Shown piece after piece: positions 1-64,000 of a DNA stretch of 64,000 nt. The translations under genes and the position numbers were made by a program. How positions within the stretch are numbered: position 1 is the first letter of the stretch; each line of letters starts with the position of its first letter. The notes under the pieces are model-generated. The model did not search any database. It saw only the letters and a list, made by a program, of their open reading frames with translations, and had not been told where the DNA came from. The stretch is from Kordiimonas sp. SCSIO 12603 (GTDB taxonomy: Bacteria > Pseudomonadota > Alphaproteobacteria > Sphingomonadales > Kordiimonadaceae), in NCBI RefSeq assembly GCF_024398035.1, contig NZ_CP073748.1, positions 2,517,520-2,581,519 on the forward strand. Direction: 5' to 3'.

Positions 1-8
1 CTATGATG

Positions 9-560
9 TTATCTTTCGAGAGTACTAATACGGCGAATTTTGCGCTGCAGCTGCAAAATTCCGTAGATGAGTGCTTCAGCAGTTGGAGGACAGCCCGGCA
101 CATAAATATCTACCGGCACAATACGGTCACAACCGCGAACTACTGAATAAGAATAGTGGTAATATCCACCACCATTCGCGCAGCTACCCATAGAAATAAC
201 GTAGCGCGGCTCAGGCATCTGGTCATAAACCTTACGCATCGCTGGCGCCATCTTATTAGTGAGCGTACCCGCAACGATCATCACATCACTCTGGCGCGGG
301 CTACCACGCGGAGCAAAACCGAAACGTTCAACGTCATAACGAGGCATGCTTGAGTGCATCATTTCAACAGCACAACATGCCAAACCGAAGGTCATCCACC
401 AAAGAGAGCCGGTACGCGCCCAGGCAATCAGATCTTCCAAATTGGCAACAACGAACCCCTTATCCTGAAGTTCGTCATTAAGACCTTGGAAAAACTCTGT
501 CTCTGCCGGGTTCTTACCACCCTCTGCAACAGCAGGATGACTGGATTGTACTACTCCCAT
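9..560 (-). CDS. nuoB: NADH-quinone oxidoreductase subunit B
   Basis: Peripheral-arm subunit of respiratory complex I that holds the last Fe-S cluster, N2, before quinone. The cluster ligands are visible as the tandem Cys62-Cys63 in LACCAVEM, Cys127 in MGSCANGG and Cys157 in VPGCPPT. The frame also opens at 581 (ATGGAACAAAGG). I chose the ATG at 560 because AGGAGC lies 6-7 bases before it and the resulting 183 residues fit the family. The start overlaps the last 10 bases of nuoA, which suggests translational coupling. nuoC would be expected next, beyond the left edge of the window. Confidence 0.97.
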
Positions 561-916
561 TCCAGCGCTCCTTTGTTCCATTCATACACGAAACCAACAG
601 TCAGCACTCCGAGGAAGATCATCATTGACCAGAAACCGAACACACCAATTGAACCGAGAGCTACCGCCCAAGGGAATAAGAATGCCACTTCAAGGTCGAA
701 AATAATGAAGAGGATAGCAACAAGATAGAAACGTACATCAAACTGATGACGGCTATCTTCGAATGCTTCAAATCCACATTCGTACGCTGACAGCTTTTCT
801 TCATCAGGGTTCTGGCGTGCAATAAGCACAGCAGCGCCCACGAAGACTAATGAAAATACAATAGCGATCCCTAGAAAGATAAGGATCGGAAGATATTGGA
901 TGAGCAACGACTCCAT
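551..916 (-). CDS. nuoA: NADH-quinone oxidoreductase subunit A
   Basis: Small inner-membrane subunit of complex I, 121 residues, the usual length. Three hydrophobic segments lie at about residues 5-32, 63-83 and 90-112. The loop between the first two carries the family signature YECGFEAF. It is the first gene of the nuo operon and overlaps nuoB. The promoter must lie in the 240-base gap between it and the tRNA-Asp genes, where an inverted repeat ATTCCG-N6-CGGAAT sits at 1053-1070 and a palindrome GGGTTAACCC at 966-975. Confidence 0.97.
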
Positions 917-1115
917 GGGAGTCCCTTTTTGTTTATTGGCCCTAAATTACAGCGCTCTTTTAATGGGGTTAACCCAATCAGTAAAGAGAGAATTTTGCCT
1001 CATTGAACACAGAAATAAGTTTATGCCCTCTTTTTAGTAAAGAAAAGCTTACATTCCGCTTTTACGGAATTTTACAAGAACGGATTGTGGAGAGTTTTAT
1101 CAGTACAAAACGAAA

Positions 1116-1145
1116 AAAGCGCACCACAATTAAGTGACGCGCTTT
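1116..1145 (-). terminator. Terminator of tRNA-Asp copy 1
   Basis: On the minus strand, AAAGCGC pairs with GCGCTTT across a GTCAC/GTGGT inner region, followed by a T run. It ends transcription just after tRNA-Asp copy 1. Copies 2 and 3 have a similar hairpin. Confidence 0.75.
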
Positions 1146-1158
1146 CCAAACAAACAAG

Positions 1159-1235
1159 TGGCGCGAGTGACGGGACTCGAACCCGCGACCCTCGGCGTGA
1201 CAGGCCGATACTCTAACCAACTGAGCTACACCCGC
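1159..1235 (-). tRNA. tRNA-Asp (GTC), copy 1
   Basis: A complete cloverleaf on the minus strand: acceptor GCGGGTG/CACTCGC, D loop AGTTGGTTA, anticodon GTC in the loop CTGTCAC, T arm GGTTCGAGTCC, discriminator G and encoded CCA. It is the most divergently flanked of three identical copies. Confidence 0.97.
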
Positions 1236-1344
1236 GCTTTGCTTGTGGGCCAGTATTTAGAATTTCCTGACCACCATGTCAATCAAAGAAATACATTTTT
1301 TGGATTTTTTTTGTGTGAGAACAAATAGTTACGTCAGAATCAAA

Positions 1345-1374
1345 AAAGCGTGCCACACTGAAGTGACACGCTTT
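1345..1374 (-). terminator. Terminator of tRNA-Asp copy 2
   Basis: AAGCGTG pairs with CACGCTT on the minus strand and is followed by a run of six T. It lies directly downstream of tRNA-Asp copy 2. Confidence 0.75.
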
Positions 1375-1388
1375 TATTTTGAAGCAAG

Positions 1389-1465
1389 TGGCGCGAGTGA
1401 CGGGACTCGAACCCGCGACCCTCGGCGTGACAGGCCGATACTCTAACCAACTGAGCTACACCCGC
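1389..1465 (-). tRNA. tRNA-Asp (GTC), copy 2
   Basis: Identical in sequence to copies 1 and 3, with encoded CCA. It has its own terminator, so it is probably transcribed as a separate unit rather than as part of one array transcript. Confidence 0.97.
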
Positions 1466-1788
1466 GCTTTGCTTGCGGAGCGGGTTTTAGAATTTCCCAC
1501 ACCTCATGTCAATCAAAGAAAGTGCTTTTTTATATTTTTTTTAGGCGCCCAAAAGGAAGCGTCCTTAAAGCTACAGGAAACAGTAACTTTTCTGAAAGAT
1601 TACTGACTACATCTATCGCTGTTTCCATACATGGAAAAAGCGCACATCCAGTTATTACTACCTAAAAGGAGAGATTCGACACAAAATTAAGAACAGACAT
1701 AGCACGCAAATCGATCTGTACCGTGAGAGCATATAAAAATAAAAAAAGCGCGTCACACTGAAGTGACACGCTTTTATTTTGAAGCAAG
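1466..1788. other. Gene-free stretch between tRNA-Asp copies 2 and 3
   Basis: No convincing protein gene. It holds the promoter side of tRNA-Asp copy 2 (part of repeat A), about 230 bases of AT-rich sequence in which I see nothing, and the terminator of tRNA-Asp copy 3. Predicted reading frames that cross it are tRNA shadows. Confidence 0.6.
1746..1774 (-). terminator. Terminator of tRNA-Asp copy 3
   Basis: On the minus strand an AAGCG/CGCTT stem is extended by GTCAC/GTGAC across one mismatch and followed by a T run. Here the inner stem is better paired than in copy 2. Confidence 0.75.
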
Positions 1789-1865
1789 TGGCGCGAGTGA
1801 CGGGACTCGAACCCGCGACCCTCGGCGTGACAGGCCGATACTCTAACCAACTGAGCTACACCCGC
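1789..1865 (-). tRNA. tRNA-Asp (GTC), copy 3
   Basis: Identical to the other two tRNA-Asp genes, with encoded CCA and discriminator G. It lies downstream of the small membrane protein gene at 1952-2218 in the direction of transcription. Confidence 0.97.
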
Positions 1866-1951
1866 GCTTTGCTTGCGGAGCGGGTTTTAGAATTTCCCAC
1901 CCCTCATGTCAACGCTCATTTTCATATTTCTTCAACAAAAATGATTTTTCT

Positions 1952-2218
1952 CTATAAAAGTACAAAAGCACCAACCAAGGCAGGCAAAATTAACAGTAAA
2001 AAGAGCAAACTAGACAATCCCAATTTCTTAAGCAAATCAAAAGCCAAGATCGGTAAGTTCAGCACAGGATGATAAGACCCTATTATTCTAACGAAGGCTC
2101 CAACCTTCCTTACCGCCGATGCATCTTGATCATACATACGGTCTCTCGGGTCTTCTGGAGCCCAGGAGGCCTCATAGACAATATCAGACGGATTGGAGGC
2201 TGAATCTTTATCAGACAT
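1952..2218 (-). CDS. Small protein with C-terminal membrane segment, unknown function
   Basis: 88 residues that I do not recognise. The first half is polar and acidic (SDKDSASNPSD, then a Trp-Ala-Pro-Glu-Asp stretch). The last third is strongly hydrophobic, with LSSLLFLLLILPALVGAFVLL reaching the C-terminus, so it looks like a tail-anchored single-span membrane protein. It starts with ATG and lies between the tRNA-Val and tRNA-Asp clusters on the same strand. The polarity pattern makes a real gene more likely than chance, but no motif gives a function. Confidence 0.55.
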   Translation of the reverse strand: MSDKDSASNPSDIVYEASWAPEDPRDRMYDQDASAVRKVGAFVRIIGSYHPVLNLPILAFDLLKKLGLSSLLFLLLILPALVGAFVLL

Positions 2219-2314
2219 ACGTCATCTCGCATAAACCAATACTAGCATAGACATAGCTTAACCGGGCTACTGTACTCAATTAGCGAAATAAATTTAAACT
2301 GTAAGGAAATAAAG

Positions 2315-2390
2315 TGGTGGGCGATGACAGGCTCGAACTGCCGACCCTCTCGGTGTAAACGAGATGCTCTACCAACTGAGCTAATCGCCC
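2315..2390 (-). tRNA. tRNA-Val (TAC), copy 1
   Basis: Minus-strand cloverleaf with acceptor GGGCGAT/ATCGCCC, anticodon TAC in the loop TTTACAC, discriminator A and encoded CCA. Flanks ATAAAGT (2309-2315) and ACTTTAT (2391-2397) are complementary and would extend the acceptor stem. Confidence 0.97.
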
Positions 2391-2411
2391 ACTTTATAAA
2401 TGAAGAGAAGA

Positions 2412-2487
2412 TGGTGGGCGATGACAGGCTCGAACTGCCGACCCTCTCGGTGTAAACGAGATGCTCTACCAACTGAGCTAATCGCCC
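2412..2487 (-). tRNA. tRNA-Val (TAC), copy 2
   Basis: Identical tRNA to copy 1. Its flanks GAAGAGAA (2402-2409) and TTCTCTTC (2488-2495) are complementary to each other but unrelated to those of the other copies. Confidence 0.97.
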
Positions 2488-2512
2488 TTCTCTTCCGAGA
2501 GCAACTTTTGAA

Positions 2513-2588
2513 TGGTGGGCGATGACAGGCTCGAACTGCCGACCCTCTCGGTGTAAACGAGATGCTCTACCAACTGAGCTAATCGCCC
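2513..2588 (-). tRNA. tRNA-Val (TAC), copy 3
   Basis: Identical tRNA to copies 1 and 2 and first in the direction of transcription. Flanks ACTTTTGAAT (2504-2513) and ATTCAAAAGT (2589-2598) form a perfect 10-base inverted repeat. Confidence 0.97.
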
Positions 2589-2691
2589 ATTCAAAAGTGC
2601 GTTGCACCCCACGCTTCCGTGTGGCGTGAGCGGGGTTTTACGGCGTAACGCTCATCCTGTAAACCCCTATTTTACATTTTTTTGAAAAGAA

Positions 2692-2721
2692 AAACGGCCG
2701 CAGGTTTCCCCACGGCCGTTT
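2692..2721 (-). terminator. Terminator of hup
   Basis: AAACGGCCG and CGGCCGTTT form a 9-bp stem with a 12-base loop. On the minus strand it is followed by a T-rich stretch (TTTTTCTTTTC), which fits a rho-independent terminator after hup. Confidence 0.85.
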
Positions 2722-2743
2722 CTGCAAAATACACGTAAACCAA

Positions 2744-3019
2744 TTAAGCGTTTACAGCGTCCTTGAGACCTTTACCAGCCTTGAACTTAGGCTGCTTAGA
2801 AGCAGGAATATCGATCTCTTCACCTGTACGTGGGTTACGGCCCTTTGTTGCAGCACGTTGTGCTACAGCGAATGTACCGAAACCAACAAGACGAATTTCT
2901 TCACCAGAAGAAAGTGCGCCAGTGATTGAGTCAAACACAGCGTCTACTGCTTTACCAGCATCAGCTTTAGATAGATCAGCTGCTTCCGCAACCTTTGCGA
3001 TCAAGTCATTTTTATTCAA
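2744..3019 (-). CDS. hup: Nucleoid-associated DNA-binding protein HU
   Basis: 91-residue HU protein that bends and coats DNA as a dimer. The family DNA-binding arm is visible as [14 protein letters not shown], preceded by [13 protein letters not shown]. The start codon is TTG ([10 protein letters not shown]), 4-5 bases after a strong GAGGGGGA ribosome-binding site. There is no better start, and the N-terminus matches the family exactly. It lies downstream of lon, separated by the lon terminator, an order common in alphaproteobacteria and similar to lon-hupB in enterics. Confidence 0.97.
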
Positions 3020-3110
3020 GGTATCCCCCTCTGAGTTGAAGAGCGTATTTCGACATTTTTCCGAAATGCGAACGCAGTTTAAGCGCGTTGTTTTCCATAT
3101 GTCAAAATAA

Positions 3111-3135
3111 AAAACCGCAGAAAACTGCGGTTTTT
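3111..3135 (-). terminator. Terminator of lon
   Basis: AAAACCGCAG/CTGCGGTTTT is a 10-bp stem with a 4-base A loop. In the lon direction it is followed by TTTTTTATTTT. Confidence 0.9.
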
Positions 3136-3178
3136 AATCTTTTTTTTCTTGAATTTTCCTGAATAGCTATCAAGGAGG

Positions 3179-5596
3179 CTAATGAGTCGTTAATTCAGAT
3201 ACATCAGACGCGTTTTCTTTCGCATCTGCAGCATGCTCATCATCCTCATCCCACTCTATAGGTTCAAGCGGCTTAACGAGTGCATGTTCCAAAACTTCAT
3301 CAATCGTAGAAACCGCAACGATTTCAAGGCCTTTCTTAACATTTTCAGGGATTTCAGCGAGATCTTTTTCGTTATCTTTCGGGATAAGAACTTTAGAAAC
3401 ACCACCCCTTAAAGCGGCCAAAAGCTTCTCTTTAAGACCACCGATCGGTAACACCCGGCCTCTCAAAGTCATTTCACCGGTCATGGCAATATCTTTGCGA
3501 ACAGCAATCCCTGTAAGCACAGAAACAATGCTTGTACACATAGCTCCACCCGCTGAAGGGCCATCTTTTGGCGTCGCTCCCTCAGGAACGTGGATATGAA
3601 TATCCTTTTTCTCAAACATTTTTGGATTGATTCCAAAATCAACGCATCTGGAATGCACGTAAGAACGTGCAGCCTGAATTGATTCTTTCATCACATCACC
3701 GAGCTTACCGGTGGTTTTAATCAATCCCTTACCTGGAACCGTAACAGCTTCGATAGCTAATAACTCGCCACCAACCTGGGTCCAGGCCAGACCTGTTGTT
3801 AAACCAACCTGATCTTCTTCCTCTGTCTGACCGAATCTATGGCGGCGGACACCGGCATACTGAGCCAGATTTCGTGAAGTCACGCTTATCTTATCCTTAG
3901 AGCCGTCAACAATCTCTTTCACAGCTTTACGTGTAAGTTTTGCGAACTCCCTTTCAAGCGAACGTACGCCAGCTTCTCGGGTATAATAACGAATCACATC
4001 ACGAATAGCGCCATCGGAAATAGTCCACTCACCCTCTTTCAAGCCGTGATCTTCAACTTGCTTAGGAATCAGGTGACGCTTAGCGATTTCAACCTTTTCA
4101 TCTTCCGTATACCCAGAAAGCTGGATGATTTCCATCCGGTCCAGAAGAGGTTTCGGCATATTCAAGGAGTTTGCAGTTGTCACAAACATCACATTCGACA
4201 AATCATAATCTACTTCGAGATAATGATCGTTGAACTTCGCATTTTGTTCAGGATCCAACACCTCAAGTAAAGCAGAAGCTGGATCACCTCTAAAATCCTG
4301 ACCCATTTTATCAATTTCGTCGAAAAGGAAGAGAGGGTTCGTTGTCCCTGCCTTTTTCATGGACTGCATAACTTTACCTGGCATGGAGCCAATATAAGTA
4401 CGTCTGTGACCGCGTATTTCTGATTCGTCACGAACACCACCCAACGAGAAGCGAATAAATTCACGTCCCGTCGAACGAGCAATAGACTTACCAAGTGATG
4501 TTTTACCCACGCCTGGCGGCCCAACTAAACAAAGAATCGGCCCTTTGAGTTTTTTGGCGCGCTGTTGAACTGCCAGATATTCAATGATTCGTTCTTTAAC
4601 TTTTTCAAGGCCATAGTGATCAGTATCTAAAACTACTTCCGCCTGTTTGATATCTTTCTTAACGCGAGACTTTTTGCCCCACGGCACTGATAGCATCCAA
4701 TCCAGGAAGTTTCTTACAACTGTAGCTTCAGCTGACATTGGGCTCATGGATTTGAGTTTTTTCAATTCCGCCAAGCATTTGTCACGCGCTTCTTTAGTAA
4801 GCTTGGTTTCGGCTATTTTTTCTTCAAGTTCCTGAATTTCTTCGCGGCCATCATCGCCCTCACCCAGTTCTTTCTGAATAGCTTTAAGCTGCTCATTCAA
4901 ATAATATTCACGCTGAGTTTTTTCCATTTGGCGTTTCACACGACCGCGAATCTTTTTCTCCACCTGAAGAACACCGATTTCGCTTTCCATAAAGCCAAAG
5001 ATTCGTTCAAGACGCTCAATAATGGAAACAGTTCCAAGAAGTTCCTGTTTATCATCAATTTTTAAAGCTAAATGTGATGCGATTGTATCTGCGAGTTTGC
5101 TGGGGTCTTCTATTTGATTCACAGTCGCCAATACTTCAGCTGGAATCTTCTTATTCAACTTCACATACTGCTCAAACTGCGTAATTACCGAGCGGGAAAG
5201 CGCTTCAATCTCCGCTGGATCAGCCGTTTCACCGGCTAAAAGCGTACCCGTCGCGGCAAAATAGTCATCTTCGCGTGTAAATTCATTGATCTGTGCACGA
5301 TTAAAGCCCTCTACAAGGACTTTCACAGTACCATCTGGTAGCTTTAAAAGTTGGAGCACGGATGCCACAGTGCCGATTCTGAACACATCATCAGATGTTG
5401 GATCATCCTCGGAAGCATCTTTTTGAGCAACAAGCAAAATTTGTTTGTCTTTCGCCATTACTTCTTCAAGTGCGCGGACAGATTTATCACGGCCAACAAA
5501 AAGAGGGACGATCATGTGAGGAAAAACAACAATATCCCTGAGCGGTAGCACAGGTAGTTCAATTTGATTCGTAGTATCTTCTGGAGAATCGGTCAT
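3179..5596 (-). CDS. lon: ATP-dependent protease Lon
   Basis: Cytoplasmic AAA+ protease that degrades misfolded and regulatory proteins. The 805 residues comprise an N-terminal substrate-binding domain (about 13-205), a coiled coil (about 205-290), an AAA+ module with Walker A GPPGVGKT at 359-366 and Walker B LFLFDEID, and a C-terminal serine protease domain with catalytic Ser681 (KDGPSAGGAM) and Lys724 (GGLKEKLL). It ends in an acidic, disordered tail. It sits between clpX and hup on the same strand with terminators on both sides, so it probably has its own promoter. I could not identify a convincing heat-shock promoter. Confidence 0.98.
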   Translation of the reverse strand: MTDSPEDTTNQIELPVLPLRDIVVFPHMIVPLFVGRDKSVRALEEVMAKDKQILLVAQKDASEDDPTSDDVFRIGTVASVLQLLKLPDGTVKVLVEGFNRAQINEFTREDDYFAATGTLLAGETADPAEIEALSRSVITQFEQYVKLNKKIPAEVLATVNQIEDPSKLADTIASHLALKIDDKQELLGTVSIIERLERIFGFMESEIGVLQVEKKIRGRVKRQMEKTQREYYLNEQLKAIQKELGEGDDGREEIQELEEKIAETKLTKEARDKCLAELKKLKSMSPMSAEATVVRNFLDWMLSVPWGKKSRVKKDIKQAEVVLDTDHYGLEKVKERIIEYLAVQQRAKKLKGPILCLVGPPGVGKTSLGKSIARSTGREFIRFSLGGVRDESEIRGHRRTYIGSMPGKVMQSMKKAGTTNPLFLFDEIDKMGQDFRGDPASALLEVLDPEQNAKFNDHYLEVDYDLSNVMFVTTANSLNMPKPLLDRMEIIQLSGYTEDEKVEIAKRHLIPKQVEDHGLKEGEWTISDGAIRDVIRYYTREAGVRSLEREFAKLTRKAVKEIVDGSKDKISVTSRNLAQYAGVRRHRFGQTEEEDQVGLTTGLAWTQVGGELLAIEAVTVPGKGLIKTTGKLGDVMKESIQAARSYVHSRCVDFGINPKMFEKKDIHIHVPEGATPKDGPSAGGAMCTSIVSVLTGIAVRKDIAMTGEMTLRGRVLPIGGLKEKLLAALRGGVSKVLIPKDNEKDLAEIPENVKKGLEIVAVSTIDEVLEHALVKPLEPIEWDEDDEHAADAKENASDVSELTTH

Positions 5597-5722
5597 AGGA
5601 ATATGCCTATTAGAGTTTATTTATCTTATGTATCAGTTTAAGGCAGTTTCTAGAAAAACAGAAAGAAAAAGACGCTAAATGCGCCTTTAACACCTAAATT
5701 ACATGCTTTAGTTATAAAAATA

Positions 5723-5748
5723 GGGGCTGAACCACCTGATTCACCCCC
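5723..5748 (-). terminator. Terminator of clpX
   Basis: GGGGCTGAA/TTCACCCCC (plus strand) pairs with one mismatch. On the minus strand TATTTTTAT follows. It lies between clpX and lon. Confidence 0.65.
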
Positions 5749-5772
5749 TTTAAACAACTTACTAGTCGTAAA

Positions 5773-7041
5773 TTACGCTGATTGATCAGCTTCCTCACGT
5801 TTTTCAGAGTAAATAAGCAAAGGAGTCGCTTTTCCGTCTACCACATCGCCATTAATCACGATCTCTTCAACACCTTCCATAGAAGGCAGATCAAACATGG
5901 TATCAAGAAGCGTGTTTTCCATGATAGAGCGCAAACCACGAGCACCCGTCTTGCGCTCAATCGCTTTACGAGCAACAGCAAACAGCGCATCATCTGTATA
6001 GTTCAGCTTAACATCTTCCATATCAAAGAGTGCTTGATACTGTTTAAGAAGAGCATTTTTCGGCAAAGACAAAATCTTCACTAACGCATCTTCATCCAGA
6101 TCTTCCAGTGTTGCAATAACAGGGAGGCGGCCCACAAATTCAGGAATCAAACCAAATTTCAAAAGATCTTCAGGTTCTGTTTCCTTGAATAGTTCACCAA
6201 CACCGCGCTCGTCAGGGCCAGCGACTGTTGCACCAAAGCCAATAGACTTACCCTGCATACGATTAGTGATCACTTTATCGAGGCCAGCGAACGCTCCCCC
6301 ACAAATAAAGAGGATATTCGTTGTATCAACCTGCAAGAATTCCTGTTGAGGATGTTTGCGTCCACCCTGTGGTGGAACACTTGCAACAGTACCTTCCATA
6401 ATTTTCAAGAGCGCTTGTTGAACACCTTCGCCGGATACATCACGCGTAATCGATGGATTGTCTGCCTTACGACTGATTTTATCCACCTCATCGATATAAA
6501 CGATACCGCGCTGCGCACGTTCAACATTATAATCTGCCGCCTGAAGAAGCTTCAGGATAATATTCTCAACATCTTCACCAACATAACCAGCTTCAGTAAG
6601 CGTTGTTGCATCTGCCATTGTAAACGGCACATCAAGAATACGGGCCAGTGTTTGTGCAAGCAGCGTTTTACCACAACCTGTTGGTCCAACCAGTAGAATA
6701 TTAGATTTAGAAAGCTCTACTTCAGTTTTTGAACCAGTTGCGTGATTAAGGCGCTTATAGTGGTTATGAACAGCGACAGCGAGAACCTTCTTCGCTGCAG
6801 CCTGCCCGATCACATAATCATTCAGAACTTCAAGGATCTCAAGCGGGGAAGGAACACCTTCACTTCCCTTACTCAGCGAACCCTTACTTTCTTCTTGAAT
6901 AATATCGTTACACAGCTCAACACACTCATCACAGATAAAGACCGTTGGTCCTGCGATCAGTTTGCGTACTTCATGCTGGCTCTTGCCACAGAAGGAGCAA
7001 TAAAGTGTATTCTTCGAATCATTGTTACTCAAGTCGGTCAC
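5773..7041 (-). CDS. clpX: ATP-dependent Clp protease ATP-binding subunit ClpX
   Basis: AAA+ unfoldase that feeds substrates to ClpP. It is 422 residues with an N-terminal zinc-binding domain (Cys15, Cys18, Cys37, Cys40), Walker A GPTGCGKT, Walker [11 protein letters not shown], sensor and pore-loop regions and the IGF loop ([10 protein letters not shown]) that docks on ClpP. The start codon is GTG, giving [11 protein letters not shown]; the Shine-Dalgarno is weak. It lies 94 bases downstream of clpP, so it is probably co-transcribed with clpP and then terminated before lon. Confidence 0.98.
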
Positions 7042-7135
7042 TGCTTTAAAAATCTCACTTTCATTCTGTCGTCTTGCTTTACCAAGCTTTTTTATAAAAG
7101 CATAAAAGCGTTATCAGCACGTTAATTGAAACGAC

Positions 7136-7756
7136 CTACGCTTTTGTATCTCTTGATACGTAAACTTCATCAATCAGACCAAATTCTTTGGCTTCATGCG
7201 GTTCCATAAAGTTGTCGCGGTCCAACGCTTTCTGGATAACATCAACAGATTGCCCTGTGTGTTCCGCATAAATCTTATTAAGGCGCTCACGAATATTCAA
7301 AATTTCACGCGCCTGAATTTCGATATCAACCGCTTGACCTTGCGCACCACCAGATGGTTGGTGAATCATAATTCGTGAATTTGGCAGTGCATAACGCATA
7401 CCTTCTGAGCCTGCAGCAAGAAGCAGAGATCCCATTGAACACGCCTGCCCTATGCAAATCGTAGCAATCTTCGGCTTGATATATTGCATGGTATCATAAA
7501 TAGCCAAACCGCTTGTCACGTGCCCGCCAGGAGAGTTGATATAAAAAGAAATATCTTTCTCAGGGTTTTCAGCTTCTAGAAACAGGAGCTGTGCAACAAT
7601 AAGGCTGGAAACATGATCATTCACAGGCCCTGTGAGGAAGATAATACGTTCCTTCAAAAGGCGTGAATAAATATCAAACGATCGTTCACCGCGGTTTGTT
7701 TGCTCAACAACCATCGGCACCAAGTGGTTTGCGAACGGTTCCATAATATCGCTCAT
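7136..7756 (-). CDS. clpP: ATP-dependent Clp protease proteolytic subunit ClpP
   Basis: Serine peptidase that forms the tetradecameric barrel used by ClpX. Catalytic Ser is in [10 protein letters not shown] and His in MIHQPSGG, with the downstream Asp in the DRDNFM region. The frame opens at a TTG at 7768, but the ATG at 7756 ([11 protein letters not shown]) has GGAG 7 bases upstream and gives 206 residues, the usual size. It lies directly downstream of tig in the conserved tig-clpP-clpX-lon order. Confidence 0.98.
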
Positions 7757-7916
7757 AAAGCGCTCCAATTAATAAACTCAAAAACTCTGCTAAAAATTAG
7801 ACAGGCGTTGTTTGCCTAGCTGTAGCAAACACTTCTAACTGCGGGCAAGTAATATCCACCACACAGAACAGTTAGATAATGCATCATAAGCATATTTAAA
7901 CAAAAAACATAAAAAA

Positions 7917-7939
7917 AAGGCGCCCTAATGGACGCCTTT
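7917..7939 (-). terminator. Terminator of tig
   Basis: AAGGCG-TCC/GGG-CGCCTT with an ATTA loop, followed by eight T on the minus strand. It separates tig from clpP. Confidence 0.9.
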
Positions 7940-7959
7940 CCAGAATATTCAAACTAAGA

Positions 7960-9456
7960 CTACTCTTTGTCAGCTTTCTTAGCCGCAGCTTTCTTTGCTG
8001 GTGCCTTTTTTGCTGGCGCTTTCTTAGCAGCAGCTTTTTTCGGGGCAGCTTTTTTTGCTGGAGCTTTTTTCTTAGCCGGAGTTTTTTTCGCTTTAACTGG
8101 GTTTGCTTCTTCTTCGTCGATTTCGCGAACCGCAGCTTCAAGATCTTCACGAGAAACTGTTTTATCTGTGAGATCAGCTTGCTCAATTACAAAATCAACA
8201 ACCTTCTCTTCGAAGATTGGAGCGCGAAGCTGTGCACGAGCTTCTTCATTCTTCTGGTAGAATTCAAATACTTGAGATTCTTGACCAGGGAAACGACGCG
8301 CTTCCTCAATAATCTTACGGTTAACTTCTTCCTGAGTAACCTGAACTTCGTTTTTAACACCGATTTCAGATAGAAGAAGACCAAGGCGAACACGGCGCTC
8401 TGCAATTGCGCGGAACTCAGCAGCTTCTGCTTCATCTTCCGGAGCATCTTTACCCTCGAAGTCCTCAGCTTTTGCTTCGCCAGACATAACAGCATCACGT
8501 TTGATCTGCTCCCAAATCTGAGCAAACTCAAGGTCAACCATGCCAGCTGGAACAGCAAAATCATAGCTATCAGCAAGGCTATCTAGAAGCTTACGCTTAA
8601 GGTGCGCACGTGTAAGTGAGTTATTATCTGCCTCAAGCTGACCTTTAAGCGCTTCTTTAAGACCATCCAGATCTTCAAGGCCAAGGTTCTTAGCAAGTTC
8701 ATCATTTACTTCAGCTTCTGCAGGACGGCGAACCTCTTTCACATTCACAGTGAATTCAGCTTCTTTGCCAGCTAGATCTTTAGAGTGGTATTCAGCAGGG
8801 AACGTTACTTTAACGATCTTTTCTTCACCCGCTTTAGAACCAACTAGTTGGTCTTCAAAACCCGGGATGAACATACCAGAGCCAAGCTCAAGCTGGTGAT
8901 CTTCAGCAGCACCACCATCAAACGCTTCGCCGTCGATACGACCAAGGTAATCGATAAGAACAGCATCACCTTCTTTAGATTTTGCGGTTTTAGCAGCTTT
9001 CTTGAAAGATTTCTGCTGACCAGCAATACGTTCTAGCGCTTCATCAAGGTCTTTGTCTGCTACTTCAGCAACCCAGCGCTCAAGTGCAGGTGCTTTAAAG
9101 TCTTCCACATTAACTTCAGGAAGGATTTCAACCTTTAGAGTGTACTCAAGATCAGTACCGTCTTTGTACTCATCCATATCTACTTCAGGACGAAGAGCTG
9201 GGCGGATTTCTTTTTCTTCGAACAGCTTTGCAGATGTTTCTTGCATAGCTTCAGAAATCACCTGACCTTGCGCGCGCTCACCGTACATCTTCTTAAGAAG
9301 AGAAAGAGGTGCTTTACCAGGGCGGAAGCCGTTTAGTTTTGCAGTAGCACGGAATTCATTCAGAACTGCGTCGAGTTTTTCATTAAGCTCGTTAACAGCT
9401 ACTGTTACTTTATATTCGCGCTTCAGGCCTTCGTTTAGCAGTTCTTCGATCTGCAT
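7960..9456 (-). CDS. tig: Trigger factor with lysine/alanine-rich C-terminal tail
   Basis: Ribosome-bound chaperone and peptidyl-prolyl isomerase. The N-terminal ribosome-binding domain carries the signature GFRPGKAP. The FKBP-type domain includes LIDYLGRIDGEAFDGG and GSGMFIPGFEDQLVG, and the C-terminal chaperone domain follows. At 498 residues it is longer than the E. coli protein (432). The excess is partly a tail of about 45 residues made of AKK/PAKK repeats, resembling histone H1 or mycobacterial HU tails. The start at ATG 9456 (MQIEELLNEG) is preferred over the in-frame GTG at 9465. It is followed by a strong terminator and then clpP. Confidence 0.96.
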   Translation of the reverse strand: MQIEELLNEGLKREYKVTVAVNELNEKLDAVLNEFRATAKLNGFRPGKAPLSLLKKMYGERAQGQVISEAMQETSAKLFEEKEIRPALRPEVDMDEYKDGTDLEYTLKVEILPEVNVEDFKAPALERWVAEVADKDLDEALERIAGQQKSFKKAAKTAKSKEGDAVLIDYLGRIDGEAFDGGAAEDHQLELGSGMFIPGFEDQLVGSKAGEEKIVKVTFPAEYHSKDLAGKEAEFTVNVKEVRRPAEAEVNDELAKNLGLEDLDGLKEALKGQLEADNNSLTRAHLKRKLLDSLADSYDFAVPAGMVDLEFAQIWEQIKRDAVMSGEAKAEDFEGKDAPEDEAEAAEFRAIAERRVRLGLLLSEIGVKNEVQVTQEEVNRKIIEEARRFPGQESQVFEFYQKNEEARAQLRAPIFEEKVVDFVIEQADLTDKTVSREDLEAAVREIDEEEANPVKAKKTPAKKKAPAKKAAPKKAAAKKAPAKKAPAKKAAAKKADKE

Positions 9457-9845
9457 CTCGTCCACTCTCTATATTACGTTGTCTAACGTCGTTTCACCCA
9501 GTTCAAGGCTGCTCAAATTAAGCGCCACAAACCTTATTAAATGCGTTATCTGCACTTTGATGGTGCCAATTGGTGAAACGGCGAAAAAATACAAACTGTG
9601 TTTCAATTTAATTTCTTTGCACCGAGTTCGTCGGCTCGGATAAACCGTTACAAGGAAAAATTCAACAAAAAACGCCAAAACACAGCCAAAAGATAGAAGA
9701 AGACACCTCACCACTGTCTCAAAACTTACTCAGTTAGCTGAAATTTCGCTTTTGAATAATAGTTTTTCGAATTGACAATTAGGACAATTGCCCTAACCAT
9801 ACCCAAAATAGGACAATCATCCTAAAACATTCAAACGAGATCTAT
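9457..9845. other. Gene-free stretch between tig and the TetR gene
   Basis: The left part is the tig leader and promoter region (minus strand) and contains a short hairpin CCGAG-N8-CTCGG at 9622-9639. The right end holds the promoter and two operator-like palindromes of the TetR gene. An 81-codon frame at 9469-9714 looks spurious: it has no homology that I recognise and no ribosome-binding site. Confidence 0.6.
9772..9824 (+). promoter_or_regulatory. Promoter and two operator-like palindromes of the TetR gene
   Basis: A TTGACA -35 box (9772-9777) is followed by two 16-base near-palindromes, TAGGACAATTGCCCTA (9780-9795) and TAGGACAATCATCCTA (9809-9824), spaced 29 bp centre to centre. They overlap the expected -10 and start site, as expected for autorepression by the TetR protein encoded 22 bases downstream. 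The -10 itself (TAACCA/AACCAT) is poor. Confidence 0.65.
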
Positions 9846-10430
9846 ATGACTAAAGAAACCACGAGAGAAAGAATTATCACCGTTGCGGACAATCTTTTTT
9901 ATGAACAAGGATTTGACCACACCTCTTTCGCGGACATCGCCGGTGAGATCTCTATTTCTCGCGGAAACTTTTATCATCATTTCAAAACCAAAGACCAGAT
10001 TCTGGAAGCGGTTATCGAATTGCGACTTAAAAACACGCTAGCGATGATCAAAGAATGGGAAGCAGCATCTCCCTGCGCGAAAGAGCGAATAAAATCTTAC
10101 ATCACTATCCTTGATAGAAACAAAGATAAGATAGCAAAACATGGATGCCCTGTTGGTACGTTGACTTCCGAATTAGCCAAGCTCAGCCATGATGCTCAAG
10201 GTCTAGCCAACAAAATATTCTCACTGTTTGATGAATGGCTACAAATACAATTCAGAGATATAGGCCTTCACGACGAGGCTGCATTACTATCTCAACATGT
10301 TCTTGCCCGTAGCCAAGGTATCGCAACCTTATACAACACCTTCCAGAGCGATACATTCCTCAAGAAAGAAATATCGCTTCTGCTCGAATGGCTTGAAGAA
10401 ACCTGCTCAACCACCACAGCAAATCATTAA
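9846..10430 (+). CDS. TetR family transcriptional regulator
   Basis: 194 residues. The N-terminal helix-turn-helix is typical (ITVADNLFYEQGFDHTSFAD, then SRGNFYHHFKTKDQIL). The C-terminal ligand domain contains KHGCPVGTLTSEL, a motif of the TetR subgroup that often controls small detoxification or efflux operons; the ligand is unknown. It precedes a YciI-like gene by 9 bases and tag by 9 more, so the three probably form one operon, with the paired palindromes upstream as operators. Confidence 0.92.
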   Translation: MTKETTRERIITVADNLFYEQGFDHTSFADIAGEISISRGNFYHHFKTKDQILEAVIELRLKNTLAMIKEWEAASPCAKERIKSYITILDRNKDKIAKHGCPVGTLTSELAKLSHDAQGLANKIFSLFDEWLQIQFRDIGLHDEAALLSQHVLARSQGIATLYNTFQSDTFLKKEISLLLEWLEETCSTTTANH

Positions 10431-10439
10431 GAGAACATC

Positions 10440-10730
10440 ATGTATATTATCACTTTAAAATTCAGCGAAAATAAGAACCTAGCCTCAGAATATATGGCAT
10501 CCCATAGAGATTGGATCGAAGAAGGTTTCAAGGAATATAATTTCCTTTTAGTGGGTAGTATAAAGCCCTCCCTTGGAGGCGTAATTATCACTCATAACAC
10601 AACAAAAGACACGCTAGAGACCTTCGTTCAAAAAGATCCTTTTGTAATTCAAAATGTTGTCACTGCAGAGATACTGGAAGTATCCCCAACACGCACTGCA
10701 GATTCTCTTGCGTTTCTCGCTAAATCCTAG
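10440..10730 (+). CDS. YciI-like (dimeric alpha-beta barrel) protein
   Basis: 96 residues with the YCII-family pattern: an N-terminal strand (MYIITLKF), a His in a helix (ASHRDWIEEGF), GGVIITHNTTKDTLETFV and the conserved DPFV near the C-terminus. Family members are small ferredoxin-like-fold proteins, some fused to or acting with enzymes that handle reactive small molecules. No reaction can be assigned here. It has a ribosome-binding site (AAGAGAAC) and lies tightly between the TetR gene and tag, so it is probably part of the TetR regulon. Confidence 0.8.
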   Translation: MYIITLKFSENKNLASEYMASHRDWIEEGFKEYNFLLVGSIKPSLGGVIITHNTTKDTLETFVQKDPFVIQNVVTAEILEVSPTRTADSLAFLAKS

Positions 10731-10739
10731 GAACTCCAT

Positions 10740-11348
10740 ATGTCCCAGATATTTAAAAGCCGTGATAACAGAATGCGCTGCGGTTGGTGTGCCGCAACAG
10801 ATGATTATATACATTATCACGACACAGAATGGGGATACCCAGTCAGTGATGATATCAGACTATTTGAAAAGTTATGCCTTGAGGGATTTCAATCCGGGCT
10901 TAGCTGGCGAACGATCTTGAGCAAACGCGATAACTTCCGCAAGGCATTCGATGGTTTTGACTTTAACAAAATAGCATTATTCACAGAAGAAGATGTGAAG
11001 CGCCTACTTACTGACCAAGGTATTGTCCGTCACCGCGGTAAAATAGAAGCTACTATCAACAACGCAAAACGCGCAAAAGAAATGGTAGATGAATTTGGCT
11101 CTATCGCAGCCTACATTTGGAGATACGAACCTGATGCAAATTCCTTAGGCATACCTCAAACGGCCTCCACATCTGAAGAATCAATTACAATATCAAAAGA
11201 CTTAAAGAAGCGTGGTTGGAAATTTGTTGGCCCTACAACGGTATACGCCTTCATGCAAGCTATGGGGCTTATCAACGACCATGCAGAGGGATGTGAGTTT
11301 AGGGAAAAAGCATTCGAGATAAGGAAAAACTTCAAAAAGCCAAAGTGA
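10740..11348 (+). CDS. tag: DNA-3-methyladenine glycosylase I
   Basis: Base-excision repair enzyme that removes 3-methyladenine from alkylated DNA. The zinc ligands of the family are all present: Cys14 (MRCGWCAA), His27 (YIHYHDTEWGYP) and the C-terminal His-x3-Cys (NDHAEGC). The aromatic and acidic active-site region reads LCLEGFQSGLSWRTIL. At 202 residues it is full length. It starts 9 bases after the YciI gene with AGGAA upstream. Its place behind a TetR regulator suggests induction by a chemical stress, which is inference. Confidence 0.96.
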   Translation: MSQIFKSRDNRMRCGWCAATDDYIHYHDTEWGYPVSDDIRLFEKLCLEGFQSGLSWRTILSKRDNFRKAFDGFDFNKIALFTEEDVKRLLTDQGIVRHRGKIEATINNAKRAKEMVDEFGSIAAYIWRYEPDANSLGIPQTASTSEESITISKDLKKRGWKFVGPTTVYAFMQAMGLINDHAEGCEFREKAFEIRKNFKKPK

Positions 11349-11369
11349 TTTAGCGCTTACCATCTACTT

Positions 11370-11422
11370 CACCATGATCTTACTGATAATTGATATATAT
11401 ATATTTTCTGAAGATCATGGTG
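11370..11422. repeat. 12-bp perfect inverted repeat at the tRNA-Leu copy 1 trailer
   Basis: CACCATGATCTT (11370-11381) and AAGATCATGGTG (11411-11422) are exact reverse complements around a 29-base spacer containing a (TA)n run. The right arm includes the encoded CCA end of tRNA-Leu copy 1. It lies between the convergent ends of tag and the tRNA gene. It could be a bidirectional terminator or a 3'-processing hairpin. Confidence 0.7.
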
Positions 11423-11503
11423 CGGGTGGAGGGACTTGAACCCCCACGTCCGAAGGACACCAGAACCTAAATCTGGCGCGTCTACCAATTTCGCCACACC
11501 CGC
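11418..11503 (-). tRNA. tRNA-Leu (TAG), copy 1
   Basis: Class II tRNA of 86 bases on the minus strand: acceptor GCGGGTG/CACCCGC, anticodon TAG in the loop TTTAGGT, long variable arm TGTCCTTCGGACGT, discriminator A and encoded CCA. Confidence 0.97.
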
Positions 11504-11553
11504 ATACCAAACGATGATCAATGCCTTCGGATGCATATAAACAGATCATCTAT
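11418..11553 (-). repeat. Direct repeat unit with tRNA-Leu copy 1 and its leader
   Basis: 136 bases (tRNA plus about 50 bases of 5' flank) are repeated at 11607-11742, offset by 189 bases. The leader contains GATGATC...GATCATC (11513-11519 and 11544-11550), able to pair. Confidence 0.85.
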
Positions 11554-11606
11554 ATAATCTGACATATTTGCTTTTACTTACTTTCTTCAGATTACCCTGA
11601 AGTGGT

Positions 11607-11692
11607 TGGTGCGGGTGGAGGGACTTGAACCCCCACGTCCGAAGGACACCAGAACCTAAATCTGGCGCGTCTACCAATTTCGCCACACCCGC
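11607..11692 (-). tRNA. tRNA-Leu (TAG), copy 2
   Basis: Identical 86-base tRNA to copy 1, with encoded CCA. A short hairpin CTTCAG-N6-CTGAAG lies immediately downstream at 11585-11602 (minus-strand trailer). Confidence 0.97.
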
Positions 11693-11742
11693 AAACCAAA
11701 CAATGACCAATGCCTTCGGATGCATATAAACAGGTCATCTAT
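11607..11742 (-). repeat. Direct repeat unit with tRNA-Leu copy 2 and its leader
   Basis: Second copy of the 136-base unit. The leader arms here read ATGACC (11703-11708) and GGTCAT (11733-11738). Compared with copy 1 (ATGATC/GATCAT), both sides have changed so that pairing is kept. Confidence 0.85.
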
Positions 11743-11881
11743 GTAAGTAACAACAAACGTTGTCGTGCCGCGCTCGGCGGCTGTGAGGGGGCTTATAAGC
11801 AGCCCTTCAAAAGAGCACAAGTATTTTTTTTAATTATTTCGTAAAAAAGCATAGCTCTTTTCTTGAAACCGCAGAAAACCT

Positions 11882-13372
11882 TTAAGGTAGCGCAGCTGAT
11901 AAATATTTAAGAAGATCAGAAGCAATCATACCGCGCCCGGCTTTATTAGCGGCCTCACCGTGAATCCACACCCCTGCTGCAGCTGCCTCGAAAGCAGGCA
12001 TACCCTGCACCACAAGGCTGGAGATAATCCCCGAGAGCACATCTCCCGTACCCCCCACAGAAAGATAAGCCGGCGCATTTGATGTAATAGCCACACGTTC
12101 ATCTGGCGCAGCAATAAGCGTTGAAACCCCTTTTAGAACAACAACTGCGTTAATCCTTTTAGCCGCAGCTCTTACTGCCGCTATTCTATCTACCGTAATA
12201 TCCAGATCAGGGAACAACCGTGCAAATTCGCCATCGTGAGGGGTCAACACCTTCTGACAATCATAATCTGCCAATATTTCTGCTCGCCCCTGCAAGCTGG
12301 TAAGCGCATCTGCATCCAACACCATATGGCGTTCTTTTTCTCCTGCATGTTGGATAAGCTCGATAGTCTTCTCCCCCACACCTGCACCGGGACCTAAAAG
12401 AACAGTGGTTATTCTTGCGTCAGACATAACCCCAACAAAACCAAAAACAGAATCAAACCTACGCACCATTACATCTGTAAGCACGCTAGCTTGAATGGAG
12501 TAAGTCTCAGATGGTGCAGCTAGTGTAACAAGCCCTGCCCCGGCCCTCAACGCGCTAATACTAGCTAGCCGGGAAGCCCCCAAAGTAGGTTCTCTACCTC
12601 CCAGCACTAATAAATGACCACGGTCATATTTATGGGTTGCAGGCCCCATACACGGGTAACATGCGCTCCAGAGCCCTGGTTCGTTTGCAAAATGATTCGA
12701 ATCGATTGAGTCGTAAACAGCTTTCCCAATGCCGATATCAGCTACATGAACGTTATCAACACCACCACATAAAAAACGGCCCGGGGCAATCATATGACCA
12801 GGTTTTTTACTTGAAAACGTTACAGTAGCATCCGCCGAGAAGCACAATCCAAACGGAATGCCATTTTCTGCATTCAACCCGCTTGGCACATCAATAGCAA
12901 ACCGAAATGCATCAACTGTATTTGCAGTTTCGACAATATCAGCGACAGCACCTTCAAGTGGCCGATCCTGCCCTGTTCCGAATAATGCATCCACAATAAC
13001 AGACGCTTTACTGCAATCCACGGAAGCTATTGAAATTGTTGGGCCTTCCCAACGCTTAAGGGCTACCGCAGCATCCCCCTTGAGATTAGTTTCGGCACAC
13101 GAAAGAGCTACTTTTACCGGGTAACCCCAATCATCAAGATGCCGCGCGATAACAAAACCATCCCCGCCGTTATTGCCTGGACCACACAAAATGAGTATCT
13201 CGCCACCGGCCTCAATTGGGGTGCCAATATATTCTACTAGAATGTCAGCGGCAGCTCTACCTGCAGCTTCCATCAAGGACCAACCACTGGTACCATTTTG
13301 AATAGCCCATTCGTCAGCTTCTCGCGCTTCAGCTGGCGTTAATAAGATATGATCGTGTGGTGACTGTATCAC
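11882..13372 (-). CDS. nnrD: Bifunctional NAD(P)H-hydrate epimerase / ADP-dependent NAD(P)H-hydrate dehydratase
   Basis: Repairs hydrated NADH and NADPH. The N-terminal YjeF_N epimerase half contains the family-like LCGPGNNGGDGFVIARHL. The C-terminal ribokinase-like dehydratase half contains VLTPHDGEFARL and SVGGTGDVLSGI, the nucleotide and substrate sites. The frame opens with a TTG at 13411, but GGGGGAA sits 6-8 bases before a GTG at 13372 (encoding MIQSPHDHILL). The upstream TTG also lies inside the tRNA-His terminator tail, so I chose 13372 (496 residues). Confidence 0.93.
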   Translation of the reverse strand: MIQSPHDHILLTPAEAREADEWAIQNGTSGWSLMEAAGRAAADILVEYIGTPIEAGGEILILCGPGNNGGDGFVIARHLDDWGYPVKVALSCAETNLKGDAAVALKRWEGPTISIASVDCSKASVIVDALFGTGQDRPLEGAVADIVETANTVDAFRFAIDVPSGLNAENGIPFGLCFSADATVTFSSKKPGHMIAPGRFLCGGVDNVHVADIGIGKAVYDSIDSNHFANEPGLWSACYPCMGPATHKYDRGHLLVLGGREPTLGASRLASISALRAGAGLVTLAAPSETYSIQASVLTDVMVRRFDSVFGFVGVMSDARITTVLLGPGAGVGEKTIELIQHAGEKERHMVLDADALTSLQGRAEILADYDCQKVLTPHDGEFARLFPDLDITVDRIAAVRAAAKRINAVVVLKGVSTLIAAPDERVAITSNAPAYLSVGGTGDVLSGIISSLVVQGMPAFEAAAAGVWIHGEAANKAGRGMIASDLLKYLSAALP

Positions 13373-13418
13373 TGTATTTGTTCCCCCTTGGAATCGGAGG
13401 CAGTGTACCAAAAGAAAA

Positions 13419-13436
13419 AAGCCCCGAAAGGGGCTT
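13419..13436 (-). terminator. Terminator of tRNA-His
   Basis: AAGCCCC-GAAA-GGGGCTT hairpin followed on the minus strand by a T run (TTTTTTCTTTT). It separates tRNA-His from nnrD. Confidence 0.9.
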
Positions 13437-13456
13437 CTTAAAAAAAACTTTCAGAG

Positions 13457-13533
13457 TGGGGCGAGTAACCGGATTTGAACCGGCGGCCCCCAGAATCACA
13501 ATCTGGTGCTCTAACCAACTGAGCTATACCCGC
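13457..13533 (-). tRNA. tRNA-His (GTG)
   Basis: Minus-strand cloverleaf with acceptor GCGGGTA/TACTCGC, anticodon GTG in TTGTGAT, discriminator C73 and encoded CCA. The base at 13534 supplies the G-1 residue diagnostic of tRNA-His, facing C73. Flanks TCAGAG (13451-13456) and CTCTGA (13539-13544) are complementary. Confidence 0.97.
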
Positions 13534-13768
13534 CACGTCTCTGAGAGTGGGCGCTTATGTATTCCCTACTCTCTTATTCGTCAAGCAAGAAATCACACCT
13601 TTTTTTATATTTTTTCATTTTTAGCAGAAACCTTGCGTGAGCGAAAGATTACAGTTTTTTGCTCACCCTGTAATCACCTGCACATTTTTTAGGCAATTAA
13701 ATGCACAAACTTTCACAGTTCATTATTAAAAAAGCAGTGAATCAAGCCACATCTTATGCATATGATAG

Positions 13769-14158
<390 letters not shown>

Positions 14159-14204
14159 TTAGAACGCCCAAAGCTGTAATATAATTAATGTAAGGGAATA
14201 AAGC

Positions 14205-15629
14205 ATGTCTAAGTACAGTAATTTAAGCAACGAAGAGTTTCTCGCTCTGGTAAAAGAAACAAATGCAGAGTGGGTTGATCTACGCTTTACCGACCCTAAA
14301 GGTAAATGGCAGCACCTCACTATGGATGCAGACGTTGTTGATGAAGATATGCTTGAAGAAGGCGTGATGTTTGATGGCTCTTCTATCGCTGGCTGGAAAG
14401 CGATTAACGAATCCGACATGATCCTAAAACCAGATCTTTCAGCGGTAACGCTTGATCCCTTCACAGCAGACGTAACAATCGTTGTATTCTGTGACATCGT
14501 AGAACCAGCAACAGGTCAAGGCTATGGTCGTGATCCACGCTCTACAGCAAAACGAGCTGAAGAATACCTCAAATTCACTGGTGTTGGCGACACAGCTTAC
14601 TTTGGTTCTGAGCCAGAGTTCTTCGTATTTGATGATGTGAAATTCCGCGTTGGCTATAATGGTGCATCATACGAAATTGACGATGTTGAAGGCCCGTACA
14701 ACTCCGCTCGTTCATATGATGAAGGCAACTATGGCCACCGTCCACGCGCTAAAGGTGGTTATTTCCCTGTAGCTCCAGTTGATAGCTGTGTTGATCTCCG
14801 GGGTGAAATGGTGAAGGTTCTCAAAGAAATGGGCCTTCAAATGGATAAGCACCACCATGAAGTTGCAGCCTCTCAACACGAGCTTGGCATGATGTTCTCT
14901 ACACTCGTAGAAACTGCTGATAACGTTCAGATTTACAAATACGGCGTTCACCAGGTTGCTCACACATACGGTAAAACAGCGACCTTCATGCCTAAGCCTG
15001 TAGCTGAAGATAACGGTTCAGGTATGCACGTTCACCAATCAATCTGGAAAGATGGTGATCCTACATTTGCTGGTAATAGCTATGCTGATCTTTCTGAAAC
15101 AGCCCTTTATTATATCGGCGGTATCATTAAGCACGCTAAAGCAATCAATGCTTTCACTAACCCAAGCACGAACAGCTACAAGCGTTTGGTGCCAGGCTTT
15201 GAAGCACCTGTACTTCTGGCGTACTCTGCACGTAACCGTTCGGCTTCTTGCCGTATTCCTTACGGCTCCAGCCCGAAAGCAAAACGCGTTGAAGTTCGCT
15301 TCCCTGATGCGACAGCAAATCCATACTATGCATTTGCAGCGATGATGATGGCCGGCCTGGACGGCATCCAGAACAAAATTCACCCAGGTGAAGCAATGGA
15401 TAAAGACCTTTATGCCCTTCCACCAGAAGAGCTTAAAGGCGTTCCAACAGTTGCAAGCTCGCTTGATGAAGCGCTAAACGCGCTAGACGTAGACCGTGAG
15501 TTCCTTAAGAAAGGTGACGTTTTCACCGATGATCAGATCGACGCTTACATTGATCTGAAGCGTGAGGAAGTTGATCGCCTGAATCTCACACCACATCCTG
15601 TAGAGTTTGATATGTACTACAGTGCATAA
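14205..15629 (+). CDS. glnA: Glutamine synthetase, type I
   Basis: Makes glutamine from glutamate, ammonia and ATP as a dodecamer. The 474 residues carry the family motifs [12 protein letters not shown], the metal and glutamate site [11 protein letters not shown], the histidines of [11 protein letters not shown] and the nucleotide site NSYKRLVPG. The adenylylation loop reads DLYALPPEE with the Tyr that GlnE modifies, so activity is probably controlled by the PII/GlnE cascade encoded in part by glnB upstream. The ribosome-binding site is AGGGAA, and a strong terminator follows. Confidence 0.98.
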
Positions 15630-15649
15630 ACGATAAAAATTTCGCGATT

Positions 15650-15683
15650 AAGGCTCTGATTTCTATCAGGGCCTTATTTTTTT
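15650..15683 (+). terminator. Terminator of glnBA
   Basis: AAGGCTCTGAT-TTCT-ATCAGGGCCTT, a near-perfect 11-bp stem, is followed by ATTTTTTT. Confidence 0.92.
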
Positions 15684-15793
15684 ACATTCCGCTAACCATT
15701 TCTGGTGTTTACTTATTGATATCAGAAAAATATAAGCTCGTTGTTTGGGGGAACGAGTAGTTAAGAGCTGTTCCTTGTTAAGGCATATAATTG

Positions 15794-16342
15794 ATGCAAC
15801 TTGAGTATAACGCAGATCAAAAAGCGCTTCAGCCAGAATTGGTCGCAGCCAATATCAATCCAGAAAGCTTTCTGGCAACAGACTATCTGAACCATTTCAA
15901 TGAAATTGTTATGCTACTAGAAATGATTCCTGATATGCCAGATATTGTGGAAGAAGCAGCTGAATGGGAACCAAAGAGCTACCCTCAGCACTTCGAAGAT
16001 AGCGGTTTTCAGGCCAAACAACTTGCCATAAAAGCATTCGAGATCGCCCCTGCCCCAATTCGAAAAGCATTTGACCGGAATAAAACTGAGCTGGATCAAT
16101 TGCTCAGTTCTACAATTGCAGGCCTTATGTCTTTGAACGTAATAGAGCGTGGCTTAGCACCAGCAGCAGCCGAACTTATCAGAACTCGCATTCAGCAAGC
16201 CCAAGACCTGCTATTGAAGCTTAATCAGGTGATTCACGGCAAACTTGATGAAGAAATCGAGTATGACGATACTATGCCGATTGAAGAGCATGATGCTGAA
16301 GAAGTTCAGTCACAGGCTGATATTGATAAGCTGTTCGATTAA
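15794..16342 (+). CDS. Conserved-looking helical protein ending in an SQADIDKLF motif
   Basis: 182 residues from the ATG at 15794 (an in-frame TTG precedes it directly). I cannot name a family with certainty. Visible are an acidic helical N-terminal half (SFLATDYLNHFNEIVMLLEM, then PKSYPQHFEDSGF), a Pro-rich hinge (EIAPAPIRKAFD), a long helix (about 96-150) and an acidic linker. The extreme C-terminus is SQADIDKLFD (173-182). That tail resembles the SQDxIDxLL/LF peptides at the ends of FliM, FliN and CheZ-type proteins. No CheZ catalytic QDxTGQ motif is present, so I do not call it CheZ. It is a single gene after glnA. Confidence 0.75.
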   Translation: MQLEYNADQKALQPELVAANINPESFLATDYLNHFNEIVMLLEMIPDMPDIVEEAAEWEPKSYPQHFEDSGFQAKQLAIKAFEIAPAPIRKAFDRNKTELDQLLSSTIAGLMSLNVIERGLAPAAAELIRTRIQQAQDLLLKLNQVIHGKLDEEIEYDDTMPIEEHDAEEVQSQADIDKLFD

Positions 16343-16362
16343 TCAAACAGACAAGAACACAT

Positions 16363-16385
16363 AAAGGCTCTATTGCAGAGCCTTT
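16363..16385. terminator. Bidirectional terminator between two convergent genes
   Basis: AAAGGCTCT-ATTGC-AGAGCCTTT is a perfect 9-bp stem. It serves the plus-strand gene ending at 16342 and overlaps the 3' end of the minus-strand gene ending at 16370. Confidence 0.8.
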
Positions 16386-16636
16386 ACAAAACCTTCCTTT
16401 TCTCGAAGTACGGATAGAGACACAGTCTTAGTAAGTTCTGGGTAATCCTCTCTCGTTAAACTGATAAGCGGAAACTCACTCATGTCAACATCACTGATCC
16501 GCTTCACCACCCATACAGAAACACCACCTTCTGTCTCAAGATAGCGGTCGCCAACCTCAATATCGAACACCGACTTTGCCTGAAGAGCTGTATCAAAAGC
16601 CCTGCGTATTAGGCTAACTGGATGGAAACTATTCAT
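16370..16636 (-). CDS. Unknown small protein
   Basis: 88 residues from the ATG at 16636 (MNSFHPVSLIRRAF), with AAAGG upstream; the frame opens earlier at a GTG at 16672. I recognise no catalytic motif. The core VGDRYLETEGGVSVWVVKRI, then FPLISLTREDYPELTKTVS and SVL, looks like a small beta-barrel domain (about 27-75), plausibly an SH3-like fold. It is convergent with the preceding gene and upstream of an AT-rich region before parE. I infer that it is real because of its composition and its shared terminator. Confidence 0.6.
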   Translation of the reverse strand: MNSFHPVSLIRRAFDTALQAKSVFDIEVGDRYLETEGGVSVWVVKRISDVDMSEFPLISLTREDYPELTKTVSLSVLREKEGFVKALQ

Positions 16637-16838
16637 GAATTGCCTTTCACGTTCGTTTTCTGCCCAACACACTAGCAGGAAAAGTGTTTAAATAAGGTTT
16701 ACAGGATGCTGCTGAACTTCAAATTAACAGGCAACATACACCATATATATTACATCTATATAATAAAAATACAATATATAGACCTTCTTGACGTAACTGC
16801 CTAGCTAGTTTACCTCCTAGTTTAAGCATTAATTTTAG

Positions 16839-18824
<1,986 letters not shown>

Positions 18825-18827
18825 ACC

Positions 18828-18853
18828 AAAGGCAGCTATTCAGCTGCCTTTTT
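18828..18853. terminator. Bidirectional terminator between parE and the HxlR gene
   Basis: AAAGGCAGCT-ATTC-AGCTGCCTTT stem with T on the plus side and A/T on the other. The stop codon of the HxlR gene lies inside the stem. Confidence 0.85.
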
Positions 18854-19369
18854 CATTAGCATTTCTTTGGCAGCCGGTGAAAACCGTGAAGTTAAGTCCT
18901 CTCTTGGAATAACGTCACCCTCAGCATTTCTGATGCCTTGATAAGGTATAGATATACCACTTCTTTTATCCAGCAGCTCAAGTGGCGGTCCACTTTCATG
19001 TGGCTCCCACTTGTCACCCCACTGCATCAATGCAACGAGCACAGGCTGCAGGTCCCAGCCCTTTTCTGTAAGAATATACTCACTGTACTTCGACCCATTT
19101 CTGTCCGGGATTTTTTTCATGATTCCGGCTTCCGTAAGGTCCTTCAGGCGGGCAGACAGGATATTCTTAGCGATACCCAAACTTTCCTGAAACTCGCGAA
19201 ATCGCGTTTGTCCGTAAAAAGCATTACGTACAATCATAAATGACCACCAGTGTCCCACATGATCAAGCGTTCTAGCTACAGAACACGGCATTTCTGAAAA
19301 GGATGTGCGTTTCACACATTGCTCCACTATAACTGGTTGCATCATTAAACAAGAATCATTACGATCCAT
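18836..19369 (-). CDS. HxlR family transcriptional regulator
   Basis: 177 residues. The winged-helix core is typical of HxlR proteins: MPCSVARTLDHVGHWWSFMI, a recognition-helix region RFREFQESLGIAKNILSARL and the wing LTEAGIMKKIPDRNGSKY. The Cys before SVARTLD is the position used for redox or aldehyde sensing in some relatives, so a thiol-based switch is possible; this is inference. It is divergent from the SDR gene at 19467, and a nested inverted repeat lies between them. The start is the ATG at 19369, but internal ATGs at codons 9 and 10 are also possible. Confidence 0.92.
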   Translation of the reverse strand: MDRNDSCLMMQPVIVEQCVKRTSFSEMPCSVARTLDHVGHWWSFMIVRNAFYGQTRFREFQESLGIAKNILSARLKDLTEAGIMKKIPDRNGSKYSEYILTEKGWDLQPVLVALMQWGDKWEPHESGPPLELLDKRSGISIPYQGIRNAEGDVIPREDLTSRFSPAAKEMLMKKAAE

Positions 19370-19380
19370 TTAGTTTCATT

Positions 19381-19420
19381 ATAAAACCACACTGATCATA
19401 CTTTGATCCATTGGTTTTAT
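19381..19420. promoter_or_regulatory. Nested dyad, likely operator of the HxlR regulator
   Basis: An outer inverted repeat ATAAAACCA/TGGTTTTAT (19381-19389 and 19412-19420) and an inner one GATCA-N5-TGATC (19394-19408) share almost the same centre (about 19401) in the 97-base gap between the divergent genes. This geometry suits a dimeric winged-helix repressor controlling both promoters. Confidence 0.6.
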
Positions 19421-19466
19421 CAATGTGTAGCTTCAAATGACGCTACGTTACGCTTGGGGAATTAAA

Positions 19467-20192
19467 ATGGTAGAAAAAATTGCCTTAATTATAGGCGCCG
19501 GCGATGCAATCGGTAGCGCAATAGTGAGAAAGTTTGCTGCTAAAGGCTTAACCGTATGCGCAGCCCGTAGAAACGGCGACAAACTCACCCCACTTATTCA
19601 AGAATTAAGTGAAGCTGGTATGAAAGCTCATGCCTTCAGTTGCGATGCTCGTAAGGAAGAAGAAATTACCAACCTCTTCAAACATATTGAAGAAAACATT
19701 GGTGAACTTGATGTAGTTATCTTCAATGTAGGTGCCAATGTACCGATGAGCATTCTTGAAACTGACAGTCGGAAGTTCTTTAAGATATGGGAAATGGCAT
19801 GTTTTGCTGGTTTCCTGAGCGGCAGAGAAGCTGCACGCTACATGACCAAGCGCAAACAAGGAACGATTATCTTTACTGGTGCCACCGCCAGTATGCGTGG
19901 CGCTGCCGGTTTTGCAGCATTCGCAAGCGCTAAACACGGTCTTAGAGCGCTCGCCCAAAGCATGGCACGCGAACTTGGCCCTCAGAATATACATGTAGCG
20001 CATGTAGTTATTGATGCCGCAGTCGATACAAAATGGATACAAGGCTTCTTGCCGGACTATGCCGATAAGAAAGCAAATGAAGGTATCGTCGAACCATCTG
20101 ATTTAGCTAAGAATTATATCCACCTATATGAGCAACCGAAAAATGCCTGGACGTTTGAACTGGATGTTCGGCCCTATATAGAAAAATGGTAA
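19467..20192 (+). CDS. SDR family protein lacking catalytic Ser and Tyr
   Basis: 241 residues from the ATG at 19467 (MVEKIALIIGAGDAIG); an upstream ATG at 19437 has no better ribosome-binding site. It has a Rossmann fold with a GAGDAIGSA nucleotide-binding loop and NVGAN in place of NNAG. The active-site segment TGATASMRGAAGFAAFASAK has Phe152 where the catalytic Tyr is expected and Ala139 at the usual Ser, while Lys156 is kept. Similar FAxAK sequences exist in a subgroup annotated simply as SDR. Classical ketone reduction is therefore doubtful. It is followed 11 bases later by a DsbA-fold isomerase gene. Confidence 0.88.
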   Translation: MVEKIALIIGAGDAIGSAIVRKFAAKGLTVCAARRNGDKLTPLIQELSEAGMKAHAFSCDARKEEEITNLFKHIEENIGELDVVIFNVGANVPMSILETDSRKFFKIWEMACFAGFLSGREAARYMTKRKQGTIIFTGATASMRGAAGFAAFASAKHGLRALAQSMARELGPQNIHVAHVVIDAAVDTKWIQGFLPDYADKKANEGIVEPSDLAKNYIHLYEQPKNAWTFELDVRPYIEKW

Positions 20193-20203
20193 GGGAATTT
20201 AAC

Positions 20204-20788
20204 ATGACAGAACTTGATTTTTACTTTGATTTTGGTAGCCCAACAGCCTTTCTTGCATACAAGCGCCTTCAACAATTAAAAAAACAGTATGACCTGCACA
20301 TCACATATAAGCCCATGCTTTTAGGTGGCGTCTTTAAAGCCACGGGAAATAGCTCTCCAGCCTTTATCCCTGCTAAAGGCCAGTATATGATGATGCATGA
20401 CCTACCCCGGTTTCAGAAACGCTATGGTGTGAACTTTAAACACAACCCTCATTTTCCAATCAATACACTACCTTTGATGCGTGCAGCACTTGCGGCAGAA
20501 CAACTTGGCTGCTTTGATAGCTTTATTGAAGCAACTTTCAATGCCATGTGGATTGATGAAAAAAATATGGGAGATCTGGAGGTAATTAGCTCCGTTCTTT
20601 CAGAAGCTGGCCTTGATACGGCGGCCATTTTTGAAGCATCACAGTCATCTGATGTTAAATCAGGTCTGATCAAAGCAACAGAAGAAGCTGTTGAACGCGG
20701 AGTGTTTGGTGCCCCAACCATGTTTATTGGTGATGAAATGTTCTTCGGACAAGACCGGCTGGATTTTGTAGAAGGTCACCTTAAATAG
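20204..20788 (+). CDS. 2-hydroxychromene-2-carboxylate isomerase family protein (DsbA/GST-kappa fold)
   Basis: 194 residues from the ATG at 20204, with AGGGAA upstream. The frame opens at 20186 and would overlap the SDR gene. The N-terminus LDFYFDFGSPTAFLAYKRL carries the Ser that replaces the thioredoxin-type Cys in this glutathione-using family. The C-terminus GVFGAPTMFIGDEMFFGQDRLDFVEGHL is diagnostic. Family members act on aromatic breakdown products or other small electrophiles with glutathione; the substrate here is unknown. With the SDR it forms a two-gene operon under the divergent HxlR regulator, which suggests detoxification. Confidence 0.9.
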   Translation: MTELDFYFDFGSPTAFLAYKRLQQLKKQYDLHITYKPMLLGGVFKATGNSSPAFIPAKGQYMMMHDLPRFQKRYGVNFKHNPHFPINTLPLMRAALAAEQLGCFDSFIEATFNAMWIDEKNMGDLEVISSVLSEAGLDTAAIFEASQSSDVKSGLIKATEEAVERGVFGAPTMFIGDEMFFGQDRLDFVEGHLK

Positions 20789-20798
20789 CGTTAATCAG

Positions 20799-20827
20799 GA
20801 ATTACCGCTCTCTCTGAGTGGTAATTC
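20799..20827 (+). terminator. Possible terminator after the isomerase gene
   Basis: GAATTACC-G-CTC/GAG-T-GGTAATTC forms an 11-bp stem with one mismatch. Only a weak pyrimidine tract follows, so termination is uncertain. Confidence 0.45.
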
Positions 20828-20891
20828 GCACACCCTTTCCTTCTAAAACCTCACTTTTACCCCATATTTCGCACGAAATTGCTTTCATTGA

Positions 20892-20919
20892 TTGACATTC
20901 GGATGCGGAAACCTATTCT
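20892..20919 (+). promoter_or_regulatory. Sigma-70-type promoter of the helicase gene
   Basis: TTGACA (20892-20897), a 16-base spacer and TATTCT (20914-20919). It lies about 35 bases before the start codon. Confidence 0.65.
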
Positions 20920-20953
20920 GCCGCCAAACTGGTTTTGAGAAATGGTAGATTAC

Positions 20954-22189
20954 ATGGGTTTTGATCTCTTAGGATTAAGTGAACCAACTTTGGCAGCGGT
21001 TTCAGAAGCGGGCTATGATAAGCCTACTCCTATTCAGGCGCAGGCTATTCCGCAATGCCTGATGGGCCGTGATGTTCTAGGGATCGCTCAAACAGGTACA
21101 GGTAAAACTGCATCTTTCACTCTTCCAATGATTGATATCCTGACAGAAGGCCGCGCCCGCGCCCGTATGCCACGCTCTCTTATTCTTGAGCCTACCCGGG
21201 AATTAGCTGCTCAGGTAGCTGAGAGCTTTGAGAAATACGGTAAGAACCACAAACTATCCATGGCGCTTCTGATTGGTGGTGTAAACTTTGCTGATCAAGA
21301 AAAGGCACTAGACCGCGGTGTAGATGTTCTTATCGCAACACCAGGGCGTCTGCTTGATCACTTTGAACGCGGTAAACTGCTTCTTAACGGTATTGATATT
21401 CTCGTAATTGATGAAGCAGACCGTATGCTTGATATGGGCTTCATTCCTGACGTTGAGAAAATCTGCGAACGCATTACGAAGAAGCACCAAACACTATTTT
21501 TCTCAGCCACAATGGCAAAGCCAATCCAGAAACTTACAGACCGTTTCCTTGATGACCCTAAAAAGATTGAAGTCGCTCGTGCATCTTCAACTGCCCAAAC
21601 CATCGAGCAATCCGTTGTAACAGTACATTACCGAGAAAAACGTAAAGCACTTCGCAAGCTGCTTAAGGAAGAGAATATCACTAACGGTATTATCTTTTGT
21701 AACCGCAAACGTGATGTGAAAGATGTATACGATTCACTGCACCGTCACGGCTTCAGCGTAGGCCAATTACATGGTGATATGGCACAAAGTGAGCGCCTGG
21801 AAGTTCTTCAAGGCTTTAAAGACAATAAAATTCAAACACTTGTAGCTTCTGATGTTGCGGCTCGTGGCCTTGATGTTGCTGATTTGAGCCACGTATTCAA
21901 TTTTGATGTACCAAACCATGCTGAAGATTACGTACACCGTATTGGTCGTACGGGCCGTGCAGGTAAAAAAGGTAAAGCCATCACCTTCTCAACAGGCGGT
22001 AAGGACGACACTCGGTACCTTAAGGCGATCGAAGACCTAACAGGAAAGAAAATTCCTGATGGCGGTAAGATTGATCTTACACCGCCAAAACCAAAGCTTG
22101 CCTCAGACGATATGCCTAAAGAACCATTTGTTGGCTTTGGCCCAGCTACTCCTGCCTTTTTCCATACTGAAATAGCTGCATCTAAATAA
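20954..22189 (+). CDS. rhlE: DEAD-box RNA helicase, RhlE-like
   Basis: RNA-unwinding ATPase used in ribosome assembly and RNA turnover. Motifs in order are the Q motif (GYDKPTPIQAQAIP), motif I AQTGTGKT, Ia PTRELAAQ, II DEAD, III SAT, IV IIFCNRKRD, V ASDVAARGLDV and VI HRIGRTGRAG. The start could be the ATG at 20942 (MVDYMGF) or that at 20954 (MGFDLLGLSEP); the latter matches the usual RhlE beginning and has GGTAG upstream. At about 411 residues it lacks the long basic tail of many RhlE proteins. It is monocistronic behind its own promoter. Confidence 0.94.
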   Translation: MGFDLLGLSEPTLAAVSEAGYDKPTPIQAQAIPQCLMGRDVLGIAQTGTGKTASFTLPMIDILTEGRARARMPRSLILEPTRELAAQVAESFEKYGKNHKLSMALLIGGVNFADQEKALDRGVDVLIATPGRLLDHFERGKLLLNGIDILVIDEADRMLDMGFIPDVEKICERITKKHQTLFFSATMAKPIQKLTDRFLDDPKKIEVARASSTAQTIEQSVVTVHYREKRKALRKLLKEENITNGIIFCNRKRDVKDVYDSLHRHGFSVGQLHGDMAQSERLEVLQGFKDNKIQTLVASDVAARGLDVADLSHVFNFDVPNHAEDYVHRIGRTGRAGKKGKAITFSTGGKDDTRYLKAIEDLTGKKIPDGGKIDLTPPKPKLASDDMPKEPFVGFGPATPAFFHTEIAASK

Positions 22190-22266
22190 CATTTAGCTTG
22201 CCCATAAAGCATGTTGTTCTAGTTCATCTTTTCATAACGACATGCTCAGGTGGGAGGAACAAGCAA

Positions 22267-23058
22267 ATGTCAAATTATGAAAATATCCTGTTTGATATCA
22301 GTGATGGCCTAGCAACGATCACATTAAATCGCCCTGACCGTCTGAATGCGTTAAGCAACGGTATGAAAGCAGATATGCTTGATGCCGTCCGTAAAATCGC
22401 TCTCCCTGATAGCGGCGTACGCGCCCTTCTGATCACAGGGAATGGTCGAGGTTTCTGCGCAGGAGCAGATTTGGCAGAGGGAGGGCTCGGCGCAGGCACA
22501 GCAGACCCTGGCGCCAACTTGATGGAAACCTACCACCCTCTTCTTCTAGAGCTCTCAGAACTTAATATACCTGTTGTTTCAGCTGTAAACGGTGTAGCCG
22601 CTGGTGCAGGTATGAGTATTGCTATTTCTGCAGATATCGTACTGGCCTCAACATCCGCATACTTCCTTCAAGCCTTTGTGAATATTGGCCTCGTACCAGA
22701 TGCTGGCAGCACATATATTCTTCCTCGTCTCATTGGCAACGCAAAAGCTAAAGCAATGATGATGCTTGGGGAGAAAATCTCAGCTGAAACAGCACTTGAA
22801 TGGGGTATGATTTATGATGTTGTCGAAGATGAAAAGCTAACTGACACTGCTTTCACTCTCGCTAGAAAGCTGGCATCAGGCCCGACACAGGCTCTCAACG
22901 GCATTAAACAGTTAATCAAAGGCAGCATGAACAACAGCTATGCAGAACAACTTCAAGCAGAAGCAATGACACAGCGCGCAGCTGGCAGAACAACAGACTG
23001 TGTTGAAGGTGTAACAGCCTTCCTTCAAAAACGCGAAGCGAACTTTACTGGCCGTTAA
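22267..23058 (+). CDS. Enoyl-CoA hydratase/isomerase family protein, PaaG-like
   Basis: 263 residues from the ATG at 22267, chosen because GGGAGGAAC lies just upstream; the frame opens earlier at 22198. It has a crotonase fold with oxyanion-hole segments GRGFCAGADLAEG and NGVAAGAGMSIAIS. At the second acidic site it reads GLVPDAGSTYILPR, with Asp rather than the Glu-Gly of hydratases. That is the PaaG type (isomerase of ring-epoxidised phenylacetyl-CoA or of enoyl-CoA). Double-bond isomerisation is more likely than hydration. There is no phenylacetate gene nearby. It lies just upstream of mlaE. Confidence 0.9.
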   Translation: MSNYENILFDISDGLATITLNRPDRLNALSNGMKADMLDAVRKIALPDSGVRALLITGNGRGFCAGADLAEGGLGAGTADPGANLMETYHPLLLELSELNIPVVSAVNGVAAGAGMSIAISADIVLASTSAYFLQAFVNIGLVPDAGSTYILPRLIGNAKAKAMMMLGEKISAETALEWGMIYDVVEDEKLTDTAFTLARKLASGPTQALNGIKQLIKGSMNNSYAEQLQAEAMTQRAAGRTTDCVEGVTAFLQKREANFTGR

Positions 23059-23093
23059 ATTGCCACTTTTCCTGTTGACTAAAGGTCAGCTAG

Positions 23094-23921
23094 GTGCGAC
23101 TAGCGTTTAGAACATATAGGAAACAAACGGGCATTTTAGTGAATAATCCTCTCGCTACAGTAGGCAGTATCATCTTAGGGGCGCTAGCTGAACTTGGTCG
23201 GCTAGCCTCATTTGCAGGCAACAGCATCAGCCATATCGTGCGCCCCCCAATTTATTGGCGCCTTATTGCCCAGCAAATGTGGCTAATTGGGTATAACAGC
23301 CTGCCCGTTGTGGGCTTGACAGCCCTTTTCACAGGTGCTGCACTCGCACAGCAAATTTATGTAGGCGGTAGCAGGTTTAATGCTGAATCTGTGGTACCCG
23401 GCGTTGTAGTGATCGCGATTGTACGAGAGCTTGGCCCTGTACTTGGTGGCTTAATGGTAGCTGGCCGAGTTTCAAGTGCTATGGCAGCTGAGCTCGGCAC
23501 CATGCGTGTAACCGAGCAAATTGACGCTCTTGTCACCTTATCAACCGACCCATTCAAATATCTTATTGCCCCGCGCCTTCTGGCAGCAGTTATTACACTG
23601 CCAATTCTTGTTCTTATCGCGAACATCATCGGTGTTCTCGGTGGTTACTTGATCGGTACAGAACGTTTAGACCTTAACGCCGCAACTTATATTACAGTAA
23701 CGGTTGATTTCCTTGAGCAAGCAGATGTCGTTTCTTCACTGGTGAAGGCTGCAGTTTTCGGCTTCTTCATTGCACTAATGGGCAGCTATCACGGCTATAA
23801 CAGCAGAGGCGGCGCCCAAGGCGTTGGTAAAGCAACCACTAATGCTGTGGTCTCTGCCTTTATCGCTATCCTTCTAGCTAACCTCATCATCACAGTAATT
23901 GTGTTCGGAGGTGCTGCATAA
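23094..23921 (+). CDS. mlaE: MlaE-type ABC transporter permease
   Basis: 275 residues, all of the MlaE/YrbE family: an N-terminal amphipathic region, then five or so membrane spans. It includes the conserved stretch AIVRELGPVLGGLMVAGRVSSAMAAELGTM split around residue 110-140 and the C-terminal GYNSRGGAQGVGKATTNAVV. The start is a GTG at 23094. With the following ATPase it would move phospholipids between membranes. Unlike the E. coli mla operon, no MlaD or MlaC gene is adjacent. In alphaproteobacteria this pair commonly precedes radA. Confidence 0.93.
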   Translation: MRLAFRTYRKQTGILVNNPLATVGSIILGALAELGRLASFAGNSISHIVRPPIYWRLIAQQMWLIGYNSLPVVGLTALFTGAALAQQIYVGGSRFNAESVVPGVVVIAIVRELGPVLGGLMVAGRVSSAMAAELGTMRVTEQIDALVTLSTDPFKYLIAPRLLAAVITLPILVLIANIIGVLGGYLIGTERLDLNAATYITVTVDFLEQADVVSSLVKAAVFGFFIALMGSYHGYNSRGGAQGVGKATTNAVVSAFIAILLANLIITVIVFGGAA

Positions 23922-24691
23922 TGTCTTCCATGATCAAACTAGAAAATGTGAAAAAGTCATTTGGGAACAAGCACATTCTGCAAGGGATAAACCTTGAGGT
24001 TCAGAAGGGCCAATCGCTTGTTATCATTGGTGGTTCAGGTACTGGTAAGTCAGTAACGCTTAAATGCGTACTGGGTCTGCTGCAGCCGGATAGCGGCTCT
24101 ATTTACGTTGACGGCAAAGAGACAACCTCTGCCAGTAATAGTGAACGTAAGAAGACCCTTCATAAATTTGGCATGCTTTTTCAGGGCGCGGCTCTCTTCG
24201 ATAGCATCAAGGTATGGGAAAATGTTGCTTTCGGTCTTGTCCAAGGCAAGGGTCTCAACAAAAAAGATGCTAAAGAAATCGCAATTGAGAAACTACGCCG
24301 TGTTGGCCTCTCCCCTGATGTAGGCGAACTATCACCTGCAGAACTCTCAGGGGGCATGCAAAAACGTGTTGGTCTTGCCCGTGCTATTGCTACCGAGCCA
24401 GAAATCATCTTTTTTGATGAACCGACGACTGGTCTAGATCCTATTATGGCCGACGTTATCAATGATTTGATTGTTGAATGCGTGAAAGATCTTGGTGCCA
24501 CCACCATGACTATTACCCATGATATGGCCAGTGCCCGCAAGATAGCAGACCGCATTGCAATGCTTTATAAAGGCGAGATCATCTGGGAAGGCAATAAAGA
24601 ACAGATCGATAATTCCGGCAATGCATATGTTCAACAATTCATAACAGGCAGTGCACATGGTCCTATTGAAATGGAGCTTTTGAAACCATAA
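23921..24691 (+). CDS. mlaF: MlaF-type ABC transporter ATP-binding protein
   Basis: 256-residue ATPase partner of the permease. It has Walker A IGGSGTGKS, Q loop MLFQGAALFDS, signature ELSGGMQKRV, Walker B IIFFDEPTTGLD and switch His in TITHD. The start codon ATG overlaps the stop codon of mlaE by one base (TAATG), and its own stop overlaps the radA start in the same way, so the three genes are translationally coupled. Confidence 0.95.
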   Translation: MSSMIKLENVKKSFGNKHILQGINLEVQKGQSLVIIGGSGTGKSVTLKCVLGLLQPDSGSIYVDGKETTSASNSERKKTLHKFGMLFQGAALFDSIKVWENVAFGLVQGKGLNKKDAKEIAIEKLRRVGLSPDVGELSPAELSGGMQKRVGLARAIATEPEIIFFDEPTTGLDPIMADVINDLIVECVKDLGATTMTITHDMASARKIADRIAMLYKGEIIWEGNKEQIDNSGNAYVQQFITGSAHGPIEMELLKP

Positions 24692-26061
24692 TGGCTAAAG
24701 TTCTTAAATCATACGTATGCGGCAGTTGCGGTGCAGCTTACCGAAAATGGCAAGGTAAGTGCGATGAATGCAATGAATGGAATACCATTGAAGAAGAAAA
24801 AGCTGCAGTTTCAGGCGCACCTAAAGGCCTGAGCGGCAAAAAAGGCAGTCATGTAAACCTGGTTTCCCTTGATGAACCAATTGAAGAAGCCCCTCGCCTT
24901 CTCACTGGCATTAGCGAGCTTGATCGGGCCCTCGGTGGTGGCCTTGTGCCAGGTAGTGCCATTCTTATTGGTGGTGACCCAGGCATCGGTAAATCTACCC
25001 TGCTTTTGCAGGCTATGGGGGAGCTAGCCAATAAAGGTGAGGACTGCATCTATATCTCTGGTGAGGAAGCAACTGCGCAAGTACAGATGCGCGCAAATCG
25101 CCTTGGTCTTAAAGGAGCACCTCTTAAGTTGGGCTGTGAAACCAGCCTTAGGGATATCCTTACGACACTTGATGAAGGCAAGCCTCCCAAAGTAGTGGTA
25201 ATCGATTCTATCCAGACCCTTTTCGCAGACCATGTAGAATCCGCCCCTGGTACCGTAAGTCAGGTACGCGTGTGCGCTCACGAACTCATTAGTTTCGCAA
25301 AACGCCGTGGTACAGTTGTGTTAATCGTAGGCCACGTAACAAAAGATGGCCAAATTGCAGGCCCACGTGTGCTTGAACATATGGTGGATACCGTTCTCTA
25401 TTTTGAAGGTGATCGTGGCCACCAGTTCCGTATCCTTCGAGCAGTAAAGAACCGTTTTGGTGGCACCGATGAAATCGGCGTCTTTGAAATGACAGGCGGC
25501 GGCCTGAATGTGGTGACAAACCCATCAGCCCTATTCCTTGCTGATCATAATAGCCGTGAACCCGGTTCTGCCGTATTCGCGGGCATTGAGGGCTCACGCC
25601 CGGTTCTTGTGGAAATTCAGGCGCTCGTTGCTCGATCAAGTGCTGCCAATCCCCGCCGAGCGGTCGTTGGTTGGGACAGTGGTCGTTTGGCAATGGTGCT
25701 CGCTGTTCTTGATGCACGAGCAGGCTTAGGCCTTGCAGGCTGCGATGTATATCTAAACGTAGCCGGAGGCCTGAAGGTTACAGAGCCTGCTGCAGACGCC
25801 GCTGTTGCTGCAGCACTTATCTCCAGCCTCTCACAAGTTGCACTTCCCGAGGAAACTGTAGTCTTTGGCGAAATCGCCTTATCAGGCGATATTCGAGCTG
25901 TTTCACAAACAGAAGCGCGCCTCAAAGAATCAGCTAAACTAGGTTTTTCTCGTGCAATGTTGCCATCCAGCAAAAAAGCTGATGCAGATGCTATTCAGCA
26001 ACAAGGCATGGCCCGTGTGGGAGACTTGGTTGCACACTTTTTCCCTGAAGGTATAGAATAA
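24691..26061 (+). CDS. radA: DNA repair protein RadA
   Basis: Branch-migration helicase related to RecA and Lon, active in recombinational repair. It is 456 residues with an N-terminal zinc finger (CGSCGAAYRKWQGKCDECNEW), Walker A GGDPGIGKST, Walker B VVVIDSIQTL, the RadA signature KNRFGGTDEIG and a C-terminal Lon-protease-like domain without catalytic residues. It is coupled to mlaF and followed 18 bases later by cvpA. Confidence 0.97.
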   Translation: MAKVLKSYVCGSCGAAYRKWQGKCDECNEWNTIEEEKAAVSGAPKGLSGKKGSHVNLVSLDEPIEEAPRLLTGISELDRALGGGLVPGSAILIGGDPGIGKSTLLLQAMGELANKGEDCIYISGEEATAQVQMRANRLGLKGAPLKLGCETSLRDILTTLDEGKPPKVVVIDSIQTLFADHVESAPGTVSQVRVCAHELISFAKRRGTVVLIVGHVTKDGQIAGPRVLEHMVDTVLYFEGDRGHQFRILRAVKNRFGGTDEIGVFEMTGGGLNVVTNPSALFLADHNSREPGSAVFAGIEGSRPVLVEIQALVARSSAANPRRAVVGWDSGRLAMVLAVLDARAGLGLAGCDVYLNVAGGLKVTEPAADAAVAAALISSLSQVALPEETVVFGEIALSGDIRAVSQTEARLKESAKLGFSRAMLPSSKKADADAIQQQGMARVGDLVAHFFPEGIE

Positions 26062-26079
26062 GACGAACAGGAGCATATT

Positions 26080-26754
26080 ATGGAAGTTTCAAGCTTAACT
26101 GCTTTTGATGTCGGTGTTCTCGCGATTGTTGGCCTCTCTACAATTATGGCCTTTGGGCGCGGCTTTGCCACTGTTGCACTATCTTTTGCAGCATGGGCAG
26201 GAGCTCTACTTGCTACCATTTTTGGTACCCAACTTATTCTTCCCTACGCGTCTGAATATATCCAACCTAAGGAACTAGCTGATATTATCAGCTATGTTGG
26301 CGTTTTCTTTGTTAGCTTATTCGTTCTTAAGTTTTTAGGGAGCAGTATTGGTTCTGCGATCAAAGACAGCCCTGTTGGCTTCTTAGACCGTTCCCTTGGT
26401 GCACTTTTTGGGCTTCTTAGGGGTATGGTCATTGTTTCCATTCTCTATCTAGGTTTCATAAAAATCTTCCCAAATGAGGAGCAACCAGAATGGATGGAAC
26501 AAGCTCGACTTAAACCTCTTGTGGCGTGGGGCGCTGAAATGCTCGAAGGTTATGCCGCCGAAGCACTTGGCAAAGATCCTAAAAAAGTAGGCGAAGATTA
26601 TTTGGAAGCTGCAAGCGATGCGGTGGAAAGCCAGTTCATTGAAGAGGCTCGTGAAAGGCTTGCCAAAGAATACAAAGACTTAGACAGGGAAAAGCTTGAT
26701 GAGCTTCTCAAAGATGTTGTCGAAGAGAAGAAGAAAAAAGACGGCTCAACGTAA
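26080..26754 (+). CDS. cvpA: CvpA family membrane protein
   Basis: 224 residues with four hydrophobic segments in the first 130, containing AFGRGFATVALSFAAW and the conserved GFLDRSLGALFGLLRGM. A long, highly charged, Lys/Glu-rich helical tail follows (about 170-224, ending EEKKKKDGST). CvpA proteins support envelope integrity or colicin V production; the biochemical role is not settled. The ribosome-binding site is AGGAG. It lies in the conserved radA-cvpA-purF order. Confidence 0.94.
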   Translation: MEVSSLTAFDVGVLAIVGLSTIMAFGRGFATVALSFAAWAGALLATIFGTQLILPYASEYIQPKELADIISYVGVFFVSLFVLKFLGSSIGSAIKDSPVGFLDRSLGALFGLLRGMVIVSILYLGFIKIFPNEEQPEWMEQARLKPLVAWGAEMLEGYAAEALGKDPKKVGEDYLEAASDAVESQFIEEARERLAKEYKDLDREKLDELLKDVVEEKKKKDGST

Positions 26755-26860
26755 TATTTCTGCAAAAGTGCAAAATTGCATCTAGTCATTTCAAGCATCA
26801 GCGGATATACGGTGCGGGCGGCAAAGAGCCGCGGGTGAAGGTAACTGCAGGACTAATTTC

Positions 26861-28339
26861 ATGGCGAATCAGCTCCCCCTTTCCACCAACCCGTTTGATG
26901 ATGACAAGCTGCGGGAAGAATGCGGCGTCTTCGGTATCTACGGTACACCAGACGCTACGGCGCACTGTACTCTCGGGTTACACGCACTTCAACACAGAGG
27001 GCAGGAAGCTGCCGGCATTACCGCTTTGGATGGAGAAACTTTCCATACCAAGCGCGTTCTTGGTCATGTCGCTGATAATTTTACCAGTCAGGATGTGATC
27101 GATAGCTTACCGGGTAATGCCGCCATTGGTCACGTCCGTTATTCCACCACTGGTGATACAATTTTAAGAAACTGTCAGCCGCTCTTTGCAGAATTTGCAT
27201 CGGGCGGTTTTGCTATTGCACACAATGGCAACCTGACAAACGCAACGCATCTCCGTAAATCGCTGGTGCAGCGCGGCTCCATTTTCCAGAGCACATCTGA
27301 TACGGAAACAATCATTCACCTGATTGCGACCAGCAAGTTCAGAACTCTGATTGACCGTTTTGTGGATGCTATTGGCCAGATCGAGGGTGCCTACGCACTT
27401 GTCAGTCTTACAAAAGAAGGCCTGATTGGTTTCCGTGATCCACTTGGCGTTCGTCCTCTTGTGCTTGGTAAACTCGATAACTCATACATCATGTGCTCAG
27501 AGACCTGCGCGCTTGATATTATTGGTGCTGAATATGTACGCGATGTTGAACCAGGCGAGCTGATCATCATCACAGATGAAGGTCTATCAAGCCATAAACC
27601 ATTTCCTGAAGAGAATGCTCGCCCTTGTATTTTTGAGCATGTTTATTTCTCTCGCCCGGATAGCCTGACTGACGGTATGAGCGTTTATGAAGCTCGTAAA
27701 AACATCGGTGCTGAACTAGCACGAGAATTCCCCGTTGATGCGGATATGGTTATACCTGTGCCGGACTCTGGTGTACCTGCTGCTATTGGATATGCGCAGG
27801 AAAGCTCTATCCCATTTGAACTTGGCATTATCCGGAACCATTATGTTGGCCGGACATTTATTGAACCAAGTGACCAGATCCGTCACCTCGGTGTAAAACT
27901 AAAACTCAATGCCAACAGTAACCAAATCAAAGGCAAGAAAATTGTCCTGATCGATGATTCTATCGTGCGCGGTACAACATCGATGAAAATCGTAACCATG
28001 ATGCGTGAAGCCGGCGCTGCAGAAGTGCACATGCGTATTGCTTCTCCTCCAACAGCGCATAGCTGTTTCTACGGCGTTGATACGCCAGAGCGGAAAAAGC
28101 TCCTCGCTGCTCGTATGGACGTGGATGCGATGAAAGAGCACATTAAAGCTGATTCCCTTGCATTTGTGTCCATTGACGGGCTATACCGCGCAGTGAACCA
28201 CAAAGAAGGCCGGAACAGCAAATGCCCGGCTTATTGTGATGCATGTTTTACAGGTGAGTATCCAACTTTCCTTACTGATCAAAATCAAAAAGATCAAAGC
28301 GAAGATCAGCTGGATATGATTGCCTCTACAGGATCGTAA
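26861..28339 (+). CDS. purF: Amidophosphoribosyltransferase
   Basis: First committed step of purine synthesis: PRPP plus glutamine to phosphoribosylamine. The 492 residues include a 20-residue propeptide before the catalytic Cys21 (REECGVFGIYG), the glutamine domain, and the PRPP motif VLIDDSIVRGTTS. Cysteines at PCIFEHVY, HSCFYGVD and CPAYCDACF match those that bind a structural 4Fe-4S cluster in the Bacillus-type enzyme. An SDR gene follows after only 3 bases. Confidence 0.97.
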   Translation: MANQLPLSTNPFDDDKLREECGVFGIYGTPDATAHCTLGLHALQHRGQEAAGITALDGETFHTKRVLGHVADNFTSQDVIDSLPGNAAIGHVRYSTTGDTILRNCQPLFAEFASGGFAIAHNGNLTNATHLRKSLVQRGSIFQSTSDTETIIHLIATSKFRTLIDRFVDAIGQIEGAYALVSLTKEGLIGFRDPLGVRPLVLGKLDNSYIMCSETCALDIIGAEYVRDVEPGELIIITDEGLSSHKPFPEENARPCIFEHVYFSRPDSLTDGMSVYEARKNIGAELAREFPVDADMVIPVPDSGVPAAIGYAQESSIPFELGIIRNHYVGRTFIEPSDQIRHLGVKLKLNANSNQIKGKKIVLIDDSIVRGTTSMKIVTMMREAGAAEVHMRIASPPTAHSCFYGVDTPERKKLLAARMDVDAMKEHIKADSLAFVSIDGLYRAVNHKEGRNSKCPAYCDACFTGEYPTFLTDQNQKDQSEDQLDMIASTGS

Positions 28340-28342
28340 AGA

Positions 28343-29080
28343 ATGAGTAAAACTCTAGAAGGCCGCTTGGCACTTGTGACAGGCGCATCGCGCGGTATTG
28401 GCCGAGAAGTTGCTCTTGAACTCGCAAGACAAGGTGCTGATATCATCGCGATTGCTCGTAACCGTTCTCAGGGTGCCCTTGAAGAATTAGATGATGAAAT
28501 TCAGGCAATGGGCCGTAATTGCACTATCGCCCCAATGGATATCCGTGATGGTGACGCCATTGACCGCTTAGGCGCGGCTATCTATGAGCGCTGGGGAAAA
28601 TTAGACATCATGGTGGCTAATGCTGCCGTGCTTGGCCCTATTTCACCGATTGGCCATATTGGCATAAAAGACTGGGCAGAGCTTGTTGAAGTAAACATCA
28701 CAAGTAATTTCCGCCTCATCCGTTCTATGGATCTTCTTCTCAAGAAGTCTGATGCAGGTCGTGCAATCTTCGTAACATCCGCGGCGGCAGGAAAGCACCG
28801 AGCTTACTGGGGCGGTTATGCTGCTACTAAAGCGGCGGTTGAAGAGCTTGCGCTAACATATGCAGCGGAATGCGGTATTACATCAATCCGTGCGAATGTT
28901 ATTGACCCGGGGCCAATCCGTACACACATGCGCGCACTTGCCGTTCCAGGTGAAGACCCAAACACTCTTCCCACACCTGATCAGATTGCACCACTCTTTG
29001 CGGAGCTAGCCTCTCCTGAGTGCGATAAGAATGGCGAAGTAGTTAAATTCTATGATTGGGCGGGTATCAAACGCGCTTAA
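28343..29080 (+). CDS. SDR family NAD(P)-dependent oxidoreductase
   Basis: 245 residues of classical SDR type: TGASRGIGRE cofactor loop, NAA in VANAAVLGP, catalytic Ser in TSAAAGKH with Tyr and Lys in YAATK thirteen residues on. So it should be active, unlike the SDR at 19467. The substrate is unknown. Its tight spacing behind purF (3 bases) recurs in alphaproteobacteria, which suggests a conserved housekeeping or envelope role. A strong terminator follows. Confidence 0.93.
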   Translation: MSKTLEGRLALVTGASRGIGREVALELARQGADIIAIARNRSQGALEELDDEIQAMGRNCTIAPMDIRDGDAIDRLGAAIYERWGKLDIMVANAAVLGPISPIGHIGIKDWAELVEVNITSNFRLIRSMDLLLKKSDAGRAIFVTSAAAGKHRAYWGGYAATKAAVEELALTYAAECGITSIRANVIDPGPIRTHMRALAVPGEDPNTLPTPDQIAPLFAELASPECDKNGEVVKFYDWAGIKRA

Positions 29081-29100
29081 TTAAGAATGAGATAGAGTAC

Positions 29101-29130
29101 AAAAGCCCGGCCAGTTAGCCGGGCTTTTTA
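29101..29130. terminator. Bidirectional terminator after the purF operon
   Basis: AAAAGCCCGGC-CAGTTA-GCCGGGCTTTTT, an 11-bp GC-rich stem with T on the plus side and A-rich complement on the other. It also serves meaB from the opposite strand. Confidence 0.93.
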
Positions 29131-30117
29131 TTTGGAACTATATAGGGCTAGTAATTTTTCAGTAGCAGTCGACACTGTTGTTTTTCCGTCTTTCACTGCC
29201 GCTTCGATACTTTCCCAGTTTCCTGCAACATCTTCAGATGCATAAAAGCTATCCAACAACCTGTCCTGGATTTGGCTTTTGAGCCAATAAAGTCTCTGTT
29301 GCTCACGGCGTTGCTGCCTTTCACCAGATGCATCCATTAACTTCCGGTGCTTCTCGACCCGGGCCCATAGTTCCGGCACACCAGTACCAGTAAGGCCAGC
29401 ACATGCAACAACAGGAGGGTGCCAAGTTGGACTTGCGTCTGTCATGATATGGAGCGCGGATTTATATTCCCGCATCGCTTGCTTGAGTTTCTGCTCAAAG
29501 ATATCGGCTTTATTGACAGCTACCATATCCGCTAGTTCAAGGATGCCTTTTTTAATCCCCTGTAACTCGTCCCCTGCTCCCGGAAGCATAAGCACAAGGA
29601 AGAAATCTACCATATCGGCAACCATAGTTTCCGATTGACCTGTACCAACAGTCTCCACCAGCACGGTATCATACCCAGCAGCCTCAAGGATCACCATCGT
29701 TTCGCGGGTTGCTCGAGCGACACCACCCAGCACACCAGCACTTGGACTTGGCCTGATAAAAGCATTTTCATCGGCAGAAAGAAGATCCATCCGAGTTTTA
29801 TCGCCAAGGATTGAACCTCCGGTTCGGGAGCTAGACGGATCTACTGCTAACACCGCTACCTTATGGCCTTCACCTGTGAGCCAACAGCCCAGATTTTCAA
29901 TAAAGGTAGACTTGCCAACGCCCGGCACGCCAGAAATACCAACCCTCTGCGCTTTACCTGCGAATGGAAGAAGTTTGTGTAAAAGCTCTTGTGCTTTTTC
30001 TTGATGCTTTGCGTTGCGGCTTTCAACAAGTGTGATCGCACGACCAATCATCGCTCGATCACCTGTTCTTACCGCTTCAAAAAGCGTCTCTACTGAAAGC
30101 TGGTTAATAGAAACCAC
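29128..30117 (-). CDS. meaB: Methylmalonyl-CoA mutase-associated GTPase MeaB
   Basis: G3E GTPase chaperone that loads and protects the cobalamin cofactor of methylmalonyl-CoA mutase. The 329 residues carry Walker A GVPGVGKST, VLAVDPSSSRTGGSILGDKTRM, ETVGTGQSE and the base-recognition VNKADI, all typical. The start is a GTG at 30117. It lies 18 bases downstream of mutB, the last gene of the mutA-mutB-meaB operon. Confidence 0.96.
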   Translation of the reverse strand: MVSINQLSVETLFEAVRTGDRAMIGRAITLVESRNAKHQEKAQELLHKLLPFAGKAQRVGISGVPGVGKSTFIENLGCWLTGEGHKVAVLAVDPSSSRTGGSILGDKTRMDLLSADENAFIRPSPSAGVLGGVARATRETMVILEAAGYDTVLVETVGTGQSETMVADMVDFFLVLMLPGAGDELQGIKKGILELADMVAVNKADIFEQKLKQAMREYKSALHIMTDASPTWHPPVVACAGLTGTGVPELWARVEKHRKLMDASGERQQRREQQRLYWLKSQIQDRLLDSFYASEDVAGNWESIEAAVKDGKTTVSTATEKLLALYSSK

Positions 30118-30135
30118 GTAGCATTTTCCTATGCT

Positions 30136-32280
30136 TTATTCGCTGTAACCAAGCTTATCGCTAAGCTTACCAAGAAGTTCTTCTGCAGCAGCCGTAATAA
30201 CCGTACCCGGCGGGAAAATAGCCTCTGCACCAGCTTCATACAGCGCATCATAATCCTGCGGCGGGATAACCCCTCCTGCAATTACCATAATGTCTTCACG
30301 GCCAAGCTTTGCAAGCTCTGCTTTAAGTTCAGGCACAAGTGTTAAATGACCAGCAGCAAGGGATGAAGCACCGATCACGTGTACATCATTTTCAACGCCT
30401 TGACGTGCCACTTCAGCTGGTGTTTGGAACAGTGGTCCGATATCAACATCAAAACCGAGGTCCGCATATCCAGAAGCAACTACCTTCTGGCCACGATCGT
30501 GACCATCTTGCCCCATTTTTGCGATAAGAATACGTGGGCGACGGCCATCATTTTCCTCAAAAGCATCAACTAGCTCATGAACCCGCTTAACCGCTGGGTT
30601 GTTCTTACCAACTTCCGCTCTGTAAACACCTGTCACCGCTCTGATCTCCGCTTTATGACGACCATACACTTTTTCAAGCGCATCAGAAATCTCACCAACA
30701 GTGGCCTTCGCACGTGCAGCGTTAATTGCCAGCGCCATCAGGTTACCTTCACCGCTTTCCGCGGCGTTTGAAAGCGCATTCAAATGGCCTTCAACTTCTG
30801 TCTGATCACGTTCAACACGAAGTTTCGCAAGCTTTTCAAGCTGTGCCGCACGTACGGCACTGTTATCAACTTTGAGAACATCAATATCTTCGGTTTCATC
30901 AAGTTGGTATTTATTTACGCCAACCACTGTCTGGCGGCCACTATCAATACGCGCTTGGGTGCGGGCTGCAGCATCTTCAATGCGGAGTTTCGGGATACCA
31001 GCTTCAATAGCTTTCGCCATACCACCTTCAGCTTCAACTTCCTGAATGTGCGCCCATGCTTTTTCAGCCAGATCTGCCGTTAGCTTCTCGACGTAATAGC
31101 TGCCTGCCCATGGGTCAATCACACGGTTCGTACCTGTTTCCTGCTGAATAAACAGCTGAGTGTTCCGAGCAATACGCGCCGAGAAATCTGTCGGCAACGC
31201 CAGCGCTTCATCGAGAGCGTTCGTGTGCAAGCTTTGCGTATGCCCCTGAGACGCGGCGAGTGCTTCAATACATGTACGAGACACGTTATTGAACACATCC
31301 TGCGCAGTTAGCGACCAACCTGAGGTCTGGCAATGTGTACGCAAGGATAGAGATTTTGAATTCTTAGGCTCAAACTGTTTCACAAGCTTTGCCCAAAGCA
31401 TACGCGCAGCACGCATTTTGGCAACTTCCATGAAATAGTTCATGCCAATCGCCCAGAAGAAACTGAGGCGCGGAGCAAATGCATCAACATCAAGGCCAGC
31501 ATTCACACCAGCCCGGATATATTCCACACCGTCCGCCAGCGTATAGGCAAGCTCAAGATCAGCTGTCGCGCCAGCTTCCTGCATGTGATAACCGGAAATA
31601 GAAATACTATTAAATTTCGGCATATGCTCTGATGTATAGGCGAAAATATCAGAGATGATGCGCATGGAAGGCGACGGCGGGTAAATATAAGTGTTCCGCA
31701 CCATAAACTCTTTCAGGATATCATTCTGAATAGTACCGCTCAGCTTTTCAGGGCTTACACCCTGCTCTTCTGCCGCTACTACATAGAGCGCAAGGATCGG
31801 CAGTACAGCGCCATTCATTGTCATGGATACTGACATCTGATCTAGCGGGATACCACTGAAAAGCGTGCGCATATCATAAATGCTATCAATCGCCACACCA
31901 GCCATACCAACATCGCCAGCCACACGGGGGTGATCGCTATCATAACCGCGGTGTGTCGCCAGATCGAATGCTACAGAAAGGCCTTTCTGACCGGCAGCTA
32001 GATTTCGGCGGTAAAACGCGTTTGAATCCTCAGCGGTGGAAAAGCCAGCATACTGGCGAATAGTCCAAGGACGTGTCACATACATTGTTGGATATGGACC
32101 GCGCAGGAACGGTGCAACACCGGGACGAGTATCTAGAAAGTCAAGCTCGGCAATATCATTTGCATCATACTGTGGTTTTACAGCGATACCTTCTGGTGTC
32201 GCCCAAGCTTCACCAGATACTGTTGATGCAGAAGCTTTTGGGGCAAAGCTAACGTTGGAGAAATCAGGAATACGGCTCAT
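30136..32280 (-). CDS. mutB: Methylmalonyl-CoA mutase, catalytic large subunit
   Basis: Adenosylcobalamin enzyme that interconverts methylmalonyl-CoA and succinyl-CoA, letting propionyl-CoA from odd-chain fats and branched amino acids enter the TCA cycle. The 714 residues hold a TIM-barrel substrate domain (about 1-560) with [20 protein letters not shown], and a C-terminal cobalamin domain with the full base-off motif [15 protein letters not shown] and AGGV. The ATG overlaps the stop of mutA by 4 bases (ATGA). Confidence 0.98.
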
Positions 32281-34118
32281 GAATTTTCTCCCATTATATC
32301 ATAGGCATTTTGTAGTGTTGCGAGCACATTACAGCCCATGAAGATAAAGCTTTCAACACCCGCTGCTTTCAACGCGTCACCGTTTACAGGCTTACCTGCT
32401 AAGTAAACATGCTTGGCGTCTTTCAGTGCCGTAGCAACGGCTTCTCCCATTGCTTCATATTGACTATCGCTTGAACACAGAATAGCAAATTCAGCACCTG
32501 ATTTTTCAAATGCTGTTTTAGCATCATCAGCAGTAGCGATATTTTCACTTTGAACAGCTTCAATACCGCCAGCCTCAAAGAAGTTTTTCGCAAATGTTGA
32601 ACGTGCTGTGTAATCAGCCGGTGTGCCAAGATTTGCAACAAACACCTGAGCGCGTTTACCGCTTGATTGCAGCATTGCATCACTACGGTCACGTAACGCC
32701 TCAAAATCCTCAGCAAGACGGTGATTTGGTAACGGATCAGCTTCACATACGGCTGGTTTCAAATCAGCCATTACTTCAGCAAAAGCTTCAACTTCCTCTA
32801 TAGTGTCTTCGTGAATGTGCGGGAATTCAGAAACACCTGTTACAGCGTCTTTACGCTTTGAAAGGTTTATACGGCGCTTTTCCCACGCAGTATTCAATTC
32901 CTCTTTCAAATCACCACTGGCCAGCAGTGGCGTTACACCACCTTTTGCTTCAAGGCTTTGGAAGTACGCCCACGCCTTTGCAGAAAGGTCAGACGTAATA
33001 GTTTCAAAAGCATAAGCGCCAGCAGCAGGATCAGCCACTTTGGAAAGATTACTTTCTTCCTGCAGGACAATTTGGATATTACGGGCGATCCTGCGTGCGA
33101 AGCCGCTGGACATACCGATGAGCGCATCATGTGGCATAATACAAATGGTATCAGCACCACCCACGGCCGCCGCAAAACAAGCTGTCGTACCGCGAAGCAT
33201 ATTCACCCAAGGATCACGCACCGTCATCATACGTGCAGAACCAGCCGCAGTGATATTCATCTTGGTATCTTTAACACCGCAAGCTTCTAGAACCTGTTGC
33301 CAAAGCAACCGCGCTGCCCTGATCTTCGATACAGTCATATAGACATCTGCATCAGCAGCCACAGTGAAGTGAATATTTTTCGCAGCATCAGACAGTTCAA
33401 GGCCTGCTGTTTCCATGGAGCGCAAGTATGAAACCGCTGTAGATAACATCAAGCCAATTTCCTGCGCCTCAGTAGCACCAGCCATATGGTACGGAGTGCT
33501 GTCTGCCATAAAGGCCGCCACATGCTGATATTCAGCATAATCTTCAGCAACCTCAACACCCGTGGCTAACGCTTCATCCATAGGCTGAAGCAAACGCCCT
33601 GTTTGTGCGAGAGTCCCAATCGGATCAATACCTAAACAGCCTTTTACTTCTTCAGCCTTGTAAGCTCGCTTTTTGAGAAGTCCCAGGAAATTCTTAGATA
33701 CAGCAGAATATTCCTCACCAGGCACGAGTGAGAAGCCAACCATATTGAGGTAAACACCTTCCAAAGCGTTACCTAATTCGGTTACCGCTATTCCCGGTGT
33801 TGCCCCGGAAGCGACTTTAAGAGAAAGCGCACTGGCTCCACGCTCTAGATCATCAAGAATAGCCTGATTGGTCTTCCCTGCATCCGGGGTTGAATGCGCG
33901 GCTAATATCTGCCACTCACCTTGTCGGCTTTCAGGCCGCGAGCCCTGCACCATCGTGTCTTTGGTATAAAGTGCATGAATATTGATATCGTCATACGATT
34001 TGGAGATCATAGCACGGTCGAAATCCTTACCCTTAAGGGTCTTTTCAACAAGCGCGCGCCATGCCTCATCTGAAGCTGGATCAAACTCTGAAGCGAGTTT
34101 TAAGCCTTCTTGTGTCAT
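32277..34118 (-). CDS. mutA: Methylmalonyl-CoA mutase, small subunit
   Basis: Structural beta subunit of the heterodimeric mutase, 613 residues. It has the same two-domain layout as mutB, but the cobalamin-binding motif is lost: the position of DxHxxG reads [11 protein letters not shown] without the His, as expected for this non-catalytic subunit. It is first in the mutA-mutB-meaB operon with a 4-base overlap to mutB. The presence of separate subunits, rather than one fused or homodimeric enzyme, resembles the propionibacterial arrangement. Confidence 0.95.
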
Positions 34119-34202
34119 GGGGCCCAGTCCTTTAGCAACTGACAGGTTATTGTCCTTATTGTTTTGCCGGGAACCTAGCCAAATATTTGCTGCGGTGCAA
34201 TG

Positions 34203-35009
34203 TTAAACGGACATCAATAATCTGACGGTAGCCAACACAAGAAACAAACCAAAGGCTATACTCAACAGTCTTTTTGGTATGGCATGAGCAACTTTGGCCC
34301 CATATGGTGCACACACCACAGCCGCTATCGCCACTATAACAAGGGATGGAATATGGATAAAACCAACCATCCCGGACGGCAAATCTGCTACATTTAGCCC
34401 ACCAAATAGATATCCCAAACCACCAGAAACACTAATAACCAACCCTATCAGCGAAGCCGTTCCAACGGCCTTCTGGATAGGAATATTATAGAGTGTAAGA
34501 TACGGTACAGAGAAGCTGCCCCCACCAATTCCCATAACCGCCGAAAAGAAGCCAATGATCCCTGGATTCAAGTAACGAAATACACCAGAAGGTAAATCTT
34601 CACCCAGTTTGTATTTATCCAGTGGTAACAACATTTTGAGAGCAAGCAAAGCGGCTAGTCCTGCAAAAATATAAATAAGCTCTTCTGTTTTTAGTGTTTT
34701 CGCAAAAAAAGCACCTGCAACTGCACCAACAGCAATTGCCCACCACCAATCTTTAACAATTGGCCATTCAACTCCACCTTTTTTATGGTGAGCTCTTACA
34801 CTCGAAAGGTTAGTTGCGACAATGATCGCAAGTGATGTTGCGATTGACGCATGCATACGCCACTCAATAGGCACACCAATACTATCGAAAACGATAAAGA
34901 GAGCTGGAATGGTGACAATTCCACCACCGATACCAAGCAACCCTGCTAGAAAGCCAGCAACCATCCCTGCCCCAACAAGTGGGAGCAAATGTTCTATCAT
35001 TTCCATCAT
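34203..35009 (-). CDS. TauE/SafE family membrane permease
   Basis: 268 residues with about eight hydrophobic segments and two internally related halves, each with a glycine-rich motif (GFLAGLLGIGGGIVTIPAL near the N-terminus and GFFSAVMGIGGGSFSVPYL near residue 155). This is the family signature of putative sulfite, sulfonate or organic-anion exporters; the substrate is not known. The gene is separated by 4 bases from the cysteine-cluster gene at 35014, so the two are probably co-transcribed. Confidence 0.93.
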   Translation of the reverse strand: MMEMIEHLLPLVGAGMVAGFLAGLLGIGGGIVTIPALFIVFDSIGVPIEWRMHASIATSLAIIVATNLSSVRAHHKKGGVEWPIVKDWWWAIAVGAVAGAFFAKTLKTEELIYIFAGLAALLALKMLLPLDKYKLGEDLPSGVFRYLNPGIIGFFSAVMGIGGGSFSVPYLTLYNIPIQKAVGTASLIGLVISVSGGLGYLFGGLNVADLPSGMVGFIHIPSLVIVAIAAVVCAPYGAKVAHAIPKRLLSIAFGLFLVLATVRLLMSV

Positions 35010-35013
35010 GAAA

Positions 35014-35496
35014 CTACCCTTGAACGCCTAACTTCTTTTCAAAATGTGCCAACTTTGATGGAGGTATTTCCCTGCCAACTTCATCAACTAGAACCTTATC
35101 TTCCTTTAACTGAAGCCAAACGGGGACGCCACCATTCCAAAACATCTGATAGCTGGCTTTCGCAAGATCGCTATAAAATGCTTCAGGAGTTTTATTGGTA
35201 TTCGCAATTACATAACTTTTTTCAAAAGGATTCCAGGATCCCTCATCTTGTGCGAACCGAAACATCACACCCAGTTTATCAGGCCTGCACGCATCTGGCA
35301 TAGCATCAACCTCTAACCAGGAACACACATAATTCCTACACCCTTCTGGCCGCTTACGGTAACTATCGCACCCGCCAGAGGCGCGAATATGCTTACACCT
35401 GGTTGCAGGTGGTTTCAGATAATTAGGGAATTCGACAGCAAGGATAATGCAGCACTCAGAACATGATCCGCACGATTTGGCCACGGCGCACACCAC
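35014..35496 (-). CDS. YkgJ-type cysteine-cluster protein
   Basis: About 160 residues with the CxxCxxCC signature of the YkgJ/UPF0153 group. Cysteines are at 9, 12, 15, 16, 34, 43, 53 and 58 (SCGSCSECC, TRCKH, GGCDS, EGCRNYVC). They probably bind zinc or an Fe-S cluster. The function of the family is unknown. The start is uncertain: GTG codons at 35496, 35493 and 35484 are all possible, with AAGAAG upstream of the first. It lies directly upstream of the TauE/SafE permease. Confidence 0.82.
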   Translation of the reverse strand: MVCAVAKSCGSCSECCIILAVEFPNYLKPPATRCKHIRASGGCDSYRKRPEGCRNYVCSWLEVDAMPDACRPDKLGVMFRFAQDEGSWNPFEKSYVIANTNKTPEAFYSDLAKASYQMFWNGGVPVWLQLKEDKVLVDEVGREIPPSKLAHFEKKLGVQG

Positions 35497-35551
35497 TTCT
35501 TAAAATTTCACTCTAAACATTTAGAATTGAAGAAGTATTTGGTCAAACAAA

Positions 35552-35578
35552 AACCGCTATAGCCAAGCCATAGCGGTT
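35552..35578 (-). terminator. Terminator of tRNA-Pro
   Basis: AACCGCTATAGCCAAGCCATAGCGGTT is a 9- to 10-bp stem-loop followed by T on the minus strand. It lies just past the 3' end of tRNA-Pro. Confidence 0.85.
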
Positions 35579-35583
35579 CTTAT

Positions 35584-35660
35584 TGGTCGGAGAGACAGGA
35601 TTTGAACCTGCGGCCCCTACACCCCCAGTGTAGTGCGCTACCAGACTGCGCTACTCCCCG
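35584..35660 (-). tRNA. tRNA-Pro (GGG)
   Basis: Minus-strand cloverleaf with acceptor CGGGGAG/CTCTCCG, anticodon GGG in the loop CTGGGGG, D-loop CAGTCTGGTA, discriminator A and encoded CCA. The single copy sits between the YkgJ-type gene and the Rieske gene. Confidence 0.97.
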
Positions 35661-35740
35661 ATTTCAGAGTTATCTTCTGGATGCCGGCGAATATAACGAG
35701 CGACATAGAAGTACGCAATATGGCAAATTAAGTTTTTACC

Positions 35741-37294
35741 TTATTCTCGTTCTACATGAAATTTAGCCTGATATGCTTCTCTCGCGGGCGCTTTCTGCCT
35801 CAAATAAGAATGTAGGTAACGATTAAGTGCCGCCAATAATCTATCGGCCGTATCTTGCGAAACAAGATCAAGTAAGCACTCAACAGCACACACCATCTTC
35901 AATCGGTGAACTGAATAAATGTACTCACCATAATCCATATTGAAAAGGTTGGCTTTTTGTTGAGCCATAAATAATTTCTGATCGTCCACTTTCCATTTGT
36001 CGAATGTGGTTTCCGTAAGAAAAGGTTTATTTCTACCTACAAAGCAAGCCATCTGCAAAAGCCCTGATCGCCAATATTTATTTTCTGCCGTTGCATGAAC
36101 ATAAACTGCCCGAGCAAAGGTAATCGCATGAGTAAAATCAAGCCAACCAATGTTGCGGGCTATAGGTTGTTCAATTGCATTTTGTAAATTTACATCAAAA
36201 CTCAGCATGTTTTCTGCGGCAGCTAGCAAAAGCTGTTCCCAAAGCTCTTCATAAGGTTGATCAGATTGAACAACAGCCCCCATAACCGCATTAACTGATA
36301 ATCCTGAAAATGATAATGCCTGCTTATTTTCTTGTGGCCAATTGCTATTAAGAAAGGAGGCGAATTGTCTGAATTCTGGTAATAAATCTTCTCTTGCAGC
36401 ACCACATAGATGACGTACAAACTGAATAGCCAAGCCTCGCTCAACACTCCTGCCAAGTTGTTCAATTAACCGTTCAGCATGAACAACATAGATAGCTGAA
36501 TGACCGAATGCTGAGTAATGCTTAAATACCTGATCTAAGAAAACCGGCTTTAGATCAGCAAATCTTAACCCTTCATCAAAAGCAGCCTCACATAAACCCA
36601 CAGCCATTTCAAAATTCATATCTGCAATTGCTTTGCGGAAAGTTTCTATGCCCCATTCGATTGCGAGGCCGGCTTTGGCGGGGCGGCTCTGTAACCCGTC
36701 CCAGGAAAAATGCCCTGTGGCTTCAAGAAATGCTACCAGTCGAAGATCATCATCGTTTCCTGCCAAATCAATCCAGTCAGAAAGTCCAGCGTGTGCATGG
36801 CCAAACCCTCGTTCAATCTTATCTTCACTCCACCGGAGCGCTGAAACAGCGTAAGCTTCATATGGCTGTCCTGCTTTCGCACCGCGAGCCAGTGTCCGAG
36901 CTAGTCGGCTATAATCATGATCATTCAAAGCGTCTTCAAAGTCGGCCTCGAGTTTCCTGATCATCTCCTCTTTGGAAGGCGGTGTCATATCAAGCCAAAG
37001 CTCTCCATTGCGAACTTTAAGCGGATATGTCCGAACAGGATCCCGCCCCATAAGAGGTACACCATCTTTCAGGTTAAAAGTCCAACCATGCCAGTTACAG
37101 GAAAGAATACATCCTTCTTTCAGCGAACCTTCCTTAAGAGGGTATCCCTCATGTGGGCACCGATTATCAATGGCATAAAGCCCATCATCGGCAGCTATAA
37201 TCAAAATCTGCTTACCCGCTAATTTTACGACTGCTCTATCTTCAACCAATAATTCTTCAAGGCTGCCGAGATTTTCCCAATTGTTATTTGTCAC
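35741..37294 (-). CDS. Rieske 2Fe-2S protein fused to a large unknown helical domain
   Basis: 517 residues. Residues 1-102 form a Rieske ferredoxin-like domain with ligands Cys46, His48 (CPHEGYPL) and Cys66, His69 (SCNWHGWTF). Residues 110-517 are helical, and I cannot assign a family. This part is rich in conserved-looking His and Trp motifs: [12 protein letters not shown] (164-174), GHFSW (194-198), [15 protein letters not shown] (258-272) and [17 protein letters not shown] (384-400). No Rieske-oxygenase mononuclear iron motif (DxxHxxxxH) is evident. The start is GTG at 37294 after a strong GAGGAGGG. It overlaps the small ORF upstream by 11 bases. It is divergent from a five-cysteine HTH regulator. 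A redox or oxygenase-like role is inference. Confidence 0.85.
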
Positions 37295-37400
37295 GGTTTC
37301 CCTCCTCTTCAGCCTGCGACGTGGCTATATCTGCGCGGTCACGGTCAAGCCTTTCAGCGATAAGTTTAGCCCGTGCGATAAAGAGTATTTCCTGTCCCAT
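37284..37400 (-). CDS. 38-residue leader ORF coupled to the Rieske gene
   Basis: An ATG at 37398-37400 is preceded by GGAGG with a 6-base gap (GGAGGCTGAAAATG), a near-ideal ribosome-binding site. It opens a 38-codon frame that ends inside the start of the Rieske gene. The peptide begins MGQEILFIARAKLIAERLD and ends EEEGNRDK. It is charged and likely a single amphipathic helix, with no Cys or membrane segment. Overlap by 11 bases suggests translational coupling. It may be a small partner protein or a leader peptide. It is unrecognised. Confidence 0.6.
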   Translation of the reverse strand: MGQEILFIARAKLIAERLDRDRADIATSQAEEEGNRDK

Positions 37401-37495
37401 TTTCAGCCTCCATTAATTAAATAAAAAACTTTAATTAATAAACTGTGGGTTCAGCTTGATTTTTTCAAGTAAAAACTTTAAATAAAATTCAGGAG
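37401..37495. promoter_or_regulatory. Divergent promoter region of the Rieske module
   Basis: A 95-base, very AT-rich gap. It holds AACTTTAATTAATAAA (from 37427) and AACTTTAAATAAAATT (37474-37489) as direct repeats about 47 bp apart, a further TTAATTAA at 37413-37420, and an inverted repeat CTTGA-N5-TCAAG at 37455-37469 midway. These are candidate sites for the regulator at 37502. Confidence 0.5.
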
Positions 37496-37501
37496 ATGGA
37501 A

Positions 37502-38122
37502 ATGAGTACACGCGAAACGATTCTGAAAGAGTTGAAAATCAAGGGAAAAGCGCGCGCTGACGAGCTATCAGAACCGCTGAACTTGACTGCGATGGCAGTC
37601 CGCCAACACCTATACCAACTGCAAGAAGAAGGCGCTGTTGAGTGTATTTCTGTCGCGTCTGGTAGAGGGAGGCCCGCGAAATATTGGCGGCTGACAGAGA
37701 AATCAAACGTCTATTTTCAAGATGCACACAGGGATCTATCGCTTGATCTGATCTCTGGTATTCGCGATGTACTTGGTGGTGATGCCCTGCTCCAATTGCT
37801 GGATCACCGATCAACAAAACAAGAAAAAACTTACAAGGAAGCAATGGCTGAAGCTGATGATCTATCGGAGAAATTAGTTGCCCTCGCGAAAGCGCGATCA
37901 AGTGAAGGGTATATGGCTGATGTAACCACAGAAGACGGTGATTTGCTCTTCATTGAAAATCACTGCCCTATCTGTGAAGCAGCCAAGTCCTGCAGTGGTA
38001 TATGCTCTCAGGAACTTCAGTTATTTCAAAAACTTTTTGAAGATGAAGCTTTTGTCGAAAGATCAGAACATATAGTGGCAGGCGCAAGACGTTGCGCCTA
38101 CAAAGTATCCAAGAAAAACTAA
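37502..38122 (+). CDS. HTH regulator with C-terminal cysteine cluster (SufR-like)
   Basis: 206 residues from the ATG at 37502, which has AGGAG 6 bases upstream; the ATG at 37496 is too close. The N-terminal winged helix has [20 protein letters not shown] and the wing [13 protein letters not shown]. The C-terminus has Cys155, Cys158 (CPIC), Cys164, Cys168 (CSGIC) and Cys198 (GARRCAYKV), the pattern of SufR-type regulators (COG2345) that sense Fe-S status by binding a cluster. It is divergent from the Rieske gene and small ORF, so these are its likely targets together with its own gene. Its 3' end overlaps merR by 4 bases. Confidence 0.88.
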
Positions 38123-38592
38123 TCCAGTTTTGCTCGCAATGCCTTTAATTGACTTAACACGGAAGAAATTCGTTTATCATCAGACGAGCTTATTGGTTTA
38201 GCTTGCTGTTCCACGGGTTGTTTCATAGATGCGGGTGACACTTGTTCTTGCTTTTCAAGAATAGCATCTACAGTCAGTGGCTCATTCTCGCCTTTAGCTA
38301 AGGCGATAGTTGCCTTAACACCCTGACTTTTAAATAATTTCTGAACGCCACGGATAGTATAACCGTCCACATGAAGCAGCTGTTTAATAGCAGTAATCAG
38401 CTCAACATCTTCCGGCCTATAGTAACGTCGGTTCCCACCTCTTTTCAAAGGTTTGATTTGAGCGAACTTGCTTTCCCAAAACCGCAACACATGCTGCGGC
38501 AGATCTAAATATTCTGCAACTTCTGAAATTGTACGAAAGGCTTCACGCCCCTTGCCGCTTTTATCACGGCCCGTGGCAGAATCTTCAGCCAT
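38119..38592 (-). CDS. MerR family transcriptional regulator
   Basis: 157 residues. A MerR HTH lies at about 20-90 ([20 protein letters not shown], then [20 protein letters not shown] and [19 protein letters not shown]). A Ser/Gln-rich linker and a short C-terminal helix follow, with no metal-binding Cys. In alphaproteobacteria this gene regularly follows ihfA, as here (18-base gap). The target and signal are unknown. Confidence 0.93.
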
Positions 38593-38610
38593 TATAGAAA
38601 CTCCAAAACT

Positions 38611-38910
38611 CTATGAGTTATCTGAGTTAATTTGGTCTTTCATTACCTGACTTGGACGGAAAACCAGTACCCGGCGTGGTTCAATAGGAACCTCTTCACC
38701 AGTTTTTGGGTTACGCCCTACACGGCCATTTTTAGAACGAACCAGAAAACTTCCAAAGGAGGAAATCTTCACATTATCGCCCTTAACCAAAGAGTCCGCA
38801 ATTTCATCCAAAATGCTCTCTACCAAGTCTGCAGATTCATTACGGGAAAGACCCACTTCTTCATATACAGATTCAGCTAAATCAGCTCTAGTTAGTGTCT
38901 GGTTTGACAT
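38611..38910 (-). CDS. ihfA: Integration host factor subunit alpha
   Basis: DNA-bending protein that works as a heterodimer with IhfB. It has 99 residues from the ATG at 38910 ([20 protein letters not shown]); a GAGG-type site (GAGGGTGCC) precedes it, and the frame opens at 38928. The DNA arm reads [23 protein letters not shown], typical of IHF-alpha. It is followed by merR. In most relatives fabH would lie immediately upstream; here there is only a 180-base gap to plsX. Confidence 0.96.
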
Positions 38911-39093
38911 GGCACCCTCACCATTCAATGATTAAAGTTAAAAAAACTCTACACAAATGCTACCCAAAGGTTTGCATTCTGTCAATCTAACACTAGTAAA
39001 TGCGCAAGCTTTTTAAAGGCTTATACAGGAATGCTGACCTTTCACTGCATATAATATAACTCAACTATAAACACACATTTAACAAAACCGATT

Positions 39094-40131
39094 TTATGGC
39101 TTTGTTTCTTCCTCTACGCCAATCTCATGTAAATCCTCACTGATTAAGCGAGTGAGATCATTTTGCGCCATATCAATCGCGGACGTTAAAGCGGATGCAA
39201 AACCTTGTGCATTCGCTCCGCCATGGCTTTTCATTACAAGACCATTCAACCCAAGGAACACACCACCATTATGATTATTGGGGTCTAAATGATCTTTAAG
39301 TGAACGTAAGCCATGTTTTGACAGTAAATAACCAAGCTTTGTAAGGAAAGATGACCGGAACGCCCGACCTAAAAGGTCAGTAACCAAACGAGCAGTACCT
39401 TCGGCGGTTTTAAGCGCCACGTTACCCGTGAAACCATCTGTCACAACAACATCAACTTCACCGTTTGCAATATCATTACCTTCAACAAATCCCGTGAAGG
39501 TCATTGGTAGATGTGTACTTTCCTTGAGTACATCTGCCGCGGCTTTAATGCTATCTTTGCCTTTCAGATCCTCAACACCAACGTTAAGCAGGGCAACAGA
39601 TGGTTTGCTAAGCCCAAGCACGGTGCGAACGTAAGCGGCCCCCATAATTGCAAACTGCACAAGGTTATTTGAATCGCACTCAACATTCGCGCCCAAATCA
39701 AGCATTACACTTTCACCGCGCAAGGTAGGAAGTGGAGAAATAAGTGCGGGACGATCAATACCAGGCATAGTACGTAGCATAAACTTGGCTAATGCCATCA
39801 ATGCACCAGTGTTACCAGCAGAAATACAAACATCGGCCTTTTCATCTTTCACAGCCTGAATAGCAAGCCCCATAGAAGATTTACGCCCTTTTCGAAGCGC
39901 CTGTGAAGGCTTCATATCTGAAGAAACAATCTCATGGGTATGTACAATTTCACTGGCCTTTTTCAGCTCAGGGTATTTTGAAAGGTGTGGCATGATTGCC
40001 TTTTCATCACCAAACATCAAAAACTTGGTATTCGGATATAAAGTACGCGCTTTCGCGGCACCTTCAATCACCATATCAGGGGCATGGTCACCGCCCATTG
40101 CATCAACAGCGATGGTAATAGTCTTAGCCAC
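39094..40131 (-). CDS. plsX: Phosphate acyltransferase PlsX
   Basis: Makes acyl-phosphate from acyl-ACP for phospholipid synthesis. The 345 residues begin ITIAVDAMGGDHAPDMVIEGA, the family signature, and include CISAGNTGALMALAKF, VMLDLGANVECDS and VTDGFTGNVALKTAEG. It is preceded by yceD (113-base gap). The usual next gene, fabH, is absent, and the 3' flank to ihfA holds no ORF. Confidence 0.97.
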   Translation of the reverse strand: MAKTITIAVDAMGGDHAPDMVIEGAAKARTLYPNTKFLMFGDEKAIMPHLSKYPELKKASEIVHTHEIVSSDMKPSQALRKGRKSSMGLAIQAVKDEKADVCISAGNTGALMALAKFMLRTMPGIDRPALISPLPTLRGESVMLDLGANVECDSNNLVQFAIMGAAYVRTVLGLSKPSVALLNVGVEDLKGKDSIKAAADVLKESTHLPMTFTGFVEGNDIANGEVDVVVTDGFTGNVALKTAEGTARLVTDLLGRAFRSSFLTKLGYLLSKHGLRSLKDHLDPNNHNGGVFLGLNGLVMKSHGGANAQGFASALTSAIDMAQNDLTRLISEDLHEIGVEEETKP

Positions 40132-40244
40132 AAATATTCCTATCTTATGCGCAAAGTATGCACTTTTTGAGGTGAGCTACACCCCAATAACCTACAGCTC
40201 ACACCGTTATATTTATACGAACAATAACGTTTTTATTTTTTTGT

Positions 40245-40793
40245 TCAAGATTGGTCCTTCAGCTTACCAAGGGCAGCAAAAGGGTTCGGCTTCTCCAGCT
40301 CAGCTTCATTCACTGATACGTTCGCAGACGCAGATACATTCAATTCTACGCCTTCAGCACGTGGATATTGATTCATGGAAATTGCCAGTGTCTGCGCAAC
40401 AAGCTCACCTACTTCAACAATATCACCTTCGAGTGCATCATAGTCAGGCGCATCCACATCCAGATAAGCTTCATCTTCATCCATACTGTTTGCCATTTCC
40501 GGACTTACCAGAAGGAGAGAGAAATTCTCAGATACAGTTTCTGCAACTGGCTTTAAACTGATAGTACATGCTTGTTCCAACTCTGCATCGATATGCCCCT
40601 CAAGCAGAACAGCATCCATATCAGCCTTGCTTTTAACGGTAACTTCAGCACTAAAAGTAGACAAAGACACAAGATTAAAGCGTTCAACAAGAATACTCTT
40701 TTGATCACCAGTTGCTTCAATGGCATAGCTTTTCTCATTGCCATCAATTTCTGAAGCTTTAAGGGAAAGGGTCAGGTTATTTTTTTTTGTCAT
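40245..40793 (-). CDS. yceD: YceD family protein (DUF177)
   Basis: 182 residues. The family is linked to 23S rRNA and ribosome assembly in bacteria and plastids. Visible are the acidic middle (DEDEAYLDVDAPDYDALEGD) and the ending NPFAALGKLKDQS, which matches the diagnostic PFAxLxxLK. The central Cys of the CDRC-type motif survives as EQACTISL only. It lies between the ubiquinol-cytochrome c chaperone gene (9-base gap) and plsX. No rpmF gene follows. Confidence 0.9.
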   Translation of the reverse strand: MTKKNNLTLSLKASEIDGNEKSYAIEATGDQKSILVERFNLVSLSTFSAEVTVKSKADMDAVLLEGHIDAELEQACTISLKPVAETVSENFSLLLVSPEMANSMDEDEAYLDVDAPDYDALEGDIVEVGELVAQTLAISMNQYPRAEGVELNVSASANVSVNEAELEKPNPFAALGKLKDQS

Positions 40794-40802
40794 CGGGAGC
40801 CT

Positions 40803-41336
40803 TTAAACAGTCGGATCAGGGAAGTTAAAGCTACAGGTTTCAAAGCTTTCAACCACTGTATTCTTTAGCGTTTCTACAGAACGTTGGATATAACTTACCA
40901 TTAAGCTTACATCTTTATCCTGATTATCTCGATATATGTTTGCCATTACCACTTGATCTAGTTGGCGTTCTTCGTCTTCATTTTCAAGAGCAGCCTTATA
41001 AGCAGCGCTACGGCCAAGCCATGCAGCACCTACCTTTTTCATCTCTTTGCCAACGCTCATATCGCCCACGCCCAGCTCACGGAAGGAGCGATCCAGATCG
41101 CTTACCATTGCTTCCTGAATAAAACGGCGGAACTCAATATAATCGTCACCTTCCTGCTCAAGCCTATGATCTACTAAAAAAAGGTGTAATAGAATCATAT
41201 CAAAACGACCATCAATCGTATCTTCCACGCCATATCCTTCATAGAAAACAGCGTTTCTCGCCTGGCCAACAAGTTCACTATAAACTCGGTAAGCTTCAAC
41301 TTTGATCGCTTTTTTAGCAAAAAGACGTTTAAACAT
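40803..41336 (-). CDS. Ubiquinol-cytochrome c chaperone family protein (CBP3-like)
   Basis: 177 residues of the CBP3/UQCC1 family, which helps assemble cytochrome b into the bc1 complex. Conserved stretches are YEGYGVEDTIDGRFDMILLHLFLV and FIQEAMVSDLDRSFRELGVGDMSVGK. The gene is typical of alphaproteobacteria and mitochondria and commonly sits before yceD. It is divergent from bamE. Confidence 0.92.
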   Translation of the reverse strand: MFKRLFAKKAIKVEAYRVYSELVGQARNAVFYEGYGVEDTIDGRFDMILLHLFLVDHRLEQEGDDYIEFRRFIQEAMVSDLDRSFRELGVGDMSVGKEMKKVGAAWLGRSAAYKAALENEDEERQLDQVVMANIYRDNQDKDVSLMVSYIQRSVETLKNTVVESFETCSFNFPDPTV

Positions 41337-41491
41337 GGCAATTACCTTTATCTTGCCGCATTTGATCTACAATTTTCAGGCGGCAATGAAATTAATTGTG
41401 CTCGCTCTAACATGGAGCCTTGCGCAGCGCAATGGGAACAGCTAGTAAAAACACTAATATACCTAATGGGAAAAGTGTGGGATTTTGTTGA

Positions 41492-41995
41492 ATGACTAAA
41501 ACAGCACCGAGTTCGTTTAAAAAGCATGTTACGCTAGGCTTCTGCGTAGCAGCCAGTATTGCTGTTTCAGCGTGTGGTAATGCTCGCGAAAATCGTGGTT
41601 ATTTTTTCGATAATGAATTAGCTGATGCTATTGCACCAGGTGTAGATAACCGCCAGTCTGTGAATTCAACACTTGGCTCACCTACCATTCCCGCGCTTTT
41701 TGATGATAAAACTTGGTATTATGTCTCATCCCGCATGCGTGTTCGGCCAATTTTTTGGCCAGAAACAGTAGATCACCGAGTGCTGGCAATTACATTTAAT
41801 GACCGCGGCGTTGTAGAAAATGTTAACAACTTCGATATGTCTGACACACGCTCAATTAACCCTGCGCCAGGTAAAACACCTACTAAGGGCCGCCACCTAA
41901 GTTTCTTCCAACAATTGTTTGGAACCGTGGGCACCTTCAGTGGGCAACAAGGTCCAAACGGTAACAATGGCAACCCTACCGGACCTAACGGTTAA
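41492..41995 (+). CDS. bamE: Outer membrane assembly lipoprotein BamE
   Basis: 167 residues. A signal peptide ends in the lipobox VSAC with the lipidated Cys28, so it is anchored in the outer membrane as part of the BAM complex. The SmpA/OmlA domain is seen in NRQSVNSTLGSPTIPALFDDKTWYYVSSR split around residue 55-80. The last 15 residues are an unusual Gly/Asn/Pro repeat (GPNGNNGNPTGPNG). It is convergent with hppA and shares a terminator. Confidence 0.93.
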   Translation: MTKTAPSSFKKHVTLGFCVAASIAVSACGNARENRGYFFDNELADAIAPGVDNRQSVNSTLGSPTIPALFDDKTWYYVSSRMRVRPIFWPETVDHRVLAITFNDRGVVENVNNFDMSDTRSINPAPGKTPTKGRHLSFFQQLFGTVGTFSGQQGPNGNNGNPTGPNG

Positions 41996-42015
41996 AATTA
42001 GAGATATGAAATCAA

Positions 42016-42045
42016 AAGCCCCGAAGCATACGCTTCGAGGCTTTC
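42016..42045. terminator. Bidirectional terminator between bamE and hppA
   Basis: AAGCCCCGAAGC-ATAC-GCTTCGAGGCTT stem with one mismatch, followed by TTCTTCTTTT on the plus strand. Confidence 0.88.
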
Positions 42046-42064
42046 TTCTTTTATGGCTATTTGA

Positions 42065-44149
42065 TCAGTGCGCTAACATCGCCAATAATAAAAGCGCGAC
42101 AATATTGGTAATCTTGATCATAGGATTTACAGCTGGCCCCGCGGTATCCTTATAAGGGTCACCAACAGTATCACCGGTTACTGCAGCCTTATGAGCTTCT
42201 GAGCCTTTACCACCATGATTACCATCTTCAATATACTTCTTGGCATTATCCCATGCACCACCACCTGCAGTCATGGAAATAGCGACAAATAAACCACCCA
42301 CGATCACACCAACAAGCAAGGCACCAAGAGCCGCAAAGGCAGCAGCTTGCCCCGCAACAGCATTAATCACAAAGTAAGTAGCGATAGGTGCAATAATCGG
42401 CAATAAGCTCGGCACGACCATTTCTTTAATTGCTGTTTTTGTTAGTAGATCAACAGATTTAGCATAATCAGGTTTGGAGGTACCTTCCATAATACCCGGA
42501 TTTTCCGCAAACTGTGCCCTAACCTCTTCCACAACTTCACCACCAGCGCGGCCAACTGCTGTCATACCCATAGCACCGAAGAGATATGGGAGCATGGCAC
42601 CAATAAATAGGCCAACGATAACAAATGGATTCGCCAAACTGAAATCAACGGACAAGTCACCGAAATACTCTTTCAAGTCGGCTGTATAGGCACCAAAGAG
42701 TACAAGGGCTGCTAAACCTGCAGAACCAATAGCATAACCTTTGGTTACTGCCTTTGTCGTGTTACCTACCGCATCCAGTGCATCAGTACGGTCTCGCACT
42801 TCGTCATCAAGGCCAGCCATCTCTGCAATACCACCCGCATTATCTGTAACCGGGCCATATGCATCAAGAGCAACCACCATTCCTGCAAGAGCGAGCATCG
42901 CAGTTGCAGCAAAACCAAGCCCAAGAACACCAGCAAGATTATAAGCAACAATAATACCTGCACAAATAACCAGTGTAGGCAACGCAGTTGATTCAAGCGA
43001 AATTGCAAGTCCCTGAATTACGTTGGTACCATGACCTGTTTCAGAAGATTTTGCGATAGACCTTACCGGCCTGAATTCTGTGCTTGTATAATATTCTGTA
43101 AGCCAGATGATCACACCGGTCACCGCAAGTCCGACAAGGCCACAATAGAAAAGCGTTCTTCCCGTAAAGGAGGTTTCACCTGCAGTGAACACACTGTTCA
43201 TATCTCCAAGTGCCCATTGCATGGCAAACCACATCACCACAGCCGATAGAAGCGCCGTTACGATAAAACCTTTATACAAAGCCCCCATAATGGAATTGTT
43301 ACTTCCAAGCTTAACAAAGAAAGTACCAAAGATTGAGGTAAGAATACAGCCACCACCAATAATCAACGGAAGTTGCATGATCTCTGCGGCCCCTGTCTGC
43401 ATAAACAGCGCAGCAAGCACCATGGTTGCACCAACTGTCACCACATAAGTTTCAAACAAGTCAGCTGCCATACCAGCACAATCGCCAACGTTATCGCCAA
43501 CATTATCGGCAATCACGGCTGGATTTCTTGGATCATCCTCAGGGATACCTGCTTCTACCTTACCTACAAGGTCTGCACCAACATCCGCACCTTTCGTGAA
43601 AATACCTCCACCAAGACGCGCGAAAATTGAAATAAGAGACGCCCCAAAGCCCAGCGATACCAAGCTATCAATAACAAGACGATCGGTGGGATTAATTCCC
43701 ATTGGGCCGACCATTACATAGTAAAAACCTGCAACGGCCAAAAGCGCCAGCCCCGCAACTAACATTCCGGTAACGGCACCGGATTTAAAGGCAATAGTCA
43801 AACCTTCCTGCAATCCAGTACGGCTTGCTTCTGTCGTACGTACATTGGCACGCACAGAGATAATCATGCCTATATAACCAGCAGCACCCGAAAGCACAGC
43901 GCCAATTACAAAACCAAGTGCTGAAAGCTGACCAAGAGTTAAGAATAAAGCTGCCGTTACAATAACACCCACAACAGCAATAGTTCGATATTGTCTATTA
44001 AGATAAGCTTGCGCGCCTTCCTGGATGGCTTGCGCAATCTCTTGCATTTTTTCATTACCCGCACTAGCTGAAAGAATAGAGCTTCGGGTTACAACGCCGT
44101 ACAACACGGCCACCAGACCACACAGAATGGCAGCATACAAAACTTCCAT
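42065..44149 (-). CDS. hppA: Membrane-bound proton-translocating pyrophosphatase, K+-independent type
   Basis: Integral membrane pump that couples pyrophosphate hydrolysis to H+ export. It is 694 residues from the ATG at 44149 ([11 protein letters not shown]), with GGGGGAGGA upstream; the frame opens at 44179. Catalytic Asp-rich motifs are [31 protein letters not shown] and [18 protein letters not shown]. The cation-dependence motif reads [12 protein letters not shown], with Lys where K+-dependent enzymes have Ala, so a K+-independent H+ pump is expected. Tandem stem-loops lie in the leader. It conserves energy from biosynthetic pyrophosphate. Confidence 0.96.
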
Positions 44150-44189
44150 AGGATATCCTCCCCCTATTAAACCCAACAAAGGAGCTCAG

Positions 44190-44283
44190 GGGCGGCGATA
44201 CTCGTGAACAGTCCGCCCACGGACGGCGATACTCAAAATATCCGCCGAGCCCGTGTAAAACACATCATGCAAGGTGCATGTGT
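44190..44283 (-). promoter_or_regulatory. Structured leader of hppA: tandem stem-loops and a dyad
   Basis: CGGCGATACTC occurs twice (44193-44203 and 44224-44234), each as one side of a stem. GGGCGG/CCGCCC spans 44190-44218 and CGGCG/CGCCG spans 44224-44247. A dyad ACACATcATGCA-AGG-TGCATGTGT lies upstream at 44260-44283. All are 41-134 bases ahead of the hppA ATG in the transcription direction. Confidence 0.55.
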
Positions 44284-44342
44284 CTTGTAACCTTATGTGT
44301 GAAAAAGCTTTTTGACAAGCTTATCAATTCAGAAACAAAAAA

Positions 44343-44362
44343 GGCGGTTCAAAAGAACCGCC
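44343..44362 (-). terminator. Terminator of the rib-nusB-thiL-fliL-like operon
   Basis: GGCGGTTC-AAAA-GAACCGCC perfect 8-bp stem, followed by TTTTTTG on the minus strand. Confidence 0.92.
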
Positions 44363-44386
44363 CATAAAACCTGTATTTCAAGTATA

Positions 44387-44893
44387 CTAACGCCCCATTC
44401 GAACACTCTTGATAATGGATACATTTTCTACAATATCAGCTCCTAATATCTCATCAGCTCTGCTTTTCAAAATCATAGCTGCTTTATCAAAATCAATATC
44501 AGAAGTAGATCCTTCAACCATTAGATCCGCCCGGCTCATAGCAGAAAGAAAAGCATGTTGAAGCTGTGTTTCCGCTCGTTTAACAGCAATCTGTTTTTCC
44601 TGTCCGTAAACTTGCAAGCGTACATCAACAAAGAAATTGCCAATGAACCGGCGTGAATTATTACGCATCGAATAAATAGGTACAGTCAGTTTTTCGATAT
44701 CAATTGGCAGAAGGTCACCTTTAGGCTTCATTTCTTCTACTTTTTCTTCCGCTTCTGCTGGCGCACCTTCACCACCACTACCAGACATAAAGTAGCCAGC
44801 GCCGCCGCCAATACCAACACCAAGCACCAGTCCCAAGATTAAAAGAACCTTGCCTGAGCCCCCACCTTCATCATCAACTGCATCTTCAGACAT
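44387..44893 (-). CDS. FliL-like membrane protein
   Basis: 168 residues. A short acidic N-terminus, one membrane span with a glycine-rich end (VLLILGLVLGVGIGGGAGYF, about 16-35) and a linker are followed by a periplasmic domain (about 65-168). The domain layout, including RRFIGNFFVDVRLQVYG and AVKRAETQLQHAFLSAMS, resembles flagellar basal-body protein FliL and the stomatin-like fold, though distantly. No other flagellar gene is in the window. It is the last gene after thiL, 9 bases away, ahead of a strong terminator. Confidence 0.7.
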   Translation of the reverse strand: MSEDAVDDEGGGSGKVLLILGLVLGVGIGGGAGYFMSGSGGEGAPAEAEEKVEEMKPKGDLLPIDIEKLTVPIYSMRNNSRRFIGNFFVDVRLQVYGQEKQIAVKRAETQLQHAFLSAMSRADLMVEGSTSDIDFDKAAMILKSRADEILGADIVENVSIIKSVRMGR

Positions 44894-44902
44894 GAAAAAT
44901 CC

Positions 44903-45868
44903 TCAATTTCCACTAAAATGATTAAACCCTTGATGGCTAACTTGCACTTTTTTACCATTAGTATCAATGATTTCCACACTTGAACCCTCTACCACTTCGC
45001 CAATTCGGGTGATTTTTACGCCATTTTCCTGTGCCAGTCGCACGAGCTTATCCGCATCGCATTCAGAAGCTGTAAAAACAATTTGGTAATCATCACCACC
45101 AGAATAAACAAGCTGAAGAAGTTCATCTCGCTCAATAGTTAGCTCATTTACCGCTGCAGAATATGGAAGTAAATCCAACTGTAATGTCACCTTAACACCA
45201 GACGCTTTTGCAATATGGCCAACATCAGCTATCAAACCGTCTGATACATCTGCGGCAGCCGAAGCTATACCACGAAGTGCTTGTCCCGTTAGATGCTGCG
45301 CCCTGGGTTTATAGTAAGATGCTAAGGAGATATCAGGAGCTTTAATATTCCCTAATATCACCTGAAGTGCAAAAGCAGCCTCTCCCAAGTTACCGGTAAC
45401 ATAAACATTATCACCTACCTTCGCTCCGTTCCGCCTGATCATTGTGCCGTTTGGTACATACCCAATTGCAGTGATACTGATGGTAAGAGGTCCTGAGGTG
45501 CTGGTGCTATCCCCCCCCAACAACTGAAGGCCATAAACACTTTGTGCCTCACTTAAACCAGCAACAAATTTCTCCAGCCAGGGCTCTGCATCCAGTGTTT
45601 TAGGCAAACTTAAACCAAGCATATAGAGAGCTGGCTCTGCGCCTTTAGCGGCAAGGTCAGAAACATTTACGGAAACAGCTTTAAAAGCCAAAGAAAGAGG
45701 ATCATCACCATCGAAGAAATGGGTCCCAGCAACCAAGACATCCTTGGTAAGTATTTGATCGTGCCCTAAACGCATAGGCACACAAGCAGCATCATCTAAA
45801 AGAGAAAGCCCCTCCGGCGCAGCCAAAGGAGCTAAATATTTCTCAATCAGGTTAAATTCATCAGGCAT
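44903..45868 (-). CDS. thiL: Thiamine-monophosphate kinase
   Basis: Phosphorylates thiamine monophosphate to the active cofactor. The 321 residues belong to the PurM/ThiL fold: LLDDAACVP (metal site), TKDVLVAGTHFF, VNVSDLAAKGAEP, LLGGDSTSTSGPLTIS and DVSDGLIADVGHI are all family motifs. It follows nusB by 26 bases in a conserved alphaproteobacterial order. Confidence 0.95.
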   Translation of the reverse strand: MPDEFNLIEKYLAPLAAPEGLSLLDDAACVPMRLGHDQILTKDVLVAGTHFFDGDDPLSLAFKAVSVNVSDLAAKGAEPALYMLGLSLPKTLDAEPWLEKFVAGLSEAQSVYGLQLLGGDSTSTSGPLTISITAIGYVPNGTMIRRNGAKVGDNVYVTGNLGEAAFALQVILGNIKAPDISLASYYKPRAQHLTGQALRGIASAAADVSDGLIADVGHIAKASGVKVTLQLDLLPYSAAVNELTIERDELLQLVYSGGDDYQIVFTASECDADKLVRLAQENGVKITRIGEVVEGSSVEIIDTNGKKVQVSHQGFNHFSGN

Positions 45869-45894
45869 ATCAATATTTCCCGCCTGATTATACC

Positions 45895-46353
45895 TTATGC
45901 ACGAGCACTTTTCGCCATTTTATCAAGAACGCCATTCACAAAGGAAATCTCGGCTCTCTCATAAAACGCGTGGGCAACATCAATATATTCATTGATGATT
46001 ACCTTTGTTGGCACGTCAGGACGTGCAGTAAGCTCATAAGCACCTGCACGGAAAATTGAACGAATAAGCGGCTCAAGACGTTCAAGCGGCCAATCATCAG
46101 TAAGACAAGGCGTAATCACCTCATCCCACTCTTCTTTCCGCATCCATGCACCACGAGTGATATCAGCGAACAACTTTTCATCAGCAGCAACATACTGATC
46201 ACCCTCAATCTCTTGGCCAAGGCGGTGTTCAATATATTCTGTTGAAATCACTTGTGCATTTTTCTCGTCGCCCTGATCCAATTGGAACAACGCCTGAACT
46301 GCACCAAGTCTTGCTGCACTGCGAGGGCCGCCGATTTTTGGCTTACCTGCCAT
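45895..46353 (-). CDS. nusB: Transcription antitermination factor NusB
   Basis: RNA-binding factor that joins NusE/S10 in rRNA antitermination. The 152 residues are all helical: PRSAARLGAVQALFQLDQ at the start, IFRAGAYELTARPDVPTKVIINEYIDVAHAF and FVNGVLDKMA at the end. The frame opens at a TTG at 46365, but the ATG at 46353 has GGAG at the proper distance and starts one base after the ribH stop. Confidence 0.95.
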   Translation of the reverse strand: MAGKPKIGGPRSAARLGAVQALFQLDQGDEKNAQVISTEYIEHRLGQEIEGDQYVAADEKLFADITRGAWMRKEEWDEVITPCLTDDWPLERLEPLIRSIFRAGAYELTARPDVPTKVIINEYIDVAHAFYERAEISFVNGVLDKMAKSARA

Positions 46354-46354
46354 C

Positions 46355-46792
46355 TTAAACTCCAAACTCTTTCTTAAGTTCGATCATGCGAATAGCTGCA
46401 TTAGCTGCACCGCCACCTTTGTTCATTTCAGAACGTCTTGCGCGGGCTCTCGCCTGATCCCAATCTTCAATTGTCAGAATACCGTTACCAATTGCAAGAT
46501 TATGATCAAGACCAAGGTCCATAAGTCCTCGGGCACTTTCACCACACACATAATCATAGTGCGTTGTCTCACCGCGGATAACAGCACCCAATGCTACATA
46601 ACCATCAAACTGCTTTGCACTGCCATCAGCCGCATATTTAATCGCCGTAGGGATTTCCAGCGCCCCCGGCACATCAATACGCTCATAGGTGCCGCCCACT
46701 GCTTCAATTGCTTCGATAGCGCCTGCTGCTAATTCGTCAGCAAGTTCTTCATAGAAGCGCGCCTCAACAATAAGTAGGTGCATTTTTGACAT
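46355..46792 (-). CDS. ribH: 6,7-dimethyl-8-ribityllumazine synthase
   Basis: Penultimate step of riboflavin synthesis, forming an icosahedral or decameric shell. It has 145 residues with [50 protein letters not shown] and the catalytic His in that last segment. It lies between ribB and nusB. Confidence 0.96.
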
Positions 46793-46821
46793 TGAATAAA
46801 TCCTTTAAACTTTACTGAAGT

Positions 46822-47928
46822 TTATTCTACTTCAGGAATCTGGCGCTGTTCTACGATATCTAGACCGTATCCTTCAAGCCCTACTATGTTACTTGGTGTA
46901 TTTGAATAAAGCGCCATATGCTTAACACCCAAATCCCTAAGAATTTGTGCACCAATACCATAATCCTTTAAAGCACCGTCTTCCTTATCGCTTGAGCCTT
47001 CGCCGCTGATAATTTGCGACGGACGTTTTGCTGTAAGCCCAGGGAATACTACAACAACGCCTTTACCTTCTTTTTCAATAGCTTGCATCGCACGCTCAAG
47101 CTGGCCTGTACGCGGATGATCCATACCCAGAAGGTCCTCAAACGGGTTAAGGCTATGCATACGAACAGGGATTGTTTCCTCTTCGTTGATATTACCTAGC
47201 GTAAGCGCGACAGTTTCCCGGTGATTACCTGTTGATGTGTAAACAGACACACGCCAGTCTTTACCAGATTGTCTACGGAAAGCAGAATCAGTTACTCGTT
47301 CCACCAGCACATCATTCTTGAGACGGTAGGCGATAAGATCACGAATAGTGGCTACTTTCAGATCGTGCTTTTTCGCAAACTCAACAAGATCAGGCAAGCG
47401 TGCCATGGTACCGTCTTCATTCATGATCTCACAAATCACTGCGGATGGATCAAGGCCGGCAAGGCGAGAAATATCAACAGATGCCTCTGTATGACCTGCG
47501 CGCACCAATACACCACCATCTTTCGCAACAAGCGGGAATACGTGCCCCGGTGTTGCTAAATCATATTTTGTAGCATCAGCATCAATCGCCACCTCAATCG
47601 TACGCGCACGGTCAGCAGCAGAAATACCAGTCGTTACACCAGTTTTTGCTTCTATTGATGTGGTGAATGCAGTTTCATGGCGGCTCTGATTATTTGTACT
47701 CATCAAGTTAAGGCCGAGTTTTTCCACTCGGGCTCTTGTGAGAGGTAAACAAATAAGGCCGCGGCCGTATTTAGCCATAAAATTGATTTTATCAGCTGTC
47801 GCCATCTGTGCCGGGATAATCAAATCCCCTTCATTTTCCCTGTCTTCATCATCAACAAGGATATACATTTTACCATTTCTGGCATCTTCGATCACATCTT
47901 CGATTGGGGATAGAAATCTTTGCGGCAC
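46822..47928 (-). CDS. ribB: 3,4-dihydroxy-2-butanone 4-phosphate synthase with degenerate GTP cyclohydrolase II domain
   Basis: 368 residues. The N-terminal RibB domain (1-205) is intact: VDDEDRENEGDLI, GLICLPLT, SRHETAFTTSIEAKTGVTTGISAADRA split around residue 80-105, and GHTEASVDISRLAG. The C-terminal half (about 205-368) aligns with GTP cyclohydrolase II in order, but the zinc-binding CxTGDxxxSxRCDC segment is replaced by MHSLNPFEDLLGMDHPRT without Cys. So it should not hydrolyse GTP, and a true RibA must be elsewhere. The start is a GTG at 47928, 4 bases after the ribE stop. Confidence 0.92.
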   Translation of the reverse strand: MPQRFLSPIEDVIEDARNGKMYILVDDEDRENEGDLIIPAQMATADKINFMAKYGRGLICLPLTRARVEKLGLNLMSTNNQSRHETAFTTSIEAKTGVTTGISAADRARTIEVAIDADATKYDLATPGHVFPLVAKDGGVLVRAGHTEASVDISRLAGLDPSAVICEIMNEDGTMARLPDLVEFAKKHDLKVATIRDLIAYRLKNDVLVERVTDSAFRRQSGKDWRVSVYTSTGNHRETVALTLGNINEEETIPVRMHSLNPFEDLLGMDHPRTGQLERAMQAIEKEGKGVVVVFPGLTAKRPSQIISGEGSSDKEDGALKDYGIGAQILRDLGVKHMALYSNTPSNIVGLEGYGLDIVEQRQIPEVE

Positions 47929-47932
47929 GTTC

Positions 47933-48532
47933 TTAGCCTTTATCTTGCAGGCGAGCTACATAGCGCGCCAAAATATCAAATTCTACATTCACTTTATCGC
48001 CAACTTGCGCTTGGCGGAAATTTGTCACTTCCTGAGTATGCGGAATAACATTGATAGACACCTTTGTACTATCCTCAAGGTCTTCAACTTCATTGACTGT
48101 AAGGGAAACACCATTGATGGTAATGCTACCTTTCTTCGCAACATTATGACCAAACGCTTCAGGTACAAGAATCTGTAACAGAATCGATTCGTCCACTGAT
48201 TCGAAAGTTACAATTTCACCCACACAATCGACATGACCAGTTACTATATGACCGCCCAGTTCATCACCGACCTTAAGCGAACGTTCGAGGTTCACTTCAG
48301 TACCTTTTTCCCAAGCTCCAAGGTTTGTAACACTTGTGGTTTCTCGTGATACATCAGCAGAGAAGAAATTATCACCTTTAGTTACAACGGTAAGACAAAC
48401 GCCAGAGCACGCGATAGATGCGCCAATATCGATACCCGAGGTGTCGTAAGATGTTGAAAGTTTAAGGCGTACATCACCCTCCCCTTCAACTGACTGTACT
48501 GTTCCAACGTCTGTTACAATTCCTGTAAACAT
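47933..48532 (-). CDS. ribE: Riboflavin synthase alpha chain
   Basis: Last step of riboflavin synthesis, dismutating two lumazines. The 199 residues form two homologous lumazine-binding repeats, the first starting MFTGIVTDVGTV and the second at GGHIVTGHVDCVG. The conserved CSGVCLTVV and ITINGVSLTVNEV lie in corresponding places. It lies between ribD and ribB in the operon with 9- and 4-base gaps. Confidence 0.96.
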   Translation of the reverse strand: MFTGIVTDVGTVQSVEGEGDVRLKLSTSYDTSGIDIGASIACSGVCLTVVTKGDNFFSADVSRETTSVTNLGAWEKGTEVNLERSLKVGDELGGHIVTGHVDCVGEIVTFESVDESILLQILVPEAFGHNVAKKGSITINGVSLTVNEVEDLEDSTKVSINVIPHTQEVTNFRQAQVGDKVNVEFDILARYVARLQDKG

Positions 48533-48541
48533 AGCTCTGGG

Positions 48542-49636
48542 TTACTCCGGCTTTTTATAAATTGTGAGCATATCATCACCAACGGATAATACTTTCTGGG
48601 CCTTTAAATGGGGTGAAGATGACAATTGGGCAAGGCCTAATTCACCAATTCCGTTTTTACTTTCTGCACCAAGTAATTTTCCAGCCTGAAAATGATACAA
48701 AGTATCGCACATGTTGGCCTTTAAAAAGGAGGCATAAACCTGCCCGCCACCTTCCACAAGAATTCGTCGTAGACCAACATCAGAAAGCGCGCTTCCTATA
48801 GCTTGCATATCACCTGACGTCGGTAATTCTATAATTTTCGCTCCAGCCTTTGCCAAATTTCTTGCATTCGAGTTTTGCTTTCCACCCAAAACATAAAGGT
48901 CTCTTTGACTAGAAGATTGAACGAGTTTTGACGAAACAGGCGTTCGGTACTCACTATCCAAAATAATCCGTACAGGAGACCTATCTTCCAGACCGTCTAT
49001 TCTGCAATCTAATGAGGGATCATCTGCAAGAACTGTATTCACACCAACAAGGATACCATCATGCTGTGCTCGCAACATGTGACCATAACGTCGGGCTTCA
49101 GAACCAGTAATCCATTTACTTTCCCCGCTCACTAATGCAATCTTGCCATCAAGGCTTGTCGCTACTTTTATTGAGAATTCTGGTCTAGCATCGGTATTCG
49201 AAAGGAAAAAGCCCCTATTAAGCTCGAGAGCCTCTTCGGAAAATAGCCCAACATCTACTTGAATACCTGCTTCATGAAGCATCTTCAGACCTGTGCCCGA
49301 AACACGTGCATCATTATCGTCAACCGCAGCGACAACGCGCACCACCTCCGCATTAATTAATGCTTCTGAACACGGTGGTGTTTTCCCGTAATGAGAACAG
49401 GGCTCCAAAGTAACGTAAACAGTGGAACCTTTTGCCTTAGTACCTGCTTGCCGAAGAGCAACTACTTCAGCATGAGGGCGGCCGCCAGGCTGCGTATTAC
49501 CACGCCCTACAACAATTCCATCCCTTACTAAAATGCACCCAACCGAAGGATTGGGTGCAGTCTGTCCGAGGCCACGGCGTGCCAGCCCAAGTGCAGCACG
49601 CATCCATTTTTTATCTTCCGAAGAAAAAGAAGCCAC
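48542..49636 (-). CDS. ribD: Bifunctional diaminohydroxyphosphoribosylaminopyrimidine deaminase / reductase
   Basis: Second and third steps of riboflavin synthesis. The 364 residues have an N-terminal deaminase domain with the zinc motif HAEVVAL...EPCSHYGKTPPCSEAL and a C-terminal reductase domain with KVATSLDGKIALVSGESKWITG and LVEGGGQVYASFL. The start is GTG at 49636, whose first base is the last base of the nrdR stop codon (TAGTG), so the two genes are coupled. No FMN riboswitch can fit before it. Confidence 0.95.
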   Translation of the reverse strand: MASFSSEDKKWMRAALGLARRGLGQTAPNPSVGCILVRDGIVVGRGNTQPGGRPHAEVVALRQAGTKAKGSTVYVTLEPCSHYGKTPPCSEALINAEVVRVVAAVDDNDARVSGTGLKMLHEAGIQVDVGLFSEEALELNRGFFLSNTDARPEFSIKVATSLDGKIALVSGESKWITGSEARRYGHMLRAQHDGILVGVNTVLADDPSLDCRIDGLEDRSPVRIILDSEYRTPVSSKLVQSSSQRDLYVLGGKQNSNARNLAKAGAKIIELPTSGDMQAIGSALSDVGLRRILVEGGGQVYASFLKANMCDTLYHFQAGKLLGAESKNGIGELGLAQLSSSPHLKAQKVLSVGDDMLTIYKKPE

Positions 49637-50112
49637 TATTCGCCCTTCACTGCGTCCTCTTCATGATCTTCCATACCACCAAGGAATTTCTCAAAATCCT
49701 TCGCTTCGCGGAAGTTACGGTACACAGACGCATAACGTACATAAGCAACCTGATCTAGGTTTTGCAGGCCCTCCATTACAAGAGTGCCAATCTGATCAGA
49801 TTCAATTTCGCTTTCCCCCATTGATTCCAGTCGGCGCACAATACCATTAATCATACGGTCTACCTGATCTGGATCTACAGGTCGTTTTCTAAGGGCAATG
49901 TCTAGAGAGCGCTCTAGCTTATCACGCTCAAAAGGAACTTTGCGGCCTGTTTTCTTAAGCACCGTTAGCTCACGCAACTGCACGCGCTCAAATGTTGTAA
50001 AACGAGCACCACAGCCAGGACAAAAACGGCGACGACGAATAGAAGATTTATCTTCCGTAGGTCGGCTATCTTTTACCTGCGTATCTTCGTGTTGACAAAA
50101 CGGACAGCGCAT
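49636..50112 (-). CDS. nrdR: Transcriptional regulator NrdR
   Basis: Represses ribonucleotide reductase genes in response to the ATP/dATP balance. The 158 residues have an N-terminal zinc ribbon (MRCPFC, then [14 protein letters not shown]) and an ATP-cone (about 49-139) with [20 protein letters not shown]. It lies between glyA and ribD, as in many bacteria. It ends with an acidic extension. Confidence 0.97.
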
Positions 50113-50181
50113 AAATTCCCCCTTAGTAAAGATGGTAGCAGCGCGAGTGTCTCGCGCTACTTTATTATTTTTGGAGCTAGC

Positions 50182-51474
50182 TTAGCCCAATTCTTCATAA
50201 ATTGGGAACTGCTTGCAGAGATCTGCTACCTTTTCACGCACAGATGCTTCAGCCGCTTCGTTATTCTCAGGGTTAGCCGCAAGGCCATCTAGTACCTCAG
50301 TGATCATGTCAGCGATCTGAACAAATTCTTCCACACCGAACCCGCGTGTTGTGCCTGCTGGTGTACCAAGGCGAATACCTGATGTTACAAACGGTTTTTC
50401 AGGATCAAACGGTACACCGTTTTTGTTACACGTCATCAGTGAGCGTTCAAGTGCTTCATCCGCGGCTTTACCCGTCAGGCCTTTCGGGCGCAAGTCAACG
50501 AGAACAACGTGGGTGTCTGTGCCTTCTGACACGATATCAAAACCATTTTCCTTAAGGCGTGCTGCCAGAGCTTGCGCATTTTCAACAACTTGTGCAGCAT
50601 ATTCCTTAAATTCCGGGCGAAGCGCTTCACCGAATGCAACTGCCTTTGCCGCGATCACATGCATAAGCGGACCACCCTGCAAACCAGGAAATACTGCTGA
50701 ATTGATCTTCTTAGAAATCGCTTCATCGTTGGTAAGGATCATGCCACCACGTGGTCCGCGAAGTGTTTTATGCGTTGTTGTAGTAACGATGTGTGCGTGC
50801 TCAAGCGGGTTTGCATGTACTTTACCAGCAACAAGTCCCGCAAAATGCGCCATATCAACCATAAGGATAGCGCCAACACTATCAGCAATTTCACGGAAAC
50901 GCTTAAAATCAATTTCACGCGGATATGCTGAACCACCAGCAATAATAATAACCGGCTTATGCTCTTTTGCCATTTCTTCTACTTGATCATAATCGATCAA
51001 AGCGTCTTCACGACGTACACCATATTGAACAGCGTTATACCATTTACCAGAAAGTGCAGGAGCAGCACCGTGCGTAAGGTGGCCGCCAGCATCAAGAGAC
51101 ATTCCCATAATGGTATCGCCCGGCTTAGTAAGCGCCAGCATCACTGCGCCATTTGCCTGCGCACCAGAATGAGGCTGCACATTTACAAATTCTGCACCAA
51201 AGATCTCTTTCGCACGTTCAATAGCAAGACTTTCAGCAACATCGACATAATGACAGCCCTGATAATAACGACGGTTTGGGTACCCCTCTGCGTATTTATT
51301 TGTGAGTACTGAGCCTTGAGCTTCAATTACTGCTCGGCTGACAATATTTTCAGATGCGATCAGTTCGATCTGATTTTGTTGGCGCTCAAGTTCACCGCTT
51401 ACTGAAGCCATTAGTTCTGGATCAGAGGCAGCTAGACTTGCAGAGAAAAAACCATCCTGAGTAAATTTAGACAT
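50182..51474 (-). CDS. glyA: Serine hydroxymethyltransferase
   Basis: PLP enzyme that converts serine and tetrahydrofolate to glycine and methylene-THF. It is 430 residues from the ATG at 51474 ([10 protein letters not shown]); the frame opens at a GTG at 51489. The PLP lysine is in [33 protein letters not shown] and [15 protein letters not shown] are family motifs. A 13-bp inverted repeat lies between rpiB and this gene. Confidence 0.98.
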
Positions 51475-51493
51475 GGCAAATACCTTCACATAA

Positions 51494-51532
51494 AAACTAT
51501 CTAAAAGCCTATCCCATTATTTTAGATAGTTT
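51494..51532 (-). promoter_or_regulatory. 13-bp perfect inverted repeat in the glyA leader
   Basis: AAACTATCTAAAA (51494-51506) and TTTTAGATAGTTT (51520-51532) are exact reverse complements with a 13-base spacer, 20 bases before the glyA ATG and 28 bases past the rpiB stop. The stem is AT-rich. In the glyA direction it is followed by TTATG. It could be a weak terminator of rpiB, an operator or a leader hairpin. Confidence 0.6.
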
Positions 51533-51559
51533 GTTGTCCCAAAAGTGATTATTAGTTTT

Positions 51560-51997
51560 TTAAGAAGAAAGTTTGTCTACTCTTCTTTGGTGACGTCCAC
51601 CTTCAAAATCTGTTGCTAAAAACGCATCTACACAGTCATACGCTGTTTCAACACCAACCAACCTTGCGCCAAGAGAAATCACATTCGCATCATTGTGTTG
51701 GCGCGCGAGCTTTGCTGCCAAACCAGACTGTACAAGTGCTGCTCTCACAGCCGGGTTTCTGTTTGCAGCAATGGAAATCCCGATGCCTGATCCGCAAACA
51801 AGTATCCCTTTATTTGCTTTACCTTCAGCAATAGCATCCCCCATAGCTTTGCCAAAGTCTGGATAATCAACGGATTCGAGACTATGCGCCCCTAAATCCA
51901 AAACTTCGTAACCTTGTTCAGAAAGATATGTTTTAAGCGTTTCTTTTAGCTCAAAACCTGCGTGATCAGATGCAAAGGCAATCGTTTTGTCTGCCAT
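51560..51997 (-). CDS. rpiB: Ribose-5-phosphate isomerase B
   Basis: Interconverts ribose-5-phosphate and ribulose-5-phosphate. It has 145 residues from the ATG at 51997 (MADKTIAFASDHAGFELK), which has GGAG upstream; the frame opens at 52039. The active-site Cys is in LVCGSGIGISIAANR, and the LAR-QHNDANVISLGAR region is typical of RpiB. It sits upstream of glyA, an order shared by many alphaproteobacteria. Confidence 0.96.
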   Translation of the reverse strand: MADKTIAFASDHAGFELKETLKTYLSEQGYEVLDLGAHSLESVDYPDFGKAMGDAIAEGKANKGILVCGSGIGISIAANRNPAVRAALVQSGLAAKLARQHNDANVISLGARLVGVETAYDCVDAFLATDFEGGRHQRRVDKLSS

Positions 51998-52269
51998 CAG
52001 CTTACTCCAATTCAGGTACAAAAAACTGTACCTAGCCATTCATTTGCCGCTGAATATCATAGATATAGTCACAACCCAAGAAAAGCTTCCAAAATCTAGT
52101 ATTTATTTGAATATTACTAAATTATTAAGTTTTCCTTCCTAATTACAGGGATAATTAACCATTTGTTAAGAATAAAAAGATCACATATCAACTATTAGGT
52201 GTTGTAATTAGTAATGTTCTTCTGCAATAAGCATAGCTAGGCATAAGAATAAGTCGGAGCCATAATTTA

Positions 52270-52680
52270 ATGACTACTGAATCTGTTAATATTAATTCTT
52301 CAAACGAACTTCTTGGACTTGCTGCAGAGATAGTAACTGCCTACGTAAGCAACAACACCGTGAATTCGTCTGAACTTCCTGATGTCATTAAAACGGTCTA
52401 TAGCACACTCAGCACTCTAGGACCTGATCAAGTCAACATACACAGTCCTAAACCAGCTGTGCCTCTTAAGAAATCTTTCACCAACGAATATATTGTATGT
52501 CTGGAAGATGGTAAGAAACTCAAAATGCTCAAACGCTATCTTCGTTCCCATTACGATATGTCGCCAGAGGAATATCGGGCAAAATGGGGGTTACCCGCAG
52601 ACTATCCCATGGTCGCACCTGCTTATGCAGCAAAAAGGTCAGAATTCGCGAAGAAAATTGGTCTTGGCAAGAAACGTTAA
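52270..52680 (+). CDS. MucR/Ros-family regulator with altered zinc finger
   Basis: 136 residues. MucR/Ros proteins are global regulators and nucleoid-structuring factors in alphaproteobacteria. The N-terminal oligomerisation part (ELLGLAAEIVTAYVSNNTV) and the C-terminal DNA-binding part (about 70-136) are typical, with MSPEEYRAKWGLPADYPMVAP. The finger reads CLEDGKKLKMLKRYLRSHYDM. Compared with Ros (Cys, Cys, His, His), it has Cys77, Asp80, Tyr90 in place of the first His, His94 and Tyr95 at the last. The upstream 270-base region is AT-rich, suited to self-binding. Confidence 0.9.
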   Translation: MTTESVNINSSNELLGLAAEIVTAYVSNNTVNSSELPDVIKTVYSTLSTLGPDQVNIHSPKPAVPLKKSFTNEYIVCLEDGKKLKMLKRYLRSHYDMSPEEYRAKWGLPADYPMVAPAYAAKRSEFAKKIGLGKKR

Positions 52681-52695
52681 GATTGAATTTAATAG

Positions 52696-52908
52696 TTAAA
52701 TCAAAATACCGCGCTGTACAGACTCTGTCTGTGCAGCGTCTTTTTTCATAACATATCTAAGTTTATCAATAGCAATTTTTTCAAGTTGCGCTCTAGGCGC
52801 TTTAGGATCACCTGCAATACTTATCTCTCGCCCGGTGCGTGCACACACCGCAGATACTTTAAGCATGTTCCCTACTCGAACAAACTCAACAATAACATCG
52901 CCTGCCAT
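52696..52908 (-). CDS. Small hemA-linked conserved protein
   Basis: 70 residues from the ATG at 52908 (MAGDVIVEFVRVGNMLKVSA), 11 bases after the hemA stop; the frame opens inside hemA at 52959. It begins with a two-strand segment, EFVRVGNMLKVSAVCARTGREISIAGDP, here described in two parts (8-20 and 21-34), then a helix KIAIDKLRYVMKK. I recall similar short proteins directly after hemA in other alphaproteobacteria (possibly a DUF6898-type family, from memory). The function is unknown. Confidence 0.72.
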   Translation of the reverse strand: MAGDVIVEFVRVGNMLKVSAVCARTGREISIAGDPKAPRAQLEKIAIDKLRYVMKKDAAQTESVQRGILI

Positions 52909-52919
52909 TTGAAGTCTCT

Positions 52920-54140
52920 TTAAACTGCAATCGCTCGCGTAAGGCTCAAGCGCCCCCACACTTCCGTCAAAGCTTCTACAAGAGCATCCATTGAAGAATC
53001 ATCATGCAGAGGACCCGGTGTGAAGCGAAGCCGCTCAGTGCCGCGAGGAACAGTTGGATAGTTAATTGGCTGAACGTAAATACCGTATTCATTTAACAGT
53101 AAGTCCGACGCCTCTTTACAAAGAACAGGATCGCCGATGAACAAAGGCACAATATGACTTACACTGTCCATAACCGGAAGATTAGCATCAGCCATACGTT
53201 TCTTTAGCTCATTCGCACGAACTTTCTGCTCGTCTCGCTCAACACTACTTCCTTTTAGGTGACGAATACTTGCGAGAGCACCAGCAGCCAGAACTGGACT
53301 TAGAGCAGTTGTAAAGATAAAGCCTGATGCATAACTGCGCACAACATCAACAAGAGCCTTGGAAGAAGCAATATAGCCGCCCATCACACCGAAAGCTTTA
53401 CCTAACGTGCCTTCAATAATAGTCAAACGGTGGGCAACTTTGTCACGCTCCGAAACACCACCACCACGAGGACCATACATGCCAACCGCATGTACTTCAT
53501 CTAGGTATGTCATAGCACCGTATTTATCAGCCAAATCACAGATTGCTTCAATTGGTGCAATATCGCCATCCATCGAATAAACAGATTCAAAGGCAATAAG
53601 CTTTGGTGCGTTCGGATCAGCTGCTTTCAGCAGTTCCTCAAGATGCTCAAGATCATTGTGACGGAAGATATGTTTCTTGGCACCACTATTACGAATACCT
53701 TGGATCATAGAGGCGTGATTAAGTTCATCTGAAAACACAATACAGCCAGGAAGTAACTTCGCTACTGTTGAAAGTGTTGCTTCATTTGAAATATAACCCG
53801 AAGTAAATAGAAGGGCTTGTTCTTTACCGTGTAAATCAGCAAGCTCTTCTTCAAGAAGAACGTGATAATGGTTAGTACCTGAAATATTACGTGTACCGCC
53901 CGCACCTGCACCGGTTTCATCCAGTGCAGTATGCATCGCTTCCAGAACCTTTGGGTGCTGCCCCATGCCCAGATAATCATTTGAGCACCAAACAGTTATG
54001 GATTTAGCGTTATCCCCAGCGTCATGGCGAATAGCCCGCGGGAACTGACCTCTTTCACGCGAGATATCCGCAAAGACCCGATATCGGCCTTCATCGCGGA
54101 TTGCATCAATCGCATCAGCAAAGATCTTTTCATAATCCAT
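52920..54140 (-). CDS. hemA: 5-aminolevulinate synthase
   Basis: First step of haem synthesis by the Shemin (C4) route from glycine and succinyl-CoA, characteristic of alphaproteobacteria and mitochondria. The 406 residues carry [33 protein letters not shown] and the PLP lysine in [14 protein letters not shown], followed by [16 protein letters not shown] 140-base gap upstream contains the dyad ATCGA-N5-TCGAT (54242-54256), perhaps a binding site for the MarR-type protein encoded just beyond. Confidence 0.98.
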
Positions 54141-54280
54141 AACGTTACCTGTCCACTAATTTCTTGCACTAATTTACAAGCGTGGCCTTCATAACGCAAT
54201 GTTTAGCTTGGTGTCTATAGACGAAAATGTCGCACATAATCATCGATTTAGTCGATTTTTAGTGATAATAATTCGCACTA

Positions 54281-54760
54281 TTAAAGGCCAAAGTGAATTT
54301 TATCAGACCAGAAGCGCTCAAGGTTACGCAAATTCTTACGTAGGCTCTTCAGTTCTTCATGATTAATCAAATCATCATGCATAAGTTCTTCAAGATGTTT
54401 CTGATAAAGTTCGTCCACCATTTTGCGGATATCATACCCTTGATCAGTTAATGAAATACGAACAGCTCTGCGGTCATAATCAGAACGTTCATGGCGTAAA
54501 TACCCCATTTCAACTAACTTCTTCAGATTATAGGAAACATTTGAACCCTGATAATAACCTCTGGTTTTAAGCTCGCCAGCCGTCATTTCATTTTCGCCAA
54601 TGTTGTAAATCAACAGTGCCTGCACTGGGTTCAGGTCATTTTTGCCGATAGCTTCAAGATGGTTCTTAATTACATCGAGCAAGCGACGGTGAAGTCGCTC
54701 CACAAGAGAAAGAATGTCGAGGAACAAAAAACTGGGATCATTAAAGTCGTAACCGCTCAT
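54281..54760 (-). CDS. MarR family transcriptional regulator
   Basis: 159 residues from the ATG at 54760 (MSGYDFNDPSFLFLDIL); the frame opens at a TTG at 54802. The winged helix includes LNPVQALLIYNIGENEMTAG, then RGYYQGSNVSYNLKKLVEMGYLRHERS and DRRAVRISLTDQG. RGYYQGSNVSYNLKKLVEMGY resembles the LdtR-like MarR proteins of rhizobia and Liberibacter, but I assign this with low certainty. It lies between hemA and the divergent hemB, so haem-gene control is an attractive but untested idea. Confidence 0.9.
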   Translation of the reverse strand: MSGYDFNDPSFLFLDILSLVERLHRRLLDVIKNHLEAIGKNDLNPVQALLIYNIGENEMTAGELKTRGYYQGSNVSYNLKKLVEMGYLRHERSDYDRRAVRISLTDQGYDIRKMVDELYQKHLEELMHDDLINHEELKSLRKNLRNLERFWSDKIHFGL

Positions 54761-54809
54761 CTTACTTCGCCTGATTTCTATATTAGGTGCTACTTTAGTC
54801 AATAATTAA

Positions 54810-54824
54810 TCGATTTTTCATCGA
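54810..54824. promoter_or_regulatory. Dyad upstream of the MarR gene
   Basis: TCGAT-N5-ATCGA, 50 bases before the marR ATG. A related arrangement, ATCGA-N5-TCGAT, lies upstream of hemA at 54242-54256. The arms match but their order differs, so shared binding is only possible. Confidence 0.35.
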
Positions 54825-54887
54825 ATCTGTCGGAAGTACTTTCTTCCAAAAGTCCCTAACGCTTTGTTAATGATAAAATTCTACTTA

Positions 54888-54927
54888 ATTTGTGCACAAA
54901 TACACATGCGACAATTGGGTCTATAAT
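54888..54927 (+). promoter_or_regulatory. hemB promoter with a 14-bp perfect palindrome
   Basis: ATTTGTGCACAAAT (54888-54901) is a perfect palindrome. A good -10 box TATAAT lies at 54922-54927, and the palindrome overlaps the expected -35 position (54899-54904), as a repressor site would. The regulator is unknown. Confidence 0.55.
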
Positions 54928-54975
54928 TGCGAGTGACACCGCTAAACCATTTCGATAAGGTGCCCTAAACAATAA

Positions 54976-55977
<1,002 letters not shown>

Positions 55978-55979
55978 AT

Positions 55980-56573
55980 TTATTGGCCAGTAGCAGTTTC
56001 TGTTGCTGGCTCTGTTTCTTCTGCTGCTTCTTCAGGTGCAGGGAACTCCACCATCATGTATTTGATGTTAATACGCGGGTCTCTAACATCCCAGCGGACA
56101 CCAAATTCTGTAGGATCATAATAAACAGGTAGTGTGCGTCCGGTATCCTTATTGCTGCGGCAAAACTCTCTTATTTTTTGCTGTGTACCAGCATTCCATG
56201 CGCGGAAAGTTTGATCTTCCAAGGTAGTTTCATCAGTCCAGATATAATCTGTATATTCATTGCACTGCGCGCGAAGGCCAATCCACATTGGTTTTTCCCG
56301 CATCTCAGGAAACTCCAGCAGCAAGAAATAATGAACTGCGTTTGATTTGATGGTAGCTAGACGCCCTTCTCGCTCATTATCATGCAAATAACCACGTACC
56401 ATACGTGATGCATGCTCCCATGTATGAGGAGGACGACCATGGAACTCAAAAATCTGAAAATAGCTACCAGTTGTTGGCTCAAGGTGCGCTTTACCTGTTG
56501 GCCGCGCTACAGCAATACCAGTCGCATCTTGAATAAGAAACGAGGACGCAAGCATTAATCCGGCAAACAACAT
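55980..56573 (-). CDS. Secreted protein with C-type-lectin-like domain
   Basis: 197 residues. A short signal-peptide-like start (MLFAGLMLASSFLIQDATG) suggests export to the periplasm. Residues about 38-178 follow the C-type lectin fold pattern: an N-terminal strand (YFQIFEFHG), a helix (WEHASRMVRGYLHDNE), GRLATIKSNAVHYFLL, the hallmark WIGL (97-100), a Trp strand (DYIWTDET), FRAWNAG (123-129), and the closing GVRWDV...YMMVEFP (158-178). Cys104 and Cys138 could pair. The tail is acidic and Glu/Thr-rich. AAGGAG precedes the ATG. The ligand is unknown, and no Ca-binding EPN/QPD motif is seen. It is convergent with hemB. Confidence 0.72.
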   Translation of the reverse strand: MLFAGLMLASSFLIQDATGIAVARPTGKAHLEPTTGSYFQIFEFHGRPPHTWEHASRMVRGYLHDNEREGRLATIKSNAVHYFLLLEFPEMREKPMWIGLRAQCNEYTDYIWTDETTLEDQTFRAWNAGTQQKIREFCRSNKDTGRTLPVYYDPTEFGVRWDVRDPRINIKYMMVEFPAPEEAAEETEPATETATGQ

Positions 56574-56632
56574 AAAATTCTCCTTGAAAAGCTCACGGCA
56601 ATTCTAGCGCAAAGGTTTGTAATTACAATAAA

Positions 56633-57370
56633 TTACCGTTTTTGTCCCTTTGCTAAGGCTTTCACAATACCACGCATAGTCTGAACCTCTTGTGAAGAGA
56701 ACCCTGCGTTTTGTATTAAGTTTCGGATAGTACGGCGTTGGCTATCGCGGCGCCCTTCACTTCGGAAATATCCCTTTTGCTCAAGCTCGCCTTCAATATG
56801 CTCCATCAGGCCAACAATCTCTGCTTTATCAGCCAACCCCTCTGGATGCGAAGGCTGGTGCTCTGGCGTTGCATCGCCACGTTGGAAAAACTCGTATGAC
56901 ACCAGAATAACCGCCTGTGCGAGATTAAGGCTGCCATAATCAGGGTTTACCGGTGCTGTAAGAATAGTATCAGCCAGTGCCACATCATCATTGGTCATAC
57001 CCGAACGTTCCGGGCCGAAAAGAATAGCTGGCCGTTCACCACTGCTGATCATGCCGTGCATCTGTTTGGCAGCTTCAGCAGGTGTTACCACCGCCTTTGG
57101 CATCCCGCGCTCCCGCACCGTTGTCGCATACACATGCGTACAGTCAGCCACCGCTTCTTCAACAGTTTCAAAAACTTTTGCTTCGTCTATGACAACACCA
57201 GCGCCCGCAGCTGATGGACCTGCATCCGGGTTTGGCCAACCATCACGCGGAGCCACAAGGCGCAGGTCGGTAAGGCCAAAATTATACATAGCCCGCGCGG
57301 CCTTGCCGATATTTTCGCCAAGTTGTGGCCGCACGAGAATAATTGCAGGCTTAATTGCTTTATTTGACAT
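56633..57370 (-). CDS. trmJ: tRNA/rRNA 2'-O-methyltransferase TrmJ
   Basis: SPOUT-class, SAM-dependent enzyme that methylates tRNA position 32. The 245 residues have the N-terminal PAIILVRPQLGENIGKAARAM and the knot motifs LFGPERSGMTNDDV and YGSLNLAQAVILVSYE. The C-terminal helical extension (about 185-245) is typical of TrmJ. Its start is 2 bases after the cysS stop, within the gltX-cysS-trmJ operon. Confidence 0.94.
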   Translation of the reverse strand: MSNKAIKPAIILVRPQLGENIGKAARAMYNFGLTDLRLVAPRDGWPNPDAGPSAAGAGVVIDEAKVFETVEEAVADCTHVYATTVRERGMPKAVVTPAEAAKQMHGMISSGERPAILFGPERSGMTNDDVALADTILTAPVNPDYGSLNLAQAVILVSYEFFQRGDATPEHQPSHPEGLADKAEIVGLMEHIEGELEQKGYFRSEGRRDSQRRTIRNLIQNAGFSSQEVQTMRGIVKALAKGQKR

Positions 57371-57372
57371 CT

Positions 57373-58707
57373 TTACTGCGCTTTAAACTTAATTTCGCCG
57401 CCAGCAGCGATTTCAATAACTAGCCCCTGCCCCGCAGCTTCATCACGAATACGGTCAGCCTCAGCAAAATCTTTTGCGGCCCGCACTTCAGCATATTTTA
57501 CTGAGTTTTCAGCAATCCAAGCATCTTGCTCTGCGCTAAGTTCTGTTTTGAACCAATCTTCGGCAGATTGCATCAAAAGCCCCATAAACTGTGCGCCAGC
57601 CAAAAGCTGATCGGCAGTTTCTTCTGATGCCAGCGCGTCAAGAGCTGCAATAGCTTTTGGTGTGTTCAGATCATCTGAAAGCGCTTCAATCACGGTCGTC
57701 GGAACAGTTTCAGCCGCCGCAGCACCAGCAGTTATACGGTACCAGCGGTCAAGCCTGCGCTTCTGTTCCTTTGCATTACTGTTTGAGAAATCAACTGGTT
57801 GCCGATAGTGCGCAGTTAAAAGCGACAAACGCATTGGCTCACCACCATGCTCCTCAAGAAGCTCACGGATTGTGTAGAAGTTGCCTAAGGATTTAGACAT
57901 TTTCACACCATCCACAGTCAGGTAACCATTATGCATCCAGTATTTGACGAACTCTTTGCCGTGCGTACATTCACTTTGAGCAATCTCATTCTCATGGTGT
58001 GGGAAAATAAGATCCTGTCCACCAGCATGAAGATCAATCGTTTCGCCCAGATGCTTTTCAATCATGCATGAACATTCGAGATGCCAGCCTGGACGACCTT
58101 TCCCCCACGGGCTACCCCATCCCACTTGCTCTTCCGTTGACGGCTTCCAAAGAACAAAGTCTGCAGGGTCTTTCTTATACGGCGCTACTTCAACACGGGC
58201 GCCAGCAACGAGTTCATCACGAGAATGCCCTGAAAGGCGGCCATAGTTTTCCATGGATGTTACATCAAACATCACATGGCCTTCAGCCACATATGCATTC
58301 CCTTTAGCAATCAAATCCTGCATCATCTTAATCATCTGAGGCAGGTGTTCTGTCGCCTTTGGTTGAATATCCGGCTCAAGATTACCAAGAGATCTCATAT
58401 CTTCCTGATAAATCTTGGTATAGCGGTTCGTGATGGTTTTAATACTCACGCCTTCCTGCGCGGCGCGATCCATGATCTTATCTTCAATATCAGTGATGTT
58501 GCGTGCATAGGTAACGTGTTCAGTGCCGTAAACATGACGCAGAAGCCGGTAAAAGATATCAAACACAGTGTATGGGCGCGCATTACCAATGTGGGCATGG
58601 TCATAAACCGTAGGGCCACACACATACATACGCACATTTTGGTGATCTATCGGTTCAAACTTTTCCTTACCGCGTGCAGCAGTATTATAAACATAAATGT
58701 CCGTCAC
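57373..58707 (-). CDS. cysS: Cysteinyl-tRNA synthetase
   Basis: Class I aminoacyl-tRNA synthetase of 444 residues. The HIGH motif is AHIGNARPYTVFD; the zinc site is formed by Cys30 in YVCGPTV and WHLECSCM with HAGGQDLIFPHHENEIAQSE; the KMSKS loop is GVKMSKSLGN. The start is a GTG overlapping the gltX stop (GTGA), so translation is coupled. Confidence 0.98.
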   Translation of the reverse strand: MTDIYVYNTAARGKEKFEPIDHQNVRMYVCGPTVYDHAHIGNARPYTVFDIFYRLLRHVYGTEHVTYARNITDIEDKIMDRAAQEGVSIKTITNRYTKIYQEDMRSLGNLEPDIQPKATEHLPQMIKMMQDLIAKGNAYVAEGHVMFDVTSMENYGRLSGHSRDELVAGARVEVAPYKKDPADFVLWKPSTEEQVGWGSPWGKGRPGWHLECSCMIEKHLGETIDLHAGGQDLIFPHHENEIAQSECTHGKEFVKYWMHNGYLTVDGVKMSKSLGNFYTIRELLEEHGGEPMRLSLLTAHYRQPVDFSNSNAKEQKRRLDRWYRITAGAAAAETVPTTVIEALSDDLNTPKAIAALDALASEETADQLLAGAQFMGLLMQSAEDWFKTELSAEQDAWIAENSVKYAEVRAAKDFAEADRIRDEAAGQGLVIEIAAGGEIKFKAQ

Positions 58708-60035
58708 GCTGCGTTACCTTCTAGACGGGCGATTACTTTTTCACGACCAATAAGCGGAAGAAGCATACCCATATCAGGACCATGGTTCTGACCTGTAAGT
58801 GCCTGACGCAGTGGCATAAAGAGGCCCCTGCCTTTCACACCAGTTTCTGTTTTAATCGCGTTTGTCCATTCTTTCCAAGTGTCAGCTGTAAGCTCACCTT
58901 CAGGTAGCAGATCACGAGTTTTCGCGATATGATCAGCATCTTCAATAACTGGCGTTACCGGGCCTGCAATAATGGCCTGCCATTCTTTGATATCAGATAG
59001 CTTGTTGATATTTGGCTTTACTGTTTCCCAGAAGGTTTCATCAACACCGTCAAGGCGACCTTCAACATCAGCAAAAGGTGTTGCATGCAAAATTTTTGCG
59101 TTCAGCATTTCAAGTTCATCGCTATCTAGCTTTGATGTTGATTTACCAAATTTCCCAAAATCAAAACCATCTATAAGCGGCTTGATATCTGCGAAGGCTT
59201 CAATCGGCTCACTTGTACCCACGCGACCAATCAGTGACACAATAGACATTGCCTCAAGCCCTGCTTCATCACGGTACTCTTCAATAGACATAGCACCGTG
59301 ACGCTTCGAAAGACCTTCACCGCCCTTGCCGGTTAGAAGCGCGAAGTGAGCCATTTCTGGTGATTTACCACCAACAGCTTCAAAAATCTGTATTTGAACA
59401 GCAGAGTTTGTCACATGGTCTTCACCGCGTACAATATGTGTAATACCGTAATCCACATCATCAATCACACTCGGAAGCGTATAGAGGAAGCTACCGTCTT
59501 CACGGATAAGGATCGGGTCAGAAACCGCACCAAGATCAATTGATACATCACCACGGATAAGGTCTGTCCATTCAGCACGCCCTGGAACATTAAGCTTAAA
59601 ACGCCAGTGTGGCCTTCGACCTTCTGCTTCATAAGCAGCTTTCTGCTCATCAGTAAGGTCAAGAGCAGCGCGATCGTATACTGGCGGCTTACCACGACCC
59701 ATCTGAATTTTACGCTTCATATCAAGCTCATCAGATGTTTCATAACAAGGGTAAAGGCGGCCTTCAGCCTTCAGTTTCTCAACAACTTCATTGTAACGGT
59801 CAAAACGCTCACTTTGCTTAAAGGTTTCGTCCCATTTAATACCAAGCCACTGAAGATCAGCTTTAATTGCTTCTTCATTTTCAAGAGTGGAACGAGCTGT
59901 ATCAGTATCATCAATACGCAGCACATAGGTTCCGCCCTGCTGGCATGAGAACAACCAGTTCACAAGAGCAGCGCGAATATTACCCAAATGGAGCTTACCA
60001 GTTGGAGATGGTGCAAAACGTACTTTAACAGTCAT
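58704..60035 (-). CDS. gltX: Glutamyl-tRNA synthetase
   Basis: Class I synthetase of 443 residues. The HIGH-like motif is FAPSPTGKLHLGNIRAAL; the KMSKS-like motif is GLSKRHGAM. The sequence HIVRGEDHVTNSAVQIQIFEA is typical. Alphaproteobacteria often carry two gltX paralogues; this shorter type lacks the zinc-binding Cys motif in the acceptor-end domain (it reads YPCYETSDELDMKRK), so one non-discriminating role for tRNA-Gln is possible. It is first in the gltX-cysS-trmJ operon. Confidence 0.96.
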   Translation of the reverse strand: MTVKVRFAPSPTGKLHLGNIRAALVNWLFSCQQGGTYVLRIDDTDTARSTLENEEAIKADLQWLGIKWDETFKQSERFDRYNEVVEKLKAEGRLYPCYETSDELDMKRKIQMGRGKPPVYDRAALDLTDEQKAAYEAEGRRPHWRFKLNVPGRAEWTDLIRGDVSIDLGAVSDPILIREDGSFLYTLPSVIDDVDYGITHIVRGEDHVTNSAVQIQIFEAVGGKSPEMAHFALLTGKGGEGLSKRHGAMSIEEYRDEAGLEAMSIVSLIGRVGTSEPIEAFADIKPLIDGFDFGKFGKSTSKLDSDELEMLNAKILHATPFADVEGRLDGVDETFWETVKPNINKLSDIKEWQAIIAGPVTPVIEDADHIAKTRDLLPEGELTADTWKEWTNAIKTETGVKGRGLFMPLRQALTGQNHGPDMGMLLPLIGREKVIARLEGNAA

Positions 60036-60066
60036 TCTTTTATCCTAGCCTAACGGCACACATATA

Positions 60067-61740
60067 TTAGTTGTTGTAGCGAGCACTGCGGAACCCATTC
60101 GTAATCGGGTAACGGCGGTCTCGACCGTAATTCTTACGCGTAATTTTTACACCCGGAGGTGCCTGACGCCTTTTATACTCGGCGATGTACAGCAGGTGTT
60201 CGATCCTTGCAACCTCTGATGCATCGTGCCCGCGCGCAATAACATCTGCAACGGACATTTCTTCATCGACAAGACACCTGAGCATATCGTCCAATTCTTC
60301 ATAGGGAGGAAGGCTATCTTCATCCTTCTGGTCTTCCCTTAGTTCAGCTGTAGGTGGCTTAGTGATGATGTTTTCTGGGATAACTTCTCCGCCAGGGCCT
60401 AAAGCACCAGCAGGGACATTTTCATTCCGCCAGCGCGAGAGCGCAAATACATCCAGTTTATATACATCCTTGAGGGCGTTATAGCCACCGCACATATCAC
60501 CGTAGAGCGTGGCATAACCAACAGACATCTCGGATTTATTACCTGTTGTCAGCACCATCTTGCCGAACTTGTTGGATACAGACATAAGAATAAGCCCACG
60601 CAGGCGTGACTGAATATTCTCTTCTGTTGTATCCGATTCAGTTCCCGCAAACACACCACCTAGCATGTTATCGAAGGCGTCAACGCCCTCTTTAATGGCG
60701 ATAGTATCGTAGATCGCACCTAGAGCCTGAGCACATTTTTCAGCGTCTCCAACACTTTCGCCTGTCGTGTATTTAGACGGCATCATAATACAGTGCACTT
60801 TATCTGCGCCTAATGCATCAACTGCAACCGCAGCCGAAAGCGCACTATCAATACCGCCAGACATACCAAGCACAACGCCAGGGAAGCGGTTTTTGTTAAC
60901 ATAGTCCCTCAAGCCCAACATCATCGCCTGATACATAGAAGCCATTCGGTCTGGGGTTTCAGCTTGAAATTCTGTTTCACAGGTAAACTTGCCATCTACT
61001 TTCTGCCAAACAGTATTCAACTCACCTTCGGCCCATGAAACCATCTGCACTGGTACCGTGCCGTCAGCGGCGATCACATAACTCGCGCCATCAAAAACAA
61101 GTTCATCCTGTCCGCAAATCTGGTTGCAGAACACTAGCGGCAAGCCTGTTTCATTCACACGAGCAAGCGCATGCTCTTGACGTTCCGGATGTTTATCCAG
61201 CTCAAAAGGGCTACATGTCGGTACCAGAAGGATTTCCGCCCCTCGCGCTTTTAATCCCTCAGCCACCGCTGAGAACCACATATCTTCGCAAATCATTACA
61301 CCCAGCTTATGGCCTCTGAATTCCATAGGTGCAGGAATTGGACCTTCTTCAAAAACCCGCTTTTCATCAAATACACCGTAATTTGGCAGTTCATGCTTAA
61401 AACGAATTTCTTTGATCTCGCCAGCTTCAAGCAAAAAAGAAGCATTCCTTAGCGCTTCACCATCTTGCCACGGTGCACCGACAATCAAACCAGGTGCATC
61501 ATCACCAGCCGTAATTTCGGCAAGACCTTCTATCGCATGCTTGGATGCGCGAGCAAAGAATGGTTTCAACACCAAATCTTCAAGCGGATAACCAGTTACT
61601 GAAAGCTCTGGTGTAAGCACTAGATCAGCACCATCCGCCACTGCATTTGCGTAAGCTTCAGCGATTTTCTCGCAATTTGCCTGAATAGCCCCAACCGTTT
61701 GGTTAAGCTGTGCAATATATATGGAAAGCGTATCTGTCAT
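60067..61740 (-). CDS. nadE: Glutamine-dependent NAD+ synthetase
   Basis: Amidates nicotinate adenine dinucleotide to NAD+. The 557 residues have an N-terminal nitrilase-type glutaminase with Glu in TPELSVTGYPLED, Lys in FKHELPNYGVFDEKR and Cys in GVMICEDMWF. The C-terminal PP-loop synthetase has LGMSGGIDSALSAAV. The ending RRQAPPGVKITRKNYGRDRR is typical. It lies 31 bases upstream of gltX. Confidence 0.97.
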   Translation of the reverse strand: MTDTLSIYIAQLNQTVGAIQANCEKIAEAYANAVADGADLVLTPELSVTGYPLEDLVLKPFFARASKHAIEGLAEITAGDDAPGLIVGAPWQDGEALRNASFLLEAGEIKEIRFKHELPNYGVFDEKRVFEEGPIPAPMEFRGHKLGVMICEDMWFSAVAEGLKARGAEILLVPTCSPFELDKHPERQEHALARVNETGLPLVFCNQICGQDELVFDGASYVIAADGTVPVQMVSWAEGELNTVWQKVDGKFTCETEFQAETPDRMASMYQAMMLGLRDYVNKNRFPGVVLGMSGGIDSALSAAVAVDALGADKVHCIMMPSKYTTGESVGDAEKCAQALGAIYDTIAIKEGVDAFDNMLGGVFAGTESDTTEENIQSRLRGLILMSVSNKFGKMVLTTGNKSEMSVGYATLYGDMCGGYNALKDVYKLDVFALSRWRNENVPAGALGPGGEVIPENIITKPPTAELREDQKDEDSLPPYEELDDMLRCLVDEEMSVADVIARGHDASEVARIEHLLYIAEYKRRQAPPGVKITRKNYGRDRRYPITNGFRSARYNN

Positions 61741-61785
61741 GCCTGCCTTTTACCGTGCTTCACGCGTGTGTACAAGTTAAAGAAA

Positions 61786-61817
61786 AGGGCGAGAACCAAT
61801 CTACCTGGCCTCGCCCT
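61786..61817 (-). terminator. Terminator of the DAHP synthase gene
   Basis: AGGGCGAG/CTCGCCCT 8-bp GC-rich stem with a 16-base loop, followed by TTTCTTT on the minus strand. Confidence 0.8.
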
Positions 61818-61840
61818 CGTTAAAGAGATTTAGCTAAGAG

Positions 61841-63214
61841 TTAAGCAGCGTTTTCTGCTGCTAGCGCCTCTCTTTCCTCCTTAAGGGCTTCGGCTATCTG
61901 GAATGCAAGTTCAATTGATTGGCTCGCATTCAGGCGCGGATCACAATGTGTGTGATAGCGAGAAGATAGACCATCTTCTGTCACAGCGATCGCGCCGCCA
62001 GTACATTCGGTTACATCACGGCCTGTAAGCTCCAAGTGGATACCGCCAGCATATGTGCCTTCGGCACGATGGCAGGCAAACACCTGCTTCACCTCTTTAA
62101 GCACACGTTCGAACGGACGAGTTTTGTAACCTGATGATGCTTTCACTGTGTTACCATGCATTGGATCACACGACCAAACAACCTTGCGGCCCTCTTCTTT
62201 CACGCGGCGCAGCAATCGTGGCAGATATTCTTCCACCTTGTCAGCACCAAAACGGCTGATAAGTGTTAGGCGCCCAGCCTCATTATTCGGATTGAGGATA
62301 TCAATCAGGCGAATAAGATCATCTGGGTCTGTCGTCGGCCCCACCTTTGAAGCAATCGGATTACCGATACCGCGCAAAAATTCAAGATGCGCGCCATCTG
62401 TCTGGCGTGTGCGGTCACCAACCCAAAGCATGTGAGCGGAGGTATCGTACCATTCACCTGATGTAGAATCGACGCGCGTTAGAGCCTGTTCATATCCCAG
62501 AAGTAATGCCTCATGAGAAGTGTAGAATTTAGTACCCTGAAGCTGACGGACATCGTTCGGGTTCACACCACACGCTTCCATAAAATTAAGCGCTTCACCA
62601 ATGCGGTCCGCAAGCTCGGCATACTTAGCGCCAGCACCACTTTCCGACACGAAATCGAGATTCCAGCGGTGTACATCCATTAGGTTTGCATAACCGCCTT
62701 GTGCAAACGCTCTAAGAAGATTCAGCGTCGCAGCAGACTGACTGTAAGCACGCAGCATACGGCGTGGGTCTGGCACACGGGATTCTGCATCAAAATTAAT
62801 ACCATTAATGATATCACCGCGGTAGCTCGGTAGCTCTACACCATCCACAGTTTCAGTATCAGCGGAACGTGGTTTCGCAAACTGACCAGCAAGACGACCA
62901 ACTTTTACAACAGGGCTACTTGCTGCATATGTAAGCACCACAGCCATCTGCAAAAGCACACGGAATGTATCGCGGATATTATTTGGGTGAAACTCACGGA
63001 AACTCTCAGCACAATCACCGCCTTGCAGCAAAAATGCACGGCCTTCAGCAACTTCGCCAAGAGAGGCTTTCAGATCACGTGCCTCACCAGCAAATACGAG
63101 CGGTGGATAGCTTGCAAGTTCGGTTTCCACTTCCTGCAATACTTTTTTATCTGGATAATCAGGCACCTGTATAATCGGGCGTGTTTTCCAGCTTTCAGGG
63201 CTCCACTCACTCAT
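61841..63214 (-). CDS. aroG: 3-deoxy-7-phosphoheptulonate synthase, class II
   Basis: First step of the shikimate pathway. It has 457 residues from the ATG at 63214 ([11 protein letters not shown]); the frame opens at the GTG one codon earlier. It is of the plant/mycobacterial class II type: [11 protein letters not shown] (metal Cys), [52 protein letters not shown] and [15 protein letters not shown] are diagnostic. A 9-bp inverted repeat lies in the upstream leader. It is divergent from the phosphatase gene at 63432. Confidence 0.97.
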
Positions 63215-63258
63215 CACTTTGACCTCTATAAACTCTCAAGGGCTTGTATTATTATTTC

Positions 63259-63295
63259 AACATTGCATCATTTTTAGCAATTAAGTTGCAATGTT
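63259..63295. promoter_or_regulatory. 9-bp inverted repeat in the DAHP synthase leader
   Basis: AACATTGCA (63259-63267) and TGCAATGTT (63287-63295) are exact reverse complements with a 19-base spacer, 45 bases before the aroG ATG in the 217-base divergent region. It is a candidate operator or leader hairpin. Confidence 0.55.
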
Positions 63296-63431
63296 AAATC
63301 ATGCATTTTCAACAATAGCAAGCGCAAAAACTCTATTACTATAATCGATGTTTGGCCTTTATAACAAATGTCTATATTAAGTGGTCATAACATTTCTAAC
63401 CTTTGTATTCAGAAGAGCTTGATACTTACAT

Positions 63432-64000
63432 ATGAAAGTATTTTCCGTTCAAAAAATCCTTTTTGACCTTGATGGCACACTGGTCGATACGGCTGCTGAT
63501 TTGCATGCTGCCACTAACCATGCACTCAACATTGCAGGCCGGCCAGATGTACCTCTTTCTTCCGTTCGGCATTTAGTTGGCTTTGGTTCACTTCGGCTTA
63601 TCAAAGAAGGGCTAAAGCTCACTGGTGGCTCGGAAGGTATTGACAGCACAAATCTTCAAAAAGAGTTTTTAGATTTCTATACAGATAATATAGCCGTACA
63701 TTCAGCACCCTACCCCTATTGTGTGCAAGCACTCACCGACCTTAAGGAAAAAGGCTTTGAATTAGCTATCTGTACGAACAAACCAGAACGAATGGCTAAA
63801 TCCTTACTATCGGAATTGGATTTATTAAAATACTTTGGCGCTATTGTGGGCGGTGACAGCCTACCATACAAAAAGCCCGATGCACGCCATTTGCAAGATA
63901 CAGCGGCCCTTCTAACCGGCACTGGTCCTACTCTTATGGTTGGAGATGCATCACCTGATATATTAGGCGCGAAAGCAGCACATATGCCCGTTGTTGCAGT
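63432..64000 (+). CDS. gph: HAD-family phosphatase, phosphoglycolate phosphatase-like (partial)
   Basis: The gene starts at the ATG at 63432 and runs off the right edge after about 189 codons, so its C-terminus is not seen. HAD motifs in order are the nucleophile FDLDGTLVDT, motif II ICTNKP, the Lys in LPYKKPDARH and the acidic motif MVGDASPDILGAKAA. The alpha-helical cap between motifs I and II has the Gph layout (VRHLVGFGSLRLI). It dephosphorylates 2-phosphoglycolate or a similar small phosphate ester. It is divergent from aroG. Confidence 0.9.
   Translation, partial: MKVFSVQKILFDLDGTLVDTAADLHAATNHALNIAGRPDVPLSSVRHLVGFGSLRLIKEGLKLTGGSEGIDSTNLQKEFLDFYTDNIAVHSAPYPYCVQALTDLKEKGFELAICTNKPERMAKSLLSELDLLKYFGAIVGGDSLPYKKPDARHLQDTAALLTGTGPTLMVGDASPDILGAKAAHMPVVA

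Follow-up and report, generated by a model that had tools for sequence, protein, structure and literature searches.

A SufR-like regulator divergent from a Rieske fusion protein in Kordiimonas: a proposed redox-stress module with a putative questin-oxidase-like domain

A gene of Kordiimonas sp. SCSIO 12603 that encodes a Rieske domain fused to a long helical domain stands back to back with the gene of a SufR-like regulator. The pair recurs among relatives with operator-like repeats between the two genes, and at other loci the place of the fusion beside the same type of regulator is taken by superoxide dismutase, an MFS pump or a questin oxidase. We propose, tentatively and with somewhat less than even confidence, that this is an undescribed regulon in which a SufR-derived Fe-S sensor would govern exchangeable modules (superoxide dismutase, an MFS or RND pump, questin oxidase), the module of Kordiimonas and its relatives being a self-sufficient, Rieske-fed metal oxygenase that would break quinone rings. 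In the open-licence PMC literature we found no report of a Rieske-questin fusion, of a SufR family outside suf, or of Kordiimonas Rieske proteins.

The window analysed here is a stretch of 64,000 nucleotides within a complete 3.85-Mb genome. The three open reading frames from which an earlier, sequence-only reading had built its case were found in place, with the coordinates, strands and residues it had given. The fusion gene (35741..37294, minus strand) starts with GTG and encodes 517 amino acids; residues 1-104 form the Rieske [2Fe-2S] domain (36983..37294, minus strand) and residues 105-517 the helical domain with its four histidine motifs (35744..36982, minus strand). A short open reading frame of 38 amino acids (37284..37400, minus strand), taken from the ORF list and compared with relatives, overlaps the start of the Rieske gene, and the regulator, a winged-helix protein of 208 amino acids with five cysteines, is read divergently (37496..38122, plus strand). 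No Rfam family matched between 37200 and 37600, and a scan for sigma-70-like promoters between 37250 and 37560 gave none, with 0.6 expected. In the window itself the regulator has neither a superoxide dismutase nor a pump next to it, and a TauE gene downstream was rejected as a functional clue, since it is present in only 7 of 15 order loci.

Pfam places the Rieske model PF00355 at residues 6-80 of the window protein (E = 3.2e-15); no family of another kind reaches its cut-off. The ligands C46, H48, C66 and H69 are invariant in 47 of 47 aligned alphaproteobacterial homologues (17 from the order sample and 30 from the class sample, seven class matches being left out), all of which keep both the Rieske domain and the helical part. 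As in the Rieske non-haem iron oxygenases and Rieske ferredoxins, the Rieske domain is N-terminal; it is nearest to the ferredoxin type, and its closest solved structure is the Rieske ferredoxin of a toluene monooxygenase. The oxygenases carry an alpha-subunit catalytic domain, whereas the window protein matched no such domain: only Rieske models scored above cut-off. The identification as a ring-hydroxylating oxygenase was rejected on this ground, in agreement with the sequence-only reading, which had already denied the protein that catalytic fold.

Of the 59 genomes sampled in the order, 17 encode a full-length copy, the genome analysed here being one of them, so that the fusion is not a product of chance. 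The 16 other copies are 37-93% identical to the window protein, and Kordiimonas laminariae, a near relative, shows 93% identity over the fusion protein. The class sample contains a strong enzyme match in 38 of 385 genomes (39 matched; G750, at 23.8 bits, was dropped, and G619, with an internal stop, was kept), and the phylum sample full-length copies in 5 of 398, each sample being an even draw and not the whole of the genomes. A distant branch with the same architecture, annotated only as 'Rieske (2Fe-2S) protein', is found on plasmids of Priestia, Metabacillus, Gloeothece, the haloarchaea Haladaptatus and Halorussus, and Paraburkholderia; it differs from the window fusion in lacking H166, in being about 60 residues longer and in having other neighbours. 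The helical parts of the two branches are homologous (hhalign probability 96.7-99.1%, against 0.1-0.2% for reversed-column decoys). The Rieske-helical fusion is thus a real and conserved protein for which Pfam has no name.

The linkage of enzyme and regulator on the DNA is well supported. In the order sample the regulator adjoins the Rieske gene divergently at 17 of 17 loci (the contigs of L006 and L032 end inside the regulator). Strong regulator matches fall in exactly the 17 enzyme-bearing genomes and neither gene occurs in the remaining 42 of 59 (Fisher p = 4e-15, kinship ignored); these 17 matches exceed 230 bits, and 11 further genomes score under 29 bits. Presence of the two genes is patchy even inside one genus. 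Among the 385 class genomes, 26 have both genes, 12 the enzyme only, 19 the regulator only and 328 neither, regulators being counted above 200 bits (a level exceeded by 45 of the 96 genomes that matched at all, the others staying below 30 bits). At most four enzyme and seven regulator candidates were scored per genome in these class searches, so that absences in them are not exhaustively established; for the 12 enzyme-only genomes the check was repeated with every candidate scored. A divergent regulator lies within 1.5 kb of the enzyme gene at 12 of 30 class loci and within 2 kb at two more, while at L173 and L174 the two genes are neighbours on the same strand, and in nine class genomes the regulator is elsewhere in the assembly.

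The sequence-only reading had called the regulator SufR-like on account of its five cysteines, and profile searches bear this out. The protein matches TIGR02702 (SufR) over its length with 108.9 bits, below the 178.8-bit cut-off of that model; six other members of the family, scored singly, reach 99-127 bits, and the 21 regulators of alignment A7 all match TIGR02702, and no other model, at E 1e-10 or better. Pfam gives only weak matches of the HTH_11, ArsR or DeoR type and none to MerR. The cysteines are arranged as C157-x2-C160-x5-C166-x3-C170, followed by C200. Across 68 family loci, C157, C170 and C200 are present in all, C166 in 67 and C160 in 60. SufR is the cyanobacterial and actinobacterial [4Fe-4S] repressor that, in the excerpts of PMC8593673, controls suf operons, uses a C-X12-C ligand spacing and binds CAAC-N6-GTTG. 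The regulator has the C-X12-C element as C157-X12-C170, equal to C203/C216 in the part of the report on Rv1460 consulted (PMC6034842), but it departs from the full ligand pattern C-X12-C-X13-C-X14-C: C200 stands X29 after C170, the third cysteine is absent, and C160 and C166 are extra cysteines. The regulator probably carries an Fe-S cluster. Its predicted operator shares the N6 palindrome with that of SufR but has AAAG/CTTT half-sites in place of CAAC/GTTG; its family is found beside superoxide dismutase, pumps and oxygenases where SufR is found with suf, and, unlike SufR, it inhabits Alphaproteobacteria and plasmids of other groups.

The intergenic region 37401-37495, in which the regulator had been expected to bind, contains two predicted operators, both placed on the minus strand. 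Operator 1 (37465..37480) reads TAAAGTTTTTACTTGA, with 0 mismatches, and operator 2 (37418..37433) reads TAAAG-N6-ATTTA, with 1 mismatch; both came from the motif scan and show up independently as a direct repeat of 27 nt at a spacing of 47. Allowing at most one mismatch to TAAAG-N6-CTTKA, 43 sites were found in 28 divergent intergenic regions, compared with a mean of 0.9 and a maximum of 4 in shuffles; 26 of the 28 regions have at least one site and 17 have two, 40-49 bp apart. Regulation via these repeats is probable, and would take the form of repression through the two sites. In several relatives the TTGA of the upstream site resembles, by eye, a -35 element. The member on a cyanobacterial plasmid, from Trichormus, has two perfect TAAAG-N6-CTTTA sites, so that outside the class, too, the motif accompanies this family of regulators. 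A looser pattern was also used, consisting of AAG-N6-CTT and its flanks; it occurs at 13 of 28 other regulator loci (20 sites, 0.6 expected), and the 15 without a site include most MFS loci.

Enzyme genes whose regulator is absent (0/8) or far away (0/6) have no operator at any of 14 loci, and the expectation that the site would be kept where the regulator acts in trans failed on those six. Where the regulator is 1.5-2 kb off, one of two loci has a site, the one without being L097 (1.5 kb). A scan of the whole genome on both strands gave 18 matches against 47 for the backward control, hence no genome-wide enrichment of the pattern; besides the window site, a single match, at 3334593, resembles the sites of relatives.

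The sequence-only reading had imagined a switch dedicated to the fusion, and this idea does not survive comparison of the neighbours. At 68 regulator loci, of which 29 were picked for a nearby enzyme gene and some are close kin (L188-L190; L172, L191, L193 and L194), the gene read divergently encodes the fusion 27 times, an MFS transporter 16 times, superoxide dismutase 6 times and a questin oxidase twice, and 17 loci have none of these there. In addition, 12 of the 38 class genomes with the enzyme have no regulator. Annotated plasmid loci include superoxide dismutase in five, with DoxX in three of these and FdxA plus a flavin reductase in two; in Comamonas an RND pump operon is convergent to the regulator. 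The two questin oxidase genes, both in one genus, score 43 and 47 bits against a PF14027 cut-off of 27, each of their intergenic regions has two operator-like sites by the looser pattern, and the class search gave no fusion match in these genomes. In a midpoint-rooted FastTree tree, the questin-linked regulators are the sister group of the Kordiimonas-family regulators (support 0.88, both groups at least 0.995); the two nest together inside one group of fusion-linked regulators, of which there are at least two. The PF14027 gene, the sites and the tree taken together mean that a genuine questin oxidase replaces the fusion behind the same type of switch. This exchange, though a single event, is the strongest clue to function.

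That clue bears on the helical domain, which the sequence-only reading could not assign while naming questin-oxidase-like proteins among the options to be searched. This option is probably the right one, the domain being still without a match in Pfam or the PDB. Residues 105-517 hit no Pfam family above cut-off, either in the window protein or in 17 homologous helical domains; no PDB sequence matched at E up to 10, and profile searches of the PDB returned nothing or matches at chance level. Questin oxidase (PF14027, DUF4243; GedK) has four histidine motifs, H-x-P-M, H-x-x-[IM]-R, H-x-x-T and H-x-[IV]-K or H-D-x-S, as seen in bacterial sequences collected via PF14027 and via similarity. The window protein has counterparts in the same order, HAHA, HSAI, HAIT and HRLK, at H166 (HAHAG), H265 (HSAIY), H389 (HAIT) and H463 (HRLK); the third motif, H-x-x-T, and the fourth, often H-x-[IV]-K in questin oxidases, are much alike in the two. 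The spacings are 99/124/74 in the window protein and 90-95/113-128/68-87 in 13 of the 14 questin sequences (L206, with a frame broken or misread, was omitted), L177 and L178 having 90/128/68. A four-motif pattern, drawn up with both families already in view, fits 38 of 47 fusions and 12 of 13 questin proteins, as against 1 of 18,800 shuffled fusions and none of 489 other open reading frames, from which those with a CPHEG or NH-x-PM motif had been removed. Both proteins, moreover, adjoin the same type of regulator, the questin oxidase in one genus.

There are also differences. The fusion carries a Rieske domain, is about 70 residues longer than questin oxidase and is missed by the Pfam model, whose 27-bit cut-off is reached neither by the window protein nor by any of the 17 helical domains. 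The profile-profile comparison was not significant (local E 0.005-0.46; reversed decoys 0.17-0.81), and 2 of 150 column shuffles matched the questin profile score or bettered it. PF14027 itself did not turn up in the order sample (0 of 99), whose control genomes gave no match either, and was present in 3 of 249 genomes of the phylum sample, two of them above cut-off. In Streptomyces, a gene resembling L177 is located close to soxR (L207). According to the portions of the sources consulted, the fungal GedK is a putative questin oxidase of Baeyer-Villiger type in geodin synthesis (PMC3751827), and the functional assignment of a DUF4243 protein has been called ambiguous (PMC11149221).

The idea of a second metal site, raised in the sequence-only reading, gains from the conservation of the histidines across phyla, which such a site would need. 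G264, H265, H389, T392 and H463 are invariant in 53 of 53 sequences from both branches, and H259 and R301 are kept in 52 of the 53; among the 47 alphaproteobacterial fusions H166 and E191 are invariant too. Within the window protein, H166 lies in GHAHAG, H259 and H265 in HYSAFGH and H389 in DFTHAIT. The pattern is what a metal site might be expected to look like.

To place superoxide dismutase, efflux pumps and oxidases behind a single Fe-S regulator is the logic of SoxR, and the module is therefore read as a response to redox cyclers. SoxR is a MerR-family activator, whereas the window regulator is of the winged-helix SufR/ArsR-like type; the likeness, an Fe-S regulator divergent from an MFS pump, superoxide dismutase or an oxidase, is one of logic only. 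The precise reading, to which we give an even chance, is that of a SoxR-like redox-stress switch built on a SufR scaffold and controlling a Rieske-fed, questin-oxidase-like oxygenase directed against quinone-type redox cyclers. The regulator, with its probable cluster, would repress from the paired sites between the divergent genes, and both genes would be released when redox cyclers or superoxide damage or oxidise that cluster. The Rieske domain might then hand electrons, within one chain, to the helical domain, where the conserved histidines would bind a catalytic metal that, with O2, would cleave a quinone-type ring or destroy it in some other way. A comparable arrangement is described, in the part of the Stenotrophomonas report consulted, for SoxR and an MFS pump, arranged head-to-head, the pump being induced by paraquat, menadione and plumbagin (PMC4411124). 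If the reading is true, a large unnamed family of bacterial and archaeal 'Rieske proteins' gains a catalytic hypothesis, while the questin oxidases acquire a candidate site for a metal and a branch in bacteria that brings its own electron donor. A sister group of regulators with a defined operator, found near genes of superoxide defence and drug export, would also widen the picture of SufR-type control.

Several other explanations were weighed against this one. The enzyme could be a catabolic or biosynthetic oxygenase acting on a particular natural substrate, aromatic or polyketide, with the regulator reporting only the state of oxygen or redox. The role of GedK in geodin synthesis speaks for it, as do the enzyme-bearing class genomes devoid of regulator; but the 36 neighbourhoods compared hold no recurrent pathway genes, order-level synteny aside, and a stand-alone gene with a stress-type regulator suits defence better, so that we regard this explanation as unlikely. 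We find it slightly less credible still that the helical domain is not related to questin oxidase and has a separate fold, its histidines binding haem or a di-metal centre in an electron sink, a sensor or a reductase. The failure to obtain a Pfam, PDB or significant profile match is what such a fold would produce, and the first of the four histidines is indeed absent in the distant branch, four members of which have a last spacing of 106-118; against this stand the agreement of the four motifs in order and sequence, with similar spacing, and the fact that a PF14027 gene, accompanied by operator-like sites, takes the place of the fusion next to the same regulator.

A role in Fe-S homeostasis, in which the regulator would sense cluster supply and the fusion would serve as a maintenance, electron-supply or iron-mobilising protein, appears equally doubtful. 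The kinship with SufR, a regulator of suf, and the TIGR02702 matches of all the scanned regulators are in its favour. Linkage to suf in the own genome was nevertheless rejected: the suf genes lie at 210 kb and the regulator at 2555 kb, with no exact operator match listed near suf. Elsewhere the neighbours are superoxide dismutase, MFS and RND proteins and questin oxidase, and no suf genes are annotated in the eight annotated plasmid loci of the regulator family. The redox-stress reading is the one we prefer.

The 38-residue partner proposed in the sequence-only reading fared less evenly than the enzyme-regulator pair, which does recur across genomes. Of 16 order loci, 10 have a core resembling W-[IV]-E-Y-G-x-[IL]-R, but the window copy does not, and none of the 12 class loci examined showed it; because of this restriction to the order, the short open reading frame was rejected as a core part of the system. 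It may be an order-level microprotein or leader that has here diverged from the core of its relatives, and it may serve in nothing more than translational coupling. The frame looks coding: by eye, the near relative L021 differs from it at four nucleotides, all of them synonymous, and a GGAGG at the short ORF resembles a ribosome site.

A second operator-like site, TAAAGAAAAAACTTGA, is found in the source genome at G000:C1:3334593-3334608 (around position 1501 of locus L123), and it has the same sequence as the operators that separate the SufR-like regulator from its divergent gene in some relatives. The site is flanked on one side by a divergent MFS transporter gene and on the other by a gene for whose product no NCBIfam match was found. 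It may be a second target. A genome-wide search with the operator pattern found no enrichment across the source genome.

Three class loci that carry the Rieske-helical fusion (L056, L057 and L097) contain an MFS gene as well, no more than 2 kb away from the regulator. Members of the regulator family are found with other gene sets as well: in three plasmid loci (L195, L199 and L200), superoxide dismutase (SOD) and DoxX genes lie upstream of the regulator, joined in L199 and L200 by genes for ferredoxin FdxA and a flavin reductase, and in L200 by a ferredoxin-NADP reductase gene. The two cysteines that the regulator has in addition to those of SufR, C160 and C166, may not be essential ligands, since C160 is replaced by Ala in one MFS-linked group (L172, L191, L193 and L194) and C166 by Asp in the SOD-linked regulator of Azospirillum (L201).

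The Rieske gene is followed in the window by a tRNA-Pro (ggg) gene (35584-35660), just downstream, and by genes for a TauE/SafE exporter and a cysteine-rich protein of 160 residues (34203-35496). In 7 of 15 order loci, TauE and the regulator are no more than 3.5 kb apart, a proximity that probably reflects plain synteny. In two haloarchaea, both ribonucleotide reductase genes directly follow the distant Rieske-helical gene (L072, 8037-11550; L074, 7952-11367).

A Streptomyces gene annotated as hypothetical (L207, 2929-4845) resembles, with 33% identity, the questin oxidase gene that is divergent from a regulator of the same family in L177. It is adjoined by soxR, a DsbA-family oxidoreductase gene and a monooxygenase gene, which provides a second tie between the questin oxidase family and redox sensing.
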